Shown here piece after piece: positions 1-64,000 of a stretch of DNA of 64,000 bases. Position numbers and translations under genes: made by a program. The stretch comes from Verrucomicrobiales bacterium. GTDB lineage: Bacteria > Verrucomicrobiota > Verrucomicrobiia > Verrucomicrobiales > DEV007. Position 1 is the first letter of the stretch. Each line of letters begins with the position of its first letter. The stretch lies in contig JARGPJ010000001.1 of the NCBI GenBank assembly GCA_029212615.1, forward strand, positions 310,001 through 374,000, read 5' to 3'. The notes beneath the pieces were generated by a model. That model was given only the letters and a program-made list of their open reading frames with translations, was not told the DNA's origin and searched no databases.

Positions 1-205
1 TCGCGTCAATCGGATCAGTTTTCGGACTCGACGGTGGAACCGGAGCAGTAGATGGCCCACCGGCAGGAAGAGGCGCGGTCGATCCCTTAGGCGCCACTGG
101 CCCTGAATCTTCTGTTTGTGCACGCAAGCTGATACGGACTGTTTCCTTCTTCAATGGAACAGTCGATGTGCTAACCGATGGCTTCGGTGGTTTCTGATCG
201 CTCAT
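1..205 (-). CDS. Partial hypothetical protein, N-terminal part only
   Basis: An open frame runs on the minus strand from an ATG at 203-205 to the left edge with no stop, giving 68 N-terminal residues; the rest lies outside the window. The start reads MSDQKPPKPSVST. The segment is low-complexity and rich in Pro, Ser and Thr, with a short basic patch (LKKETVRISLR) about residues 18-28. No signal peptide or membrane segment is visible in this part. Such a disordered Pro/Thr tail often precedes a membrane segment or globular domain in verrucomicrobial proteins, but that part is not visible. It is divergent from the M20 gene, with about 150 bp between the two starts. The function cannot be named. 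Confidence 0.55.
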   Translation of the reverse strand, partial: MSDQKPPKPSVSTSTVPLKKETVRISLRAQTEDSGPVAPKGSTAPLPAGGPSTAPVPPSSPKTDPIDA

Positions 206-355
206 ACAAACAAGTTTTAAAAATTTAGCCTATCATTAAGGCCTGCTAGGCCGCTTCATGTCAACAGCTTAATCCGAACTAAGACTCGAAAATGCTCTTT
301 TTCGCAACGAAATCTGGATGATTGTACAATCAACGCCCCGAGGGCAAGACTATTC

Positions 356-1504
356 ATGATCACCGCCACTTCCGCTACCGGGCTACTGCAAGAATTCATC
401 CGCATTCCCAGTGTCAATCCTGATGGAGCTCCCGGGCAAAACGCCACCGGCGAAGCCGCGATGGCGAAAGCCGTAGGGGACTTCCTTATCGGATGCGGTG
501 CCGAAGTGATCTTTGAAGAGGTCCTGCCGGGCCGTCCCAATGTGATCGGACACTTTCCGGGGCGATCAACCGGCCCGGGCCTCCTCTTCGCCCCCCACAC
601 CGATACCGTCAGCGTTCAGGGAATGACCATTGACCCCTTCGCTGCAGAAATCCGCGATGATAAAATCTTTGGCCGCGGAGCCTCCGACACGAAAGGAACC
701 ATGGCAGCAATGCTTTGGGCCCTCTACGAATTAAAGGATCAGCTACCCACGCTGAAGCTACCGGTCAGCTTCGTCGGCCTCATGGGCGAGGAAGCCGGGC
801 AACCCGGCTCAAAACATTTCGCACGTGCCCATGCTCAGGATTACTCCTTCGCGATAGTGGGAGAACCTACCGAACTGGAAACTGTCCATGCCCATAAAGG
901 CTGCGTATGGATCGAACTGTCGACAGCAGGCCGCTCCTGCCACGGCTCGACCCCCGAACTCGGAGAGAATGCGATACGAAAAATGATGCCTCTCCTCATG
1001 AACCTGCTCGAACAACTGGAAAACGCACTCAGCGACTACGCTGACCCGACCCTGGGTGCTTCGACTGTCAGCCTCGGCAAAATGGAAGGCGGGACCAGCC
1101 CTAACATTGTCCCCTCATTGTGCCGTGCCATCCTCGACTTCCGCGAGACTCCCGCCCTCCATGCCGCAGGTGGAAGTGTTGAGCTCGTTAAATCCATCCT
1201 TAAAACGCTCGACCCCTCAGGAAGCATCCGGCTTAACGTGATAGGAGACTCCGTCCCCCTTCTCACCGATCCCGGCATTGAAGGGGTCAAGCGCCTTCAA
1301 TCGATCGGTTCAAAAATTACAACCGCACCCTGGTTTTGTGATGCAGGCCGCCTTGGCGAATGCGGGCTTGCTGCCGTCGCCTGTGGCCCGGGAAGTATCG
1401 CCCAGGCACACACCAAAGACGAATTTCTCAGCATCAATGACCTCAACGCAGGCGTGGCATTCTATCGTCAGTTCCTCGAAACCTACTCAGCAACGACTTC
1501 CTGA
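356..1504 (+). CDS. M20-family metallo-amidohydrolase (ArgE/DapE type)
   Basis: The 382-residue length is normal for acetylornithine deacetylase or succinyl-diaminopimelate desuccinylase relatives. These are cytosolic di-zinc enzymes that remove an acyl group from an amino acid nitrogen. The metal and catalytic motifs are in order: HTDTV (H81, D83), GASDTKG (bridging D111) and GEEAG (general base E145, ligand E146), with GEP near 169-171. A dimerisation domain follows, and a late HTKDE segment near the C terminus supplies the last histidine. The ATG at 356 has a GAGGG about 11 bases upstream. Arginine, lysine/diaminopimelate or peptide substrates cannot be separated from sequence, and no biosynthetic neighbour helps. 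It is transcribed towards the next gene and ends at a shared hairpin terminator. Confidence 0.85.
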   Translation: MITATSATGLLQEFIRIPSVNPDGAPGQNATGEAAMAKAVGDFLIGCGAEVIFEEVLPGRPNVIGHFPGRSTGPGLLFAPHTDTVSVQGMTIDPFAAEIRDDKIFGRGASDTKGTMAAMLWALYELKDQLPTLKLPVSFVGLMGEEAGQPGSKHFARAHAQDYSFAIVGEPTELETVHAHKGCVWIELSTAGRSCHGSTPELGENAIRKMMPLLMNLLEQLENALSDYADPTLGASTVSLGKMEGGTSPNIVPSLCRAILDFRETPALHAAGGSVELVKSILKTLDPSGSIRLNVIGDSVPLLTDPGIEGVKRLQSIGSKITTAPWFCDAGRLGECGLAAVACGPGSIAQAHTKDEFLSINDLNAGVAFYRQFLETYSATTS

Positions 1505-1531
1505 TCAGGCAGAATCCGGCACTCCCTATAC

Positions 1532-1562
1532 AAAAAAAGCCGCCCTCTCGGACGGCTTTTTT
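1532..1562. terminator. Bidirectional intrinsic terminator
   Basis: A run of A, then GCCG-CCC, a TCTC loop, GG-A-CGGC and a run of T make a hairpin flanked by A and T tracts, with one internal mismatch. It lies between two convergent genes (M20 hydrolase on plus, TIGR04073 protein on minus), so it can serve both strands. Confidence 0.85.
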
Positions 1563-1580
1563 AAAATCTCTGAAGAAAAC

Positions 1581-1997
1581 CTACCAGGTCCTTCCGCGCG
1601 TGTAGCCCGGAGTGGTAAGAAATCCGATTTGCGGAGGAAATTCCTCATAACCGGACATCGGAAGGTAATTGATGCTTTCCATCGCCGGGCGGTAGCTGTC
1701 TTTGTAAAGCGGACGCTGCCAATTGATCACCTCGTAAAAGCCATACTTAAGCCGGGCACCTGTCCTCTGGACCCCAACGAAGAAGCCTGCGGTGAAAATT
1801 CCCACATTCTGCTCCGTGTGCAGCTGCTGCCACTCCATCATCGTCGTCGGAATCTCCTGCCAGCCGTATACGATGTTCGCCACTCCACGGCTGAATTTAC
1901 GCGTCTTCGTGTACTTGGACTTCGGGGGCTCGTGGATGTCGGCCAGACCGATGGAACCCACTGCAACCAGCAATAAAACGGCTAAAATTTTCTTCAT
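1581..1997 (-). CDS. Exosortase-system-associated small secreted protein (TIGR04073-like)
   Basis: Starting at the ATG at 1995-1997 gives 138 residues with a clean Sec signal peptide (MKKILAVLLLVAVGSIGLA). Longer upstream readings add unlikely sequence and run into the next gene. After the signal comes a basic stretch and the core RGVANIVYGWQEIP, followed by a glycine-rich segment (GIFTAGFFVGVQRTG) and YGFYEVINW. This order is what I know from the TIGR04073 family, small exported proteins found in genomes with exosortase/PEP-CTERM sorting. The biochemical role is unknown. No exosortase gene or PEP-CTERM substrate is in this window, so the link rests on family knowledge. It is divergent from the Gre-type gene. 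Confidence 0.7.
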   Translation of the reverse strand: MKKILAVLLLVAVGSIGLADIHEPPKSKYTKTRKFSRGVANIVYGWQEIPTTMMEWQQLHTEQNVGIFTAGFFVGVQRTGARLKYGFYEVINWQRPLYKDSYRPAMESINYLPMSGYEEFPPQIGFLTTPGYTRGRTW

Positions 1998-2090
1998 AAT
2001 TAGAACGGAGATTAGGCAGGGGGTATTAAATTGGCAACCAAAAAAAATTTTCACTTGGAATGACCCTGCTTCTTCATATGTTGAGGGTCC

Positions 2091-3935
2091 ATGCATCCCG
2101 ATTTAGAAAAGTTAGTTTCCCGAGGAAAAATCGATCCCGACACTGCTGAGCAGCTAGAGACCCTCCCGCCCGGCACGTATTGTCAGCATAAAAGTTGGGG
2201 GGCAGGTCAGATCGCAGACTGGGATCGCCTCAATCTCAAAGTCGTCGTCGATTTTGAAGATAAGCCCGGCCATGAAATGGGAATGAAGTTCGCAGGAATT
2301 TCGCTCACCCCAATCGCCGAAGACTCTTTTCTCGCGAAGAGACTTTCCACGCTCGAAGAACTTCAGGCCATGTCAAAGGAGGATCCTGTTGGTCTTGTCA
2401 CTCTCGCGCTGAGCAGCCACAACGACCGCCTCTACCTCGATCACCTTGAAGATCTCGTAAAAGGCCGCGTCGTTGCCGAAGGGAAATACAAAAGCTGGTG
2501 GGAAAGCACCAAAAAGAAACTTCGCGATAACAACCAGTTCATCGTTCCCGCAAAACGAACCGAACCGCTCGAAATGCGCGAGGAGGACTTCGATCCATCA
2601 GAAGGACTCATCGCCGACTTCCGTGAAGCCCGTGACCTCAAAGCAAAAGTAAAAGCGGTCGAAGCCGTCATCAAAGACATCGGCGCCTTTAAAGAGGAAC
2701 AGCAGAAACTCAAAGACCTCGCCGACGAAATCACGGACATCGCTAAAAAAGGGGTGAAGCTCCAATATGCCCCCGCCGTGGAACTGATTCTTATCCGCGA
2801 GGAACTTCAGAGCAAAATCAAAGCCTACGAAGCTCCTGAATCGCAAATCACAGTCGCAGAAATCCTCGCTGCGGACGAACCGGCGATCCCCGGACTTTTC
2901 GAAGACCTCTCCCTCACCCGCCTTCGCCAGGTGCTGAAGAGCTTCCCTGCCGCTTTCGGCGACGAATGGGTGGAGAAGATTCTCGGACTGATCCCTGTTT
3001 GCAACCTTCGCTCGATCGCAGAAATCGCGAGCTTCCTCGATGCATCCGATCAACGCGAGGCCCTTACCGGATACATGTCCGAGGGACTTCAGCAGCGCAG
3101 CCTTTCTTCCGACGCCCTTGCCTGGATTTGTCGCGAACGCAAAGGACTCGGCCAGTCTCTTTTCAGCGACACACTGAGCCTCAATGTGATGAGCTCTCTT
3201 GAGTCTGACCAGTTGAACGACGAAGGAGCGGTCCGCTCAGCGAACCGTCTTCGTGACCTCGTCGGAGACGACCGCAACCTCATTCCGGACCTGATCGCCG
3301 GAGCCAACATCAACACGATCCGCAACTTTGCCGGTCGCCTCCTCAACAGCGCGTCATTCGATGAACTGACAAGGAAATCGCTCATGGCCCGCGTCGTGAA
3401 ACTTCACCCTGAAATCCAGGACCTCCTCATGGGCCGCGAAACTCAGGTCGAAGAATCTCTCATCGTTTCCGAGGAAAGCCTCACCGAGCGCAAAGCCGCC
3501 TACGACAAGTTGATCAAAGAGGAAATCCCGCAGAACCGCGAAGACATCAAGATTGCCCGTTCCTACGGCGACCTTCGCGAGAACTTCGAGTACAAATCTT
3601 CCAAAGAGTACCAGCGTGTCCTTATGAAGAAGCAGGGAGACTGGGAAAAAGAACTCAAAATCGCACAGCCGACCGACTTTGCCGATCCTGACACTTCGAA
3701 AGTTTCGATTGGCACAATAGTTACCCTTGAGCCGGTCGATGGCGCCGGAGATCCACTTACCTACACCATTCTTGGCGCCTGGGACTCTGATCCTGATAAG
3801 GGAATCATCGCCTACCTTTCTGAGCGTGGTAACGAGATCCTCGACAAAGTGATCGGAGACGAAGTGGAATTCCCGCTTGGTGACGGCGAAACGAAGCGCT
3901 ACCGCGTCACGTCGATCAGTCCCTACAAAAAGTAA
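2091..3935 (+). CDS. Long GreA/GreB-type transcription elongation factor
   Basis: The protein has 614 residues, about four times a normal Gre factor. The C-terminal 150 or so residues carry the Gre signature: a coiled-coil hairpin containing ARSYGDLRENFEYK, whose acidic D and E match the Gre tip that enters the RNA polymerase secondary channel and stimulates transcript cleavage. A Gre C-terminal globular domain follows (VSIGTIVTLEPVDG to RYRVTSISPYKK). The N-terminal 450 residues begin with a small beta-rich module (KSWGAGQIADWD, residues 33-44), then are mostly helical and Lys/Glu-rich. I do not recognise a named family for this part; it may contact polymerase or act as a HEAT-like scaffold. 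A GAGGG sits just before the ATG. An intrinsic terminator follows that overlaps the next gene's start. Confidence 0.8.
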   Translation: MHPDLEKLVSRGKIDPDTAEQLETLPPGTYCQHKSWGAGQIADWDRLNLKVVVDFEDKPGHEMGMKFAGISLTPIAEDSFLAKRLSTLEELQAMSKEDPVGLVTLALSSHNDRLYLDHLEDLVKGRVVAEGKYKSWWESTKKKLRDNNQFIVPAKRTEPLEMREEDFDPSEGLIADFREARDLKAKVKAVEAVIKDIGAFKEEQQKLKDLADEITDIAKKGVKLQYAPAVELILIREELQSKIKAYEAPESQITVAEILAADEPAIPGLFEDLSLTRLRQVLKSFPAAFGDEWVEKILGLIPVCNLRSIAEIASFLDASDQREALTGYMSEGLQQRSLSSDALAWICRERKGLGQSLFSDTLSLNVMSSLESDQLNDEGAVRSANRLRDLVGDDRNLIPDLIAGANINTIRNFAGRLLNSASFDELTRKSLMARVVKLHPEIQDLLMGRETQVEESLIVSEESLTERKAAYDKLIKEEIPQNREDIKIARSYGDLRENFEYKSSKEYQRVLMKKQGDWEKELKIAQPTDFADPDTSKVSIGTIVTLEPVDGAGDPLTYTILGAWDSDPDKGIIAYLSERGNEILDKVIGDEVEFPLGDGETKRYRVTSISPYKK

Positions 3936-3947
3936 GGAATCTTCGAT

Positions 3948-3982
3948 AAAGTCGGCAGTATGAACAACTGCCGGCTTTTTTT
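3948..3982 (+). terminator. Intrinsic terminator overlapping the sulfatase start codon
   Basis: The arm AAAGTCGGCAGT (3948-3959) pairs with ACTGCCGGCTTT (3967-3978) through 12 pairs including one G-U. The loop has seven bases, and a T run to 3982 follows. It is a textbook rho-independent terminator for the Gre-type gene. The loop contains the ATG (3960-3962) used by the sulfatase frame, so any message that reads through carries a hairpin around that start codon. Confidence 0.8.
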
Positions 3983-5321
3983 GTGTACATTTTTCGGGCT
4001 CATTCTCCCTCTCTTTGCTCAAAGCGAAGAGACATCCCTCCCCAACATCCTCTTCATTAACGCGGATGATTTGACGCACAGCGACCTGAGCGTCTATGGC
4101 GGACAGGCTCATACGCCCAATTTCGAGCGCCTCGCCGCCGAAGGCATGCAGTTTTCCAACTGCTTTCAAACCGCTCCCATGTGCTCGCCGACGCGACACA
4201 ATCTCTACACCGGCATCTATCCGGTGAAAACGGGAGCATATCCAAACCACACCTTCGCAAAAGAGGGTACGAAAAGCATCGTTCACCACCTCAAACCACT
4301 TGGCTACCGCGTCGCCCTTAGCGGAAAGAAGCACATTGCTCCCGAGTCTGTTTTTCCTTTCGAATACTCTTCGGTAAAAAGGAATCCCGACATGGAAGCC
4401 ATTGATCAGCTAATGGCTGAATCAAAAGAAGCCGGAAATCCATTCTGTCTCTTTGCCTGCTCCAACGAACCTCACACACCGTGGAATCATGGAGATCCAT
4501 CACAGTACCCGCTCGATGAAATCAAGCTCCCCCCCTATTTCGTCGACACCAAAGAAACCCGCCGGGGAATGGCCGCCTACCTCGCCGAAATCACTTATTA
4601 CGACGGGCAGGTGGGACAACTACTCGACCTCCTCGACAAACACAACCTCGCCGAAAACACTATCGTAATGCTGTCCAGCGAACAGGGAAACAGCATGCCC
4701 TTCGCCAAATGGACCCTCTACGATCCGGGCCTTCAGACCGCCCTCATCGCCCGCTGGCCCGGCAAAATCGCCCCCGGATCGAAGACGGAAGCGATGGTCG
4801 AGTACGTTGATGTCGTCCCCACTCTCATCGACGCAATCGATGGTAAGCTCCTCGGACCAGTCGATGGATCCAGCTTCCTCCCTGTCCTCCTCGGTGAATC
4901 CACCGAACATAAGTCCCACGTCTATGGCATCATGACGACCAACGGAATCAACAATGGTTCCGATGCCTTCGGCATACGAAGTGTTCGGAGCAAAACGCAT
5001 CAGCTCATCATTAATTTGAATCACGAGGAAAAATTCACGAATGCCTGCACCCAATCCCCTGAATTTCGCTCATGGATAAAGCGGGCCGGGAAGGGAAAAG
5101 AGCGTGCCCGAAATCTGGTCAACCATTACCACTACCGCCCGGAGGTTGAACTCTACGACGTGACCGGCGACTGGCACCACTGGAAGAACCTCGCCACAGC
5201 TCCCGAACATGCTGAGACCCGCAAAGAACTCAAGGCTAAGCTCGACGCCTGGATGGAAGACCAGGGAGATAAAGGCCTACCGACCGAACTCGCCGCGCCC
5301 GAACATCAGACCAGGAAGTAA
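3960..5321 (+). CDS. Exported type I sulfatase
   Basis: This is a 453-residue formylglycine-dependent sulfatase of the alkaline-phosphatase fold, which hydrolyses sulfate esters, probably of polysaccharides or glycans. Residues 1-20 form a signal peptide (RLFLCTFFGLILPLFA). The metal aspartates are in FINADD (D36, D37). The modification motif CSPTR begins at C75, whose cysteine must be oxidised to formylglycine. GKKH near 122-125 and the later SSEQGN fit the active-site lysine and metal ligands. No ATG lies between the signal peptide and the mature domain, so the ATG inside the terminator loop is the only sensible start. Transcription therefore needs read-through or an internal promoter. An FGE homologue occurs at 20630-21805. 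The natural substrate cannot be told. Confidence 0.88.
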   Translation: MNNCRLFLCTFFGLILPLFAQSEETSLPNILFINADDLTHSDLSVYGGQAHTPNFERLAAEGMQFSNCFQTAPMCSPTRHNLYTGIYPVKTGAYPNHTFAKEGTKSIVHHLKPLGYRVALSGKKHIAPESVFPFEYSSVKRNPDMEAIDQLMAESKEAGNPFCLFACSNEPHTPWNHGDPSQYPLDEIKLPPYFVDTKETRRGMAAYLAEITYYDGQVGQLLDLLDKHNLAENTIVMLSSEQGNSMPFAKWTLYDPGLQTALIARWPGKIAPGSKTEAMVEYVDVVPTLIDAIDGKLLGPVDGSSFLPVLLGESTEHKSHVYGIMTTNGINNGSDAFGIRSVRSKTHQLIINLNHEEKFTNACTQSPEFRSWIKRAGKGKERARNLVNHYHYRPEVELYDVTGDWHHWKNLATAPEHAETRKELKAKLDAWMEDQGDKGLPTELAAPEHQTRK

Positions 5322-5349
5322 GAAAGCAAAAAGAAGGCCTGAGCGACAC

Positions 5350-6780
5350 TTAGCAGCTAAAGCCCATCTTCAATACTGCTCCTCCTTCTTCACCATCCTC
5401 GAGCGAAGCCTTACCACCGTGAAGTTCTACCGTGGCGCGGACAAAGGTTAATCCGATTCCCGAGCCCTTGCGACCGGTGGCTTCATTCCTCAAGGAATAG
5501 AACCTGTCAAACAACCGCCCTTTCGCATACGCGGGAAGGCCGGGGCCTTGATCTCGTATCGTCAGTTCGACAAGGCCATCACGAATTCGAAATTCTAGTT
5601 CCACCTCTCCCCCTGCCGGCGAAAAATCAAAGGCGTTATTCAACCCGTTACGCAGAGCGATTCGAAGCATCATTGAATCGCCTGTAACAACAAAATCTTC
5701 ATCAAATCCGCACTGCTTGATCACCAGCTGCTTTGTTTCAATCACAGACTGAAAAGTGTTTAGCTCATCTCTCAAAATCCCCGGCAAAGACACCTCTTCA
5801 CGCTGCGACAAACTTGACTGACTTTCGACTGAAGCCAATTGCACGAGGCGGCGAACCATGTCCTCGCTGCGGGAGGTTTCGTTCAGAATGTTATCGAGAA
5901 ACCGCCGCCGCTTTTCCCCGGGCATCGACTCATCGATCAATTCAGCCGCTCCCCGAATCGCCGCAAGCGGGCTCTTCAGCTCATGCGTCAGCGCCTGAAC
6001 ATAATTCTCAACGTAATGCTTTCCTTCCAACTCGCGGCGCATCTCTTCCAGAGCGAGGCTGAGACTCCGGAGTTCCCCCACCCCGGAAGGGGGAAGGGAT
6101 TCCTGTTCCCCCTCTGCAATCCGCAGCGCCTGCCTCGTGATATTTCTAATGGGATGCAAAATGAGATAAGCCCAAAGTATGCCTAATACGAAAACTAAAA
6201 CAGCGGTAAGAATCCCGACTCGAATCACCAGTTTTTTCGACTCCTCCGCAAACGGAGCCATCGCCGTTTCCGGACGCGATACAGACAGCGTCCCAATCAG
6301 TTCCCCTTCATGAAAAACCGGTGCCGCGACATAAAAAACAGTCGACCTTGAATCATCCGGATCCGTTCGTGAAGCACGGACACCATATTCTCCCTGCCCC
6401 GCGAGAAAGACATCGTTGTAGTCAGAGTAATCCTCCCCTTCTCTTTTACCTCTTTCAGAATCAAAAACCACGATACCCTCCTCATTGGTCACATAAACGT
6501 GAGTGTGAATATCCCGCTTTTCCAACCGATAGATCCGGGCAAGAAATTCGCGTTCATAAGCATTGGAAAAACCTTCGCGAAATCGCTCCACCCGGATGAC
6601 GCCTTCTTCGACATCCTGCTCTAACAAGGAAGCGAAGAGATGGGCGAAATCCACGAGAGGTTCCTCTGAAGCCTGTGAATATTGACGCTCAACATCTTCA
6701 CTGATCGTCTTCATCAAAAAGAAGAACCCACCTCCGGCGATGAGGAGAAACCCGACGATAATGAGCAAGGTGATTCTCAT
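5350..6780 (-). CDS. creC: CreC-type sensor histidine kinase
   Basis: This inner-membrane sensor kinase pairs with CreB. With the ATG at 6778-6780 it has 476 residues (E. coli CreC has about 474). It starts MRITLLIIVGFLL and shares an ATGA overlap with creB, which is why this start is preferred over one six codons upstream. TM1 covers about residues 3-22, a periplasmic sensor region about 23-190, and TM2 about 190-210 with a HAMP-like stretch after it. The H box is LTHELKSPLAAIRG with phospho-acceptor H266. The N box is near LRNGLNNAFDFSP, and the ATP lid motifs are DQGPGLP and GSGIGL. In enterobacteria CreBC responds to carbon source and envelope stress, including PBP inhibition. The signal here is unknown. 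The gene is convergent with the sulfatase. Confidence 0.9.
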   Translation of the reverse strand: MRITLLIIVGFLLIAGGGFFFLMKTISEDVERQYSQASEEPLVDFAHLFASLLEQDVEEGVIRVERFREGFSNAYEREFLARIYRLEKRDIHTHVYVTNEEGIVVFDSERGKREGEDYSDYNDVFLAGQGEYGVRASRTDPDDSRSTVFYVAAPVFHEGELIGTLSVSRPETAMAPFAEESKKLVIRVGILTAVLVFVLGILWAYLILHPIRNITRQALRIAEGEQESLPPSGVGELRSLSLALEEMRRELEGKHYVENYVQALTHELKSPLAAIRGAAELIDESMPGEKRRRFLDNILNETSRSEDMVRRLVQLASVESQSSLSQREEVSLPGILRDELNTFQSVIETKQLVIKQCGFDEDFVVTGDSMMLRIALRNGLNNAFDFSPAGGEVELEFRIRDGLVELTIRDQGPGLPAYAKGRLFDRFYSLRNEATGRKGSGIGLTFVRATVELHGGKASLEDGEEGGAVLKMGFSC

Positions 6781-7496
6781 GAAAGATCCTGCTGCCAACT
6801 GTATCCGATTCCCCGATGGGTCCTTACCGGATCAAACGATTCATCGATTTCGTGAAATTTTCGACGGAGCGTTTTAATGTGAGCATCAACCGTCCGGTCC
6901 GAAGCGGATTCGGGTTCATCCCACACGAGTTCCATGAGTTGATCGCGCGTATACACACGGCCCGGGTGACGCAGAAAGACGTTAAGCATGCCGAACTCAT
7001 AACGCGCAAGGTCCAGGATTTCTCCATCGAGCCGCGCTTCGTATCGGTCGAATAAAAGAGTGAGCCGGCCTTCCGTGAGTATTTCGTCCTCTTTGGTCTG
7101 GACCTCAGCGGCCCGCTCAGAACGCTGCCCCCGACGCAGTATGGCCTGAACCCTCGCCGTCAACTCACGTGGACTGAAAGGTTTAACGACATAGTCATCC
7201 CCACCGATTTCCAGCCCGACGACACGATCAATCTCTCCTTCCCGGGCCGTCAGAAAAAGAATCGGAACATCGGAAGTTTTTCGAATCTCACGACACACCT
7301 CAAAGCCGGTGATATCCGGCAGCCCGACATCGAGCACCACAAAGTCGATTCGATTTTTTTTAAGAAGAGCGAGCGCTTCGTTTCCCGTCCCCACATGAAG
7401 CACACGATAGCCCTCCGTCTCCAGAGAATAAATCAGCGTCTCTGCAATCGCCGGTTCGTCCTCCACAATCAGAACAGAAAGCTGAGGCGATGGCAT
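6777..7496 (-). CDS. creB: CreB-type response regulator (OmpR family)
   Basis: The protein has 239 residues: a receiver domain followed by an OmpR/PhoB winged helix. The receiver shows the acidic pair VEDE (residues 11-14), phospho-acceptor D56 in LDVGLPDITGFE, the T in LFLTAR and the K in VVKPFSPRE. The DNA-binding half has ARYEFGMLNVFLRHPGRVY, then DRTVDAHIKTLRRK and HRGIGYSW. This layout closely follows CreB, including DVGLPD and KPFSPRE. The stop overlaps the creC start by four bases, so the two are translationally coupled. The DNA targets are unknown; I see no clear direct-repeat operator near it. A lipoprotein gene lies 61 bp upstream on the same strand and could be part of the transcript. 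Confidence 0.9.
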   Translation of the reverse strand: MPSPQLSVLIVEDEPAIAETLIYSLETEGYRVLHVGTGNEALALLKKNRIDFVVLDVGLPDITGFEVCREIRKTSDVPILFLTAREGEIDRVVGLEIGGDDYVVKPFSPRELTARVQAILRRGQRSERAAEVQTKEDEILTEGRLTLLFDRYEARLDGEILDLARYEFGMLNVFLRHPGRVYTRDQLMELVWDEPESASDRTVDAHIKTLRRKFHEIDESFDPVRTHRGIGYSWQQDLS

Positions 7497-7557
7497 CGAA
7501 TGCAGAAGAGAGACTTAACAGGGTTGGGGCAATGCCCAAACAGGGTCCAGCCCGGCC

Positions 7558-8118
7558 CTAGAAAAGAGGGGGATGCTTTGGAGGAAGACGGCGCGGGCTG
7601 TATTGCTCACCCGGCCAGAAAACAAATCCCGGATTCTTATTGATGAGTTCATACTTCGAAAGCCTGAACTCTGGAATTCGAAAATTGGAATTCGGATCGT
7701 AGACAGTCACCCCGGTGTAGGAACCCCAGATGCGATACTCGTAGTTATGATCAAATCCATGCACTTGCGCAGCCCCCTCTTCCGGCATCCGGTCAGGTTG
7801 CTTGGTAATGCTTTCATTCATGATAACAAGCTTGGCTTCCGACCACGGCTGACCGGGCTTTCGCAAGTACCCCCAAAAGCGAGTACCGTCAGTCCACCAC
7901 CGTCGACCGATAAAGTAGGTGCCCGGCGGCTCCTGTGCGATCTGAGCGTTTCGCGCCTGAACTGCAGGGTGGTTCAGAGCAGAAGAGGGCAAATTACCCG
8001 CGCCACTCCCCGTCGAAGTCGTGGTGCACGACGTAAAAATCAAAGCGGAGAGAGAAGCAAGAAGGCCGCAAACGAGGCCGTGCACCGTGAACGTGGCGCG
8101 TATCGTGTCGTGTTTCAT
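7558..8118 (-). CDS. Putative lipoprotein of unknown function
   Basis: The protein has 186 residues. An N-terminal hydrophobic segment of about 20 residues (VCGLLASLSALIF) ends at TSC-TTTSTGSG, which looks like a lipobox followed by the usual Ser/Thr/Gly linker, so it is probably anchored in the outer membrane. The mature part has a run of aromatic motifs: GRRWWTDGTRFWGYLRKPG, then WSEAKLVIMNES, then WGSYTGVTVYDPNSN. I recognise the style from verrucomicrobial proteins but know no named family or function. No catalytic motif is visible. It is upstream of creBC on the same strand and 95 bp downstream of the RNase III-like gene. Confidence 0.65.
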   Translation of the reverse strand: MKHDTIRATFTVHGLVCGLLASLSALIFTSCTTTSTGSGAGNLPSSALNHPAVQARNAQIAQEPPGTYFIGRRWWTDGTRFWGYLRKPGQPWSEAKLVIMNESITKQPDRMPEEGAAQVHGFDHNYEYRIWGSYTGVTVYDPNSNFRIPEFRLSKYELINKNPGFVFWPGEQYSPRRLPPKHPPLF

Positions 8119-8213
8119 AAAGTCGTCTTAACAAAAAGGCGGCAGGCAAGTGAAGAACGTTAACGTCTCGCTTTTCATTAGTAAAATCCTGTTTTTTTAT
8201 AAAAAAGCCGGAA

Positions 8214-8510
8214 TTATCGCTGTTTTTTCTCCTGTTTTTGAAAAAGCGGCAAAATTTCCGCCTCGATCCAATTAAATGCTGCCTCGAGATCACCCTCCCC
8301 ATATATTGTTCCAATCTTTGCCTCCACCGAGGTCGGATTTCCGAAGCACGCGAGAAACTGGTTCGAAGTCATTCGTCTCAGCATTTCGCCACAAACGGTC
8401 CCATGGTTTTCAAGAATCCACGTCCTCGCAAAGAGGTCGAGAACGGTGTCACCGATCCACGCGAGTTCCTGCTCCCGCCGCATCGCCTCCGATTTTTTTG
8501 ACGCTTTCAT
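8214..8510 (-). CDS. Minimal RNase III-like (Mini-III-like) domain protein
   Basis: The protein has only 98 residues. LAWIGDTVLDLFART matches the first RNase III signature, with D of IGD in the metal position and A where RNase III has its second Glu, as in Mini-III. VEAKIGTIYGEGDLEAAF matches the last signature, EALIGAIYLDGG-like, and keeps its Glu; the nearby Asp of full RNase III is Thr here. The segment between the two signatures is shorter than in Mini-III (about 130 residues). In known families this fold cuts double-stranded RNA as a dimer, for example in 23S rRNA maturation. Whether this form is active is uncertain. Its ATG overlaps the hslO stop by four bases, so it is co-translated with the chaperone. 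Confidence 0.6.
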   Translation of the reverse strand: MKASKKSEAMRREQELAWIGDTVLDLFARTWILENHGTVCGEMLRRMTSNQFLACFGNPTSVEAKIGTIYGEGDLEAAFNWIEAEILPLFQKQEKKQR

Positions 8511-9310
8511 GAATTTTCCTCCATATAGGCCTCGAGCGCTTCACGGGTAATCGCATACTTTGCCCCGCAACGCGGGCAGCTCGTTGGGACCACTTCGCCC
8601 CCCTCAAAGATCCCGGCGATTGTTTCCGGACCCATCCCTGCGAGAATCGGAAAGATCCTATCCTGGCTGCATCCACACTCAAAACGATAACTCCTCGTTT
8701 CGAGGAGACTTAAGGTCTCTTTTTCATCCAACTCGCGAATCGCCACCTCATCAAGTCCGGCGAGCCATTCCTCATCACAGTCCGGCTGGGCGGTGATGAG
8801 GAGGAAATCCTCTTCAGAGTGCTTAAAATATCGTCCGAGGCGCTGCTCACTCTGCTCGTAGTAGTTCTCGCCGACTTCAAACAGGTTCGTCGAGAGCAAC
8901 TCGATCATGCTCTGACGGGACTCCTCTCCTTCAACCGATATCTGGGAGAAAAAAAGATCACTGTCGCGCTCACGAATATCTTCGGTGAAGAGACGTCCCG
9001 TAACGGTTCCGGTTCGATTACTTCCCGTAAGGAAGAGGTTCTGAAGTGGATTCTGCCAACTCAAGGTCCAGGCAACCGCTTCATTACGTGGCCTCGACGC
9101 AAGATGGAGGGCCAAGGTAGCGAGGCCGTCTTTCATTGATTGATCCTGTTCGCCGGTATAGCGAATTTTGTGCTCCATGAGATGGATGTAATAATCCGTA
9201 TAAACCGGCGTGAATGAAGCCCTCACCGCCAACGCATTCCGCTCACGCACAAAGTAGCATTTCACCTCAATAGCCTCATTTTCGGGCTCCAACATTGGTT
9301 CTTCATCCAT
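8507..9310 (-). CDS. hslO: Hsp33-type redox-regulated chaperone
   Basis: Hsp33 is a cytosolic holdase switched on when bleach or heat plus oxidation releases its zinc. The C-terminal zinc site is intact: CGC (C212, C214) and CPRC (C245, C248), with the usual spacing of about 30 residues, and the segment around it (AGMGPETIAGIFEGGEV) has the Hsp33 pattern. The N-terminal 200 residues fit the Hsp33 substrate-binding domain in length but are divergent. The ATG at 9308-9310 gives 267 residues; a TTG seven codons upstream is possible. Total length is slightly below the usual 290. It is coupled to the RNase III-like gene by an ATGA overlap and divergent from the cyclic-nucleotide-fold gene across an inverted repeat. 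Confidence 0.82.
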   Translation of the reverse strand: MDEEPMLEPENEAIEVKCYFVRERNALAVRASFTPVYTDYYIHLMEHKIRYTGEQDQSMKDGLATLALHLASRPRNEAVAWTLSWQNPLQNLFLTGSNRTGTVTGRLFTEDIRERDSDLFFSQISVEGEESRQSMIELLSTNLFEVGENYYEQSEQRLGRYFKHSEEDFLLITAQPDCDEEWLAGLDEVAIRELDEKETLSLLETRSYRFECGCSQDRIFPILAGMGPETIAGIFEGGEVVPTSCPRCGAKYAITREALEAYMEENS

Positions 9311-9358
9311 AGAATCGAATTTTCGGCGCAAGATTAGCCAGTTCCCGCCAATTCGCGA

Positions 9359-9384
9359 ATGGCAATTCCGCAGGGAATTGCCAT
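9359..9384. repeat. Perfect 11-bp inverted repeat between divergent genes
   Basis: ATGGCAATTCC at 9359-9369 and its exact complement GGAATTGCCAT at 9374-9384 flank a GCAG tetraloop. It lies in the roughly 100-bp gap between hslO and the cyclic-nucleotide-fold gene. There is no T tract, so it is not an obvious terminator. It could be an operator dyad or an RNA hairpin in either leader. I did not see a second copy in the window. Confidence 0.7.
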
Positions 9385-9412
9385 ACTAGGAAACCCCAAG
9401 CGGGATAGAATC

Positions 9413-9820
9413 ATGGAACATACAGAGCTGGTCAGCCTCTTAAGCAAAAACGACGCCTTCGAATCGGCACCTCCGGAAGCCCTGAGGACGCTCGTCGAGG
9501 AATCCGAAATGACGGAACTCCCCGATGCTACATATCTCATCCAGCAGGGGAATACAGGGGAATCTATTTGGCTCCTCATTTCCGGGGAACTCGATATCCT
9601 GGTCGATGACGATATCGTCAATCACATGTCTCTCCGCGGTGAAGTCGTCGGTGAAATCAGTGCCGTTTCCCTGACTCCCGCAACCGCTACGGTGAGAAGC
9701 AAGGGAGACGTGATCGCCTTGAGAATTCCGCAGGAAGCTCTTCACGACGTGATGAAGACCAACCCGGAACTCGCCTCGTCAATGCTTCGCTCGATGGCAA
9801 AATATCTCGGACGACGTTGA
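9413..9820 (+). CDS. Stand-alone cyclic-nucleotide-binding-fold protein
   Basis: The ATG at 9413 gives 135 residues; a start at 9359 would begin inside the inverted repeat and add an unconserved leader. The protein is one CRP-type beta-roll: a helical lead-in (MEHTELVSLLSKNDAFESAP), strands with LIQQGNTGESIWLLISGELDI, the helix region GEVVGEISAVS, ATATVRSKGDVIALRI, and a closing helix. No DNA-binding domain follows. In nucleotide-binding members the cassette reads like GE-x-A(L/S) followed by R-(S/T)A-x-V. Here the glutamate is kept, but the phosphate-binding arginine position reads Ala (TPATATV), so cAMP or cGMP binding is doubtful. It may be a regulatory or scaffolding domain acting in trans. 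Its stop abuts the convergent GYF/PH-like gene. Confidence 0.72.
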   Translation: MEHTELVSLLSKNDAFESAPPEALRTLVEESEMTELPDATYLIQQGNTGESIWLLISGELDILVDDDIVNHMSLRGEVVGEISAVSLTPATATVRSKGDVIALRIPQEALHDVMKTNPELASSMLRSMAKYLGRR

Positions 9821-10408
9821 TCAATCGGTCGCTTCCTTCATCTCCTGAGAGAGTTGAAAGAGGCGCTGAACCTGCTTCAACGGAATGTGGCACACATCGA
9901 CCCGCTTTTCGCCACCGAGGAGGATCGAAAAAGTTCCGAGGCCTTTTCCCTCATCACGCATCAAGGTATTCGTGATCGACTTCCAGAGATGGGCCTCCAA
10001 CTCGTAACCCGCCCGCTTTTCGTGAAGAAGGTAAATATGCTTATTGGTAATGACGACGCACTGCTTTGTCTTGCTTAGCAAGCCCGCCTTTTCCTGCACC
10101 GCGATATAAAAAATATTTTCGGAATCTCCAACAATGCCGGTCACCTCCCTGAAAGCGTTCGCAACCTTCTCAGTATCCTGGCCATCATCCACAAAGTGAC
10201 TGATCTGCTCCTGAATCTCAAAGACATCTCCGAGGGGCTTCCATTCTCCAAGCCCTTCGTAGAAAACAAGATCAGAAACAGAAACTCTCCTTTCATTTAA
10301 AAGCTGAAGGATATCCTGATCGGTGAAAGGACCTTCAGGATCGCGGGATCCGCGACGGAGGATGGAAAATTGTATTCCAGGGGTGTCTTCAGCTGGGGCA
10401 CTACTCAT
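9821..10408 (-). CDS. GYF_2 (DUF4339) plus PH-like domain protein
   Basis: The protein has 195 residues in two recognisable parts. Residues about 12-60 fit the bacterial GYF_2 module: FSILRRGSRDPEGPFTD, then VSVSDLVFYEGLGEWKPL with the typical final Trp-Lys-Pro-Leu. Residues about 75-190 look like a bacterial PH-like (YokE/bPH) domain: SENIFYIAVQEKAG, VVITNKHIYLLHE, and alternating strands ending in an amphipathic helix. GYF_2 modules usually sit next to membrane or signalling domains and are thought to bind peptides; the bacterial PH folds have no general ligand. No membrane segment is present, so a cytosolic adaptor is my best guess. It meets the preceding gene stop to stop at a TGATCA. Confidence 0.62.
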   Translation of the reverse strand: MSSAPAEDTPGIQFSILRRGSRDPEGPFTDQDILQLLNERRVSVSDLVFYEGLGEWKPLGDVFEIQEQISHFVDDGQDTEKVANAFREVTGIVGDSENIFYIAVQEKAGLLSKTKQCVVITNKHIYLLHEKRAGYELEAHLWKSITNTLMRDEGKGLGTFSILLGGEKRVDVCHIPLKQVQRLFQLSQEMKEATD

Positions 10409-10476
10409 GAGGAAATGGGGTGGATGTATTTACATTGTGAATTACAGGCAAAAATTCAGCAAGCTGAAATTTACCT

Positions 10477-10908
10477 TCATGAATCAATGAAACCCAGCCA
10501 CTCGGAAGGAGTTCTGCGAGGTCTTCCTGAAGGCATCTGAACCAGGGCTGCAATTTGTTTCGCTTCAGCGATTAATTTTCCATTCTCAACACATTCTCCT
10601 ATCCATAACCTGAACTCACAGGTCACCTTCACCTTCTGAACTTCACTCAGACTTGCCGTGATATTCACGACATCACCGAGCCTCGCCGGAAAACGATAAT
10701 CAATCTCCGTTCTGATCACCGCAGGGAAAAGCTGACTTTCGTTCATAGCCGCGATGTCCATTCCCATCTCTGCAAAGAGCGCTGATCTCGCCCGTTCGAC
10801 GAAACGAAGATACGCAATGTTAGAGACCACGCCCCCACAGTCGGTGTCATAGAACATGACCGTTTCAGAAATAGAGATTTGCTTCATTGAAAAGGGAAGC
10901 GATGACAT
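10477..10908 (-). CDS. ybgC: YbgC/FadM-family acyl-CoA thioesterase
   Basis: This hotdog-fold thioesterase of about 143 residues hydrolyses acyl-CoA. Relatives are linked to the Tol-Pal system or to fatty-acid turnover. The catalytic segment FYDTDCGGVVSNIAYLRF holds the conserved Asp followed by GGVV, and the ERAR a few residues later is the second family signature. The central helix and the sheet ending in LIAEAKQIAALVQ follow the 4HBT pattern. Start choice is uncertain: ATG at 10908 is preferred because of an AAGGGCGAG upstream, ATG at 10887 is the alternative, and the longest frame would use TTG. It stands alone, divergent from the large secreted protein gene. Confidence 0.8.
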   Translation of the reverse strand: MSSLPFSMKQISISETVMFYDTDCGGVVSNIAYLRFVERARSALFAEMGMDIAAMNESQLFPAVIRTEIDYRFPARLGDVVNITASLSEVQKVKVTCEFRLWIGECVENGKLIAEAKQIAALVQMPSGRPRRTPSEWLGFIDS

Positions 10909-10959
10909 CGTAGACAAGTCTCGCCCTTTGATGATAGCATCACCTACGCAAGTGATTGA

Positions 10960-12825
10960 ATGAAATTCCCACGCTTTTCCCCCTCGCTACTCTGCTTCAT
11001 TGCAGCGAACCTGCTCTGCATGGCAAGCCCGGCTCAGGGATATGATGAACCGGCTTTCAGCAAGGCCCCCTTCGATGCAGACGGAATTTTCCTCAGCCAG
11101 GCGGAACGTCAGATTGCCCTCGAAGCGATGGCGTCGATCGCCTGCAACTTTCAGGGAAGTCATCATGTCGACAGCGATCTCATTGAAAAATCTCTCGCCA
11201 TCGCCCTGAGTCTTGCGCCCTTTCACAAGCATGCACGTCAAGCTCACGAGGCCCTCGTAGACGGGCGGGCTCCTGAAACAACCACTTTCTTTGATTCACG
11301 CAGTGCCATCTCAGAAGCACTCTGGAGGCTGGCGTCCGACATGACCTCACCGCCCGCCGAGCCGGAAGAGTTAAAACTCGCCCCTCTCCTCATGGAGATA
11401 TCCCTCCTCACCCACCCTGAGCCGACCACGGAGCGCCTCCTCTTTTACAAAACGTTTTCGGGGGGGAAACGCAACCCGTGGGCAGGGTTCGTCTCTCTGC
11501 AACCGGACCTCTATGATTCGAATAAACGCTTAGAGAACCTCAAACGGGAAGCAAAGAATGTGAAGAGAAATGCTCCTGCCCTTTCGGGAGCTGCATCTGA
11601 ACCCGACTCCGCGACCATGCCCGAAACAGAAACACCTGCGAATCCAAAGCCTGATATCAAGTTATCGAAAATTCGGGAGGAGATTCGCAACCTCACCGGG
11701 GTATTTCCCAACGCAGACTATTTTCCCGCCGGCACATTCACGCTTCACGTTCGCGCGCCGACCGGCCCCGTCGAGAATTCGCGCTTTCCTTTTCTCACTG
11801 AACGAACCGTCAAGAACTACCCCATCCTTCCGCTTTTGCCGGCCCCGGACAATTCCCCGACGTTGATCGGGATTAATTTTCCCATGGAAAAAGCCCTGAG
11901 TTATGGCGCTACCTGGCAGCAGGGAGCTATCGGTGAAGTTTCGTTCAAACCAATCCTTCCCCTGCTGGAAGAAGAAAGGGCATCCAAAGTACGGTCAGCG
12001 CTCCAGGTTACCCTGTCTCTAAAGTCCATCACCAACGCCACCCCTTTCAACCCTTCAATCGGCGTTCTCGGAGCCTATGAACTGGCAAGCGAATCGGTCA
12101 GGCCGGTCGAAGACCCTGCCGCCCTGCTCCGTGCCGCGAAATCACTCGATCTGCCCTATTTATTGATTCCCGCCAATGCGCTTACACCGCTCCTCGAAAC
12201 GCTCTCCAGCAGTGAAGAACTTGAGCTCCTTTTCTTTTCCGAACTCCTTTCCTACAACACTCTCGATGAGGCCTATCGCGTCATTACCCTTCCTGAAATT
12301 TCACCGGCGATGCATGAAGCAAGCCTGATCTTTGCGGAAATCGAAGCGGTCTCCGTGCGAATGCCACTCCCTGAACTCGCCCGCAATATCAAAGTTCAGG
12401 AGCGCCTTGAAAGCATTCTCAAATTGGTTCCCCATCATTTCTCCGCCCTTGCGATGCATAAGTTTGGTCAAAGCCCTTCTCCCGGAACGAGCGAGGCCCT
12501 TTCTGACATCGAACGAATTGACGAACTCATTCTACCTTACCTTGCGTTAAGAGATGAACAAAGCACTGACGAAAATGCTCTTCGAAATGCCCTCGACAAT
12601 ACCGATATAGAACTGGCGAGAATTCGCGCTGATCTTCAGGATGAAACGAGAGGCTACCACACGATGGCCGCTGATCTGCTCGAAGCCGCTGAAATTTATC
12701 TCGGTCTGACGAATACGACCTCCGCCATCGCTGAGCAGCGACTCCGGGAATTCCTTGTAATCGCTGACGATTTAAATCGTGAACGCGAGCAGCTTGGCCT
12801 CCCTGCCCTGTCTGCTGAGGATTGA
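10960..12825 (+). CDS. Large secreted protein with a degenerate Lon-protease-like domain
   Basis: The 621-residue protein has an N-terminal signal peptide (LLCFIAANLLCMASPAQG, cut about residue 27). A helical, TPR-like section (about 45-95) is followed by a low-complexity linker (about 190-230). About residues 300-443 resemble the fold order of the Lon (S16) proteolytic domain: a helix with VRSALQVTLSLKS, then SIGVLGAYELASESVRPV, AALLRAAKSLDLPYLLIP and a final LSYNTLDEAYRVI. In active Lon the Lys sits just after the VGG turn in a GLKEK-like stretch; here that reads EDPAALLRAA with no Lys, and the Ser motif GPSAG is absent. If related, it is catalytically dead. The C-terminal 150 residues are helical. 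I know no named family for the whole protein. Confidence 0.6.
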   Translation: MKFPRFSPSLLCFIAANLLCMASPAQGYDEPAFSKAPFDADGIFLSQAERQIALEAMASIACNFQGSHHVDSDLIEKSLAIALSLAPFHKHARQAHEALVDGRAPETTTFFDSRSAISEALWRLASDMTSPPAEPEELKLAPLLMEISLLTHPEPTTERLLFYKTFSGGKRNPWAGFVSLQPDLYDSNKRLENLKREAKNVKRNAPALSGAASEPDSATMPETETPANPKPDIKLSKIREEIRNLTGVFPNADYFPAGTFTLHVRAPTGPVENSRFPFLTERTVKNYPILPLLPAPDNSPTLIGINFPMEKALSYGATWQQGAIGEVSFKPILPLLEEERASKVRSALQVTLSLKSITNATPFNPSIGVLGAYELASESVRPVEDPAALLRAAKSLDLPYLLIPANALTPLLETLSSSEELELLFFSELLSYNTLDEAYRVITLPEISPAMHEASLIFAEIEAVSVRMPLPELARNIKVQERLESILKLVPHHFSALAMHKFGQSPSPGTSEALSDIERIDELILPYLALRDEQSTDENALRNALDNTDIELARIRADLQDETRGYHTMAADLLEAAEIYLGLTNTTSAIAEQRLREFLVIADDLNREREQLGLPALSAED

Positions 12826-12931
12826 ACATTCGCCCCTTCGTTCAGGGCATGGGCGACGAATCGACGCTGCATCCCGTCCGGCCATTCTCCAAAATTCGCA
12901 GGCAACACTGCCTGATGGGGAATTGCACTCA

Positions 12932-13174
12932 TCAGCAGAGACTGCGTAAAAGTTGATCCCGCCTCTGACGTGCCGTCTCAACCTCTCTGGTTTTGAGAGA
13001 AACCCTGATTCGTTCTGAGGTATAATCTTCGCGGTGAACGGTAAAATGGCACCACCAGGTTCCACGATTATTCCATAGATGGTGATTCGGGTTCTCTTCA
13101 TTCACTCGCGAAACAAGTCGAGTGCGTTCGCCTGCCTGAGGTAAGTCGACAAACCGGGATTCATTGAGGTCTTT
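12932..13174 (-). CDS. Small orphan protein with integrase-N-terminal-like motif
   Basis: The ATG at 13172-13174 gives 80 residues; the frame stays open further upstream but that part looks non-coding. The C-terminal half has HHLWNNRGTWWCHFTVH followed by ERIRVSLKTREVETARQRRD. This resembles the small beta-sheet plus helix that binds arm-type sites at the N terminus of tyrosine recombinases, where sequences like RVRRSLGTRDLAEARRRRD are usual. No catalytic recombinase domain follows, and no attachment-site repeats are visible. It may be a free-standing DNA-binding protein or the relic of an integrase. It is the only gene-like object in the 734-bp gap before the TonB-dependent receptor. Confidence 0.45.
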   Translation of the reverse strand, partial: KDLNESRFVDLPQAGERTRLVSRVNEENPNHHLWNNRGTWWCHFTVHREDYTSERIRVSLKTREVETARQRRDQLLRSLC

Positions 13175-13455
13175 CATGTTTGATGTAGTTGCTGAAGTTT
13201 TCAGTGACCACATCAGGTCGGACTTTTCGCCCGAGAGAAATTCTGTTCGGACTTTTTCATCCGCACATCGAGAGCTCCGTGAATTTCTAAAGAAATTCTT
13301 CGTCGCTTTCAAGGCACCTTGGCTTCTCCAAACCAGGTTGCCGGATTCCACTTTCGCGAAACCACTCCTGATGCTGTTGGAAAAATAAGGCCCCGGGAAC
13401 AAATCGCAAGCGCATCCTGTGTCATACAAACGCGGAAAGAGAAAAAGGAGCCTCA

Positions 13456-13484
13456 TCAACAGGCTGATTCTTCGCCGTTATAAT
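13456..13484 (+). promoter_or_regulatory. Candidate sigma-70-type promoter for the TonB-dependent receptor
   Basis: TCAACA at 13456-13461 and a perfect TATAAT at 13479-13484 are separated by 17 bp. Transcription would start near 13491, leaving a leader of about 70 nt before the receptor ATG. The -10 box is strong and the -35 box matches TTGACA at four of six positions. Confidence 0.45.
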
Positions 13485-13559
13485 TCGTGTCCTCCTGCTT
13501 GAAACAGTTTCTATCAAAAAACGCTTGCACGGCCTTGCTACCGCAATTAAAACAAATCT

Positions 13560-15563
13560 ATGAATCAAGATTTGTTGATACGAACATTTTCCATTGTCCT
13601 TTTAACCTCCTCCCTCGCTCATGCACAGGAGGACACAGCATCAACCTTGAGCGATGATGTCGCCACCCTCGACGTCACCTACCTCAAGGAAGACTCATCT
13701 GCCCGATCCGTGATCATTCGTGAAGAAGTTGCTCAGCAACTGGTCGTTCCGAGTATCGCGACGCGAACCGTGCTCACCGAAGACGAAAAAGAAACTGCTC
13801 TCCTGCCTTCGGTCGATACGATCGCCGGCTCTGAAATCCGAACCCATCAGCGCTACGATTTAGCCTCGGTCCTCCGGCAGTCGGCTGGCGTCAGCGTCGC
13901 TTCAACTGGTGGCGAAGGAACCCAGACTTCCATCTTTGTGCGTGGCATGGAAAGCGATCACACCGTCGTGCTTCTCAACGGACGCCGACTTCCGCGCGGT
14001 CTCGCCGGCCTCTACCATGTTGAGTTTCTCGACGTCTCAAATCTTGAGTCTGTTCAATTTTCACGCGGCGCCGCGAGTTCTCTCTACGGCTCTGATGCCA
14101 TTGCCGGAGCAATTGACCTTCGCTCGACCGACGCGCGCTTCGTGGAGTCCAACACTCTCTCCACCTACGCGGAGGGCGGCTCCTTCAACACTTTTCGCAG
14201 CGGCACCAAAGTCACTCTTCGCGACGGAGCGGTCGGCATCGCCCTCGACGGGAGTTTCCTCGACACCAAGAACGACCGCATCCAGTCCGACTATGACAAC
14301 GCCACCTTCCGTGGAAACGTTGCCGTGGAACTCGGTGACGGTATTTACTTCGATATCCTCGGCTCGGTTCAAAACGCCTTCCTCGAAGTACCGGGATCCC
14401 GCTTCGCCTTTGATGGCACTCCCAATCCCGGCTTTCCGGAGCAGCAGACGAATGAAAACCAGTCCGGCCTCTTCTCCCCGAGAATTTCTGTGATTCGTGA
14501 TGACTGGGATTTCACGACTTTCTACAGCTATACCACGAATGAACTCACCGCTCTTCAAACGCCGTTCTTCAATGACAACTTTCTTGAGCAGGACGGCAGC
14601 GAATTCGAAGCCGTCTTCAACTACCACCCTTCGGACGACCTTACCCTGAGTCTCGGGGGAGGCAGCTACGAATATCGATTCGACCGGACGCCGCTCCCCG
14701 CCGGCCCCTTCAATTTGCCGTCAAACTTCGAATATGGGTTCAGCAGTGTCTTTGCTCAAGCTGACCTCGCCCTCCCCGCAAATTTTCACCTCCTCACGTC
14801 GGGCCGCTACGATGACCACGACACCTACGAAAGCAAAGGCACCTACACCGCGCAACTGAGCCACAAAATCGAGCCAACCGGGACAACCGTTTTCGGAAAG
14901 GTAGCGACCGGCTACAAAGCCCCCACAGGACAGGATCTTCTGTTTACTAGCAGCCTCACGAGCGCTTCCGATCTCATGCCGGAGGAAAGCCTGACCTATG
15001 AATTCGGCATTCAACAGGAAGTGTTCAGCGGCGAAGGGCTTGTCAGCCTCACCTACTTTAACAATGAGATCGAAAACCTTGTCGATAACGACCCCATCAC
15101 CTTCGGCGCCGCTCAGGTTGACACCGAATCAGACGGCTTCGAGTTCGAATTTCAGATCGCAGCGACGGACCGTCTTAACCTCTACGCCAACTACACCTAT
15201 CTCAACGCCCGCGTCACCGACGGCTCCTACCTCCTTGCCTACCAGCCCGGATCACGCCTCATTCGCCGTCCCCGCCACACCCTCGGAGCAGGTGCCGTCT
15301 ACTCTGCGGATCGCTGGCAGGTCGGAGCGGAAATCACCGGTGCCTATGACCGCACCGACAGTGGGGTTTTCGGAGGGCCTGCTCAGCAGGATCTGGGCGG
15401 CTACACCGTCGCCCGGTTCTTCGGCAACTACCAGGTGAACGACAACATTGAAATCTACGCCCGCCTCGAGAACGCCTTTGATGAAGAATACGACTATGTA
15501 TCCGGATACGAAGCCCCGGGTGCCGGAGCCTTCATCGGTGCCCGATTCCTCATCGGACAATAA
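13560..15563 (+). CDS. TonB-dependent outer-membrane receptor (BtuB-like)
   Basis: The protein has 667 residues, close to BtuB-size receptors. A signal peptide (about 1-22, ending AHAQ) is followed by a possible TonB box near TLDVTYL (residues 36-42). The plug domain covers about residues 75-185, with DLASVLRQSAGVSV, IFVRGMESDHTVVLLNG and GAASSLYGSDAIAGAIDL. The rest is a 22-strand barrel ending LENAFDEEYDYVSGYEAPG and a last strand closing with IGQ; the usual C-terminal Phe is absent. The plug and the GYEAPGAG end region resemble cobalamin and siderophore receptors. Methionine synthase, a cobalamin enzyme, is the next gene, which favours vitamin B12 or a related corrinoid as cargo. That is inference, and no B12 riboswitch is visible. 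Confidence 0.85.
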   Translation: MNQDLLIRTFSIVLLTSSLAHAQEDTASTLSDDVATLDVTYLKEDSSARSVIIREEVAQQLVVPSIATRTVLTEDEKETALLPSVDTIAGSEIRTHQRYDLASVLRQSAGVSVASTGGEGTQTSIFVRGMESDHTVVLLNGRRLPRGLAGLYHVEFLDVSNLESVQFSRGAASSLYGSDAIAGAIDLRSTDARFVESNTLSTYAEGGSFNTFRSGTKVTLRDGAVGIALDGSFLDTKNDRIQSDYDNATFRGNVAVELGDGIYFDILGSVQNAFLEVPGSRFAFDGTPNPGFPEQQTNENQSGLFSPRISVIRDDWDFTTFYSYTTNELTALQTPFFNDNFLEQDGSEFEAVFNYHPSDDLTLSLGGGSYEYRFDRTPLPAGPFNLPSNFEYGFSSVFAQADLALPANFHLLTSGRYDDHDTYESKGTYTAQLSHKIEPTGTTVFGKVATGYKAPTGQDLLFTSSLTSASDLMPEESLTYEFGIQQEVFSGEGLVSLTYFNNEIENLVDNDPITFGAAQVDTESDGFEFEFQIAATDRLNLYANYTYLNARVTDGSYLLAYQPGSRLIRRPRHTLGAGAVYSADRWQVGAEITGAYDRTDSGVFGGPAQQDLGGYTVARFFGNYQVNDNIEIYARLENAFDEEYDYVSGYEAPGAGAFIGARFLIGQ

Positions 15564-15716
15564 TTTCCCGGAAAAGAAATGCTCAAGCCTCATTCGCAGC
15601 CCTCAGAGAAGTTGTTTTCCAACAAAGAGGTTCACTGATCGCGAATGGGGCAACGATCGACTTCGAGCCTGCGAAAGCAGCAATACCTTCATCGCAAGCC
15701 TCAACAGTCCCCCGAG

Positions 15717-15740
15717 CTACTTTCCTACTTTCCTACTTTC
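15717..15740 (+). repeat. Three tandem 8-bp repeats upstream of metH
   Basis: CTACTTTC occurs three times back to back without a mismatch, ending 32 bp before the metH ATG. This places it in the leader or promoter spacer. Repeat units of this kind can slip during replication and so vary expression. Only one allele is seen here. Confidence 0.8.
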
Positions 15741-15772
15741 TTCCCGCAAACAACCCTGTTTAGTTCCGCGCC

Positions 15773-18700
15773 ATGTCATCTGAACTCGAAAAAGAAATCC
15801 GCTCGGCGCTGAAAGAACGCATCTTCGTCCTCGACGGGGCGATGGGAACCACCATCCGTGGTTACGGGCTGGAGGAAAAGGATGCACGGGGCGAACGGTT
15901 TCAGAGCAATGAGAAAGATCTCCTCAACAACGGAGACATCCTTTCCCTCACCAAACCCGATGTCATTGGTGACATTCACAAGCGCTTCCTCGAAGCCGGC
16001 TCCGATATCATCGAGACGAACACATTCTCCGCGACCTACCTCGCCCAGAGTGAATTCTTTGTCGAAGACCCCCGGGAGAAAGGCAAAGGCCGGAAGGACC
16101 CCGAATTTTTCGACCGGGACGTCGTCAACAACCCCTTCCTGAAAGACCTCGCCTGGGAACTCAACGTTGAGTCTGCAAAGCTCTGCCGAAAATGGTGCGA
16201 TCGCATCGGGGAGGAAACCGGACGGAAGCGATATGTCGCGGGAGCAATCGGGCCGATGACGGTATCGCTCACAAACTCCCCCGACGCTGAAGACGCCGGC
16301 TTCCGGGTCGTGACCTTCGACCAGGTTCGCGACGCCTACAAACATCAGATCAGAGCCCTCATCGAAGGCGGCACTGACATCATGATGGTTGAAACCATCT
16401 TCGACTCTCTCAACGCCAAGGCGGCCATGGTCGCCCTGCGGGAAGTCTACGATGAGGACATGGTCGAATTCCCTGTGATCGTATCCGCCGCAGTCGGACG
16501 CGGAGGCGAAACCATGATCTCAGCACAGAAAGTCGAAGCGATGTGGAATGCCGTCTCTCATGTCAAACCTCTCGCAATCGGGCTGAACTGCTCGCTCGGC
16601 CCTGACCTTATCGAACCCCATCTCGCCGAACTCGCGAAGGTCGCGGAAACCAACGTTTCGGTTTACCCGAACGCCGGCCTCCCCAATCCGCTCGCCCCTA
16701 CCGGATTCGACCTTGAGCCTCAGCATATGGAGGATTTTCTCGGGAAATTCGCCGACCAGGGCCTCGTCAATCTGATCGGAGGGTGCTGCGGCAATACTCC
16801 GGAGCATGTCGCCGCAATCGCCAACGTATCGAAACATTTCGCCCCGAGAGAGATTCCAGTCGCGGAGCCGGTGATGCGCCTCTCCGGATCAGAAGCCTAC
16901 AACCATACCTCAGAGAAAAATTTTCTGATGATTGGTGAACGGACCAACGTAGCCGGCTCTCCTCGTTTTAAGAAACTCATCAAAGAAGACAAGCTCGAGG
17001 AAGCAGTCGCGATTGCCCGTCAACAGGTCGAAAACGGCGCGCCCGTGATCGACGTCTGCATGGACGAAGGAATGATCGAAGGGGTCCCGACGATGACCCG
17101 CTTCCTCAATCTTCTTGCCGCAGAGCCTGATGTCGCGGCAGTCCCCATCATGGTGGACTCTTCCAAAGGTGAAATCATCGAGGCCGGGCTCAAATGCCTT
17201 CAGGGGAAAGGCATCGCCAATTCAATCTCTCTCAAAGAGGGTGAAGAAGCGTTCAAGAAGAATGCCCGCACTGTCATGAAATACGGCGCTGCCGTCGTCG
17301 TCATGGCATTCGATGAAAATGGTCAGGCTGACAGCTACGAGAGTAAAATCCGAATCTGTGAACGGGCCTATCGAATCCTTGTTGATGAAGTTGGTTTCAA
17401 TGCTGAAGACATCATCTTCGATCCTAACATTCTCACTGTCGCCACAGGAATGGAGGAGCACAATAACTATGCAGTCGACTTCATCAATGCGACCCGCTGG
17501 ATCAAAGAAAACCTCCCCGGTGCAAAAGTGAGCGGCGGCGTCTCCAATATTTCTTTCAGCTTCCGTGGAAACAATGTGGTCCGCGAAGCAATGCACGCCG
17601 CCTTTCTCTACCACGCGGGCAAAGCCGGCATGGATATGGGGATCGTGAATCCGGGAATGCTTGAAGTCTACGACGAGGTCGAACCGGGGCTTCTGAAACT
17701 GGTAGAGGATGTTCTTCTCAACCGCGACCCCGGCGCTACCGAAGCTCTCATTGATCACGCGGAAGCGCTCAAAGCCGCCGGCGTCACCGGGGGGAGCAAA
17801 AACACCGGGCCGGACCTCAGCTGGCGCGAGGGGGCAGTCGGCGATCGCATCTCCCACGCACTCGTCAAAGGGATCACTGATTTCATTGAAGAGGATACGG
17901 AAGAAGCCCGCCGGAACCTCGGAAAACCCCTCGAAGTTATCGAAGGGCCACTCATGGCGGGCATGGGGGTCGTCGGAGAACTGTTCGGGGCCGGGAAAAT
18001 GTTTCTCCCTCAGGTCGTTAAAAGCGCCCGGGTCATGAAGAAGGCTGTTGCCTACCTGCTTCCCTACATGGAAGCCGAAAAGGAAGAAGGCGCCGAAGAC
18101 AGTGCGCCCGTCTTCGTCATTGCAACGGTCAAAGGCGATGTCCACGACATCGGAAAAAATATCGTGGGGGTCGTCCTGGGCTGCAATGGTTACAAGGTCA
18201 TCGATCTCGGCGTCATGGTTGACTGCGAGAAAATCATGACAGCAGCCCTTGAGCACAAGGCCGATATTGTCGGCATGTCAGGACTGATCACACCGTCACT
18301 CGACGAAATGATTTACAATGCCAAAGAATTCGAGAAAAAAGGCTGGAAGGTCCCGCTTCTCCTCGGTGGAGCAACGACTTCCCGTGCCCACACCGCGATC
18401 AAGATCAGCGAACATTACAGCGAACCTGTCATCCACGTCGGTGACGCTTCGCTCGTCGTGAGTGTCTGCAACAAGCTCCTTTCGGATAACATGCGTGACG
18501 AATTCCTTGCCGAACACGAGGCGCGGGAAATTCAGGAACGCGAACTTCATGCCGGGAAAGGCTCCACCGCCGTCTACCTTCCCTTTGAAGAAGCACAGAA
18601 ACAATCCTATCGGATTGACTGGACAACAAGTGACCTGGCCATCCCCGAAGCGATCGGCCAGTTCGATTGGGAAAGAGTCCCCCTCGCCGACATCGTCGAA

Positions 18701-19549
18701 GTCTTTGACTGGTCCCCTTTCTTCCACGCCTGGGAACTGCGGGGCGTTTACCCGAAGATTTTCGAACACAAAAATCACGGCGAAGAAGCGAAAAAGCTCT
18801 TCGATGACGCCCAGCGCATTCTTACCGATCTCGTCGAGAATGAGCGCGTCCACTGCCGCGCAACCTGGGGAGTTTTCCCCGCTCACTCAACCGGGGAAGA
18901 TGTCGAGCTTTTCTCCACTGAGGAGAAGGATGAAAAACTCACCACCTTTCACTTTCTGCGGCAGCAGAAGGAAAAGATTAAAGAAGGAACACCCTACCAG
19001 AGCCTCGCGGACTTCATCGCTCCCGCCGACTGCGACCGCGCCGACCATATCGGAGCTTTCGCTGTGACTGCCGGCAATGAGATTGAAGAATACGCAAAAA
19101 CCTTCAAGGACGCCGGAGATGACTACACCGCGATTATTATTCAGGCCCTCGCCGACCGCTTTGCTGAAGGCCTCGCCGAGCTCCTTCACCGGCACGTGCG
19201 GCGGTTCATGGGCTTTGGCAAAGAGGAAAACTTACAGGTCGAAGACTTCATCAAAGAGCGCTACCGGGGAATCCGTCCTGCAGCAGGCTACCCCGCCTGC
19301 CCCGATCACACCGAGAAAGCCACCCTCTGGGATCTTCTTGATGTCGAAGCGAGGACCGGCATGCAACTGACTACAAGCTATGCCATGTTTCCGCCGAGCT
19401 CTGTCAGCGGACTCTTCTTCTTCAACGAAGAAGCCCGCTACTTCAACGTAGGTAAAATCGAACGTGACCAGTTAGAGAACTACGCGGCAAGGAAGAAGAT
19501 GAGTATCGAAGAAGCTGAGAAATGGCTCGCTCCTAATCTGGCGGATTGA
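15773..19549 (+). CDS. metH: Cobalamin-dependent methionine synthase
   Basis: MetH transfers a methyl group from methyl-tetrahydrofolate to homocysteine through methylcobalamin. At 1258 residues it is full length (E. coli 1227) with all modules. The homocysteine domain has zinc ligands C273 (GLNCSLG) and C338/C339 (GGCCG). The pterin-binding domain begins at [13 protein letters not shown] (near residue 384) and includes [12 protein letters not shown]. The cap and B12 domain have the cobalamin ligand motif D789-V-H791-D-I-G. The C-terminal activation domain binds S-adenosylmethionine, with [18 protein letters not shown]-type sequence. Numbering is offset from E. coli by about 32 at the B12 site. 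Eight-base tandem repeats lie just upstream. It is probably linked to the receptor before it, with about 210 bp between. Confidence 0.97.
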
Positions 19550-19593
19550 GAACGGTAATCGGCTCCCCTCGACCTGTCGTGTAGACCGCCCGT

Positions 19594-19746
19594 ATGAATT
19601 CTCTGGAAGAGCGGGCCAAAAAGCGCACCATCCGGGCTGCTCGAAAGTTCGAAAACCGCGAAGAGATGCGTCGACAGCAGATGCAGGAGGACTCGAGCGA
19701 AGCGAAACTTGATCCAAACTTGGTTTGTTCAGTATCCCTGTACTGA
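19594..19746 (+). CDS. Possible small basic protein, 50 residues
   Basis: An ATG-to-TGA frame 44 bp after metH encodes 50 residues. The first 30 form a likely amphipathic, strongly charged helix (LEERAKKRTIRAARKFENRE, then EMRRQQMQ). No family is recognised. It could be a real small protein or chance. It and the surrounding 300 bp between metH and the AcpH-like gene hold nothing else I can name beyond a weak 7-bp inverted repeat (GAACTCA at 19745-19751, TGAGTTC at 19764-19770) with no T tract. Confidence 0.3.
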   Translation: MNSLEERAKKRTIRAARKFENREEMRRQQMQEDSSEAKLDPNLVCSVSLY

Positions 19747-19900
19747 ACTCATTTCTCCATTTCTGAGTTCACAGTCAAATACGCTGCGATTACTTAAGAA
19801 ACTCCAGGGAGCAGTGCTCTCTATCTGAACTCAGCGCCACTGGAAAAGCTTGATTTTTCGTGATATCCCCCCCCCATTTACCCAAACCTCTGATTGCGCG

Positions 19901-20545
19901 ATGCTGAGTGACGCCGCCGGCCATTCACCTCCTTTTGATTTGAATCTTCTCGCTCATCTTCATTTATCCCATGGATGCTGCCCCGACACGCTGACGGGGA
20001 ATGTCATGGCTGACTATCTTGGCCGATATGAACCTGTCGATCAGTTGTCGGAGTCAATGCGGGAGCGGCTCATGCCGGGGATTCTGCTTCATCGGGAGAT
20101 TGACCAGTTCACCGATCAGCATCCAGTTGTCGCACGAGCTTGCGAGCACATTTCGCCCGACCGAAGAAGGCTGGGAGGGATTATCCTTGATATCGCGTTC
20201 GATTATTATCTAACCCGACACTGGGAGAAGTTCTCAGCGGAAAAGCGAGAGAACACGATCTCGCGGGGGTACGCCACCATCGCGATGGTCGCTTCCACCG
20301 GATTGAGCAAGAGAACCGAAACGCTGATCTCTAAAATGAGGATGGGCGACTGGCTCACGGCTTACGGTACGCTCGAAGGGCAGGCGCTCACTTTTCGGAG
20401 AGTGAGCCGCTTCAGTCCGGCCCTCGCCAACCTCAAAAGCGCTGAAGAGGAAATTGTCGCAAACGATTCTGTTTTTGAGCAATGCTTTCTGCAATTCTAC
20501 CCTGATCTTATCGATAGAGTCTCCAAGGTCCGCGACAATAGTTAG
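19901..20545 (+). CDS. AcpH-like (DUF479) phosphodiesterase, copy 1
   Basis: The ATG at 19901 gives 214 residues; the longest frame would use TTG. The family core starts with NLLAHLHLSH, followed by GNVMADYLGRYE, ILLHREIDQFTDQHP, and DIAFDYYLTRHWE. These conserved His and Asp residues form the HD-like metal centre of AcpH, the enzyme proposed in E. coli to remove phosphopantetheine from acyl carrier protein. The C-terminal ERYPDL-like ending (FLQFYPDLIDRV) also fits. An N-terminal extension of about 15 residues precedes the core. A second homologue is encoded at 33056-33670. The two are related at protein level but not near-identical at DNA level, so the duplication, if any, is old. Confidence 0.78.
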   Translation: MLSDAAGHSPPFDLNLLAHLHLSHGCCPDTLTGNVMADYLGRYEPVDQLSESMRERLMPGILLHREIDQFTDQHPVVARACEHISPDRRRLGGIILDIAFDYYLTRHWEKFSAEKRENTISRGYATIAMVASTGLSKRTETLISKMRMGDWLTAYGTLEGQALTFRRVSRFSPALANLKSAEEEIVANDSVFEQCFLQFYPDLIDRVSKVRDNS

Positions 20546-20629
20546 CCATGGCGGACTGCGATCCAGAAGTTACGCTCGCAGCCTGAAGAAGACCATTTCC
20601 CCGCAGCAGCCGTAGTCAGCGACCAGTTC

Positions 20630-21805
20630 ATGAACATCCGATTTCCAGTCCTTGTTTCTTCGCTGCTCTTCCTCGGAGGTTGCTCAGAGGAGTCGGCGAC
20701 CGAAGAGATCCCACAGGCTTCGTCCGGCGCCACCACTCCGGCAACCCGCCCCAAAGGCATGGTCTTAATTCCCGGCGGCTCATTCCTCCGCGGGGGCGAC
20801 GCAGGTGAAATGGGTGGAGACTCCTTTTCACATCAATCTGCTTATCCCGTCCATGAAGTTCATGTCGATGCTTTCTGGATCGATGAGGCTGAAGTGACGA
20901 ACCGTGAGTTCATGAAGTTTGTGAAAGCGACAGGCTACAAGACCTTCGCAGAACGCCCTCTCCCTGAAGTCCGGGTACAGGAACTCCGGGAAAATGCCCG
21001 GAGGAACCTGGCTCGCCTGGAACTTCTGGTGACCCGGGCAACCGGCAAGGAGCGAGAAGAGATGCTCGCTTCGATCGAACGATTACGGGAAGCTTCGGAA
21101 TTTGCTCCTCAAGCCGGATCGATGATCTTTGCAAAACCAAAAGGCGAACTGGACGATCCGCAGGATATTTCGCAGTGGTGGAAACTGGATCCAGCCGCTA
21201 ACTGGAGAACACCGGGTGGCACAGGAACAACGCTCGAGGGATTGGACGATCATCCTGTCGTCAACGTCACACATGAGGATGCCGCTGCCTACGCAAGGTG
21301 GGCCGGGAAACGGCTTCCGACTGAAGCGGAATGGGAGAAGGCAGCCCGCGGCGGACTTGATCATCAACCCTATACCTGGGGCAGCGAAATGTTTCCGAAG
21401 GGAGAGAATGTCTGGATGGCAAACATTTGGCAGGGCGAGTGGCCCCGGGAAAATACCGAGAAGGACGGATTCTACACCACCGCTCCGGTAAAGCGCTTTC
21501 CCCCGAATCGATACGGCCTCTTCGATATGTCCGGAAATGTCTGGGAGGTGGTAGCAGACCTCTTTCACCCTGACGCCTACAGGCTGCCTTCTGCGACCGT
21601 TCCCAACCCGGGCGGACCGCCCGCAGAGATCGCAGTACCACCGGGTTCAGAAGTTACCCCCTACGTTACAAAAGGAGGATCCTTTCTATGCTCCGACGTT
21701 TGGTGCAAAGGTTACCAGCCGGGCTCCAGACAACAGATCGACAACGAATCACCTTCGAATCACACCGGGTTTAGGTGTGCCATGAATGCCGTAAAAGCGG
21801 AGTGA
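20630..21805 (+). CDS. Exported formylglycine-generating enzyme homologue (SUMF1 fold)
   Basis: FGE oxidises the Cys of sulfatase CxPxR motifs to formylglycine. The 391-residue protein has the family signatures: VLIPGGSFLRGG, HPVVNVTHEDAAAYARWAGKR, LPTEAEWEKAARGG, RYGLFDMSGNVWE and TGFRCA. Most SUMF1-fold proteins lack the catalytic cysteines, but here GGSFLCSDVWC keeps both (C354 and C359) in the C-x4-C spacing of human FGE C336/C341. The N terminus is a lipoprotein signal with lipobox LGGC (C18), so the enzyme should act outside the cytoplasm. An unusual charged helical insert of about 40 residues lies near residues 118-155. A sulfatase with CSPTR is encoded at 3960-5321. An alternative is a non-catalytic sulfatase-modifying-fold receptor. 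Confidence 0.8.
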   Translation: MNIRFPVLVSSLLFLGGCSEESATEEIPQASSGATTPATRPKGMVLIPGGSFLRGGDAGEMGGDSFSHQSAYPVHEVHVDAFWIDEAEVTNREFMKFVKATGYKTFAERPLPEVRVQELRENARRNLARLELLVTRATGKEREEMLASIERLREASEFAPQAGSMIFAKPKGELDDPQDISQWWKLDPAANWRTPGGTGTTLEGLDDHPVVNVTHEDAAAYARWAGKRLPTEAEWEKAARGGLDHQPYTWGSEMFPKGENVWMANIWQGEWPRENTEKDGFYTTAPVKRFPPNRYGLFDMSGNVWEVVADLFHPDAYRLPSATVPNPGGPPAEIAVPPGSEVTPYVTKGGSFLCSDVWCKGYQPGSRQQIDNESPSNHTGFRCAMNAVKAE

Positions 21806-21828
21806 AACAAGCGCGAAGCCGACCCGCT

Positions 21829-22443
21829 TCAATCCGAAGCAGATATCTCGACCAAATCTCCCCGTTGAACAACATCGACGAGAATTGAAAGGTCTGCCTT
21901 TCCGACATTAATACATCCACCCGTGGCGCATTCTCCGATGCGTTCCTCGTCCTGAGTTCCATGGATGGCATAGGAATACCAGCGAAAGACCCCCTTGTAC
22001 TCGCCAAAGTGAAAAGGTTGGCCCGCATCCAAATCATCGATTGGTTCCAACCCGATGAACGCGTCACCATATTCACCTCCTGCCCCGTCCCCGTCGAAGT
22101 CGATTGCACTCATGTTCGCAAAGAGATTTTTTTTAAGCCATTCACGAGATCTGCCTGACTCCGAAATGAGTTCATCTGTCATTTCAAAACGAGTCGCACT
22201 GAGGATGGCGTTGACCTTAAATCGGCCAAGAAGTGAGGAACCGCCGACAAAAGCAGATCCGGGCGGGAGAAATCCATCACGGCCAAAACCGACCTGAAAT
22301 GACCTGCCGTCCCGGAAGATCCCATGACTGTTACCCGGATCCTCGCGGTCGAGGACTACCGTCAGAACAGGCTCATCAATTTCTACGCCCATCGCAGGAA
22401 TCACGGATGCTCCCAGGCCCTGAAGCCAAAATCGACGATTCAT
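21829..22443 (-). CDS. L,D-transpeptidase-like (YkuD) protein with altered motif
   Basis: The protein has 204 residues. The N terminus NRRFWLQGLGASVIP looks like a twin-arginine (Tat) signal. The end matches the YkuD catalytic core: AIHGT (H161) and, 16 residues later, ATGGCIN with nucleophile C177, then VVQRGDLVEI. YkuD enzymes cross-link peptidoglycan 3-3 or attach proteins to it. The usual SHGC reads TGGC here, so the second His is lost, which may slow or redirect the reaction. GDAFIGLEP near 126-134 fits the region before the core. It is convergent with the FGE-like gene and three bases from the end of hemB on the same strand. Confidence 0.65.
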   Translation of the reverse strand: MNRRFWLQGLGASVIPAMGVEIDEPVLTVVLDREDPGNSHGIFRDGRSFQVGFGRDGFLPPGSAFVGGSSLLGRFKVNAILSATRFEMTDELISESGRSREWLKKNLFANMSAIDFDGDGAGGEYGDAFIGLEPIDDLDAGQPFHFGEYKGVFRWYSYAIHGTQDEERIGECATGGCINVGKADLSILVDVVQRGDLVEISASD

Positions 22444-22446
22444 GCC

Positions 22447-23442
22447 TTACAAACGCCCGGCCACATCCTTCGCAAAATAAGTCAGAATCATATCGGCCCC
22501 GGCGCGCTTGATCCCTAACAAAGACTCCATCGCAACCTTATCCTCATCGATCCATCCGTCACGGGCAGCGGATTTAATCATGAGATACTCGCCGCTGACC
22601 TGGTAAGCCGCAACAGGCACATCAACGGCATCACGAACCAACGAAATTATATCAAGGTATGGCCCGGCCGGCTTCACCATGACCATATCGGCTCCCTCGG
22701 CGATATCGAGATCAGCTTCACGGAGAGCTTCGCGACTGTTTGCTGGATCCATCTGGTAAGTTTTCTTGTCTCCGTCTTTGGGAGCAGAATCCAGCGCTCC
22801 GCGAAATGGTCCATAGAATGCGGAGGCGTACTTGACGGCGTAACTGAGAATGCTTACCTCCTCGTGACCCGCGGCATCAAGCGCACTCCGGATCGCACCA
22901 ATTCGGCCATCCATCATGTCACTGGGAGAAATGATATCGGCTCCGGCTTCGGCGTGAGAGACTGCCTGCTGACAGAGAACAGCCACCGTTTCATCGTTGA
23001 GAATCTTTAACTCTCCATTGCTCTGTTTCTCCACGATACCATCGTGCCCGTCTGAGTTATAAGGGTCGAGTGCCACGTCAGTGATGACAGCCATATCCGG
23101 GTAGGCAGCCTTCACTGCTTTGATGGCACGCGGAACGAGCCCGTCAGGATTGAAACACTCTTCACCACTGGAGGTTTTAAGAGATTCTTCAATCTTCGGA
23201 AAAAAAACGATCGCCCGAACCCCCGCGACGTAGGCGCGGCCCACTTCCTCAACAAGACCCGGCAGGCTCCAACGATGACAGCCGGGCATTGACTCGATCG
23301 CTACATCCTCCCTGTCTTCGTGAATGAAAAGCGGATAGATCAGATCCGATGGAGATAAGAGCGTTTCCTTGACCAGTCCGCGGACGGCAGCGCTCTTGCG
23401 ATTTCGACGGGGGCGAATGAGGAGATTCAATTTTTCGGGCAT
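22447..23442 (-). CDS. hemB: Delta-aminolevulinic acid dehydratase (porphobilinogen synthase)
   Basis: HemB condenses two aminolevulinate molecules to porphobilinogen, the second step of tetrapyrrole synthesis, which also feeds cobalamin-like rings. The start at ATG 23440-23442 gives 331 residues (a longer frame begins inside cysS). The Schiff-base lysines are K204 in YAVKYASAFYGPF and K257 in MVKPAGPYLD. The metal site reads DVALDPYNSDGHDG (residues 122-135), the Asp-type of magnesium-dependent enzymes rather than the Cys-rich zinc type. QVSGEY near the end is conserved. The gene overlaps the end of cysS by about 16 bp, so the two are probably one transcript. Confidence 0.95.
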   Translation of the reverse strand: MPEKLNLLIRPRRNRKSAAVRGLVKETLLSPSDLIYPLFIHEDREDVAIESMPGCHRWSLPGLVEEVGRAYVAGVRAIVFFPKIEESLKTSSGEECFNPDGLVPRAIKAVKAAYPDMAVITDVALDPYNSDGHDGIVEKQSNGELKILNDETVAVLCQQAVSHAEAGADIISPSDMMDGRIGAIRSALDAAGHEEVSILSYAVKYASAFYGPFRGALDSAPKDGDKKTYQMDPANSREALREADLDIAEGADMVMVKPAGPYLDIISLVRDAVDVPVAAYQVSGEYLMIKSAARDGWIDEDKVAMESLLGIKRAGADMILTYFAKDVAGRL

Positions 23443-24869
23443 AACTCGTATCCTTCTTTGGTGTCTTTGATTTCCCAACCGGCATCGGCCAGCTCATCTC
23501 TTAAACGATCCGCTTCGCCCCAATCTTTGTCCTGTTTTGCCTGCCAACGGGCCTGCGCCATCTCTGCAATCCCTGCCGGAACCTCGGCTTTCACCTTCTC
23601 TTCAACGACAGGAAGCTTCAATCCAAGCGCCCCCATTATCACTGACAAGCCCATAAACTCACGCCTCGCTTCCACCTCGGAAAGTTCGTCAGGCTTGATT
23701 CCTTTCATCGCCGAAAAAACCTGACCGAGAGCATCCGGAGTATTGAGATCATCTAACAAACCATCAAACGCAGCTGCGAAGGAACCCAGGTCGGTGACGT
23801 CTTTCAGGGCATCAAACCCGACCGGGGTGTCGACCTTCCCCTGTTGCTTAAGCACATGGGCAAACTTTGCAATCTTTTGTAAAGCCTGCCCCGCTCCAGC
23901 GAGAGCGGGAAAACTTTCCTTCCCGTCCTTGTCCTTCGCGACAAAATTCAGGGGCTGTCGATAGTGCGCGGATATAAGAACGTAGCGAAGCTCAGCCGGG
24001 GAAAACCCTGCCTCTACCAGCTGGGTCAGCGTGTAGAAATTCCCGGCACTTTTCGACATTTTTCCGCCATCAACGAGAAGGTGGGTTAGATGAAACCAAT
24101 GATCCGCCATCGAGTGACCGCTGCATGCCTCGCTTTGGGCAATTTCGTTTTCGTGATGCGGAAAGACAAGATCAACGCCCCCGGAATGGAGATCAAAAGA
24201 GTCACCCAGATACTCACGACACATGGCAGAACACTCGAGATGCCAACCGGGACGCCCCTCGCCCCACGGACTGCTCCAGTAGTTCTCCCCGTCATCTTCA
24301 CGGCGGCTTTTCCAAAGCGCGAAATCTGAGACCGAATCCTTCTCGTATTCATCATCCGAGACCGCACCGGAAGCACCAGCTCTTAACTCCCTCTGATCAA
24401 GCCGGGAAAGACGCCCGTATCCCTCAAAGCTGGAAACCTTATAGTAAACCGAACCGTCGTCGCTGCGATAAGCATGCCCCTTTTCCATGAGTTCCTCAAT
24501 CATCGCAATTTGATGAGGAATATGTTCAACCGCACTCGGCTCAAGATGCGGCTCCAGATTATTCAGCTGATTGCAATCATCGTGAAATCGGTCCCGCCAG
24601 AAATCGGTAAACTCCTTCAAGGTCTTTCCCGCCGCTTCCGCGTCGCGAATCGTCTTGTCATCCACATCAGTAAGATTGCGCACGTGATAGGTGGGCATTC
24701 CTGACAGCTCCAAAGTGCGCCTGAAGACATCCTGAAGGACAAAGGTCCGGAAGTTCCCGATATGTGCGGGCCCGTAAACGGTCGGTCCGCAGCAGTAAAA
24801 ACGGAAGGTTTTGCCGTCAGAAGATTGGAGGTCTTTCACCTCGCGCGACATGGTGTCGAAGAGTCTCAT
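23427..24869 (-). CDS. cysS: Cysteinyl-tRNA synthetase
   Basis: This class I synthetase charges tRNA-Cys. It has 480 residues from the ATG at 24867-24869 ([10 protein letters not shown] fits the family start); an upstream GTG is the longest option. The HIGH box is HIGN at 36-39 after the conserved [10 protein letters not shown], whose Cys is a zinc ligand. [10 protein letters not shown] and [13 protein letters not shown] hold the other zinc ligands and substrate contacts. KMSKS occurs in [10 protein letters not shown]. The C-terminal anticodon domain is helical. The stop overlaps the start of hemB. A 7-bp inverted repeat lies directly before the ATG. Confidence 0.96.
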
Positions 24870-24874
24870 CGTTT

Positions 24875-24900
24875 TCAAGGGCACAAAAGAGGTCCCTTGA
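24875..24900 (-). repeat. 7-bp inverted repeat in the cysS leader
   Basis: On the minus strand TCAAGGG (24894-24900) and CCCTTGA (24875-24881) are separated by 12 bases and end five bases before the cysS ATG. In the message this would form a short hairpin beside the start codon. It does not look like a T-box. It could modulate translation, or be chance. Confidence 0.4.
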
Positions 24901-25066
24901 GCTGATTTTGCAAGTGATTCAAAAAGTTCATCAAATTTTCAGATGACTACTCTTGAATCTCAATTATTATAAAATTCGCAAAATTGATACTTTCCAACAA
25001 GCTGTTTGAACTTTGCCTGCTGCATCGAATCTGCTATTATTCCCGCCCTCGCTATAAAACAAACAG

Positions 25067-28000
25067 ATGGCCCTGAAACTCGTAGTCACGACAAACGTTA
25101 ACGGAGACGTTTTCGAACTTATTTTAAAAAAGTCGAAGTATCGCGTCGGACGTCGACACGACAATGATTTGCGAATCAAAGAGACTTATATCTCCGGCTA
25201 TCATTCCGAACTGAATCGCAATGATGCAGGAGATTACGAACTCAGCGATATGGGTTCCAGCAACGGTACTTTTCTGAACGGCCGCCAGGTCGATGGCTCT
25301 GCTACGGTTAAAGCAGGCGATTTTATCAAGTTCGGCATTCTCAAAGTAGCCGTCGAGGAGCATGAGGACACAGGACCAAAAATCGTCTCACTGAAGGATC
25401 GCCCCGCTTTCGCACGGAAACAGAACGACCTCACTTCATCCATCTCTGTCGCCGGAAACACCGGAGCGATCGCTTCGGCAGATGTGATTTCAGGCCCAAC
25501 AGATGCCACTTCAAGCAATCAAACCGTCTCGTCTGATAAGGAGGCCAAAAAGCTTCAGGCTCTTCTCAAGACAGAACAGGAGAAAGTGAAGTCACTTGAA
25601 AAGCTTCTTAACGAAGAACAAAGCAGCAAAGAAAAGCTGAGTGCAAAAATTGACGGCCTGAGAGGTCAGGCTGAAGCCGGGGCAAAGCTTGCCCCTCTTG
25701 AGACCAGCCTCGCCGAAAGCAAATCGGAGATCGCCTCACTCACGGCAGAACTGGATTCCTTTCAACAACAGCAAAAGAACTTAGAGAAATCTCTCGCTGA
25801 AGAAAAATCGACAAGGGAAGAGGCCGAGAAAGCCAATTCCTCTACCGACAGTAAGATCAAAGACCTCGAAGCATCTGTCGAAAAATTTCGCCGTGAATCA
25901 ACTGAGCTTGAAACACAGCTGTCTGAAGCGAAGAAAGAAAGTGAGTCGGTGAGGAATGATGCTGATTCTTCGCAGGAAGAAATTAAGAGCCTCAGAAAAG
26001 AAATCGCCGAGCTCACCGCCGGATCTGAGGCGTCAAACAACAGCCTCGCGGAATTGGAAAAACAACGCGACGCGAAACTCAAGGAAAACGAAACTACCAT
26101 TACCCGGCTGGAGGCCGAAATCGGGGCACTTAAAGAGGGGCTCAGCGGCAAGGAGTCCGCCCTTCAGGAAACGGCAAAAGAAGCCGCAAAACTCGCGGTC
26201 CTTGCAAAAACTGTCGACTCTCTGAACGACGAGCTGAGCGTTGCCAAATCTCTCTCCGGGAACCTTGAATCTGAAAAAGCAGAAGCGGAGAAACTGGCGC
26301 AGACAAGGGAGAGAGAACTCAAAGATCTACAGGATCAACTTGCCGGCAGGGAAAATGAAATTTCAGACCTCTCAAAGGACCGCGAAGAACTGATTCATCT
26401 CAAAGGTGAGCTGGAAAATTTCCGGACGAAAGCAGAAGAAGCCTCACAGGCAGCCCTTGAGGATAAGAAACGATTTGAAACCGAAATTGCAGCGAAAGAA
26501 GAATCGGCCAGGTCCCTGGAAGCTGAATTGATACAGGCGAAGGCTGATCTTGAGAAAGAGAGAAGCTCTCTCACTTCAGATATCACGTCAGCAAGCAAAG
26601 AAAGAGAGAAACTCGCCGCCTCACTTGAGACAAAGGAGGCTCTCATTGCGAAGCAGAAGGAAGAAATCGCAAACGTTAAGAGTGAAATCAAAGCTCAGGC
26701 TGCCGAAGTAAAATCGACAGAAGCTGAAGCTAAGCAAGCCCGGAAGCTTTCCGCGGAAGTGGAATCCCTGAAGGAACAACTCAGTGCGTCGAAGGCTACC
26801 CTTAAAGAAGCTTCCTCCTCTGAGAAGTCGATTCAAACTCAACTCGCAAAACAGGAATCTGAATTGGAGTCGCTTCGCAAAGAGCTCGCCAATGAATCAG
26901 CGGAGAAGGATTCGCTCAACGAAACTCTCGCGGCAGATCGCGGGGAGCTGCAGAAGAAGGAACAGGAAACGATCGAATTGCGCGGTGAAATTGAACAGCT
27001 CCGCACCAATGCAGGCAAAGCCGAGCAGGAAACGATTTCCAGGCTTGAGGCAAAACTTTCTGACTCGGAAGCCGAGCTGAAAGCAAAGGCGGAAACAGCA
27101 GACCAGTCATCCAGCGAACTGGCCACCGCACTCGCCAGCGTCGCCGCGATCACCACCGCAAAAGCCGCCCTTCAATCCGAAGTCGATGCCTTTCGGGAAT
27201 CGAGTGGTTCAGCTACCCGCGAAGCGTCTGACGCAAGGCAGGAGCTGAACGCCCGGAACGCCGAGCTTGCCAAGGTAACGACTCAACTCAAGCAGCAGTC
27301 TGATGCACTTCAGGAGGCGAAGTCGGAAGCAAACAAACTCCGCATTGATCTTCAGAAATCCCGGGAGGAAGCAGCCAAAAACTACAGTGCGACCGAACAG
27401 GAACTCTCTTCAAAAATCGCTGAACTCGAAACGGCTCTTGCTTCCGAGAAGGTTCGCGCCGGTGACGCCAGGTCGAAAAACGATGAATACAAAGCGGAAA
27501 TCGATAAGCTCGCCGATCTCTCACGTGGAACCGCCAGTGAAGCAGAGCAACTCCGCAAGCGGGTCGAGGAGATCTCTAAGAATAACGGGCAGCTTCAAGC
27601 TCAACTGAACAAGGAAAGCGCCGAGGCAACGCAACTTCGAGGACAACTGGAGGAATCGGGCAACAACCTCAGCGCCCTGCGCGCCAAGATCGACAACCTG
27701 GAAAAAGAAGTCTCACGAAAAGACCTTGCTCTCGAAGAGAAAGATCAGGAGCACGCCCGGAGCGAAAGCGATACCATCGTTCAGATCAAACGTGAACTGG
27801 GGGAGTCGGAAGCCAACAGGAAGAATGCTGAAGAAAAAGCCGATCAGCTTTCCAAAGATAAAGCGTCACTGAACAGTGCTTTCGAACGTCTCAAGGAACA
27901 ACTCAAGGCACTTGAAATTGCGAACAAAGAAGCAAAAGAGCGCGAGGAATCTTTCAATCACGACAAAGGGCTTCTGGCCCGTCGCCTTGAAAAGGCGGAA

Positions 28001-29893
28001 GCAAGCAACAGTGAACTGGCGGCACGGATCAAGGAAGATGCAGCGGCAGCTATTTCCAATAACGAACTGATTCAGAAGCTGGAGTCACAACTTCAAGCCA
28101 ACGAATCTGAAGCGGTTCGTATCGAACGGGAGCGCTCTTCATCTCTGAAAACGGAGATCAGCAAGCTGGAACGAATCAACCGAGACCACGTCACGAACGT
28201 GGAGCAACTCGGCGCGCAAATCGTCAGCCTCACCAGCGTAAAAGAATCCGGCGAGGAGCAGATTCTCAAACTAAACGAACGCATCGTGGCGCTGGAAAGC
28301 GAGGAAGCCTCGATGAAATCGTTGCTGCAGGATGCCGAAAAGAAACGGGCTGAGCTCACCTCTTCACTCACCGAACAGAGCGAACTGGCCGCTCAACGTG
28401 AAACCACCATCGCCGAACAGAAGCAGGAACTTGCGGATACGGTTAGTCGATTCAGAAGCGCCGAAACCAGCCTCCTTGAAAAGCATCGCAGCGAACTCGA
28501 CGCACTGCACAATGAACTCCGCGACCAGCGCAAGTACAGTACCGACCTGGAAGCAAATCTGGAAAACACGAGGGTCGGCCTCTCCGACGCCCTCCGCTCA
28601 GCAAGGGACCAGGCGGAGCAGGACCGCTCCAAAATCCTTGCCGAAGGCAACACAAAACTCTCACAGATCGAAGACGAACTCAGCCTGGCGATCAATTCCC
28701 GTGAAGAGATTGAGCGATCGCGGAATCTTCTTGAAGATGAACTCAACGAACGCGACGAGCGCATCGAGAAACTGGTCGAACACGTTGAGGACCTTGAACT
28801 GAAGATCAGCGACGTCAACGAAGCCCGGGAACAGGACCGCGATACCCTTGAAAAAACGAAGGCAGGATTCTCCAGCGCCCTGCACTCTAATTGGCAACAC
28901 CTTTCAATCGCCAGAGAATCATCCACAACGGAACGCGCCGCCAAAGAGAAAGCCGAAGCTGAGATCGAGGCCGCAAGATCAGAAATTCAGCAACTTGAAT
29001 CAGAAGCGGAGAAAGCCCGCGCGAAGTACGAAGAGGAGATCCGCGATTGGGAGAAGCGATTCGATCAACTTCGCGAGGAGAAACTCACGCTTGCCTCAGA
29101 AGACGCCAACCTCAAGCGTATCAGGGATCAAATCCTCGAAGCTCAGTCCGAAAAGAAATCGATCGAATCAGAGCTGTCCAAATTGAGCGCCGGAATGAAA
29201 AATTTCCAACAGCAGTCTGAGGACCTCTCCGGGCAGAAGGAAGCTCTCCTCAGCGAAAGGGAAGAGCTCAAAGCCAACCTCAATGCCGCGAGACAGGAAC
29301 TGGAAAGTATTCAGCGACGCTGCTCAGAATCTCAGAACCACGAAGAAAAACTTGCCGAGACAATCGATTCCGCTGAGCGGCGAATCCAGTCACTTAAGAA
29401 ACTGGAATCCCAAATGGAACAGGCCGTCGAGCGTAAACGACAGTCCGGGATCCTGAGCCGCAGCGACGTTTTCAGTTCAAGTGATGCCAAGGTAGAACCG
29501 GTGAACGGTGACTTTTCCGAAGAGGAATTTTACCGGAAGCTCATTGGCAAACTCGACCTCATTGATGACCTCTCGAAGCGCTACGATAATCGCTGGCGGT
29601 ATCCGAAGGTCGGCGACCAGCTCTTGATCCTGAAAAGCAGCTTCCTTGATTTTCTCCATGATCACTCCGTCCGTGAGTTCCGACTCGACCCGGGAACAGT
29701 ACTCTCAGTCGAAGAACGCAAGCGGATCAAACTGGTTCCGCCCGATCAGACAAGCAGCCGAAAGGGGGCTCCCCCGACAATCGTTCAGAACGGAAACAGT
29801 TCACGCGTTGTTGAAACCGTGCGACCCGGATACATCTACCGAAACGGATCTTCTGACGTCGTCATTCGCAAGGCGGAAGTCATCGTTGGATAA
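25067..29893 (+). CDS. Giant FHA / coiled-coil protein with a GrpE-like C-terminal domain
   Basis: This 1608-residue protein has three parts. Residues about 1-95 are an FHA phosphothreonine-binding domain: VGRRHDND (R29), ISGYHSEL (S43, H46) and DMGSSNGTFLNG (S64, S65, N66). About residues 155-1465 are almost continuous coiled coil, rich in Glu, Lys, Ala and Leu with heptad spacing. About 1484-1608 look like the head of GrpE, the Hsp70 nucleotide-exchange factor: FYRKLIGKLDLIDDLSKRY, then LLILKSSFLDFLHDH with VREFRLDPG, and finally VVETVRPGYIYR and VIRKAEVIVG, which follow the GrpE beta-wing pattern V-V-x-V-x-x-x-GY ... R-A-x-V-x-V. A lidless Hsp70 gene starts 112 bp downstream. No membrane segment or signal is visible. 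The GrpE assignment is mine, from pattern. Confidence 0.72.
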   Translation: MALKLVVTTNVNGDVFELILKKSKYRVGRRHDNDLRIKETYISGYHSELNRNDAGDYELSDMGSSNGTFLNGRQVDGSATVKAGDFIKFGILKVAVEEHEDTGPKIVSLKDRPAFARKQNDLTSSISVAGNTGAIASADVISGPTDATSSNQTVSSDKEAKKLQALLKTEQEKVKSLEKLLNEEQSSKEKLSAKIDGLRGQAEAGAKLAPLETSLAESKSEIASLTAELDSFQQQQKNLEKSLAEEKSTREEAEKANSSTDSKIKDLEASVEKFRRESTELETQLSEAKKESESVRNDADSSQEEIKSLRKEIAELTAGSEASNNSLAELEKQRDAKLKENETTITRLEAEIGALKEGLSGKESALQETAKEAAKLAVLAKTVDSLNDELSVAKSLSGNLESEKAEAEKLAQTRERELKDLQDQLAGRENEISDLSKDREELIHLKGELENFRTKAEEASQAALEDKKRFETEIAAKEESARSLEAELIQAKADLEKERSSLTSDITSASKEREKLAASLETKEALIAKQKEEIANVKSEIKAQAAEVKSTEAEAKQARKLSAEVESLKEQLSASKATLKEASSSEKSIQTQLAKQESELESLRKELANESAEKDSLNETLAADRGELQKKEQETIELRGEIEQLRTNAGKAEQETISRLEAKLSDSEAELKAKAETADQSSSELATALASVAAITTAKAALQSEVDAFRESSGSATREASDARQELNARNAELAKVTTQLKQQSDALQEAKSEANKLRIDLQKSREEAAKNYSATEQELSSKIAELETALASEKVRAGDARSKNDEYKAEIDKLADLSRGTASEAEQLRKRVEEISKNNGQLQAQLNKESAEATQLRGQLEESGNNLSALRAKIDNLEKEVSRKDLALEEKDQEHARSESDTIVQIKRELGESEANRKNAEEKADQLSKDKASLNSAFERLKEQLKALEIANKEAKEREESFNHDKGLLARRLEKAEASNSELAARIKEDAAAAISNNELIQKLESQLQANESEAVRIERERSSSLKTEISKLERINRDHVTNVEQLGAQIVSLTSVKESGEEQILKLNERIVALESEEASMKSLLQDAEKKRAELTSSLTEQSELAAQRETTIAEQKQELADTVSRFRSAETSLLEKHRSELDALHNELRDQRKYSTDLEANLENTRVGLSDALRSARDQAEQDRSKILAEGNTKLSQIEDELSLAINSREEIERSRNLLEDELNERDERIEKLVEHVEDLELKISDVNEAREQDRDTLEKTKAGFSSALHSNWQHLSIARESSTTERAAKEKAEAEIEAARSEIQQLESEAEKARAKYEEEIRDWEKRFDQLREEKLTLASEDANLKRIRDQILEAQSEKKSIESELSKLSAGMKNFQQQSEDLSGQKEALLSEREELKANLNAARQELESIQRRCSESQNHEEKLAETIDSAERRIQSLKKLESQMEQAVERKRQSGILSRSDVFSSSDAKVEPVNGDFSEEEFYRKLIGKLDLIDDLSKRYDNRWRYPKVGDQLLILKSSFLDFLHDHSVREFRLDPGTVLSVEERKRIKLVPPDQTSSRKGAPPTIVQNGNSSRVVETVRPGYIYRNGSSDVVIRKAEVIVG

Positions 29894-29918
29894 GTTCTCA
29901 ATTAATTCACTCAATTTT

Positions 29919-29924
29919 TATAAT
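29919..29924 (+). promoter_or_regulatory. Possible -10 box upstream of the Hsp70-like gene
   Basis: A TATAAT sits in the 112-bp gap between the FHA/GrpE-like gene and the Hsp70-like gene. No good -35 box lies 16-18 bp upstream (TCTCAA is the nearest candidate). If real, the Hsp70-like gene and its small partner could also be transcribed independently of the 4.8-kb gene before them. Confidence 0.25.
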
Positions 29925-30005
29925 TACTCTAGCAAGATAGCCTGCCTATTGTATTATCTGTCTCACGCAAACTCACTCTGACTTTTACCCTCCTAAAAGT
30001 TAATC

Positions 30006-31505
30006 ATGGCAGATAAATTGGCTCGATATGTCGGAATTGATCTCGGCACCAGCACCTCCGCTCTCGCACACGTTCGGGAAGACGGAAATCCGGAAATCGT
30101 TCCCAATAGTGACGGGGAACGTCTAACACCTTCGGTCGTTTTCTTCGATCAGTTTGAAGGCGTTAAACTGGTCGGATCAGCAGCCAAAGACGGCGGCGAT
30201 CCTGAACGAACCGTGCGTCACATCAAAAAGCACATGGATGACCCGACCTACGTCGTGGAGATCGATGGAGAACGATGGACCCCAACTGAAATTTCCGCGC
30301 TGTTTCTCGCCAAGCTGAGAAACGAATGCTCCCGTCTCGCCGGTAAGATCGATGAAGTTGTCATCACCGTGCCGGCAAACTTCAATGAGCTGGCGCGCAA
30401 AGCGACAGTCACCGCAGGACGTCTCGCGGGCCTAACTGTGAAACGCATCGTCAATGAGCCAACTGCCGCGGCTCTCTTCTATGCTCATACTCAGTCCATC
30501 AAAGGGCGCATCCTCGTCTATGACTTGGGAGGCGGGACCCTTGATATCACGATTCTCGATGTCGAAAATGATCAGGTCGATATTCTACTCAGTGAAGGAG
30601 CACGGCATCTCGGCGGATCTGATTTCGACAGTATCCTTATCGAACTGATCGGGGAACAATACAAAGCCCAAAACGGCAAAGAGCTGATTCTCGACGACAC
30701 GCAACGCCGACGACTCCTCGCCGGTGCGGAAGATACAAAGAAACGCCTTTCCAAACTGAACACTGTCTCGGAGAAAATCGGCAGTGAAGATTTCGGCCTG
30801 GCTGAAATTGAACTTTCCCGGGATGCCTTTGAAACGGCAATTCGCGGACTCCTGACCCGTACTGTCATGCTCGTCGAGCAGGCACTCGACAATCTCGACA
30901 TGACACCGGATGACATCGACCACGTCGTGCTCGTCGGTGGCAGCACCCGAATTCCTAAAGTTCAGGAACTGCTCACAACGCAATTTGGAAAGCCGCCCAT
31001 TTCATGCGGCAACGTCGATGAGTGCGTCGCCCTCGGAGCGGCTCTCTTTGCCCAGCGTGCCCGTCGTGTCTCGGAAGTCTGCAATCACAGCTATGGAACG
31101 CTCGCGATCATCGAAGACGCCACTACCGGTGAAGCAACAGTCCAAAATTCCGTCGTGATTCCGAAAAACACACCGATCCCCTGCTCGATGTCACAGACTT
31201 ACATGACCTCAGAAGACAATGAGGAAATCATCGAAGTCGAAATCACACAGGGCGAAGATCATGACCCCCGCTACGTCGATATCGTAGGGAAGATCAGTTT
31301 AAAAGTGCCTCCGGGGCGCGCCGCCGGCTGTCAGGTCACGGTAACCTACAGCTATGACGAGAACCAACGCGTTCGAGCCCAGATATACGACGAAGACTCC
31401 GGGCTTCGCAAAGATATCGATATTGAATACCAGGGAGAGGGCGTTCTCGCCGACATTGAAATTGAGAGAAAATCAGCTTATCTCAAACAGGTTAAAATCG
31501 CCTAA
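30006..31505 (+). CDS. Short Hsp70-family ATPase lacking the helical lid
   Basis: The protein has 499 residues, against about 638 for DnaK. The ATPase motifs are all present: GIDLGTSTSA (10-19), the connect region with NEPTAAALFYA, YDLGGGTLDIT (phosphate 2) and LVGGSTRIPKVQ (adenosine). A short beta-type substrate-binding domain follows, recognisable from VVIPKNTPIPCS and IEVEITQGED. The protein then ends at a Lys/Ile tail, without the alpha-helical lid or an EEVD-like tail. Such lidless Hsp70s bind clients weakly and rely on partners. The GrpE-like upstream protein and the J-like downstream protein would supply exchange and targeting. The stop codon is 14 bp before the next start, so the two are co-transcribed. 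Confidence 0.9.
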   Translation: MADKLARYVGIDLGTSTSALAHVREDGNPEIVPNSDGERLTPSVVFFDQFEGVKLVGSAAKDGGDPERTVRHIKKHMDDPTYVVEIDGERWTPTEISALFLAKLRNECSRLAGKIDEVVITVPANFNELARKATVTAGRLAGLTVKRIVNEPTAAALFYAHTQSIKGRILVYDLGGGTLDITILDVENDQVDILLSEGARHLGGSDFDSILIELIGEQYKAQNGKELILDDTQRRRLLAGAEDTKKRLSKLNTVSEKIGSEDFGLAEIELSRDAFETAIRGLLTRTVMLVEQALDNLDMTPDDIDHVVLVGGSTRIPKVQELLTTQFGKPPISCGNVDECVALGAALFAQRARRVSEVCNHSYGTLAIIEDATTGEATVQNSVVIPKNTPIPCSMSQTYMTSEDNEEIIEVEITQGEDHDPRYVDIVGKISLKVPPGRAAGCQVTVTYSYDENQRVRAQIYDEDSGLRKDIDIEYQGEGVLADIEIERKSAYLKQVKIA

Positions 31506-31519
31506 CCCCCGAAAAAGAT

Positions 31520-31801
31520 ATGTTTAAAAGACTCGTCAATTGGCTTTCAGGAAAACCCGAAGCACCTTCTCCCGGATCCAATCTGGACGGCATCTTCGGA
31601 AAGATGACCCCCGAGTCGCTTTGCGGCATCGACCCCGCGGAAATGGACCGGGAAGAGATCAGGAAAACGCTCGCCCAGCTTTACAAACGTCACAATCAAG
31701 CTGCCGGAAGTCTGAATCCCGAGTTGCGCGAGGAAGCTGAACGCATGCTCGATGCAGTCGTCCACTGCCGGGAGAAGTATGTCGATGGGGCGGCTCAGTA
31801 G
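31520..31801 (+). CDS. Small J-domain-like protein with HNQ in place of HPD
   Basis: The protein has 93 residues. It starts with an amphipathic MFKRLVNWLSGKP. From about residue 32 the sequence ESLCGIDPAEMDREEIRK, LAQLYKRHNQAAG and PELREEAERMLDAVVHCREKY has the helix-loop-helix layout of a J domain (helix II EEIRK..L..LY..H, loop, helix III about 67-88). The catalytic HPD is replaced by HNQ (58-60). In known J proteins HPD is needed to stimulate Hsp70 ATPase, so this would be a degenerate J-like cofactor that could dock without full activation. Position, 14 bp after the Hsp70-like gene, strengthens the reading. The alternative is an unrelated helical hairpin. It ends overlapping the convergent LprI-like gene by seven bases. 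Confidence 0.55.
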   Translation: MFKRLVNWLSGKPEAPSPGSNLDGIFGKMTPESLCGIDPAEMDREEIRKTLAQLYKRHNQAAGSLNPELREEAERMLDAVVHCREKYVDGAAQ

Positions 31802-32505
31802 CCCTCTTCTCCGCTCAACCGCTTCAAATCTCCGTCAGTCACCTCTCTTACCCTGATGTAGGTGCCATCAAAGTAGGCGCGTGCGCCATGGTAGTATCCG
31901 GTGTTCTCTCCGAAGACCTCGAGCCTGCCTCCCTCAAGATGAAACGTGAGCCAGGTCTCGTCATCCGACCGCTCTCCTTTGTCAGAAAAACGAGCCATTG
32001 AACCGTTCACTTCGACGGTTCCACCGATAAAGCCCTGATGATAGGTTGGCCCGCGTACGACGGTGAGAATAAATTCAACGCCTTCACCCTTTGTTTCAGA
32101 GATAATTAGCTCTCCACCAACTCCATCGATCCAGACTCCTTCCCAATCCTTCGTAAAGTCATCGATCATCGTCCAGGCATTCACGATATCCGTGCGAGTC
32201 TCAGTCAGATAGGCCATCGCCATCCAATAATCCGGGCTGGCCTCCTCCTTGCCCTCCTCTGCCTGCCCATCGAAACGAGCTGCCAGCTTCGCCCGATAGT
32301 CCCGGTAGTCGACCCACTCCCGCTGGTCTTTCTGTAACTCAGAGAACCGCCACTCAGCCAATGTTGCTTTCGCTCCTTGATAGGCCTCGTTCAGCTTGTC
32401 GTCAGCCTCCGCATACCGCGCCTGCGACTCAGCTAAAGATTCGGCTTTCACGGGTGAACTGAGCAGAACGAGAATCCATCCGGATAAGATTAGCGCCTTT
32501 TTCAT
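31795..32505 (-). CDS. Secreted LprI-like (DUF1311) protein
   Basis: The ATG at 32503-32505 gives about 236 residues with a signal peptide (MKKALILSGWILVLLSSPVKA); the open frame continues upstream, but this start fits. Residues about 30-105 resemble the DUF1311/LprI lysozyme-inhibitor-type region: ARYAEADDKLNEAYQG, then LQKDQREWVDYRD, though the usual paired cysteines are absent. The second half is beta-rich with a repeat-like WEGVWIDGVGGELIIS pattern and TGYYHGARAYFDGTY. The role is probably periplasmic or at the outer membrane; inhibitor activity is not shown. It is convergent with the J-like gene. Confidence 0.62.
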   Translation of the reverse strand: MKKALILSGWILVLLSSPVKAESLAESQARYAEADDKLNEAYQGAKATLAEWRFSELQKDQREWVDYRDYRAKLAARFDGQAEEGKEEASPDYWMAMAYLTETRTDIVNAWTMIDDFTKDWEGVWIDGVGGELIISETKGEGVEFILTVVRGPTYHQGFIGGTVEVNGSMARFSDKGERSDDETWLTFHLEGGRLEVFGENTGYYHGARAYFDGTYIRVREVTDGDLKRLSGEEGY

Positions 32506-32616
32506 GGGTGAAGCGTAAACTGAAGAAATCAAGCACCGCAAGCAGGGATGGTTACTTTCTCGACAGGTAATCGGGAACTGATTTACTGAGACCAGAATTA
32601 AAACACCCCCCCTTCC

Positions 32617-33039
32617 ATGAAAAAACTCATTCAGAAAGCCACCTTCCCCGGTTCCCACGACCACCTCAGTTCGCTCGGTCTGCTCATTCTCCGAGTCCTG
32701 CTCGGAGGCTTCATGCTTTTCGGTCATGGCTGGGGCAAGCTTGCTACTTTTTCAGAAAAGAGCGCACAATTCCCCGATCCGCTCGGAGTCGGAAGCACTC
32801 CCAGTCTCGCTCTAGCCGTGTTTGCTGAGGTTTTCTGCGCAGCTGCCCTGATCCTTGGTTTTTTTACTCGCGCAGCCGTGATTCCGCTGCTCACCACCAT
32901 GGTCGTCGCTGCTTTCATCATTCATGGAGACGACCCTTTTCAGAGAAAAGAATTCGCGCTTCTCTATGCGATTCCTTTTCTTGCCTTGATGCTCACCGGT
33001 GCAGGGGCCTTTTCGATCGACGCAAAGTTGAAACGCTAG
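32617..33039 (+). CDS. DoxX-family small membrane protein
   Basis: The protein has 140 residues with four predicted membrane helices: about 22-38 ([17 protein letters not shown]), about 65-85 ([19 protein letters not shown]), about 88-103 and about 115-131. HGWGKL after the first helix and [10 protein letters not shown] are DoxX signatures. DoxX-type proteins are inner-membrane proteins linked in other bacteria to redox or thiosulfate-related functions and to oxidative stress. The exact partner here is not shown. It is a lone gene, divergent from the LprI-like gene. Confidence 0.8.
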
Positions 33040-33055
33040 CCGCGCTGCCGGGAAT

Positions 33056-33670
33056 CTAGAGGCGACCAGCGCGTTCGGCATCTATCTCCGCTCTGAGCTG
33101 CGGCATGTATGCTTGCAGTTCAGGATAAAACTCGAGGAAGTGGCTCTCGATGACTTCGAGATTCTCCTGAAGAATTTCTGCCGCGTCAAAAATTGGCTCC
33201 AGTATAGGAGAACGAAATGAGACGCGACGAAGCGTTAAGTCGATCCCTTCGAGGGTGGCATATTCCTTCAGCCACCCCTGCCTGATCATCGAGGCGATCG
33301 CTTCTGCTGCCTCAGGAGGAGCCACGTCCGCAACGGCTTCCAGTTGAGAATGCACGGAAGAAATAAAGTGATCGAGAGGTTCCCCGTGAGAGAAGTTCTC
33401 CCAATACCGGTGCAGGAAAAAATCGTAGAAGATATCGATCACGATTCCGGCAAAGCGGCGCATCTCTGAAGGGAGAATTTCCCGGCTCTTTTGCCACGAA
33501 GGGTGCGAATCTGTAAAGGCATCAACATGGCGATGTTCGACGATCCCCTTCCACACCGCCTCAGGGTACCGCTCGTCCCACGGATAGCCCCGGACAAAAT
33601 CGCCGAGGAGACTACCCATCCTTGAAGCAGGGGTAGGCTCAGCCAGGTGAAGGTGGGCCAGGAAGTTCAT
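33056..33670 (-). CDS. AcpH-like (DUF479) phosphodiesterase, copy 2
   Basis: The protein has 204 residues and is closer to E. coli AcpH than copy 1. It begins MNFLAHLHLAEP, then SLLGDFVRGYPW, IVEHRHVDAFTDSHP, DIFYDFFLHRYWENFS, and ends near FLEFYPELQAYMPQLR. These carry the conserved His, Asp and Arg of the family, proposed to hydrolyse holo-acyl carrier protein to apo-ACP and 4'-phosphopantetheine. Compared with copy 1 it has no N-terminal extension and the ATG is the natural start. No fatty-acid gene is nearby. It is convergent with the DoxX gene. Confidence 0.85.
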   Translation of the reverse strand: MNFLAHLHLAEPTPASRMGSLLGDFVRGYPWDERYPEAVWKGIVEHRHVDAFTDSHPSWQKSREILPSEMRRFAGIVIDIFYDFFLHRYWENFSHGEPLDHFISSVHSQLEAVADVAPPEAAEAIASMIRQGWLKEYATLEGIDLTLRRVSFRSPILEPIFDAAEILQENLEVIESHFLEFYPELQAYMPQLRAEIDAERAGRL

Positions 33671-33736
33671 CAGCGGTTCGCAATCAAAACACTCCCCTTA
33701 CTCTCAACCTATTTCCACCGTCAAACGAACGAACTT

Positions 33737-34264
33737 CTATCGCCCGAAAAAGGGATTGGAAGAACTCTGTACTGAACCGTCCGGCATCAGCATGTGGGCC
33801 CCACCTCCGTGAAAGCTTCCCCGTTCGATTAGCCACGGTTGATTCCATTTAAAAGGACTCTGCGACTTCGCATCAAACCTGGTGACCGCATAAGAGCCGA
33901 TAGTCCCCAGTTCGTCTCCTTCAAGTCGTCGTTCGAGTCGCCTGTCTTCTGGACAAATCCAAGTGTCAGGTCCCGCGCCATACGGCTCAGTTGCCGCGAG
34001 CCAAAATTTGAAGAACTCCTCTTCAGAGTACTTATATTCCCCCTCTTCGAGTTGGGGCCACTTTCCGTGTTCTGTCCAATAGGCCATCAACGAGGAGTGC
34101 AAACTCCTCATCTGTGACATGCACTGAACCTTACGCGCCCGTTGCTTGAATTTTTCGTATGAAATGGCTCCAATTGATACAAGTAACAATACAATTGCTA
34201 CAGAAACGAAGAGCTCCACGATTGTGAAGCCCCGAACGGCACCAGCATGTCTACTCCTGACCAT
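33737..34264 (-). CDS. Type II secretion pseudopilin-like protein
   Basis: The protein has 175 residues. After a short basic leader (12 residues, ending AVRG) comes the prepilin motif GFTIVELFVSVAIVLLL: cleavage by prepilin peptidase before Phe, then a conserved Glu at position 5 and a hydrophobic helix. A coiled helix (YEKFKQRARKVQCMSQMRSL) and a C-terminal globular domain follow, with WICPEDRR in the middle and GGGAHMLMPDGSVQ near the end, a layout common in planctomycete and verrucomicrobial pseudopilins. No other secretion gene is nearby, so its machine is encoded elsewhere. A short secreted-protein gene lies just upstream on the same strand. Confidence 0.78.
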   Translation of the reverse strand: MVRSRHAGAVRGFTIVELFVSVAIVLLLVSIGAISYEKFKQRARKVQCMSQMRSLHSSLMAYWTEHGKWPQLEEGEYKYSEEEFFKFWLAATEPYGAGPDTWICPEDRRLERRLEGDELGTIGSYAVTRFDAKSQSPFKWNQPWLIERGSFHGGGAHMLMPDGSVQSSSNPFFGR

Positions 34265-34305
34265 ACTGCACCGGAAAAAAGAGGATTGGAGAGATCAAGA
34301 GGACT

Positions 34306-34914
34306 TTAAAGTCCAAACAGGATCGAATCAGATACCTTGGAACCGAATACGGTAAATCCGAAGAAAGAAATCGTGGTGCCGTCGTCGATGGCTCCCTCTC
34401 CAACTCCCGTAAAAGAACTGGAAGGAAGGAACTGCCCACTTCGATTAAGTGCGCCCTGGAAGGCGGAGCTGAGTGCTGCCGTTCCGGCTCCATCCGAAGC
34501 CGTACCGACCGCAAAAACCGCTCCCGAAACAGAATCCACATTCCCCAACGTCGACCCGGTGTAGGAAACACCCTCCACAAACCAGATATTGGTAGTCGAA
34601 CCAAATCCACCGATCGCAAGGTTACCCGAGTTAATTCCAGGCGTGGTGATAGTGGTGATCGGAACACCGAAGACGTCATAAATGACAGTTTCGGTAGCGT
34701 CAGTGGCAATCTCCTGAGATCCTGCAAAATTGTTGGCCACCGTAAAGCGGAAAAGACCAATCGCATTAGGACCTGAAGCAGACGCGGAATAAACACCATC
34801 GTCTCCGTTCTCACCAAAGAAGGTGTTATTACTAAACGGTCCGCCAATCCAAGCGTGTGCCGAAAACGATGGCAGAAGGACAAGAGCGCAGAAGAGAGCG
34901 AAGAGCTGTTTCAT
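34306..34914 (-). CDS. Secreted beta-rich protein of unknown function
   Basis: The protein has 202 residues. Signal peptide: MKQLFALFCALVLLPSFSAHA, then AWIGGPFSNNTFFGENGDDG. The mature chain is Gly/Ser/Thr-rich and beta-patterned (ATETVIYDVFGVPITTITT, GFGSTTNIWFVEG), with a final FGFTVFGSK. It has no PEP-CTERM tail, transmembrane segment or Cys. I recognise the WIGGPFSNN start as a style found in verrucomicrobial secreted proteins but know no function. A perfect GGACTTTAAAGTCC dyad (34301-34314) covers its stop codon. It is likely co-transcribed with the pseudopilin-like gene that follows. Confidence 0.6.
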   Translation of the reverse strand: MKQLFALFCALVLLPSFSAHAWIGGPFSNNTFFGENGDDGVYSASASGPNAIGLFRFTVANNFAGSQEIATDATETVIYDVFGVPITTITTPGINSGNLAIGGFGSTTNIWFVEGVSYTGSTLGNVDSVSGAVFAVGTASDGAGTAALSSAFQGALNRSGQFLPSSSFTGVGEGAIDDGTTISFFGFTVFGSKVSDSILFGL

Positions 34915-35023
34915 GATTACAAGTGTTTAGGTAATATTGAGTCGGTTTACCGCGTCTAAGCAAGTAGGAAATTTAAAAAAATGCCCCTTCCTTTTTCCTC
35001 GTAAAGTTCAGAGAACGACCAGA

Positions 35024-36526
35024 TTAAAGAGAATTCAGGGCCACCGTAAAGCGATTCAGCAAATCGTCCGGATCTTCCAAACCGATCCACACCCTGAGGA
35101 GATGGCGCCCCGCACCTCTCGCCGCGGCCCACTCCAGTTCTCCGTAATGGGCGAGCAAGGTGTAGGGACAGATTAGACTGAAATCAGTTCCCAGACTGGG
35201 CCCCTTGGAAATCTCGAGAACGTCGTAGAACTTTTTCGCGGCTTCCTCTCCTCCCTTGAGAACAAAGGAAATGAGTGCGCCATACCCTCCATCAGGCTTT
35301 CGAAGCTGATCATACCGCTCACGGCACTGGGTCGATGGATGCCAGAGGCTCTCTATTTCAGGTCGGTTCGAAAGCATACCGAAGACCGCTTCGGCAATTT
35401 CATTGGTTGCCCGGACCCGCTCTTCATAATGGCGCGAGTTGAATTCGAGAACAATTGCGTCACGGACAAAGAGCGGGCTCGCCGACTCCTCCGAAGGTAA
35501 TGCCTCTTTCATCATTTCGTAACCAGTAGTGCCCGACTTCAGCACCACGGCTCCCGCCGCGACATCGCCCGCTCCGGAAAAAATTTTGGTAAGGCTGGTC
35601 GTCACGACATCTGCGAAGCGAAAAGGATCCACGTTCACCGATGTGGCAATCGTATCATCAACCACGAGAGGGATGCCATGCTCTTTCAAAAGCGGCGAAA
35701 TGCCGGCAAGATCAGCAGTCCTGAGCAGAGGATTGCTGGGAAGCTCCGTGAAAACGGCGCTGGCAGCGTTTCCAGCGCCCAGCCATTCACGGGTCTCTGC
35801 GACTCCCCCGCTCTCCGTCACCGAAAGGTCGACTACTCCCCCTCCGAACTGTTCCTGCAGCTTAAAGGAATCCAGGTAGGGAAATTCAATTTGCAAAGTC
35901 GGAGCGTCATCGCCGGCAGCGGCAATGACCCGGTGAACCGCCGCAACCGCCGCCATCCCGGAAGAAAACAGAAACACATCACTGCCCTCTACTCCGGGGT
36001 AGAACGAGGCAATTCTTTCCCGAATCACCGCTGAAGCTTCATGCCCTGCTTTGACGACCGCTTCATCGACGGGCTCATCCATGAGCGCGGACTCCGCCTC
36101 CCGGCTGCTGACGATTTCCCCGCTGTGCTGCCAGTATTTCCACGCAGCGCCGTAATATTCTTCGCTGAGGAGAACCACCGTGAGCCCCTCCCATCCATAG
36201 GACTCGAGTCGACAACTCGCTCCCGACCGCCTTTTCACATACTCAGCACAGCGCCATGCCGCGGCAAGAGAAGGAAAAACAAGCGCCACTTCATTCTTTT
36301 TAGCAAACTCCTCCTGCGCCGCGTAAAAAAGCTCATCGACAAAAGGATGAGGTACAAATCGGGGGTAACCGCACTCAAAAGTATCAACGACAGCAGGATC
36401 CCCCTCTTCGTATCCAATGACATGCTCCCACCTGGGAAGGCACACCGACACGGCATGATCACTCTCCGGAAGGGCCTTTCCCAGATCGCTCTCTTTGCAA
36501 AACGGCTGTGTGTAAGCGTCTCTCAT
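35024..36526 (-). CDS. Cystathionine gamma-synthase-like PLP enzyme with N-terminal extension
   Basis: The 500-residue protein belongs to the Cys/Met-metabolism PLP family, larger than the usual 380-400. The first 150 or so residues form an extra domain with HAVSVCLPRWEHVIGYEEG, which I associate with fungal-type cystathionine gamma-synthases (STR2/MET-7-like). The catalytic domain follows: FSSGMAAVAAVH, the aspartate-containing LVVDDTIATS, and the PLP lysine in TTSLTKIFSGAGD. Family members join an activated homoserine with cysteine to make cystathionine for methionine. The exact acyl group (acetyl, succinyl or phospho) is not readable. Its start is 11 bp after the stop of the next trans-sulfuration gene, so it is the second gene of an operon. 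Confidence 0.82.
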   Translation of the reverse strand: MRDAYTQPFCKESDLGKALPESDHAVSVCLPRWEHVIGYEEGDPAVVDTFECGYPRFVPHPFVDELFYAAQEEFAKKNEVALVFPSLAAAWRCAEYVKRRSGASCRLESYGWEGLTVVLLSEEYYGAAWKYWQHSGEIVSSREAESALMDEPVDEAVVKAGHEASAVIRERIASFYPGVEGSDVFLFSSGMAAVAAVHRVIAAAGDDAPTLQIEFPYLDSFKLQEQFGGGVVDLSVTESGGVAETREWLGAGNAASAVFTELPSNPLLRTADLAGISPLLKEHGIPLVVDDTIATSVNVDPFRFADVVTTSLTKIFSGAGDVAAGAVVLKSGTTGYEMMKEALPSEESASPLFVRDAIVLEFNSRHYEERVRATNEIAEAVFGMLSNRPEIESLWHPSTQCRERYDQLRKPDGGYGALISFVLKGGEEAAKKFYDVLEISKGPSLGTDFSLICPYTLLAHYGELEWAAARGAGRHLLRVWIGLEDPDDLLNRFTVALNSL

Positions 36527-36537
36527 CTCAGTCGCAT

Positions 36538-37686
36538 CTACGCCTCCAGCGCCCGGGCAACATCGCTGATTAAGTCATCAATCGACTCAATCCCCACCGA
36601 AAATCTAACGAGCGAATCCGTGATCCCCACCGACTCGCGCGTCTCTTTCGGCACGCTCGCATGAGTCATTGATGCAGGATGGCAGGATAACGACTCGACT
36701 CCGCCCAGACTCTCCGCTTTCGGAAAATAGCGGAGATTCTCCACAAATCGAAGCGTGTCCTCCAGATTTCGCCCCAAATCCACGGTGACGATCCCCGACC
36801 CTCCGCTCATCTGGCGTTTCGCGAGTTCGTATTGAGGATGAGAGGGTAAAAAAGGATACCTCACCATCTTCGCATCCGTCTCAGCTTCCAGATACTGAGC
36901 GAGTGCAAGGGCATTTGCGCTGTGTCGCTCCATTCGCAAGGCCTCAGTCTTCGCTCCGCGCATCGTAAGCCAGCAATCCATCGGCGCGGGCTGAAGCCCC
37001 AGCGCCTTCTGAGCAAACACCATCTTTTCACTCCAGGACTCATCATTCGTACAGACAGCTCCCACGAGCGCATCGGAATGCCCGTTGGTGTATTTTGTCA
37101 GGGAAACGAGTGAAAGATCAGCACCCCACTCAATAGGGCGTTGCAAATAGCTGCTCGCGAAGGTGTTATCAACGATCAATGGCGCTCCCGCGGCGTGAGC
37201 AGAGGACGCGACTGCTGCGATATCGATGATTTTTAAATTTGGATTCGTCGGCGATTCGATCCAGACAAGAGCAGGCTGATGGGACGCCAATACTTCAAGC
37301 GATTCGGGGCGGGTAAAATCGAGATAGCGAATCTCAACCCCGAACTTCGCGAAAACTTGAGCAAAGAGGCGAAACGTGCAGCCGTAGATATTCTCCTCAG
37401 CAACCACAACATCCCCGCTCTTCAATGTCGAAACGACAGCCGTGATGGCTGAAACCCCGCTGCCAAAACAAGTCGCAAACTTCGCTCCCTCCAGACTCGC
37501 AATGGTACGGTCAAGCAGGGTGAAATTCGGATTTCCTGAACGCGTGTAGTCAAATCCGTTCGGGTTGCCGTATTCAAAGGTGGAGGTGAGCCAGACAGGC
37601 GGCGTCACTGCTCCGGTCTCACCGACAAAATCCCGTCCCTGATGAATGGCCCGTGTTTCGAACCCCTCCTGCTCTTTTTTACTCAT
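36538..37686 (-). CDS. metB: Trans-sulfuration PLP enzyme (MetB/MetC family)
   Basis: The 382-residue protein has a normal length for cystathionine gamma-synthase or beta/gamma-lyase, soluble tetramers. Family motifs: YTRSGNPNFTLLD, CFGSGVSAIT, ESPTNPNL, VDNTFASSYLQRP, the PLP lysine K198 in SLTKYTNGHSD, and GGVESLSCHPASMTHAS near the end. Synthase and lyase cannot be separated safely by eye, so the gene symbol is provisional. Together with the neighbouring extended homologue it could run trans-sulfuration in one or both directions. A perfect 10-bp inverted repeat sits 11 bp before its ATG. metH at 15.8 kb would complete methionine synthesis. Confidence 0.88.
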   Translation of the reverse strand: MSKKEQEGFETRAIHQGRDFVGETGAVTPPVWLTSTFEYGNPNGFDYTRSGNPNFTLLDRTIASLEGAKFATCFGSGVSAITAVVSTLKSGDVVVAEENIYGCTFRLFAQVFAKFGVEIRYLDFTRPESLEVLASHQPALVWIESPTNPNLKIIDIAAVASSAHAAGAPLIVDNTFASSYLQRPIEWGADLSLVSLTKYTNGHSDALVGAVCTNDESWSEKMVFAQKALGLQPAPMDCWLTMRGAKTEALRMERHSANALALAQYLEAETDAKMVRYPFLPSHPQYELAKRQMSGGSGIVTVDLGRNLEDTLRFVENLRYFPKAESLGGVESLSCHPASMTHASVPKETRESVGITDSLVRFSVGIESIDDLISDVARALEA

Positions 37687-37697
37687 GTTTATCGAAT

Positions 37698-37730
37698 CAA
37701 CAGGGTTAGATCACACAGTCAACCCTGTTG
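37698..37730 (-). promoter_or_regulatory. 10-bp inverted repeat before the trans-sulfuration operon
   Basis: CAACAGGGTT (37698-37707) and AACCCTGTTG (37721-37730) are exact complements separated by 13 bp, ending 11 bp before the operon's ATG. On the coding strand TTGACT lies within it and could be a -35 box. The dyad is therefore either a repressor operator over the promoter or a leader hairpin. It does not match a SAM riboswitch that I know. Confidence 0.6.
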
Positions 37731-37802
37731 AGTGTCATGATTTCACCCTCCTCCGAGATAAACACTTGCTGAAAGGCCTCACTTTTTGCCACCTTCCCTC
37801 CC

Positions 37803-38297
37803 GTGAATTTCGGTCTCATTCCTACTCCCCCTGAACTGTTCCGTCAGTTTGAACGCGGCGACATCAGTCGGGAGGAACTCCAGGCGACAATGGCCTTGCA
37901 CGCCCGTGGGCTCATCACAGAAATGGAAACGGAGCAAAAGAATCCGAAAACCTCCTACATCGAGAGACTGCGAAATTTCGCAGCAGCGCGCAAACTGGCC
38001 AAAAAACATGGCACAGCAAAACTCCGCGAAACGCTTGCAGCAATGGGGCGCATCGAAGGATTTCCCCCCGCTCAAATCCTCTGGAACGCCGGCCATTCTG
38101 ATGTGCCCTTACACTGCTTCTTTCGCTCTCGAATCGAACCTGTTTTTCGAATCACGCGCATGGAAATAACAGCCATGAAAGTCGAGGTCGACATCGAATA
38201 CGGACCGCACGACAAAAAGTCGACCATCCGCGAGTCACTCACTCTCCAGCGGGATGCCGCACTCAATCTCGAAATGTCCGAACGAACGAAGAGATAG
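37803..38297 (+). CDS. Hypothetical protein with two-part layout
   Basis: The 164-residue protein starts at GTG (no ATG fits). The first 70 residues are helical with TPPELFRQFERGDISREELQ, an ATMALHARGL stretch and a basic end (LRNFAAARKLAKKHG). The middle has GRIEGFPPAQILWNAGH, and the last 65 residues are beta-patterned (FRSRIEPVFRITRMEI, then VEVDIEYGPHDKKSTI). No membrane segment, Cys pair or catalytic motif is visible, and I do not recognise a family. It is divergent from the trans-sulfuration operon and convergent with the DUF3037-like gene. Confidence 0.55.
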   Translation: MNFGLIPTPPELFRQFERGDISREELQATMALHARGLITEMETEQKNPKTSYIERLRNFAAARKLAKKHGTAKLRETLAAMGRIEGFPPAQILWNAGHSDVPLHCFFRSRIEPVFRITRMEITAMKVEVDIEYGPHDKKSTIRESLTLQRDAALNLEMSERTKR

Positions 38298-38316
38298 AGA
38301 AACAGCGCACTGTCAC

Positions 38317-39219
38317 CTATGACTTCAACTCGAGCTCCTGCTGCTCTTCAATCCGGGCAAACTTCAGGATCGCCTTTTCATCTTTGAATTCGAGGACCTG
38401 CACCCCGAGTTGCTCGAGGCCGTCGCAAATCTCATTCGCAGCAGCGTGGCACTCGGGATCTTCCGGCTTTTTGACGACGAAGAGAAACCCCTTCGGGAGG
38501 CTCTCAATTCGCTGGAGGCGACGAATTTTCGAAATCCACTCATCACCGCGGGTATATACCTTCGTTGGCGTCGACTGGGCGAGGTTAAGCGGCTTGATCG
38601 CTTTCTCAGGCAGTTCCGCGCCTTTCGGCGTAAAAGCGAGAGGTACCCCGACATGGTAAACATCCGTCCCCACCCATGGTGCCTCCCGATAGAGGCGGTC
38701 GAGGCGATCGGATTGAAGTAATTTCCTGAGATCACGCGTCAGCTTTTTCTCCTCGTAATCCACCGGCGTCAGATTCCAATGCTCAACATAACGCTTGTAT
38801 AACTCGTCGAGACATTGATCGATGTCATCGGTGAGACGTGTGCCCCGCGCTCCGTAAAAAAAGGTCGAAGCCTGCGACGAAGTGAGGCGACGAAAGAGCT
38901 CCATGTCGCCGGACTCAACGAAAAGGTCTGCCTGCGAAGGATGATTTTTTCCAGCCTGCCTCGCATCGTCGGCCCAGAGATTTGTCTCTATCGACAGAGC
39001 GGAGAGTTCATTCTCAAGTCGACGAATCCCGCTCTTAAAAATCGTAAGATCAAGCTCCGGAAAGCAGGCTGAAATACGTTTCGTCTTTTGTGGAGAGACC
39101 AGTCGGTAAGTGAGAAAACGGCTCTTTGCCTCCACTGCAACAAGGCCGACATTCACAAACTCACCCAACTCCCGGTAGGGACGAAATCCAATGGCGGCAA
39201 AATTGACGACTAAATTCAT
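38317..39219 (-). CDS. DUF3037-like protein paired with a HipA-like kinase
   Basis: The ATG at 39217-39219 gives 300 residues (MNLVVNFAAIGFRPYRE); the longer frame overlaps the kinase gene. The start with GEFVNVGLVAVEAKS and TYRLVS fits the DUF3037 pattern as I remember it, followed by helical RRLENELSAL and RLTSSQASTFFYGARGTRL segments. DUF3037 genes are known to sit beside HipA-like kinases, so it may be a partner, inhibitor or substrate. No enzyme motif is visible. It lies 13 bp after the kinase stop on the same strand and is likely translated from the same message. Confidence 0.65.
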   Translation of the reverse strand: MNLVVNFAAIGFRPYRELGEFVNVGLVAVEAKSRFLTYRLVSPQKTKRISACFPELDLTIFKSGIRRLENELSALSIETNLWADDARQAGKNHPSQADLFVESGDMELFRRLTSSQASTFFYGARGTRLTDDIDQCLDELYKRYVEHWNLTPVDYEEKKLTRDLRKLLQSDRLDRLYREAPWVGTDVYHVGVPLAFTPKGAELPEKAIKPLNLAQSTPTKVYTRGDEWISKIRRLQRIESLPKGFLFVVKKPEDPECHAAANEICDGLEQLGVQVLEFKDEKAILKFARIEEQQELELKS

Positions 39220-39232
39220 AGGGTGAATCGGT

Positions 39233-39949
39233 TTAACCGGGCAAAATGCCATCAGCCGGCAGGGCGGGTTTGATAAGACGGGCCTCGATCCCCTGACACG
39301 TCAATGAGGTTTCAGCATCGACCCATTCCGTTGGCATCTCTTTCCAGATGTCCCCCAGGTTGTAGATCGTAGACTCAAATTTTGTCCGCCACTTTTTGTA
39401 AAAGGCCTTTTCGATAAAGGGCCGGACATCACGAAAGGCGTGTTCCTGAATAAAGAGCGTTTCATCAAAATCCGCAGCAAGGCAGCTGTCGTGATCGATT
39501 AAAACCGGATTTTGAAGCACGGGATCCCAAAGCAAATTGGGATCGCCCCCGAGAAGATCAAGGCGCCGGTCCGGATTCCGCACCCACCAGTCAAAACAAA
39601 GGCACCGAATCCTGGTTTCCTCTTCAATCTGCCGAAGGTGCGAGGTTCTCAATTCGTCAGCAAAAGGCACCCGCTGAGAGCCGAAGGCGATACCTGCCGT
39701 GAATTGATCGGGCTCATCGATGAGCGAATACTGAGCCAGTTCCCCGGGAACGACCACGAGCTGCACCGGGGCGACCGGTAATCCACACTCCTCAGCAAGC
39801 CGACTGATAACATACTCAGTGATCCGCTGATCCGCGGTGAGGTTTGCACTTTTCACGAAATAACAGTGACCATCGTCCCCCTCACAGAAAAACGGGCCGC
39901 TCGTGCCATGTTCTGCTCTTCCATTGATGCTGACAATCGTGACCGACAT
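39233..39949 (-). CDS. HipA-like (HipA_2) kinase
   Basis: The 238-residue protein is much shorter than classic HipA (about 440). It has the ATP-binding N-lobe shape FFCEGDDGHCYFVKSA, with the K of VKSA as the likely ATP-binding lysine, and a C-lobe with WWVRNPDRRLDLLGG, DPNLLWDP and VLIDHDSCL, which match the catalytic-loop (N-x-D) and metal (DHD) positions of HipA kinases. Classic HipA phosphorylates glutamyl-tRNA synthetase and stalls growth; short HipA_2 forms have no confirmed target. No HipB antitoxin with a helix-turn-helix is beside it; the DUF3037-like gene takes that position. Confidence 0.72.
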   Translation of the reverse strand: MSVTIVSINGRAEHGTSGPFFCEGDDGHCYFVKSANLTADQRITEYVISRLAEECGLPVAPVQLVVVPGELAQYSLIDEPDQFTAGIAFGSQRVPFADELRTSHLRQIEEETRIRCLCFDWWVRNPDRRLDLLGGDPNLLWDPVLQNPVLIDHDSCLAADFDETLFIQEHAFRDVRPFIEKAFYKKWRTKFESTIYNLGDIWKEMPTEWVDAETSLTCQGIEARLIKPALPADGILPG

Positions 39950-40100
39950 ATTCGTAATTCCGAGGCGGAAAAGTTTCGATAATCGCGTCTCAGGAGGGTG
40001 TCAAAAAAGTTTAGCGCTGCGACTGACTCGTCGTTTTCAGGGAAATCCAGATCTTGCACTGCAGCATTTCACGCTGACCTTTCAGCGTATCCCCCCTCTG

Positions 40101-41321
40101 ATGCCAGCTTTTGACGCCGAACAACTCCGATCCGACTTCCCCATTCTCACCACCGAAGTGGCAGGCAAACCTCTGGCCTATCTCGACAACGGGGCAACCT
40201 CTCAGAAGCCAAAGTGCGTCATCGACCTGATCGACCGTTTCTACGCGGAGGGAAATGCGAATATCCACCGCGGCGTTCACTTTCTGAGTCGAACCGCGAC
40301 GGAAGCCTACGAAGAGGCCCGCCGCTCGATCAAAGCCTCCCTCAATACTCCGGATTCTCACGAACTCGTCTTCCTGCGCGGGGCCACGGAAGGTATCAAC
40401 CTGGTCACGAACGGCCTCGAAGCGCAGCTTCAGGAAGGCGACGAGATTGTTCTCACAATCATGGAGCATCACGCGAACTTTGTCCCATGGCAGGTTCTCG
40501 CGAAGCGGAAAGGCCTCAAACTGCATTTCGTCGGCATCCACGATGACGGATCACTCGACCTCGACGCATGGAAAGCTGCCTTCAATCCCCGCACCCGCAT
40601 CGCGGCTTTCACTCATATTTCGAATGTTCTCGGGACAATCAACCCGGTCACAGAAATGACTGCCTTTGCTCATGAACATGGCGCACAAGTTCTTGTCGAT
40701 GGAGCGCAGGCCCTTCCCCACGGTCCCGCCGACCTCACCGCAATCGGTGCGGATTTCTATGTGTTTTCCGGTCACAAGGTCTTCGCCCCTGACGGAATCG
40801 GCGTACTTGTCGGGTCAAAAGAAGCTCTCAACAGCTTCCGCCCCTACCAGACCGGCGGCGACATGATCGATCGAGTCTCGATTGATGGAACCACGTTCCG
40901 GGACGCCCCGGAACGCTTTGAAGCAGGAACCCCGAACATCTCGGGAGCACTGGGATTGGCCGAAGCCTTTCGCTACCTGGGTGAGATCGACTGGAGTGCC
41001 GCCGCGAAACACGAAGGCCATCTTGCCGATCTCGCAACGCAGGAATTAAAGGCCCTGGGCAACGTCCGCTTTTTCGGGACGGCGGAAAACAAAACCGCAA
41101 TTGTCTCCTTTCTCTATGACCTCGCCCACCCGCACGACGTCGCAACCATTCTTGATACAGAAGGCGTTGCGGTGAGGGACGGCCATCACTGCGCTCAACC
41201 GCTCATGGACTACCTCGAAGTCTCGGCGACAGTTCGTGCCTCCTTTGCCTTTTACAACAATGAAGCCGACGTCGACGCCTTCATGCGCGGCATGCACAAA
41301 GCGAAACGCTTTTTCGGCTGA
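40101..41321 (+). CDS. sufS: Cysteine desulfurase of the SufS type
   Basis: SufS takes sulfur from cysteine as a persulfide for Fe-S cluster assembly. From the ATG at 40101 the protein has 406 residues, the same as E. coli SufS; the open frame extends upstream of the natural start. Motifs: PLAYLDNGATSQKP (30s), NANIHRGVHFLS, the PLP lysine K226 in FSGHKVFAPDGIG, and the active-site C364 in RDGHHCAQPLM. Both catalytic positions carry the E. coli numbers. No SufE, SufU, SufB or SufC gene is adjacent, so the rest of the machinery is elsewhere. It also connects to the sulfur theme of the window. Confidence 0.95.
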   Translation: MPAFDAEQLRSDFPILTTEVAGKPLAYLDNGATSQKPKCVIDLIDRFYAEGNANIHRGVHFLSRTATEAYEEARRSIKASLNTPDSHELVFLRGATEGINLVTNGLEAQLQEGDEIVLTIMEHHANFVPWQVLAKRKGLKLHFVGIHDDGSLDLDAWKAAFNPRTRIAAFTHISNVLGTINPVTEMTAFAHEHGAQVLVDGAQALPHGPADLTAIGADFYVFSGHKVFAPDGIGVLVGSKEALNSFRPYQTGGDMIDRVSIDGTTFRDAPERFEAGTPNISGALGLAEAFRYLGEIDWSAAAKHEGHLADLATQELKALGNVRFFGTAENKTAIVSFLYDLAHPHDVATILDTEGVAVRDGHHCAQPLMDYLEVSATVRASFAFYNNEADVDAFMRGMHKAKRFFG

Positions 41322-41393
41322 GGCCGATGCGTTGATTTGCTTGCTTTCAAAGGCCTTCGTGGCTAGATAGCGGACTTCAAAATTTGAAAAGGA

Positions 41394-42278
41394 ATGAGTG
41401 ATGCCCCCCTCCAAATCTTAATCGACGGTGAATTTTTTCCGGAAGGAGAAGCGAAAGTCTCAGTTTTTGACCATGGCCTTCTCTATGGTGACGGCGTTTT
41501 TGAGGGGATCCGCTTTTACAACGACCGTGTTTTCCGCCTCGAACAGCACATCGACCGGATCTTTGACTCAGCGAAAGCGATCCACCTCGAAATTCCCGCC
41601 ACTCGCGAGGAATTGTCGGAAATGGTGATCTCCACGATCCGCAAAAACGACCTTCATGATGGCTATGTCCGCCTCATCATTACACGCGGCGTCGGCGGCC
41701 TCGGCCTCAGCCCCTACCGGTGCGAAAAGGCTTCGATCATCGTCATCGCTTCCACGATCTCCCTTTATCCTGAGGAAAAATACGAAAAAGGGCTCATTCT
41801 CTCGACCTGCGCGACGCGCCGCCCCACGCACGACTCCCTTTCCCCTGCCGTTAAATCGCTGAATTATCTCAGTAATGTCATGGCCAAGGTCGAAGCGATC
41901 GCCTCGGGAGCTGAGGAAGGTGTCATGCTCAATACCGAAGGGTATGTCGCCGAATGCACAGGCGATAATATCTTCATCGTCAAGGAAGGTATCATCTACA
42001 CCCCCACTGTGGCCTCAGGTTCTCTCTACGGAATCACCCGGCGCGTCGTGATCGAGCTCGCTCTCGAAGCAGGGTACGAGCTGAAAGAGGTCCAGATGAC
42101 CCGCTATGATCTCTATACGGCGGACGAGCTCTTTCTCACCGGAACGGCCGCGGAAGTAGTGCCCGTCGCCGAATATGACAAACGGGTGATCGGAGAGGGT
42201 GAGCCCGGCCCGGTCACTAAAAAACTCATCGCCGCTTTTCGAGAACTTGTGGAATCTACGGGGACACCGATTTACTAA
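41394..42278 (+). CDS. ilvE: Branched-chain amino acid aminotransferase
   Basis: This 294-residue class IV (fold-type IV) PLP enzyme catalyses the last transamination to Leu, Ile and Val. The start SDAPLQILIDGEFFPEGEAKVSVFDHG is typical, with LYGDGVFEGIRFYNDRVF after it. The PLP lysine is K154 in AVKSLNYLSNVMAK. GYVAECTGDNIFIVK and FLTGTAAEVVPV are the further family motifs. D-amino-acid transaminase and aminodeoxychorismate lyase share the fold, but the length, EGIRFY and TGTAAEV fit IlvE best. It stands alone between sufS and mcsA. Confidence 0.9.
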   Translation: MSDAPLQILIDGEFFPEGEAKVSVFDHGLLYGDGVFEGIRFYNDRVFRLEQHIDRIFDSAKAIHLEIPATREELSEMVISTIRKNDLHDGYVRLIITRGVGGLGLSPYRCEKASIIVIASTISLYPEEKYEKGLILSTCATRRPTHDSLSPAVKSLNYLSNVMAKVEAIASGAEEGVMLNTEGYVAECTGDNIFIVKEGIIYTPTVASGSLYGITRRVVIELALEAGYELKEVQMTRYDLYTADELFLTGTAAEVVPVAEYDKRVIGEGEPGPVTKKLIAAFRELVESTGTPIY

Positions 42279-42355
42279 TCGAAATTCCTATCGTAGATTC
42301 TCTGCTGTAGGGTTTTCGATCTGCTGACAATGGCGGCGAAAATCTTCTCCTTGAG

Positions 42356-42898
42356 ATGAATTGCGACGTCTGCCAGAAAGAAAAAGCGACAGTATTTTTT
42401 AGCCAGGTTGTGGATGGAAATCTGCAAAAGGTGAATCTTTGCAAGTGCTGTGCTGATGACAAAGGGGTGACCGACCCGACTGGCTTCGCCCTCGCTGATA
42501 TGCTCGAAGGCATGGGAGAGGAAACCGCAACAGAAACTGCTGTCGCGACCGACGAACTTTCCTGCCCGAGCTGCGGTTTCTCACAGACGGACTTTAAGAA
42601 AACCGGTCGTTTCGGCTGTGCGGACTGCTACCACGTCTTTGATGAAGGGCTCGACGGCCTGCTCGAAGCGATGCACAAGCACACCCAGCATCGCGGTAAA
42701 GTACCCTCCACCTTTCCGGACCTTCCCGAAGCCGAAATCAATCCTCTTCCCGAAGAGCCGATGGCACCGAGCCCGCTGGATAAATTGAGCGAATTGAAGG
42801 TCTCGCTGTCTAAATCTGTCGAAGACGAAGATTACGAAGAAGCCGCACGACTAAGGGATCAAATCTCCCAGCTTGAGTCTCAGATGGGCGATTCCTAA
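42356..42898 (+). CDS. mcsA: McsA-type zinc protein with UVR motif
   Basis: The 180-residue protein has the McsA layout. A first zinc finger uses C3/C6 and the NLCKCC cysteines at 29-32; a second uses SCPSC and CADC in the middle. A C-terminal UVR motif (about 140-175: LSELKVSLSKSVEDEDYEEAARLRDQI) resembles that of UvrB/UvrC and ClpC and can bind ClpC. In Bacillus McsA is the activator and adaptor of the arginine kinase McsB. It is the first gene of the mcsA-mcsB-clpC set, with about 60 bp to mcsB. No CtsR repressor gene is present next to it. Confidence 0.85.
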   Translation: MNCDVCQKEKATVFFSQVVDGNLQKVNLCKCCADDKGVTDPTGFALADMLEGMGEETATETAVATDELSCPSCGFSQTDFKKTGRFGCADCYHVFDEGLDGLLEAMHKHTQHRGKVPSTFPDLPEAEINPLPEEPMAPSPLDKLSELKVSLSKSVEDEDYEEAARLRDQISQLESQMGDS

Positions 42899-42959
42899 TC
42901 AATTTAATCCGAGCTGGCATTCTGTATGCTGTCTCAAACCCTTAGAAACTGTTGTGTCG

Positions 42960-44060
42960 ATGCGCTTTTCAACTTTGCTCAAAAAGCCCGCCGAGTGGAT
43001 GCGATCCCCCGGGCCTCAGAGCGATATTGTCATGACAAGCCGGGTCAGGCTTGCCCGAAACCTGGTCGGCCATCCATTCCCCGGTTGGGCACGGAAAGAA
43101 GACCGCTCTGTCATCATGGAAGAGGTTCGCCCCCCCCTTGAAGAATTGAGTGAAATGAAAGACTCATTCTCCGAGGAGATGACGAAGCTGACCGCTCTCG
43201 AAAAACAGGTTCTCGTCGAACGCCACCTTATCAGCCGGGAACACGCCGCGAAAGGTCCCGGATGCGGCACTGTCATGAATCGCTCGCAGACGATCAGCGT
43301 CATGGTCAATGAAGAGGATCACCTCCGCATGCAGGCCATCCGCCCCGGACTGCAGCTTATGTCAGCCTATCGATCCCTCGATCAGATCGATAGTTCACTC
43401 GAAAAAGAGCTGCCCTACGCCTTCGACCACCAGTATGGCTATCTCACGGCCTGCCCGACCAATCTCGGCACGGGAATGCGGGCTTCCGCCATGCTCCACC
43501 TCCCCGGACTGGTTCTCGGAGAGCAAATCAACCAAACGATCCAGGGGGCGAACAAAATCGGCCTCGCGGTCCGCGGGCTCTACGGAGAGGGCACCGAAGC
43601 GCTTGCCAACCTTTTCCAAATTTCAAATCAGAACACTCTGGGTACCGATGAGGGTGAAATCATTGAACATCTCGACCGCGTCATCACTCAGATGATCGAA
43701 AACGAGAAAAATGCGCGGATGAAGATCCTCGAGGACAAGCCCACCATGATGCAGGATCAGATCGGTCGCGCCTACGCCGTCTTGAAATATGCGCACATCA
43801 TTACGTCGAAAGAGGCACTAAATTATCTTTCCATGATTCGCCTGGGCTGTGATCTTGGCTTTGTGCCGGAAGAGGAACGGGAGACCATCAATGTTCTCCT
43901 CACTGAGATTCAACCGGCTCATCTCCAAATCTCCGCAAAGCGTAAATTATCCCCGGAAGAACGGGATATCTTGCGCGCCGACATAATCCGTACGAGTTTA
44001 AATAGGCTGACGCCTCCCGATTTTTCCACTATACTCACCGAAAGGGACGACGATGAATAA
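42960..44060 (+). CDS. mcsB: Protein-arginine kinase McsB
   Basis: McsB phosphorylates protein arginines and so tags proteins for ClpC-ClpP. The ATG at 42960 gives 366 residues (B. subtilis 363). The frame is open further upstream inside mcsA but the natural start is clear (MRFSTLLKKPAEWM). Kinase motifs, in the guanido-kinase fold: TSRVRLARN (26-34, ATP-binding Arg), VNEEDHLRMQ (acidic catalytic residues) and CPTNLGTGMRASAMLHLPGL. The stop overlaps the clpC start by eight bases, so the two are translationally coupled. Together they suggest the full Firmicutes-type arginine-phosphorylation pathway, found here outside Firmicutes. No YwlE-type phosphatase is seen in this window. Confidence 0.94.
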   Translation: MRFSTLLKKPAEWMRSPGPQSDIVMTSRVRLARNLVGHPFPGWARKEDRSVIMEEVRPPLEELSEMKDSFSEEMTKLTALEKQVLVERHLISREHAAKGPGCGTVMNRSQTISVMVNEEDHLRMQAIRPGLQLMSAYRSLDQIDSSLEKELPYAFDHQYGYLTACPTNLGTGMRASAMLHLPGLVLGEQINQTIQGANKIGLAVRGLYGEGTEALANLFQISNQNTLGTDEGEIIEHLDRVITQMIENEKNARMKILEDKPTMMQDQIGRAYAVLKYAHIITSKEALNYLSMIRLGCDLGFVPEEERETINVLLTEIQPAHLQISAKRKLSPEERDILRADIIRTSLNRLTPPDFSTILTERDDDE

Positions 44061-46572
44061 CTTTACCCCCCGCGCTCAACAAGTTCTCGCACTGGCCCGT
44101 AAGGAAGCCGACCGGTTTAACCACAATTACGTTGGGACCGAACACCTCCTTCTCGGACTGATTAAACTCGGTCAGGGAGTGGCCGTTAACGTGTTACAGA
44201 AAATGAACCTCGACTTGGAGACCGTGCGTCTCGAAGTCGAAAAGCAGGTTGGAAATGGCCCCGAGACCAAAATGGTCGGGAACATTCCCTACACTCCCCG
44301 CGTTAAAAAGGTTCTCGCTCTTGCCGGCAAAGAAGCAAAAGCGCTCAATCACAGCTATGTCGGGACGGAGCACATCCTCCTCGGCCTGCTTCGTGAGGGT
44401 GACGGAGTCGCTGCCCGCGTCCTTAAGAATCTGGAAGTCGACATCGAGCGCACCCGCAACGAGATCCTGCATGAACTCGATCCAAACTTTGCCGGTGGAA
44501 ACATCGAGGACGAAGAGGGTGAATTTGAAGAAATGAGTGGTGGCGGAAGTCGCAAGGAAGGCAAAACGCCTGCGCTCAAAGCTTTTGGCCGTGACCTGAC
44601 GGAACTGGCCCACAATGCGGATCTCGATCCTGTGATCGGACGCAGCTCGGAGATTGAGCGCGTTATTCAGATTCTCTGCCGCCGCACGAAGAACAACCCA
44701 GTTCTCATCGGTGAGGCGGGTGTCGGAAAAACGGCGATTGCTGAAGGGCTCGCTCAGGAAATTGCTTCAGGGAACGTCCCCGAGCTGCTTCGCGACAAAA
44801 AAGTGATCACCCTGGACCTCGCCCTCATGGTTGCCGGGACCAAGTATCGCGGTCAGTTTGAAGAGCGGATCAAAGCCGTCATGGACGAGATCAAACGCTC
44901 CAAGAATGTCATTCTTTTCATCGATGAGTTGCACACCATCGTAGGTGCCGGCTCCGCCGAAGGAGCCATGGACGCTTCGAACATCATCAAACCGGCCCTG
45001 AGCCGTGGTGAACTTCAGTGCATCGGCGCGACAACGATGAACGAATACCGCAAGTTCATCGAAAAAGACGCCGCACTTGAGCGCCGTTTTCAGCAGGTTA
45101 AAGTCGAAGAGCCCAGCGAAGAGGACGCGATCCTTATTCTTCAAGGGCTGCGCTCCAAATATGAGGCGCACCACAAGGCTGACTTCACGAATGAAGCGAT
45201 CGAAGCCTGCGTGAAACTCTCGGCCCGCTACCTCACCGGACGTTTCCTCCCCGACAAAGCCATCGACATTCTCGATGAAGCCGGCGCCCGCGCCCGCATC
45301 TCTTCACTGACCCGCCCGCCGGCGATCCGTGATCTTGAAACTGAGATCGAGGAAATCGTCGTCGAAAAAGAAGCGGCGATTAAAGACCAGGACTTCGAAA
45401 ACGCTGCCGCTCTCCGCGATAAGGAGAAAAACAAGCGTCAGGAAATGGATGAAATTCTCGAAGAGTGGCGAAACACGAACGAAGAGAAAATCGTGACGAT
45501 TGAGGAAGACGACATCATGTCTGTCGTCGCAAAGTGGACCGGTGTCCCTCTCCAGCGCATGGAGGAAAAGGAAACCGAGAAACTCCTCAAAATGGAAGAG
45601 GAACTCAAGCGTCGTGTCATTGGGCAGGACGAAGCGGTCACCGCGATTTCAAAAGCACTGCGCCGCAGCCGGGCCGATCTTAAAGATCCCCGTCGCCCCA
45701 TCGGCTCATTCGTATTCCTCGGACCGACCGGTGTCGGTAAAACCTACCTCGCCCGCAATCTTGCCGACTTTATGTTCGGTGATCCGGAAGCGCTCATTCA
45801 AATCGACATGTCTGAGTACATGGAGAAATTCACGAGCAGCCGACTGATTGGATCGCCTCCCGGCTATGTCGGATACGAAGAAGGTGGCCAGCTTTCCGAA
45901 GCCGTTCGCCGACGCCCTTACTCCGTTGTTCTTTTCGACGAGATTGAAAAAGCTCACCCGGACGTCATGAATCTTCTTCTCCAGATTCTGGAAGAAGGCA
46001 TGATCACTGACAGCCTCGGTCGTAAAATCGATTTCCGTAACACCATCATCATTCTCACCTCGAACGTTGGTGCCGACGTCATCAAGCGTCAGGTCAACAT
46101 GGGCTTCGGTAACATGAGCGGTGGCGACGAAAATTACGAAGGCATGCGCGACAAGATTCTTGAGCGCGCCAAAGATGCCTTCAAGCCCGAGTTCCTCAAT
46201 CGACTCGACGAGAAAATCGTCTTCCACGTGCTTGATCGCGAGAATCTGACCAAGATCGTCGACCTCGAGATCAACACCGTGACGAAGCGCCTCGCCGAGA
46301 AGAATATTCAAATCAAACTCGACAAGAAGGCCAAGGAATTCCTCATCGAAGAGGGATACGACCCCAACTATGGCGCCCGCCCTATGCGCCGCACCGTGGA
46401 ACGTCACATCGAGGACCCGCTTGCTGAGCACCTCCTTCGTGGCGACGTCCAAAGCGGACAACTGGTCAAAGTCAGCCACAAGAAGGATGAGAAGTTCCTC
46501 TCCTTCAAAGCGGAAGACATTGACGACGGGGACAAAGAAAACGTTGAGCCGGTTAGCTCAGTCGAAAGCTGA
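44053..46572 (+). CDS. clpC: ClpC AAA+ unfoldase
   Basis: The 839-residue Hsp100 protein has a double Clp N domain (two repeats, [21 protein letters not shown] and [21 protein letters not shown]). AAA domain 1 has Walker [10 protein letters not shown] at 220-228 and Walker B FIDELHT. A coiled middle domain with a UVR-type stretch ([20 protein letters not shown]) follows. AAA domain 2 has GPTGVGKT from 557, then ClpB-type D2 and the C-terminal region. The tripeptide loop for ClpP docking is expected near MGFGN (residues about 690). The McsB arginine-phosphate mark is recognised by the ClpC N domain in Bacillus. It is co-translated with mcsB, and an intrinsic terminator follows at 46593. Confidence 0.96.
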
Positions 46573-46592
46573 GGCCCCAGATTATTTCATAC

Positions 46593-46629
46593 AAAAAAAG
46601 CCGTCCCGCGAAAGTGGGTCGGCTTTTTT
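46593..46629. terminator. Bidirectional intrinsic terminator between clpC and pgsA
   Basis: A tract of A, then GCCGTCCC, a short loop, GGGTCGGC and a run of T form a hairpin with one internal mismatch. It lies 20 bp after the clpC stop and before the convergent pgsA end, so it can stop both transcripts. Confidence 0.88.
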
Positions 46630-46654
46630 GTTAACCCGATCGCCGGATCGTTTA

Positions 46655-47239
46655 TCAGCAATCCGAAAGCATCTTGCGATTCTTCCAGACATAGCTGCAA
46701 CCGGACCAGAGCGTGAGGATCAGGCTCAGCCAGATCAGGACAAGGCCAAGATGATCCGGCCCGAGATAGAACGACTCGAAGACCGGTTTCAAAAAGGATA
46801 GAATCTTGTCCGTTGAGGCAAGGAAAAGCAGAAAGTAGATCACAGTCACGATCTGAAAAATCGTCTTATACTTGCCGAGGTTCTCAGCCGCAAGGACAAC
46901 ACCCTCCGCTGAGGCAAGGAGTCTGAGACCGGTGACAAGAAATTCACGGCTCAGAATCACAACCACAATCCAGGCAGGAATGAGTTCGAGACGGGTCAAA
47001 AGAACGAACCCCGCACACATCAGCACTTTATCCGCGAGCGGATCCATGAGCTTTCCGAAATTGGTGATCAGGCCGTGCTTTCTCGCGAGATGACCATCAA
47101 GGAAATCGGTAAATGCCGCGATCGAAAAGACCAGTAAAGCAGCCGTCCGGGTGAACTCGACCCCTTCGATGGAGAGGAGAGCAACGAAAACGAAAGAAAG
47201 AAAAAGGCGGGCAACCGTCAGTTGGTTGGGCAGGTTCAT
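46655..47239 (-). CDS. pgsA: Phosphatidylglycerophosphate synthase
   Basis: PgsA joins CDP-diacylglycerol with glycerol-3-phosphate, the committed step to phosphatidylglycerol, in the inner membrane. The 194-residue protein has the CDP-alcohol phosphotransferase signature DFLDGHLARKHGLITNFG followed by KLMDPLADK, with the four conserved Asp. It begins MNLPNQLTVARLFLS and has about five or six membrane helices. ATG at 47237-47239 is the clear start. It is convergent with clpC and lies alone on its strand, with about 170 bp without genes before the next gene. Confidence 0.93.
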   Translation of the reverse strand: MNLPNQLTVARLFLSFVFVALLSIEGVEFTRTAALLVFSIAAFTDFLDGHLARKHGLITNFGKLMDPLADKVLMCAGFVLLTRLELIPAWIVVVILSREFLVTGLRLLASAEGVVLAAENLGKYKTIFQIVTVIYFLLFLASTDKILSFLKPVFESFYLGPDHLGLVLIWLSLILTLWSGCSYVWKNRKMLSDC

Positions 47240-47413
47240 AAGGAATAAAGGCCGAGCATAGCCCCCCCTCTTCCAACCGGCAAACAGATCAAACCAACAA
47301 TTTGTTCAAGTTGCACGTTTTCCCGGACTGCGAATTCGAATCGCCGCGCAGGAATTGCTGTGATTGGCAAAGACGAGCCAGCCTCCCTCTCACATTCCAG
47401 AGCCCGCCCGGAC

Positions 47414-47947
47414 TCACGATCGACTCAAGGGACGGATCTCGCGAATGTTCAGGGGAGTGACGACTTTGGTCGACTTCCTCTGAACACTCTCAGCGGGAGC
47501 GTCGGCTTCAACCGCGGCCTCTTCGACAGGTTCGGCGACCACCCTTGCGGACGTGTATTCTTCAAGTTCAGGCCGATGAATCCGGCCCGCAAAGACGCGG
47601 ACATCCGTCACCGCTTTGATTGAGTCCATTTCTTTTTCAAGATCTATAAACTTCCCGGGGGACTCAGCGGGAAGAGTTGAAACCGTCTCTTCTACAAGTT
47701 CAGTCGAGGGCTCACTGAGAGTTTCCTCCACTTCTGCGAGGACAGGAGAACTGACTTCCTCAGCCGGGGAAAAATCCTCCGCCCTGCCTTGCTTAACGAG
47801 GACAGTCTCAACGAATCCATCGAGTTCCAAGCCATCAAAGAATTTAGAAGCTTCGAGCGTCGCCGGCTTCATCACCAGAATGGCGGCGACATGCACAGCA
47901 GTCACGACAGAACCGACAAGAAGAGTTTGATAAGAAATGTTCATCAT
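47414..47947 (-). CDS. TonB-like membrane stub with acidic linker
   Basis: The 177-residue protein has one membrane helix (about 8-28, TLLVGSVVTAVHVAAILVM) containing a His, as in the TonB anchor, where the helix Ser and His are needed for proton-driven work. About 130 residues of Glu/Pro/Val/Ser-rich low-complexity linker follow, ending in VTPLNIREIRPLSR. It lacks the usual 90-residue TonB C-terminal domain. It begins 24 bp after the ExbB-type gene on the same strand, so it probably works with that channel. It may be a truncated TonB or a dedicated energiser of a different kind. No frameshift is visible. Confidence 0.5.
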   Translation of the reverse strand: MMNISYQTLLVGSVVTAVHVAAILVMKPATLEASKFFDGLELDGFVETVLVKQGRAEDFSPAEEVSSPVLAEVEETLSEPSTELVEETVSTLPAESPGKFIDLEKEMDSIKAVTDVRVFAGRIHRPELEEYTSARVVAEPVEEAAVEADAPAESVQRKSTKVVTPLNIREIRPLSRS

Positions 47948-47971
47948 TACGGAATATCTGATTCGAATTCT

Positions 47972-48943
47972 TCAGGCTTTCGCACCAGCCGTCTGCCGGG
48001 CGATCGGGTTGACACTCAATTGATTGAAGTCGTCGTCAGAGGAAGGCGGACGCAAGAGCCGTTCGCGAATGGAGTGATACTGTTTTTTCCCGTGAGAAGT
48101 AATTGGCAGCTCGCGACTGACCGGAGCTGGCCGTTTCACAAAAATTTCTTCATCCTCTCCAAACTGAGAGTCACCTTCATCGCTGACGGGCTCTCCTTCT
48201 GGCGGCGAAGGCCGCGACATCAGGCTGCTATCGATGAACTTCCGTTCAAAAAGACGGGCAATGTCCTCTTTAAATTTAGCAATCCCGAACTCCAGCTTGT
48301 CAGTCTGAATCCCAAAGGCAATTCGCGCCAGAAATGCCGGTGTCGCCACCGTCAGGGAAATGAATACGAACCCGAGAGCACTGCCGAGGACCGGCCCGAG
48401 ACTCGCACCCGCCTCGAGGTGATCAAAACCATCCATGAGCGTCCATACGCTTCCGATCATTCCCAGAAACAGAGCAGCCGCCCCGATGAAGCGGAGCCCC
48501 CCCACCCCGGAAGCTGCTTTCATTGATGCCAGCCGGAATCCCGACTCAAAAGCACGATCGAGAATTTTTGCTTTTCCGGCCGGAAGAAGGCCTGCGTGTC
48601 GGACGCGCTCTTCCATCCCCTCAACAGGCGCTCTTGACCCAAGAAGCTGAAACGCTGTTTCCCGCGCTCCCGCGAGGTAGATCAAAAATTGCAGTGAATC
48701 TTCATCGTGCCAACCATCCTCGAATAACTCCAGAGTCGTCCTCGATTGACGGAGACGTTCCGAGAAAAGTCGATCTGCCTTATTCACCTTCAACAGCTGA
48801 AGCCATTTCGACACGATTTTCACCCAGCTGATGATCGAAAGCATCAGCAAAATCCAGATAAGAACCTTCCCGGGAAAAAGCGGCTGGTCGAGAGCGGTTT
48901 GAATGCTCCCGACATGGGTGGCGGTGGAAAGGGCGGAAATCAT
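47972..48943 (-). CDS. ExbB/TolQ/MotA-type proton channel protein
   Basis: The 323-residue protein starts at ATG 48943; an upstream TTG would be the longest option. Three membrane helices: about 28-47 (LIWILLMLSIISWVKIVSK), near 155-175 (RFIGAAALFLGMIGSVWTLM) and near 185-205 (LGSALGFVFISLTVATPAFLAR), with the cytoplasmic region between. These are the ExbB fold and the channel-lining TM2/TM3 motif. The C-terminal 70-odd residues form a charged extension absent from short ExbB. A partner ExbD gene is not adjacent; a TonB-like stub is. It may drive TonB-dependent receptors such as the one at 13560. Confidence 0.78.
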   Translation of the reverse strand: MISALSTATHVGSIQTALDQPLFPGKVLIWILLMLSIISWVKIVSKWLQLLKVNKADRLFSERLRQSRTTLELFEDGWHDEDSLQFLIYLAGARETAFQLLGSRAPVEGMEERVRHAGLLPAGKAKILDRAFESGFRLASMKAASGVGGLRFIGAAALFLGMIGSVWTLMDGFDHLEAGASLGPVLGSALGFVFISLTVATPAFLARIAFGIQTDKLEFGIAKFKEDIARLFERKFIDSSLMSRPSPPEGEPVSDEGDSQFGEDEEIFVKRPAPVSRELPITSHGKKQYHSIRERLLRPPSSDDDFNQLSVNPIARQTAGAKA

Positions 48944-49155
48944 AACCGGAACGGACAACTGAAATTTTATTAATTAGACTAAAATATCTACTTAATTTAA
49001 TAAAAAACAACCATTCCCCTGCTAAAAAACACATTTCTTTTTCTCCCTCCACGCGGAAAATCAAAAATCAGTCCCGTTTTATAATCGCCGATTCGTTGAC
49101 GATTGATCATCTTGTGATTCGATTTTTCTGAAACCAAACGTTTATTCTTTGAACC

Positions 49156-49752
49156 ATGACCACCCTTCTGATCATCCTTGCCGTTCTCGCGATCCTCTTG
49201 ATTCCCGTCTTTTTTGTCGTCGGCCTTTACAACGGCCTCGTAAAAAAACGAAACCTCTATCGTAATCAATTCTCACAGATCGACGTGCAATTGAAACGCC
49301 GCCATGATCTCATTCCCAACCTCGTCGAAACAGCGAAGTCCTACATGGAGCATGAAAGGGAAACGCTCGAGGCCGTGATCAAAGCACGCAATGCAGCGGA
49401 ATCCGCCCGTAGCAGTGCCTCTCCGGAGCCCGGCAGCGGGGAATCTGTCGCCGCGCTTGCCGCCGCCGAATCCGGTCTCGGAGGAACCCTCGGCAGACTT
49501 TTTGCCCTTTCCGAGAACTACCCCGAGCTTCGCAGTAATCAGAATATGTTACAGCTCCAGGAAGAACTCACCTCAACTGAATCCCGGGTCGCCTTTGCCC
49601 GTCAGGGATATAACGATGCGGTGATGGCCTTCAACAACAAGCTCGAAACCTTTCCTTCAAATATCGTAGCCGGCATGTTCAACTTTGTTCAGGCCACACT
49701 CTTCGAAGTCTCGGATGACTCCGAGCGCGAGGTCGTTGAAGTGAAATTCTAA
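49156..49752 (+). CDS. lemA: LemA-family protein
   Basis: The 198-residue protein has an N-terminal membrane helix (LLIILAVLAILLIPVFFVV) and then the LemA core: a coiled helix YRNQFSQIDVQLKRRHDLIPNL, then VETAKSYMEHERETLEAVI, and NQNMLQLQEELTSTESRVAFARQGYNDAV, ending in a short strand. LemA proteins form a helical bundle, are found at the membrane and commonly pair with an M48 protease, as here. The function is not settled. An Ala/Ser-rich loop sits in the middle (about 85-105). A 27-bp gap separates it from the protease gene. Confidence 0.92.
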   Translation: MTTLLIILAVLAILLIPVFFVVGLYNGLVKKRNLYRNQFSQIDVQLKRRHDLIPNLVETAKSYMEHERETLEAVIKARNAAESARSSASPEPGSGESVAALAAAESGLGGTLGRLFALSENYPELRSNQNMLQLQEELTSTESRVAFARQGYNDAVMAFNNKLETFPSNIVAGMFNFVQATLFEVSDDSEREVVEVKF

Positions 49753-49778
49753 AACTCGACCTGACCCGAACAGGATCG

Positions 49779-51728
49779 ATGGATTTTTTCGAGCACCAGG
49801 AGCAGGCTCGCCGGAAAACCGGCGTCCTCATCTTCTACTTTATTCTCGCGGTCGTCGGGATCATTCTCGCGGTGTACTTTCTCACCACCGTGATCTTGAC
49901 CTTCCTCGATGACGGCCGGGGTCACGGCGGTACCAATCCATTCTGGAGACCCGAAGTCCTGATCTACACCGGGATTGGAACCTTACTCATTGTCTTTCTC
50001 ACCAGCGCCTTCAAGACGGCCCAACTCTCCGGTGGCGGCGCTGTCGTAGCTCGCGAACTGGGTGGACGGGAAATCGATCTGAATACCACGGATTTCCACG
50101 AGCGACGACTGCTCAACGTCGTCGAGGAAATGGCAATCGCTTCAGGAGTTCCTGTCCCTACCGTTTTCGTGATGGACCGGGAGGATTCGATCAACGCTTT
50201 TGCCGCCGGCAAAACAACGAGCGACGCCGTCGTCGGAGTCACGCGCGGATGCATGACCCTCCTGACCCGTGATGAACTTCAGGGGGTCATCGCCCACGAA
50301 TTCTCCCACATTCTTAACGGTGACATGCGGTTGAATATCCGCCTCATGGCCCTCCTCTACGGCATCCTTTTCCTCGCGCTGATGGGGGAACTCATTCTTC
50401 GATTTGGAGTCCGCGGAGGGCTTCAGTCGAACCGGAAAGAAGGAGCCGGAGCAGCACTCGTGATGCTCCTTGCCGGGGTCGGGCTTCTGGCCATCGGTTA
50501 CATCGGCAGCTTTTTTGGAAACCTCATTAAAGCCTCCGTTTCGCGGCAGCGGGAATATTTGGCTGACGCTTCCGCCGTTCAGTTCACACGAAATCCTGAA
50601 GGCCTCGCCGGGGCTCTCATCAAGATTGGAGGGCTGAAATCCGGTTCTGAAATGTCCCACCCAATGGCCCGCGATTGCAGCCATCTCTTTTTCAGCAGCG
50701 GATTGCGTTCCCAAATGCTGGCGACTCATCCCCCACTGAAAACCCGCATCGACCGACTCCTCCCCGGCTGGAACGGAGAATTCAGTGCTTCGATACTCCC
50801 CGCCATCACTCAAAAATCCGATCGAAACTCCTCTCACCTTTCCAGTGCCTCCGTATCGATGATCGATAGCAACGACGCCTCGGTCTCACTCAGTGAACCG
50901 GAAGCGATCGAAAGCATGCGCACGCTTCACCCCGAACAAGTCGAATTGGGACAGGATGTCCACCGCAGCCTGCCCCCACACTGGATCGAGGCCTGCCATT
51001 CACATCACGGGGCTCAGGCGATGGTTTTCGCCCTCCTTTTGGCGCAGGATGAGGCCCTTCGAAATGCAGAGCTGAGCCAGCTCCGCCAATCCTGCGACGA
51101 AGATACCTACGCTGCCGTCTCGAGTCTTTTTCGCGATGTCGGCTCACTCCACTCCACCATCAAATTCAGCCTTATCGATCTGGCGATTCCGACGCTGAGA
51201 CACCTTTCCCGGAACGAATACGAGCAATTCCGCTCCACCACCGACGAGCTCATCGCCAGCGACCGTCAGGTTAATCTCTTCGAATTTGCCCTTTTAAAGG
51301 TCATCCAACGCCACCTCGACGCCTTCTTTCAGCGATCCCGTCCGCCGAAAATGAAGTATCGAAACCTGAGACAACTGGCCGATGAAACCGCTGTCCTCCT
51401 CTCCACCCTCGCTGCCATGAGTCACAACGGTGACCCTGCCGCGACTCGTGCCGCTTTTGAAAAAGCCGGGAACTACTTAAAAAGCAACTCCCGGACGATT
51501 GTGACACTCAAAGAAGCTTCTGCCTGCGGCCTGAAAGAAATAGACAATGCGCTCTCTAAATTTAACGAAGCAGCTCCACCGGTTAAACGTGTTCTTCTTG
51601 AAGCAGCAAGCCAAAGTGTTCTCGAAGACAACGCGGTTTCGAGCCGTGAAGCCGAGCTGATCCGCGCGATCGCCGATGCGATCGGCTGTGCCATCCCCCC
51701 GTTCGTGAGAACTGCGCCAATTCTTTAA
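49779..51728 (+). CDS. HtpX-like M48 membrane metalloprotease with long C-terminal region
   Basis: The 649-residue protein is about twice HtpX. Membrane helices lie near 17-45 (ILAVVGIILAVYFLTTVIL), near 63-80, near 188-206 (MALLYGILFLALMGELIL) and near 230-250. The zinc motif HEFSH is at 173-177 with HEFSHILNGD, and the third ligand lies in REYLADASAVQFT. M48 proteases degrade misfolded membrane proteins. The residues after about 350 form a helical soluble domain I do not recognise. It is co-transcribed with the LemA gene, an arrangement common in bacteria. The ECF sigma factor gene follows about 45 bp later. Confidence 0.88.
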   Translation: MDFFEHQEQARRKTGVLIFYFILAVVGIILAVYFLTTVILTFLDDGRGHGGTNPFWRPEVLIYTGIGTLLIVFLTSAFKTAQLSGGGAVVARELGGREIDLNTTDFHERRLLNVVEEMAIASGVPVPTVFVMDREDSINAFAAGKTTSDAVVGVTRGCMTLLTRDELQGVIAHEFSHILNGDMRLNIRLMALLYGILFLALMGELILRFGVRGGLQSNRKEGAGAALVMLLAGVGLLAIGYIGSFFGNLIKASVSRQREYLADASAVQFTRNPEGLAGALIKIGGLKSGSEMSHPMARDCSHLFFSSGLRSQMLATHPPLKTRIDRLLPGWNGEFSASILPAITQKSDRNSSHLSSASVSMIDSNDASVSLSEPEAIESMRTLHPEQVELGQDVHRSLPPHWIEACHSHHGAQAMVFALLLAQDEALRNAELSQLRQSCDEDTYAAVSSLFRDVGSLHSTIKFSLIDLAIPTLRHLSRNEYEQFRSTTDELIASDRQVNLFEFALLKVIQRHLDAFFQRSRPPKMKYRNLRQLADETAVLLSTLAAMSHNGDPAATRAAFEKAGNYLKSNSRTIVTLKEASACGLKEIDNALSKFNEAAPPVKRVLLEAASQSVLEDNAVSSREAELIRAIADAIGCAIPPFVRTAPIL

Positions 51729-51772
51729 AGAAACACTGAACCTTTTACGCTCCGCCTGCGACTCCCTATCGA

Positions 51773-52327
51773 ATGGATAGAGCAATACGGCGGAACACCG
51801 GGGAGATCACTGACGAGTGGCTCGTCCTCCGAAGTCAGGAAGGATCTCCCGGCGCGTTGAACCTTTTGCTCAAGCGGTGGCAACCAAAGCTTGCCGCGAG
51901 AGCCTATCACCTCACCGGCGCGATTGATGCCGCCGCGGACATATCGCAGGAAACGCTCATCGGAATCTCCAACGGCATCAGGCGATTGCGCGATCCAAAC
52001 AGTTTTCGGAGCTGGGCATTTTCCATCGTTTCCAATAAGAGCCGCGACTGGATCCGCAAACAAACAAGAGAAAGAACGCTTTCGGACCCCATGAAAGCGA
52101 ATCCGGAAACCATCATTGAGACATCACTTGATGAATCCGGAGAACTCCTTCGGGAAGCCCTTTCCCTTCTTGAGAGGGACGACCGCGAACTGCTTCGCCT
52201 CCACTACTACGAAGGGCTCTCCATCATCGAAATTTCGAACATTGAAAGCATTCCGGCCGGTACCGTCAAATCCCGCCTTTTCACCGCAAGAGAACACCTG
52301 CGACGAAAACTCAATCCCAATACCTGA
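51773..52327 (+). CDS. ECF-type RNA polymerase sigma factor
   Basis: The 184-residue protein has sigma region 2 (LLKRWQPKLAARAYHLTGAI, then DAAADISQETLIGISNGI, RRLRDPNSFRSWAFSIVSN) and region 4 (LLERDDRELLRLHYYEGLSIIEIS, then AGTVKSRLFTAREHLRRKL). Region 1.1 and the long region-3 linker are missing, as in ECF factors. The small membrane protein gene downstream, with its start six bases on, would be a candidate anti-sigma factor. The promoter set it controls is unknown; the neighbouring A2M/PBP1C and LemA/M48 genes are plausible targets. No promoter motif repeated between them was found. Confidence 0.9.
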   Translation: MDRAIRRNTGEITDEWLVLRSQEGSPGALNLLLKRWQPKLAARAYHLTGAIDAAADISQETLIGISNGIRRLRDPNSFRSWAFSIVSNKSRDWIRKQTRERTLSDPMKANPETIIETSLDESGELLREALSLLERDDRELLRLHYYEGLSIIEISNIESIPAGTVKSRLFTAREHLRRKLNPNT

Positions 52328-52332
52328 ATAGA

Positions 52333-52713
52333 ATGAAAGAAGAAGAACTCGACCAACTCCTGAAGGACTCGTTTTCGGAAGAAGACCGGACCCTGCTTAA
52401 GAAACTATCTCACGACCCCTCTATCTTCGAAATGATCGGGGATTCCTTTCGCGGTCGAAACCGCTGGCTCACCGTTTACGCAACCATTTGGATCTTCGCC
52501 TTCCTCGGAGGAGCCGTCTGGTGCGGAATCCAGTTCGCCAGCCCGGATACCGACACCACCAAGGAGATTGTCGGCTGGGCGATTGGAACGGCCTTCTGCA
52601 TCATGATTGTCGGTCTCATCAAAATGTGGTTCTGGCTCGATATGCACCGCAACGCGATCACCCGTGAAATCAAGCGACTCGAACTGACCATCGCCGCACT
52701 CTCAGAGAAGTGA
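52333..52713 (+). CDS. Small membrane protein next to the sigma factor (DUF6768-like)
   Basis: The 126-residue protein has an acidic N-terminal cytosolic part (MKEEELDQLLKDSFSEED, then PSIFEMIGDSFRGRNRWL) and two membrane helices, near 47-65 (LTVYATIWIFAFLGGAVW) and near 83-100 (GWAIGTAFCIMIVGLIK). A charged tail MHRNAITREIKRLELTIA follows. I recall this pattern as DUF6768, found next to ECF sigma genes in planctomycetes and verrucomicrobia. A role as anti-sigma factor is inferred from position, five bases after the sigma stop. It has no zinc-binding HxxxCxxC motif. Confidence 0.65.
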   Translation: MKEEELDQLLKDSFSEEDRTLLKKLSHDPSIFEMIGDSFRGRNRWLTVYATIWIFAFLGGAVWCGIQFASPDTDTTKEIVGWAIGTAFCIMIVGLIKMWFWLDMHRNAITREIKRLELTIAALSEK

Positions 52714-52775
52714 CCTGAAAGATTTCTCATAAAACAGCCGTATGAGTCGTCTCACTTTTAGGAACCCCACTTCTC

Positions 52776-55700
52776 ATGAAACCGCTGTGTCTACTTCTCG
52801 CCTTCTTTTCCATTCTTCTCCACCCCTCCCTCAAGGCTCAGGAAACGGGAAAACAATCACTGACTTACTCTCAGTACCCTTCTCGCTTCGATTCGAACAA
52901 CCCGCTGAAACCCGACTCTCCCATTCTCCTTCAATTCAGCGAGCCTGTTGAGCCCGACTTAATCAGCCGTTTTTTCCAACTCTACGACAAAACGAACGAA
53001 CGCTTTGCAGCGATCACAGCGTCTGCTCCCACCGAGAAAGAGGTGAGAGCATTAAAAAATGATCAGGGAAAACTGGCCCCTCTGGACACCTTTGTCATCA
53101 TCAAGCCAAGCGTTGAGCTTCCCCTGGGAGGGAATTGGTATCTCAATGGTCGCAAAGGGATGAAAAGCCTGGAGGGAAAACATGAACTCGTCGAAAGCCA
53201 ACTCAAATACATCGGAAATCTCGCTGCTTTTGTCGTCGACAAGCTCTATACGCGGAATGAATACGATGAGGAAAAAGCCATCCAGATCCGCCTGAACAAG
53301 AAAGAGCTTAACAGCACATTCACGCCGGAGGCATTAAGTGAATTTGTCAGTGTTTCCCCGCTCCCGGACAACTTCAAGATCGAGCTCAGTTCCTATCGCA
53401 TCAACCTCGCCGGGGATTTTCAGTTCGGAATTGACTACCGCGTCAGTTTGAAAAACGGACTCATTGCCTACGACACCACCCAACTAAACCAGGACTTTAC
53501 CGATACCGTTCAGTTCATCCCTAATCCGGGGTTCATCACCTTCCCTGCCTTTACGACGACTCAAAACGCGTCAGGTCACCGCCGATTTGATGTTAAAACC
53601 GGCAACCTCACCGGACTTAGGACCCGCGTTAAAAAGCTCACCGGAGACGAGCTGATTCTTGCCATTCGTGAATACGATGATCACTATGAGGGCTGGGGCG
53701 AGAATCAGTCTCTCGCCTTCGCCAATGTTGCCGGAACCACCATTTATGATCAGTTTCGTGGATCAACTTCAGTGATAGATCACACGGAAACAGTTTCACT
53801 GAATTGGAGTGATCTTACCGAGAATGCACAAACCGGGGCCTACTACCTCTGCTCCGAAGGCAGGTCATCAACCCGTGAACAGCTCGAAGTGGGGGCACAG
53901 TCACTCATTCAGCTGACCGATATCGGCCTTGTCTGGAAACAGTCCCCTGAAGGAACCACGGTCTACAGCTTCTCGTTAAAAAGCGGAGAGCCTCTTCCTG
54001 ACACTACCATTCGTCTCGTCGATGAAAATGCCACCCCCCTCGTTGAGATCACCACCAACGAGGCTGCCATTGCCACTTTCTCGAGTGCTCTATACAAAGA
54101 TCGCAGCAACGAGCGCTTCTTCCTCGATGCCAGCCTCGGAAAGGATCGCCACGTCATTCGCTTCTCCGAAGACCTCAATTCACTCGGGCTCTGGAGTTTC
54201 TCCATTGATCAGCGCTACGACGAATTGCTCGACGGGGAACGACGCACCCTTCTCTTCACCGACCGGAATATCTATAAGCCGGGAGATGAAGTGAATATCA
54301 AAGGCATTTCCCGCTTCGTCGACGTCGATAAACTCCTCGGGCCCGGCCAGGGAAACGCCCGCCTCCGCATTTTTGATGCGCGCCGAAGAAAGCTCCTCGA
54401 TCGCGAAGTCACGCTGAGTGAAACCGGAAGCTTTGATGATTCCTTTACCCTGCCTTCCGCCGGAATGGGCTGGCACACCGTCGAACTCGATTTCAACCCG
54501 GTCGACGTGGACCACCCTGACTGGCGCCTAAAAAAATCTACCTCTTTTCAAGTCGAAGAATACCGTGTCAACACCTTCGAAATCGAATTTGAGAACGAAC
54601 CGGCCTACATCACCTCAGATGACATCGACGTCAATATTCAGGCAGCCTACTACATGGGCAAACCGCTCTCAAAAGCTGAATTGCGCTGGAATACCTATGC
54701 CTACAGCCAATACCCCCGACCCAGGGGATTCGACGAGTTCGGCTTCGGCGACCTCACCGTTGACCGGGAGAATTTTTCAACGAGCGGAAAATCCCCTCTC
54801 AGTTCAAAAGGGGCCGCCAGCATATCGATCAATCTTCCGGAGCAAACCTTGAACCCCGGACCCCGGAAAGTCTCCGTAAGCGCTCAGGTCACTGACGCGA
54901 ATCAACAAACCATTTCAAATTCCACACAGTTCACGGTTCACAGTTCAGATTTTTACCTTGGGCTTCGAAAACCCGATGGCGTTCACCGGGCCGGTGACAC
55001 CGCAACCTTCTCGATTGCTGCTGTTTCGACAGAGGGGGAAGCGTACACACCTAATGTGCCTGTTCGAGTCCTTGTCGAAAAAGAAGTCTGGAACACAGTC
55101 AAAGTGCTGGGAGCGAACGGGAAAATGACTCACCGAAATGACCGTCATCTCCAGATGGTGAGCGAAAGCACCATTGACCTCGCCACGAAGGTTGATTCCG
55201 GGACAGGACTGACACTTGCACAGCCTCACCAAATTTCTTTCCCTGAGGCCGGTGATTTCCTGATCACTCTTACAGCACGCGATGAACAGGGACGCCCCGT
55301 CGTCACAAAAAGCCGCTTCACCCTCATTGGCGCAGAGGAACCTTCATGGTCCTGGTATGACGTCATTCGAATTGATCTCATCCCTGACAAAACCACTTAC
55401 GAACCGGGTGATACCGCAAAACTCCTCGTTCGTTCTCCCGTCTTTGGGCATGCCCTCCTCTCTACCGAACGCGGCGGTGTTCGCTCGACAGAGTCACTCG
55501 TCATCGACCAGTACGAAACCGTCATCGACATCCCCATTTCTCAAGGAGACGCCCCAAACGTATTTGCATCCGTCATGATCATCCGGGGTTCCGACGAAAG
55601 CCCCCACATTCACACCTCAGCCGACTACCGCCTCGGCTACTGCCAACTTGATATTAACGATCCCGCCAGTCACCTTGAGGTGACGATTGATTCAGGCGAT

Positions 55701-58145
55701 GCCGAATACTATCAGCCGGCGGAGGAAGTCGACGTGTCTATCGAAGTTACCACTGACAAAGGAATCGCCGTTCCCGGCGCTGAAGTCACTTTCTACGCCG
55801 TCGATGAAGGCGTCCTCAGCCTCACCGGGCACAAAACCCCGGACCCTCACCATCTTTTCCACGCCACCTTTCCTCTCGCCGTGATGACAGGGCAAAGCCT
55901 TGGCAACCTTCTGCCGGAAAACCCTCTTGAACAGGATTTCGTGAACAAAGGCTATGTCATTGGCGGAGGCAGCTCGAAGAAGGGGCTCGACCCGGACCGC
56001 GTTCGTAAAGACTTTAAAGCGCTTGCGATCTGGGAGCCCTCCCTGACCACCGATGAAAATGGCATCGCAACCGCGCGATTCACCGCACCGGACAACCTCA
56101 CCGAGTTTCGACTCATGGCCGTCGTCGCCGAAGGAAATCGCTTCGGCCACAAAGAGTCCCCACTTGTCATCAACAAGCCACTCATCATCGAACCGGCTCT
56201 TCCTGTATTCACCAACCTAACGGACCAGATCGACGTTTCCGCGGTTCTGCACAACAACACGACAGAAGCACAGGAAATCGAGATCGTGGTCAAACTTGAC
56301 GAACACGCGACCTTCATTTCCGAAATCGGAGCAGAGCTGACCGCTCTCTCAGACGAAGATCCGGAGACCACACAGGCGGTAAAAGCTATCCTTAATCCGG
56401 GAGCGACTGAAACCGTCAGTTTTCCGATCGCCCTCACCAAAGTAGGAGAGGCAAAATGGAACTGGTCCGTTCGATCCATCACTGATCAAAAACTTCGGGA
56501 TGCAACTGAGTCAACCACACAAGTCGGGTATCCTCTCCCGCTCCTCCGTGAATCTCATAGTTTCACCCTTCGTAAGGAAGGTGACTTCTCCAAAGCCCTT
56601 CAGAAAGTGGAGGATCGCCTCCTCAGCGGCCATGGTTCAGTCGAAGTCCGCGTTTCCAACTCCCGCCTCATCGAGGCTGCCGACGGGCTCGACTATCTCC
56701 TTCGCTATCCCTACGGGTGTGTCGAGCAAACGACCTCATCTCTCATTCCCTGGCTCAGCACACAACAGCTCAGAAAAGTATTACCTGAACTGGATCAGTC
56801 TGAAGAGGATGTCGCCGCCACCATTGAGAAGGGAATCGCACGCCTCTTTTCGATGCAGACCGGAGACGGCGGACTCGGCTATTGGCCGGGGTCCTCACAA
56901 TCAGTTCTCTGGGGAAGTGCCTATGGCGGAGTTGCAATTGCCCTTGCCGAGAAACAGGGCATCAAAGTTCCCGCCGCTCAGGCGGAAGCCCTCTGGCAGT
57001 ATCTTGCCAAGAATCTTCGCAACAGCAGCGAATTGACCAAGGCCTACGACCTCTCCCAAAGATGTCTCGCGAGCTACACGCTGGCTCTCGCCGGCGTCAA
57101 CGAGACCAGCTATCACGAAGTTCTCTATAACAAAACAGCACAACTTTCCGGCGAAGCTCGGGCTCTTCTCGCTCTCGCCATGATTGAAAGCGGATCCGGC
57201 GATTCAACCCGCATCGAAACGCTTCTTTCTCCGGACAAAATAGTCCCTGTCGCTGAAGTTTCCTGGTACAGGCAACCCTACATCGCCGCTACCCGCCTCC
57301 TCGCTCAAGTCAAATATGCACCGCGCAGCGATCTCGCCGATACCCTCGTCGATGACCTCATGAAACTGCGCCACCCCCGGAACGGATGGGGAAGCACTTA
57401 CTCAAATGCCTGGCCGCTCATCGCGCTCGCTTCCTACAGTGAATCGGTCGAGGGAAGCTTGACCGGCAACAAGGTCCTGATGTCTTTCAGAGACAGCCAG
57501 TCAACTGTCAGTCTCCCCTCCGAACCCGGCAGCGGCTCGGCGAAATTTGACTTCGACGGCCAGGTCGGAAAGAATCATCTCGTTGTTGCTCCCGAATCGG
57601 ATTCCCCCGTATACGTGTCGATGACAATCGAAACCCGCCCGGAGCTGATCCCGATTGAGCCTGAAAATCGCGGCTTCTCCATCCAGCGAACCTACGGGAA
57701 AGTCGAGGTAGACGGATCCCTGACAGAAGCAGAAAATCTTCGCGTCGGGGATCTCATCCTTGTCACTCTGGAAATGAATATTCCGGCCCAGCGGGAGTCC
57801 TATCTGGCAATCGATGATCCTCTCCCTGCCATTTTTGAAGCGATCAATCCGAACTTCAAATCTCAAGCCACACAGAAAGTAAATGCAGTTCAGAAAAACC
57901 GGTCGCTCTACACGAACTATCGGGAGATCCGGAAAGACCGTGTCCTCTTCTTTGCCGATAGTGTTTACAACAGCGGCGACTACTCCTTGCAATATCTCGC
58001 ACGAGTCGTCGCGCCGGGTGAAGTGACCGCCCCGCCTGCCAAAATCGAAGCAATGTATGAGCCTCAGCGCTTTGGCCTCAGCGGGACAGAACGCATCTCC
58101 GCCAAGGCACTACCGCTCGGCAACCAGGAAGTCGCCGCTCGCTGA
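52776..58145 (+). CDS. Bacterial alpha-2-macroglobulin-like protein (YfhM type)
   Basis: The 1789-residue exported protein has a signal peptide (LCLLLAFFSILLHPSLKA). The family order is MG-type beta domains, then a macroglobulin domain with TDRNIYKPGDEVNIKGI (about 495-511), a region with EEYRVNTFEIE, an A2M domain with AIWEPSLTTDENGIATARFT, and the thioester domain with GCVEQT, where C1315 and Q1318 form the thioester that traps attacking proteases. Bacterial A2Ms protect the envelope from proteases and pair with PBP1C, as here (24 bp apart). The leader has no lipobox, so this form is probably secreted or periplasmic rather than anchored by lipid, unlike E. coli YfhM. Confidence 0.92.
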   Translation: MKPLCLLLAFFSILLHPSLKAQETGKQSLTYSQYPSRFDSNNPLKPDSPILLQFSEPVEPDLISRFFQLYDKTNERFAAITASAPTEKEVRALKNDQGKLAPLDTFVIIKPSVELPLGGNWYLNGRKGMKSLEGKHELVESQLKYIGNLAAFVVDKLYTRNEYDEEKAIQIRLNKKELNSTFTPEALSEFVSVSPLPDNFKIELSSYRINLAGDFQFGIDYRVSLKNGLIAYDTTQLNQDFTDTVQFIPNPGFITFPAFTTTQNASGHRRFDVKTGNLTGLRTRVKKLTGDELILAIREYDDHYEGWGENQSLAFANVAGTTIYDQFRGSTSVIDHTETVSLNWSDLTENAQTGAYYLCSEGRSSTREQLEVGAQSLIQLTDIGLVWKQSPEGTTVYSFSLKSGEPLPDTTIRLVDENATPLVEITTNEAAIATFSSALYKDRSNERFFLDASLGKDRHVIRFSEDLNSLGLWSFSIDQRYDELLDGERRTLLFTDRNIYKPGDEVNIKGISRFVDVDKLLGPGQGNARLRIFDARRRKLLDREVTLSETGSFDDSFTLPSAGMGWHTVELDFNPVDVDHPDWRLKKSTSFQVEEYRVNTFEIEFENEPAYITSDDIDVNIQAAYYMGKPLSKAELRWNTYAYSQYPRPRGFDEFGFGDLTVDRENFSTSGKSPLSSKGAASISINLPEQTLNPGPRKVSVSAQVTDANQQTISNSTQFTVHSSDFYLGLRKPDGVHRAGDTATFSIAAVSTEGEAYTPNVPVRVLVEKEVWNTVKVLGANGKMTHRNDRHLQMVSESTIDLATKVDSGTGLTLAQPHQISFPEAGDFLITLTARDEQGRPVVTKSRFTLIGAEEPSWSWYDVIRIDLIPDKTTYEPGDTAKLLVRSPVFGHALLSTERGGVRSTESLVIDQYETVIDIPISQGDAPNVFASVMIIRGSDESPHIHTSADYRLGYCQLDINDPASHLEVTIDSGDAEYYQPAEEVDVSIEVTTDKGIAVPGAEVTFYAVDEGVLSLTGHKTPDPHHLFHATFPLAVMTGQSLGNLLPENPLEQDFVNKGYVIGGGSSKKGLDPDRVRKDFKALAIWEPSLTTDENGIATARFTAPDNLTEFRLMAVVAEGNRFGHKESPLVINKPLIIEPALPVFTNLTDQIDVSAVLHNNTTEAQEIEIVVKLDEHATFISEIGAELTALSDEDPETTQAVKAILNPGATETVSFPIALTKVGEAKWNWSVRSITDQKLRDATESTTQVGYPLPLLRESHSFTLRKEGDFSKALQKVEDRLLSGHGSVEVRVSNSRLIEAADGLDYLLRYPYGCVEQTTSSLIPWLSTQQLRKVLPELDQSEEDVAATIEKGIARLFSMQTGDGGLGYWPGSSQSVLWGSAYGGVAIALAEKQGIKVPAAQAEALWQYLAKNLRNSSELTKAYDLSQRCLASYTLALAGVNETSYHEVLYNKTAQLSGEARALLALAMIESGSGDSTRIETLLSPDKIVPVAEVSWYRQPYIAATRLLAQVKYAPRSDLADTLVDDLMKLRHPRNGWGSTYSNAWPLIALASYSESVEGSLTGNKVLMSFRDSQSTVSLPSEPGSGSAKFDFDGQVGKNHLVVAPESDSPVYVSMTIETRPELIPIEPENRGFSIQRTYGKVEVDGSLTEAENLRVGDLILVTLEMNIPAQRESYLAIDDPLPAIFEAINPNFKSQATQKVNAVQKNRSLYTNYREIRKDRVLFFADSVYNSGDYSLQYLARVVAPGEVTAPPAKIEAMYEPQRFGLSGTERISAKALPLGNQEVAAR

Positions 58146-58169
58146 ACTCTTCCGGCCACTTCTCGTGAC

Positions 58170-60497
58170 ATGGGAAAACGTCTTCTCCAGATTCTCTTCG
58201 CCGCCTTCCTCGTCGGAGGCACAGGGTTCTATGTCGTGCCGCTATTCTTCAGTCTCCCTGCGGAATTGGAGAAAGGCCCACCCCGTGGACTGCTTTTCGT
58301 CGATCGAAATAATCAACCCATCCGCCGACTTCTCGATGGGGACCTTCGGGCGGAAGATCCCGCGAGCTTTGATGAGTTTCCCAAGGTCCTCATTGACGCG
58401 ACTGTTGCTGTCGAAGACTCCCGATTCTTCTCTCACCCCGGAATCGATTTCATCGGAATCGGCAGGGCAGTTTGGGACGGAATCGCAAACCAACGTTTTG
58501 TATCCGGTGCTTCAACGGTGACCCAGCAAACCATTAAGATCTACTCTCCTCCCCGACCGAGGAACCTGCGCACCAAGGTGGTCGAAATGTTCAAAGCGAG
58601 AAAACTGGAAATGTTTTCGGACAAAGAGACAATCCTTACTGCCTATTTTAACAAGCTCCCCTACGGAAACCAATACACAGGGGCACGAGCCGCCGCACAT
58701 GGCTATTTCGGAAAACCCCTCGGAGACCTTTCCGCCCCGGAAGCAGCAATGCTCGCAGGAATCCCTAACAAGCCCACTCGATTCAACCCCTGGCGTAGCC
58801 GGGAAGAGGCAAAAGCGAGGCAGCTCTGGGTGTTGAAACGAATGAAGGAGGAGGGCTATCTCACTGAAGCTGAGTTCACCAGTTCACTCATTGAAGCACT
58901 GAACTTCCTTCCCGGACCGGCGCAGACCTTTCACGCCCCTCACTTCGTCAGTCTCGTCGAGAGCCATGAAGCAGGTCTCGTCGCCGGGGCAAAAGCGAAG
59001 GGAACACCGATCCGAACCACCCTCGATCTCGACCTTCAACACTTTGTTGAAGCGACGATGACGGCAGAGCTCAGTCGCCTTTCTCACGAAGCGGGGGAAT
59101 CAAATGACATCCAGGCCGCCGCCGTCATCATTGAGAACTCCACGGGTGATATTCTGGCTCTCTCCGGTTCACGCTCCTTCTTCGGCTCACTTGCGGGACA
59201 GATGAACGGCGCCTGGACTCCACGATCCGCTGGATCAACCTTGAAACCGTTCACTTATCTCATGGCTCTGGAACAGGGTAAAACAGCAGCCTCGGTTATT
59301 GCTGACACCCCCATCGAATACATCACCTCAACCGGCACCTATCAGCCCGTGAACTTTGATCGCCGCTTCCATGGGCCTGTCTCGATTCGTCACGCACTCG
59401 CCAACTCGCTCAACGTTCCCGCGGTCAAGCTTCTCAACGAAATCGGCGGCCCGACACGACTGCATGAACTCATGCAAGATCATCTCCATTTTTCCAGCCT
59501 GAACACAGATGTCGCTGAATATGGCCTGGGACTCACCCTCGGAAACGCAGAGGTACGTCTGTTGGAACTCACCAATGCCTATGCCTGTCTCGCCAGGCTC
59601 GGGGAGTTTCGTCCTTATCGGTTTATTCAACAGGGTCAGGCCGGTGACCTAACCCTGCCAGAAAGCGAAACGATGCAGATTTTCGATCAGGCATCCACCT
59701 GGCTCATTGCAGACATTCTCTCGGATACCGATGCGCGAGCAGATGCTTTCGGGCTCAGCTCCCCCCTGAACCTTCCCTTTCGCTGCGCGGCAAAAACCGG
59801 AACATCGACGGACTTCCGGGATAACTGGACGATCGGTTTCACTCCTGACTACACTGTCGGCGTCTGGATGGGGTGCTTTACAAACCGACCGCTGAAGGAA
59901 ATCTCCGGAGCAATGGGAGCCGCGCCCATCTTTCACCGGCTCATGGTGGAAGTCCACCGGGGTCAGGAGCCGCGCTGGTATGAACCACCCGGATCGGCCA
60001 CGCAAAGACAGATCAACCCGCTGAATGGCCATGCGGCGGCTGCAGATCTCGCGAGAGACCGCGCGCACGTGGAATGGTTCGTGAACGGCCACCTCCCGCC
60101 CCCTGCGTCAAAGGATGACTACTCCGCAGATGGCAGGACACTTCTCCCTCTGACCTACGCGAACTGGTGGCGGAGCAATGAAAACAAATTGAAAGACGTC
60201 GCCGCTCTCACGCCCATTGCTGAGAACGAATCACCTCCACCGTTTCGTATCCTGAGCCCACTCGATGGGACTGTCGCCTTTCTTGACCCGGACCTTCCCG
60301 AACACGGTTCGAGATTCCCTCTCCGCATCGCCGGGAGCGGTGAAGAAACAATTCAGTGGAAAAGCGAAAGCCTCGATATCGAGCTCGAGGGCGACACTTT
60401 TTGGGTAATCCTTCGCCCCGGCAAACACGCCATTGAAGCGTTGGATGCCGGAACCGGCCGGATTGCCACAAGCACGCTCGTCGTTGAGGCTCTCTAG
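58170..60497 (+). CDS. pbpC: Penicillin-binding protein 1C
   Basis: The 775-residue bifunctional peptidoglycan synthase is anchored by one N-terminal helix (about 5-25). The glycosyltransferase GT51 domain has EDSRFFSHPGID with catalytic E82, and ASTVTQQTIK. The transpeptidase domain has S356-T-L-K359, KTGTS from K542, and DNWTIGFTPDYTVGVWMG. The C-terminal BiPBP domain (about 690-775, ILSPLDGTVAFLDPDLPEHGS) is typical of PBP1C. It is directly downstream of the alpha-2-macroglobulin gene, the known pairing in bacteria, thought to protect cells whose wall has been breached. It is convergent with lysS. Confidence 0.95.
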   Translation: MGKRLLQILFAAFLVGGTGFYVVPLFFSLPAELEKGPPRGLLFVDRNNQPIRRLLDGDLRAEDPASFDEFPKVLIDATVAVEDSRFFSHPGIDFIGIGRAVWDGIANQRFVSGASTVTQQTIKIYSPPRPRNLRTKVVEMFKARKLEMFSDKETILTAYFNKLPYGNQYTGARAAAHGYFGKPLGDLSAPEAAMLAGIPNKPTRFNPWRSREEAKARQLWVLKRMKEEGYLTEAEFTSSLIEALNFLPGPAQTFHAPHFVSLVESHEAGLVAGAKAKGTPIRTTLDLDLQHFVEATMTAELSRLSHEAGESNDIQAAAVIIENSTGDILALSGSRSFFGSLAGQMNGAWTPRSAGSTLKPFTYLMALEQGKTAASVIADTPIEYITSTGTYQPVNFDRRFHGPVSIRHALANSLNVPAVKLLNEIGGPTRLHELMQDHLHFSSLNTDVAEYGLGLTLGNAEVRLLELTNAYACLARLGEFRPYRFIQQGQAGDLTLPESETMQIFDQASTWLIADILSDTDARADAFGLSSPLNLPFRCAAKTGTSTDFRDNWTIGFTPDYTVGVWMGCFTNRPLKEISGAMGAAPIFHRLMVEVHRGQEPRWYEPPGSATQRQINPLNGHAAAADLARDRAHVEWFVNGHLPPPASKDDYSADGRTLLPLTYANWWRSNENKLKDVAALTPIAENESPPPFRILSPLDGTVAFLDPDLPEHGSRFPLRIAGSGEETIQWKSESLDIELEGDTFWVILRPGKHAIEALDAGTGRIATSTLVVEAL

Positions 60498-60530
60498 ACA
60501 GGAGAAGAGCCGCTACTCTTCGGCTTTCCC

Positions 60531-62012
60531 CTATCCTTCTTTCCGCTTCAATTGTGGAAAGAGAACCACGTCACGAATTGACTCCGCACCGGTCAACATC
60601 ATGACAAGGCGATCGATTCCGATACCGATTCCACCTGCTGGCGGCATGCCATACTCGAGCGCGAGAAGGAAGTCTTCGTCGATCTTCTGGATCTCTTCCC
60701 CCGCCTGCTCTTCGAGGCGCTTTCGCTGAACGTCAGGGTCGTTGAGCTCTGAGTAACCCGGGGAGATTTCCGCCCCGTTGATGATCAACTCATACACATC
60801 GACCACCGAATCATCGCTCGTGTTCTGCTTCGCGAGCGGAACAAGCTCCTTCGATACGTGAGTAACAAAGATCGGATCGATCGACTTCTCTTCGACCAGT
60901 TTCTCGAAAACCTGCTGAGAGATTTCGTAATCCTCCATATCGGGAGAAATCTCAACACCGAGTTCTTTACAGCGGGCGCGCCGTCCATCCAGATCGAGGT
61001 CCCACCAATCACCACCTGCCGCTTCTGCGACCAGTTCCTTGTAGGGGGCGCGCTTCCAGGGACGGCTCAGGTTGATCGTCTTCGTGACGTTTCCTTCCGC
61101 ATCTTTGTGATCAATCTTTAACCCACCACAGTATTTTTCCGCCAGCGTGCAAATAAGATCCTCAACCATGTCGGCCATTTTCTCGAAATCGGCGTAGGCC
61201 CAGTATGCCTCCAACATCGTAAACTCAGGATTGTGCCGACGGCTGATACCTTCGTTTCGGAAACTGCGATTCAGCTCGAACACTTTATCAAAACCACCGA
61301 CAAGGAGTCGCTTTAAATAGAGCTCCGGCGCGATTCGCAAATACATGTCCATGCTCAGCGCATTGTGACGGGTCTCAAAAGGCTGGGCCGCCGCGCCGCC
61401 GGGAACATCCTGCAACATTGGCGTTTCGACTTCGAGAAAGCCTTTCTCACCTAAATAGCGGCGAATCTCTGCAACCATATTGCATCGTTGCTTAAAAATT
61501 TCACGGGAACGCTCGTTCGCGATGAGATCTAGGTAGCGCTGACGATACTTGATCTGAGGATCGACAACTCCGTGCCACTTCGAGGGCATCGGGCGAAGGG
61601 ACTTCGAAAGCACCGTGACCGTTTTTGCCTTAACCGACGGCTCTCCCACCTTCGTCGTAAACGTTTCACCGTCGATCCCGATCCAATCACCGATATCAAG
61701 CTGCTTGTAGGCGGCCCATTGCTCGTCACCGATCGCTTTCTGGTTCACGAAAATCTGGATGCGACCGTTGATATCGGAAATATCGAGAAAATTACTTTTC
61801 CCCATGTCGCGGAGCGCGGTGATGCGACCGGCAAGGCGTACGGGCTGCTCTTCTTCAAAGTTTTCACGCAACTCACCGGGTGAAACCGTCGTTTCGTAGA
61901 AACCTCCGAATGGATCGACCCCAAGCTCGCGAAGGGTATCAAGTTTCTCACGGCGAACGCGCAAAAGTTCACCAAGATCTTCGGTCTGTGTGGGATCGTT
62001 TTCCTCTGACAT
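60531..62012 (-). CDS. lysS: Lysyl-tRNA synthetase, class II
   Basis: The 493-residue enzyme charges tRNA-Lys. An N-terminal OB-fold anticodon domain (VRLAGRITALRDMGKSNFLDI near 58-80) precedes the class II core. Motif 2 reads NRSFRNEGISRRHNPEFT with LEAYWAYADF after it, and motif 3 reads GGIGIGIDRLVMML near the C terminus. The start ATG is at 62010-62012. RRYLGEKGFLEVETPML and FETRHNALSMDMYLRIAPE are further landmarks. It is divergent from the metallophosphoesterase gene and convergent with pbpC. Confidence 0.97.
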   Translation of the reverse strand: MSEENDPTQTEDLGELLRVRREKLDTLRELGVDPFGGFYETTVSPGELRENFEEEQPVRLAGRITALRDMGKSNFLDISDINGRIQIFVNQKAIGDEQWAAYKQLDIGDWIGIDGETFTTKVGEPSVKAKTVTVLSKSLRPMPSKWHGVVDPQIKYRQRYLDLIANERSREIFKQRCNMVAEIRRYLGEKGFLEVETPMLQDVPGGAAAQPFETRHNALSMDMYLRIAPELYLKRLLVGGFDKVFELNRSFRNEGISRRHNPEFTMLEAYWAYADFEKMADMVEDLICTLAEKYCGGLKIDHKDAEGNVTKTINLSRPWKRAPYKELVAEAAGGDWWDLDLDGRRARCKELGVEISPDMEDYEISQQVFEKLVEEKSIDPIFVTHVSKELVPLAKQNTSDDSVVDVYELIINGAEISPGYSELNDPDVQRKRLEEQAGEEIQKIDEDFLLALEYGMPPAGGIGIGIDRLVMMLTGAESIRDVVLFPQLKRKEG

Positions 62013-62035
62013 GAAATTCGTGTAGAAATAGGTTA

Positions 62036-62743
62036 ATGGGACAGGACGCTAGAATGATCGACCCCGCTGAAAAATCAACTGAAGGTTCCACTGTCGCCTC
62101 TGCTGAGGTTTTTCCGGGGGTGATCCTTGATTCGAGGCTCGCGCTCTTTCATGAAGGCGAAAAATGGCTCGCCCTCTCTGATTTACACTACGGCTACGAA
62201 GTGAGTCGGCGCGCTGACGGCGGGCTCTGGCCACTCTGGGGCATGGCTTCACTTCGCGAACGCCTCGCAGCCCTTATTGCAACGTGGAAGCCTCAAACCC
62301 TCATTTTAGTCGGCGACATCGTCGATAGCAGTGCCGCCCCCACTGAAGCGATCGAATGGCTTGAACAAATCGGGGAGCTTTGCCCGCAACTCGTTCTCAT
62401 CGAAGGAAACCATGACCGGGGGGAGGTGAGGCGCCACTTTCCTTTTGTCTCCTGTTTTAAAACCGGAGCCTTTTTCTTTCATCATGGTCATGAACAGCCA
62501 ACCGTGACGGGAGGCATTGAAATCACCGGTCACCTGCATCCTTCGACACGCCTCAGGGATGGTGCCGGAACCTCACTGAAACTTCCGACTTTTACCCGCG
62601 AACATCTTGGCGAAGGGCGGGAAAAATGGGTCCTGCCGGCCTTTTCCCCCTGGGCGGGAGGTCATCCTGCTGAACTGGCTGATACTGCCCATCCGTATCA
62701 ACAATGGGCCTGTGGAAAAGAACGGGTCTTCGAAGTCGCCTGA
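62036..62743 (+). CDS. Metallophosphoesterase (calcineurin-like)
   Basis: The 235-residue protein carries the five metallophosphoesterase blocks: LSDLHYGYE, LVGDIVDS, EGNHDRGE, FHHGHEQP and TGHLHPS, which place two metal ions in the active site. It resembles the YkuE/PdeM-type small phosphoesterases, some of which are linked to DNA ligases or RNA processing, but no such gene is adjacent. There is no signal peptide or membrane segment. Start at ATG 62036 or, six codons later, at ATG 62054. It is 11 bp upstream of the epimerase-like gene and likely co-transcribed with it. Confidence 0.85.
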   Translation: MGQDARMIDPAEKSTEGSTVASAEVFPGVILDSRLALFHEGEKWLALSDLHYGYEVSRRADGGLWPLWGMASLRERLAALIATWKPQTLILVGDIVDSSAAPTEAIEWLEQIGELCPQLVLIEGNHDRGEVRRHFPFVSCFKTGAFFFHHGHEQPTVTGGIEITGHLHPSTRLRDGAGTSLKLPTFTREHLGEGREKWVLPAFSPWAGGHPAELADTAHPYQQWACGKERVFEVA

Positions 62744-62754
62744 ATTACCACCTC

Positions 62755-63618
62755 ATGGAAAAACACGTCCTCATCATCGGCCACGGCTACCTTGGCTCAG
62801 CGCTTGCAAAGCAATTGCACGCCGGCGGGGCCACCGTCACCGCGATCAATCGCAGCGCCGATACCGGGACCGAATATACTCTCCTCGAAGGCGACGTGAG
62901 CGATACGGCTTCGCTCCAGGCAATCAAGGCGAGGCTCGCTTCCGAACCGGACTACCTCATCCACTGCGCAAGTTCGGGGCGCGGCGGAGCTGATGCCTAC
63001 CGCTCCGTTTTCATCGAAGGAACCAAAAACCTCCAAACCACATTTCCGGGGGTTCCCGTGATTTTCACGAGCAGCTCAAGTGTCTACGGACAAACGGACG
63101 GCTCGACGGTGACGGAGACCTCTCCTACGGAACCGGATCGGGAAACGAGCCGGATTCTTGTCGAAGCTGAGGATCTTGTCTGCTCAAAAGGAGGTATCGC
63201 CCTGCGGCTCGCCGGCATCTACGGACCGGGGCGCTCAGTCTACCTGAAGCGAATCCTCAACGGCAGCGCTGCAATTGAAGCGGGAGAAGTGAGCCGCTAC
63301 TTGAATCAGATTCATCGCGACGATGCGGTGGAGGCGATCCTGCACTTGATCAACTACCCGAAAGAGGAAGCAGCAGGTCATATTTTCAATCTCAGTGACG
63401 ACGAACCAATCACCCAAAGGCAATGCTATGAAAGACTGGCTGAGTTTTTCGCCGTGCCCACCCCACCCGGGGTTCCGCCCGACAAAGACCGGAAACGAGC
63501 CTGGACTCACAAAATCGTATGCAACGACAAGCTCAAGACGCTCGGCTGGAGTCCGCAATACCCATCTTTCATCGGAGCGTTGACCAGGGATGCGCAGCTC
63601 GTGGATTCGATGCGCTAG
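62755..63618 (+). CDS. NAD(P)-dependent epimerase/dehydratase-like protein
   Basis: The ATG at 62755 gives 287 residues; the frame is open upstream into the phosphoesterase gene. It has a Rossmann start, VLIIGHGYLGSALAKQL with GxGxxG-type spacing. A later TSSSSVYGQ places the catalytic Ser/Tyr region of extended short-chain dehydrogenases, though the usual YxxxK is not clear (the segment reads SRILVEAED). HIFNLSDDEPITQRQ is typical of the family. A sugar-nucleotide or YeeZ-like role is possible. The substrate cannot be named. Confidence 0.75.
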   Translation: MEKHVLIIGHGYLGSALAKQLHAGGATVTAINRSADTGTEYTLLEGDVSDTASLQAIKARLASEPDYLIHCASSGRGGADAYRSVFIEGTKNLQTTFPGVPVIFTSSSSVYGQTDGSTVTETSPTEPDRETSRILVEAEDLVCSKGGIALRLAGIYGPGRSVYLKRILNGSAAIEAGEVSRYLNQIHRDDAVEAILHLINYPKEEAAGHIFNLSDDEPITQRQCYERLAEFFAVPTPPGVPPDKDRKRAWTHKIVCNDKLKTLGWSPQYPSFIGALTRDAQLVDSMR

Positions 63619-63651
63619 CGTGGTAGGCACCCGGGCAGAAAAGGGGAAGAG

Positions 63652-64000
63652 TCAGGAAAACAGGCGCTGGCGATTCAGATCAAACCCTAGAGCAACTTCA
63701 CTCCCGGCAGCCCTTATTCGCTGCAGCTCTCGATCCAACACTTCCCGATCCTCCCGTAACTTTCGAAGGCGGGTTTTCAACTCCTCCAATTCGGTTTCCA
63801 AACGCTTCACCTCGCCGGATTGCCGCTCCTTAGACAAACCGGCTTTGCTAATCGTTTTAATGAGACGAAATCGATCCTCAGCGGTTTGTTGAATCCTGTC
63901 TTTCACGATTTCCGTGTGGAATTCAGGATAATCCAGAATCAAACGCTTAAAATAGCTGAAGGCCTCATCGAGCGCATTCAGCCCATCGGGCTCCCGCTCC
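63652..64000 (-). CDS. Partial protein with TPR-like and coiled-coil segments
   Basis: On the minus strand the frame is open from the right edge to a stop at 63652, giving the last 115 or so residues; the N terminus lies outside. The visible part begins with a TPR-like LNALDEAFSYFKRLILDYPE followed by FHTEIVKDRIQQTAEDRF. A charged coiled coil then runs about 60 residues (KRLETELEELKTRLRKL and EDREVLDRELQRI). It ends LGFDLNRQRLFS. Such helical repeat plus coiled-coil layouts occur in many envelope and secretion-linked proteins, so no function is assigned. Confidence 0.55.
   Translation of the reverse strand, partial: EREPDGLNALDEAFSYFKRLILDYPEFHTEIVKDRIQQTAEDRFRLIKTISKAGLSKERQSGEVKRLETELEELKTRLRKLREDREVLDRELQRIRAAGSEVALGFDLNRQRLFS

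Follow-up and report, generated by a model that had tools for sequence, protein, structure and literature searches.

Here we describe three co-oriented genes in the window, the whole 64,000-nucleotide stretch of a Verrucomicrobiales genome that was analysed. The first (25067-29893, + strand), identified by ORF calling, encodes a 1608-aa protein that joins an FHA domain, a coiled coil and a GrpE-like C-terminus. It is followed after 112 nt by a gene for a 499-aa lidless Hsp70 with nucleotide-binding and beta substrate-binding domains only (30006-31505, + strand; Pfam PF00012, 4e-100), and after a further 14 nt by a gene for a small J-like protein of 93 aa (31520-31801, + strand), characterized by family alignments, AlphaFold2 and Foldseek. 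This arrangement of an FHA giant with a GrpE-like tail, a lidless Hsp70 and a small third gene, reported in a first-pass annotation as a rearranged Hsp70/GrpE/J-protein set, is confirmed as an observation; its interpretation as such a set is partly supported. The gene names CysS, HemB, BioD and TrmB are presumptive, having been assigned by eye.

The FHA domain occupies residues 25-90 of the long protein (25139..25336, + strand; PF00498, 1.6e-15). Signature residues of FHA domains have roles in phosphothreonine binding, and in an alignment of 21 rows, with L046, L048, L050 and L054 left out, GR and S..H are present in 21/21 and N in 20/21. Both the Pfam match and these retained residues bear out the earlier FHA assignment. 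The coiled-coil rod then runs from approximately residue 151 to 1470 (25517..29476, + strand), as judged from 3.5-residue periodicity and proline scarcity. These 1320 residues contain a single proline, and their power at period 3.5 is 3.36, compared with a mean of 1.03 and a maximum of 1.41 in 200 shuffles. An NCBIfam scan returned SMC, Rad50 and FHA-protein matches, every one far under its cut-off. A defence assignment of the long protein by PADLOC was rejected, with all nine matches pairing the coiled coil with JetC/LmuB models.

The rod is very long and its sequence is fast-changing. Among relatives it varies from almost none up to proteins of ~2000 aa, so that the stretch ahead of GrpE can be as short as ~60 residues or exceed a thousand by a wide margin, while both ends are retained. 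The rod is not essential, since only ~60 residues separate FHA from GrpE in the L060 orthologue.

The GrpE-like head comprises residues 1484-1608 (29516..29890, + strand) and consists of a helix hairpin (~1485-1532) and a beta wing (~1535-1607), as determined from AlphaFold2, Foldseek and hhalign. On its own, the window sequence gives a weak signal. Pfam GrpE (PF01025) was not found in the full-length protein at E 10, and the isolated tail matched at E 0.043 (141 aa) or 0.081 (186 aa), with the match spanning profile positions 4-163 of 165; another single-sequence figure, 6.96, is also weak. One match in a PDB sequence search with the tail, KIAA1526 (E 0.078), looked like chance and was dismissed. 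The case for GrpE therefore rests on the family. Compared with 30 canonical GrpEs by hhalign, a first 24-row tail profile (leaving out L050, whose frame is broken) gave 93.1%, and 22 broader rows gave 96.9% (P 2e-10). The head only reached 95.8% and the helix part only 1.8%, with controls at or below 1.2% for 20 column shuffles and at 0.1% for the reversed profile. In the reciprocal direction, the family profile recovered 28 of 30 canonical GrpEs from the order, every match lying within the GrpE ORF, and six of the seven ORFs that it found outside the order are canonical GrpEs.

We also compared two ways of finding GrpE in the FHA proteins. When 11 other FHA proteins, complete or nearly so, were scanned with Pfam hmmscan, FHA was identified in 11/11, whereas GrpE was over the cut-off in two (L151, 32.1 bits; L217, 26.9 bits), below it in six, and not listed in L153, L211 and L207, the last being the window genome's own second FHA paralogue. 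A genome-wide GrpE profile search placed the FHA ORFs of six relatives over the cut-off, among which L151 and L152 alone were scanned whole by hmmscan. It also scored the FHA ORFs of L153 and L154 over the cut-off. Whole-protein hmmscan puts L152 and L154 below it and omits GrpE from L153, so the genome search alone overstates the matches. The hmmscan results leave the odds of the GrpE claim unchanged because the family profile and the fold carry it.

An AlphaFold2 model of residues 1410-1608 (pLDDT 79, pTM 0.50) contains a stalk, a helical part and a beta wing, the same order as the helical stalk, short helical part and beta wing of GrpE/GrpEL1 (e.g. 1dkg, 9bls), an architecture also given in PMC12987570. 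The AlphaFold2 alignments held 12 and 13 rows, that is, the window plus 11 and 12 of 15 loci. In a Foldseek search of the PDB with the tail model, ranks 1-9 were all GrpE/GrpEL1, with large rmsd and a best E of 1.3e-3, none being <=0.001. In contrast to these proteins, the one described here carries FHA and ~1320 residues of coil in front and is divergent in sequence, with a branch of 4.03 separating the head from canonical GrpE; the window genome retains a canonical GrpE at another site and also codes for two other divergent relatives. Overall, the proposal that the last 125 residues are GrpE-like is upheld by the model and by the 96.9% family comparison, and the cited end cue, VIRKAEVIVG, falls in the conserved final stretch of the family alignment. 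The profile search suggested for the C-terminus succeeded with the family profile and failed for the window protein's own Pfam match.

The second protein shares with DnaK-type Hsp70s (2v7y, 6w6e, 4b9q) the nucleotide-binding and beta substrate-binding domains and the ATPase motifs, and differs from them in having no lid, another linker and a drifting Arg at the J-contact site. In an alignment to a DnaK chain of 625 aa, its residues 5-486 are paired with DnaK residues 1-486, and the beta substrate-binding domain aligns with DnaKs through residue 486-489. Since only 13 of the 499 residues follow the DnaK-aligned part, the alpha-helical lid is absent, as the first-pass annotation had claimed. In an alignment of 27 Hsp70 rows, from which L050, L066 and L067 were left out, GIDLGT, NEPTAA and D-GGGTLD are present in 27/27, and the equivalent of the catalytic Lys is Arg in 11/27. 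The interdomain linker of DnaK is of a hydrophobic type. Here it is replaced by EVCNHSYG (residues 357-364; 31074..31097, + strand), identified from the DnaK alignment and the family rows, with the pattern EV[C/A]N..YG in 27/27. The Asp of the J-domain HPD motif contacts an Arg of DnaK, and the equivalent in the window protein is Arg139 (30420..30422, + strand), which we take to correspond to R167 of E. coli DnaK. This position varies across the 27 rows (R 13, K 6, Q 1, E 6, A 1). PADLOC gave one weak match for the Hsp70 (E 0.0085).

The 93-aa protein has a core at approximately residues 30-92 preceded by a short, basic and hydrophobic N-terminal stretch. By alignment and hhalign register, His-Asn-Gln (31691..31699, + strand) lies at the site of the J-domain His-Pro-Asp; in the family alignment this site reads H/Y/F-N-x, and the HPD motif is absent. 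The Pfam J domain was found in 0/15 family members at E 1, an NCBIfam scan of the protein returned nothing, and hhalign of a 27-row profile with 29 J domains, one of the 30 J loci fetched (L139) being left out, gave 0.03%; L067 was left out of the first small-protein profile. A trimmed core with L149 added reached 3.3%, with a score of 16.6 versus 14.7 for the best of 20 shuffles, in a register that places N at the P of HPD; this resemblance in sequence is suggestive only. For the J fold, marked by its helix II-III hairpin, Foldseek of the AlphaFold2 model listed J domains as 10 of the top 15 matches, at a best E of 0.66 and prob up to 0.80. The earlier description of a 93-residue J-like protein thus finds an echo in the weak fold match and none in the sequence profile or the HPD motif.

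The gene triple is conserved in relatives, although its members are not equally bound to one another. With this conservation and the GrpE-like tail model, neither of the two outcomes named in the first-pass annotation as refuting its reading occurred. Contig ends make L066 and L067 untestable upstream and L049 and L057 untestable downstream, so each side could be assessed in 27 of the 29 loci fetched. The small gene lies downstream of the Hsp70 in 27/27 and a GrpE-like gene directly upstream in 24/27, the latter loci coming from several families; Hsp70 and the small gene are the tighter pair. Among the 24 upstream matches, 20 encode FHA and the tail in a single ORF, three run into a contig end before reaching FHA, and one is broken. 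An orthologue of the Hsp70 occurs in 31/56 relatives, and among these 31 the divergent GrpE family and the small protein are each found in 29; the A4 match in G035 is its canonical GrpE and was left out of the count. Co-occurrence of the Hsp70 and the GrpE-like tail gives a Fisher p of 6e-5, counting all tail paralogues, even those without FHA, and this p is not independent because 33/56 relatives belong to one genus.

The triple is also not obligate, since the FHA-GrpE protein and the Hsp70 pair each occur without the other. The Hsp70 and small gene stand without a neighbouring FHA-GrpE at L055, L064 and L080, as does the Hsp70 at L057, where the small gene is cut off; G037 and G052 have no FHA-GrpE beside the Hsp70 and encode an FHA protein with the same tail elsewhere in the genome. 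Conversely, G031 and G039 have FHA-GrpE without the cognate lidless Hsp70, and a second FHA paralogue, at L157 and L158, has no Hsp70 that was noticed among the nearby ORFs. Further afield, the Hsp70 at E 1e-140 is found in 7/288 genomes of the phylum, all within the order, and the small-protein profile has matches in 8/188 genomes of the class. The eighth of these, G233, belongs to another family, and its match forms the C-terminal part of a 326-aa protein encoded next to a 527-aa Hsp70.

Dedicated chaperone sets have precedents. GAP1-N2 neighbourhoods likewise include a bacterial side set of Hsp70, GrpE and DnaJ-type parts, according to PMC7159879; those belong to a GTPase system and fuse DnaJ to an FNIII protein, whereas in the present set the fusion partner of FHA is GrpE and inspection by eye showed no GTPase. 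Within the same order, a side operon at L159 (G034) also has three dedicated genes, but with a plain J protein (98 aa; Pfam 3.6e-10), GrpE (231 aa; 6.6e-17) and a longer Hsp70 (581 aa), without FHA and in a different gene order. As described in PMC10313047, Myxococcus CsdK1/CsdK2 join a bacterial Hsp70 part to a signal-binding domain, as here, with the tag, PilZ, on DnaK rather than on the exchange factor. In eukaryotic BAG factors, an Hsp70 exchange domain is often joined to signalling modules (PMC12987570); their fold differs from that of the GrpE-like head, and the analogy is one of logic only. A description of an FHA-GrpE fusion was not found in the available text of open-licence PMC papers, including PMC7159879, PMC10313047, PMC12987570 and PMC8215388.

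We consider it probable that the locus encodes a dedicated, re-wired Hsp70 machine, with its exchange factor tethered via phosphothreonine recognition. The nucleotide-exchange factor would then be the machine's tethered address label. Its FHA head would dock on a Thr-phosphorylated partner; the genome has 15 protein-kinase matches. The coiled coil may be an overgrown GrpE dimer stalk, forming a two-stranded spacer; at the coiled-coil rise of 0.15 nm per residue, its 1320 residues here would span up to ~195 nm. At its end, the GrpE head would open the adjacent Hsp70 to ADP/ATP exchange and thereby concentrate cycling at the phosphoprotein. Lacking a lid, the Hsp70 should grip clients briefly and serve as a rapid clamp or switch. 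Its small partner may dock on it roughly like a J domain, though the normal HPD-Arg contact would be closed to it because it has no HPD. Loss of that contact would fit both the replacement of the linker and the drift of the Arg, and the small protein probably positions the Hsp70 instead of triggering its ATPase in the customary manner. Exchange, phosphothreonine binding and J-like action are activities we infer for the three proteins, and the scaffold role of the coil and the phosphothreonine targeting proposed earlier are likewise presumed.

Other readings share some of this evidence. The FHA-GrpE protein might serve the housekeeping DnaK, bringing it to phosphoproteins, while the lidless Hsp70 and the small protein would be a pair of their own. 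The head may indeed serve DnaK because FHA-GrpE occurs without the lidless Hsp70 in G031 and G039 and, as the second paralogue, with no Hsp70 noticed nearby at L157 and L158, and the 27/27 linkage of the other two genes points the same way. We regard this as unlikely, given the GrpE-like gene directly upstream of the Hsp70 in 24/27 testable loci of several families and the distance of the head from canonical GrpE. Rather improbable, too, is a structural scaffold in which the head and the Hsp70 are static binding modules on what is mainly a spacer, with no exchange cycle. Retention of all three ATPase motifs in every Hsp70 row speaks against it, and a rod almost absent in L060 is ill-suited to a structural role; the length and fast change of the coil, the Arg at the catalytic-Lys position in 11/27, the replaced linker and the missing HPD would fit it.

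The published HSP70/GrpE/DnaJ sets dedicated to GAP1-N2 GTPase systems (PMC7159879) give a precedent for a conflict or defence function, to which we assign a very low probability here. Against it, PADLOC gave coil matches to JetC/LmuB models and the one weak Hsp70 match, and inspection by eye of the listed ORFs around the loci revealed neither a GTPase nor a variable effector. It is scarcely credible that the genes are ordered by chance and that a coiled-coil artefact explains the resemblance to GrpE. The weak single-sequence matches (0.043; 6.96) and the tendency of the genome search to overstate GrpE would allow it, but the helix part alone fails where the head succeeds (1.8% versus 95.8%), and the tail model and gene linkage contradict it.

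Returning to the dedicated machine, a broader and clearly more tentative possibility is that GrpE in this order radiated into addressable exchange factors, with a long FHA rod, a shorter FHA rod or a probable membrane helix. The form with the long rod, the lidless Hsp70 and the HPD-less J-like partner might then make up a phosphorylation-gated machine controlled at the place of nucleotide exchange, not at J-stimulated hydrolysis.

The targeting of Hsp70 machines is usually ascribed to their J proteins. If the preferred reading is true, address and phosphorylation reading would lie on the exchange factor, so that a bacterium would exert control at the nucleotide-exchange step, which would parallel the way BAG proteins tie Hsp70 to signalling in eukaryotes. 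The set would also be a natural test case for Hsp70 action without a lid, a standard linker or an HPD partner. In some Verrucomicrobiales bacteria, it may represent a chaperone aimed by phosphorylation signals.

The three co-oriented genes encode a 1608-residue protein with an FHA domain, a coiled-coil rod and a GrpE-like tail (protein 1; 25067-29893), a 499-residue Hsp70 (protein 2; 30006-31505) and a 93-residue J-like protein (protein 3; 31520-31801), with intergenic gaps of 112 nt and 14 nt, respectively. Two acyl carrier protein phosphodiesterase genes flank the locus, one on each side (19850-20545, Pfam 1.6e-44; 33056-33670, Pfam 3e-58). The host genome comprises 4.55 Mb in 21 contigs.

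The final ~125 residues of protein 1 are GrpE-like, as the first-pass annotation had proposed. By itself, the window sequence provides weak evidence for this; a Pfam scan of the full-length protein at E 10 returned no GrpE, the isolated tail matched Pfam GrpE at E 0.043, and a genome-wide GrpE search gave E 6.96. When 11 further FHA proteins of the family were scanned whole against Pfam, all 11 showed FHA, and GrpE exceeded the 25.8-bit cut-off in two (L151, 32.1; L217, 26.9). Six fell below it (L157, 23.5; L154, 22.1; L152, 21.1; L060, 20.1; L209, 17.5; L158, 16.5), and GrpE was not listed for L153, L211 and L207. These bits are from the whole-protein scans; a separate genome search, higher for several of these proteins, was not relied on. 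In profile-profile comparison with 30 canonical (housekeeping) GrpEs, the family tails scored 93.1% (24 rows) and, in a broader set of 22 rows, 96.9% (P 2e-10). The GrpE head alone scored 95.8%, whereas the helical part alone scored 1.8%, 20 column shuffles no more than 1.2% and the reversed profile 0.1%, which rules out a coiled-coil artefact as the source of the match. Conversely, a profile of the divergent GrpE family (these tails and their paralogues) recovered 28 of 30 canonical GrpEs of the Verrucomicrobiales at 13-32 bits, all within the GrpE ORF proper. Outside the order it matched seven ORFs, six of them canonical GrpEs. The seventh, a 347-aa ORF from the same phylum (L192, G231), scored 27 bits with the divergent profile versus 10.5 bits with the canonical one, and may be a divergent GrpE from beyond the order. 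An AlphaFold2 model of residues 1410-1608 (12 sequences; pLDDT 79, pTM 0.50) contains a stalk helix, a helix hairpin and beta strands. In a Foldseek search of the PDB with this model, GrpE or GrpEL1 took the first nine places, the best at E 1.3e-3 and prob 1.00; no match reached E 0.001 or lower, and the rmsd was about 20.

At the other end of protein 1, the FHA domain (residues 25-90, Pfam 1.6e-15) retains the GR, S..H and N residues, which are found in 21/21, 21/21 and 20/21 aligned family rows. Residues 151-1470 form a coiled coil with a single proline and a period-3.5 power of 3.36, versus at most 1.41 in 200 shuffles. Frames spanning FHA to tail measure 294 (L060), 477, 634, 1058, 1817 (L058) and 2086 aa (L151). 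Identity to the window is 28-91% for FHA and 31-86% for the tail across 20 orthologues, and 26-69% for the coil in 19 of these 20 rows, so that the ends are conserved and the rod drifts.

Protein 2 is an Hsp70 (Pfam 4e-100). Its residues 5-486 align with 1-486 of the 625-aa DnaK chain 6w6e, and since only 13 residues follow, it has no lid. Among 27 Hsp70 rows the ATPase motifs are conserved, the phosphate-site Lys position is occupied by Lys in 16 and by Arg in the other 11, and the interdomain linker EV[C/A]N..YG is present in all 27. The Arg position equivalent to DnaK R167, which contacts the Asp of HPD, drifts (R 13, K 6, Q 1, E 6, A 1).

Protein 3 is one of a conserved family of proteins that start with a short basic, hydrophobic stretch. 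Pfam found a J domain in none of 15 members, and two profile-profile comparisons with J domains (0.03% and 3.3%) found none. The AlphaFold2 model (13 sequences; pLDDT 71.6, residues 1-27 below 50) is a helix hairpin for which J domains make up 10 of the 15 best PDB matches, all weak (E 0.66 or worse), and the HPD position reads H/Y/F-N-x. Protein 3 is better termed J-like than a J protein. In another family of the class (G233; L150:4270-6842), a 527-aa, apparently lidless Hsp70 precedes a 326-aa protein with a hydrophobic N-terminus, W-N-A in place of HPD, and a final 60 residues that match the small J-like family (E 1.3e-8).

Searching with the Hsp70 yielded 15 named loci. Verrucomicrobiota MAGs (Verrucomicrobiales, Akkermansiaceae or Verrucomicrobiia) account for 14 of them, and the fifteenth, at 36%, is a cyanobacterial Hsp70. 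Orthologues at 60% identity or above were present in 31 of 56 relatives searched (27 full length), the next best Hsp70 standing at 40%. A phylum sample at E 1e-140 returned 7 of 288 genomes, every one within the order. Among 29 fetched loci, a GrpE-like gene lies immediately upstream of the Hsp70 in 24 of 27 testable cases (FHA shares the ORF in 20, three are cut by a contig end, one is broken), and the small gene lies downstream in 27 of 27 testable cases. Two of the upstream exceptions, L057 (G052) and L064 (G037), come from genomes that carry an FHA protein with this tail at another site (L153, L154); the third, L055, is a second copy in G029, where the first copy has the upstream gene. Some member of the divergent GrpE family accompanies the Hsp70 in 29 of its 31 genomes (Fisher p 6e-5 across 56 genomes, kinship ignored, 33 of the 56 being of one genus). 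The small protein also occurs in 29 of 31, and in G038, where it sits at the end of a contig, so that any Hsp70 would fall beyond the break. G031 carries the FHA-GrpE gene at the same place, judged from neighbours by eye, without either partner, and L080 carries the Hsp70 and small gene without FHA-GrpE. Together with the linkage, these two cases argue that the Hsp70 and J-like protein behave as one unit and FHA-GrpE as a second, usually joined.

The window's own genome encodes one canonical GrpE (E 1.2e-45) and three divergent members. Besides the giant, these are a 486-aa FHA protein (L207; FHA 1.6e-18) and a 190-aa protein whose N-terminal segment is hydrophobic (L206:4449-5018, contig C14, about 63.4-64.0 kb). 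Pfam GrpE sees neither of the latter two, which are assigned by family profile matches of 5.3e-25 (L207) and 6.7e-26 (L206). The L206 gene sits between bioD-like and trmB-like genes (named by eye). A second FHA protein with the tail also occurs in L158, L209 and L210; there and in L207 (4060-6369, contig C18) the next gene encodes a protein with a signal-like N-terminus that, by eye, looks related across the four genomes, and the own-genome copy of this downstream protein had no Pfam or NCBIfam match. In a tree with a largely unresolved backbone and several unsure long branches, 12 canonical GrpEs split from 42 divergent rows (support 100/99), and two clades are recovered, one of the shorter FHA forms (6 rows, 100/100) and one of the membrane-like forms (3 rows, 100/99). 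Other chaperone sets were also seen. In L212:3560-5951 (own genome, contig C8), the gene after that for a 610-aa Hsp70 encodes a 183-aa protein, which matches HSCB_C weakly (0.043) and by eye has no HPD near its N-terminus, and a side operon in the order (L159:4335-7102, G034) encodes a 98-aa J protein, a 231-aa GrpE and a 581-aa Hsp70.

Passages on related systems describe HSP70, GrpE and DnaJ-FNIII as a side set in GAP1-N2 GTPase systems (PMC7159879) and PilZ-DnaK proteins in Myxococcus (PMC10313047). Among the open-licence PMC papers listed by the literature searches, no title or abstract opening mentioned an FHA-GrpE fusion. Proteins 1 and 2 thus descend from GrpE and Hsp70 and are set in a new architecture, together with a putative third part.

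GrpE is described, in a passage of PMC12987570, as dimerizing through its stalk. Were this stalk extended into a coiled coil bearing FHA heads, the result would be a tether with two heads that carries the exchange factor at its far end, and phosphothreonine ligands are plausible because the genome has 15 protein-kinase matches. Exchange at the tethered end would then let the lidless Hsp70 re-bind ATP faster when close to a phosphorylated partner. The absent HPD, drifting Arg and new linker are mutually consistent as parts of a possible altered docking mode.
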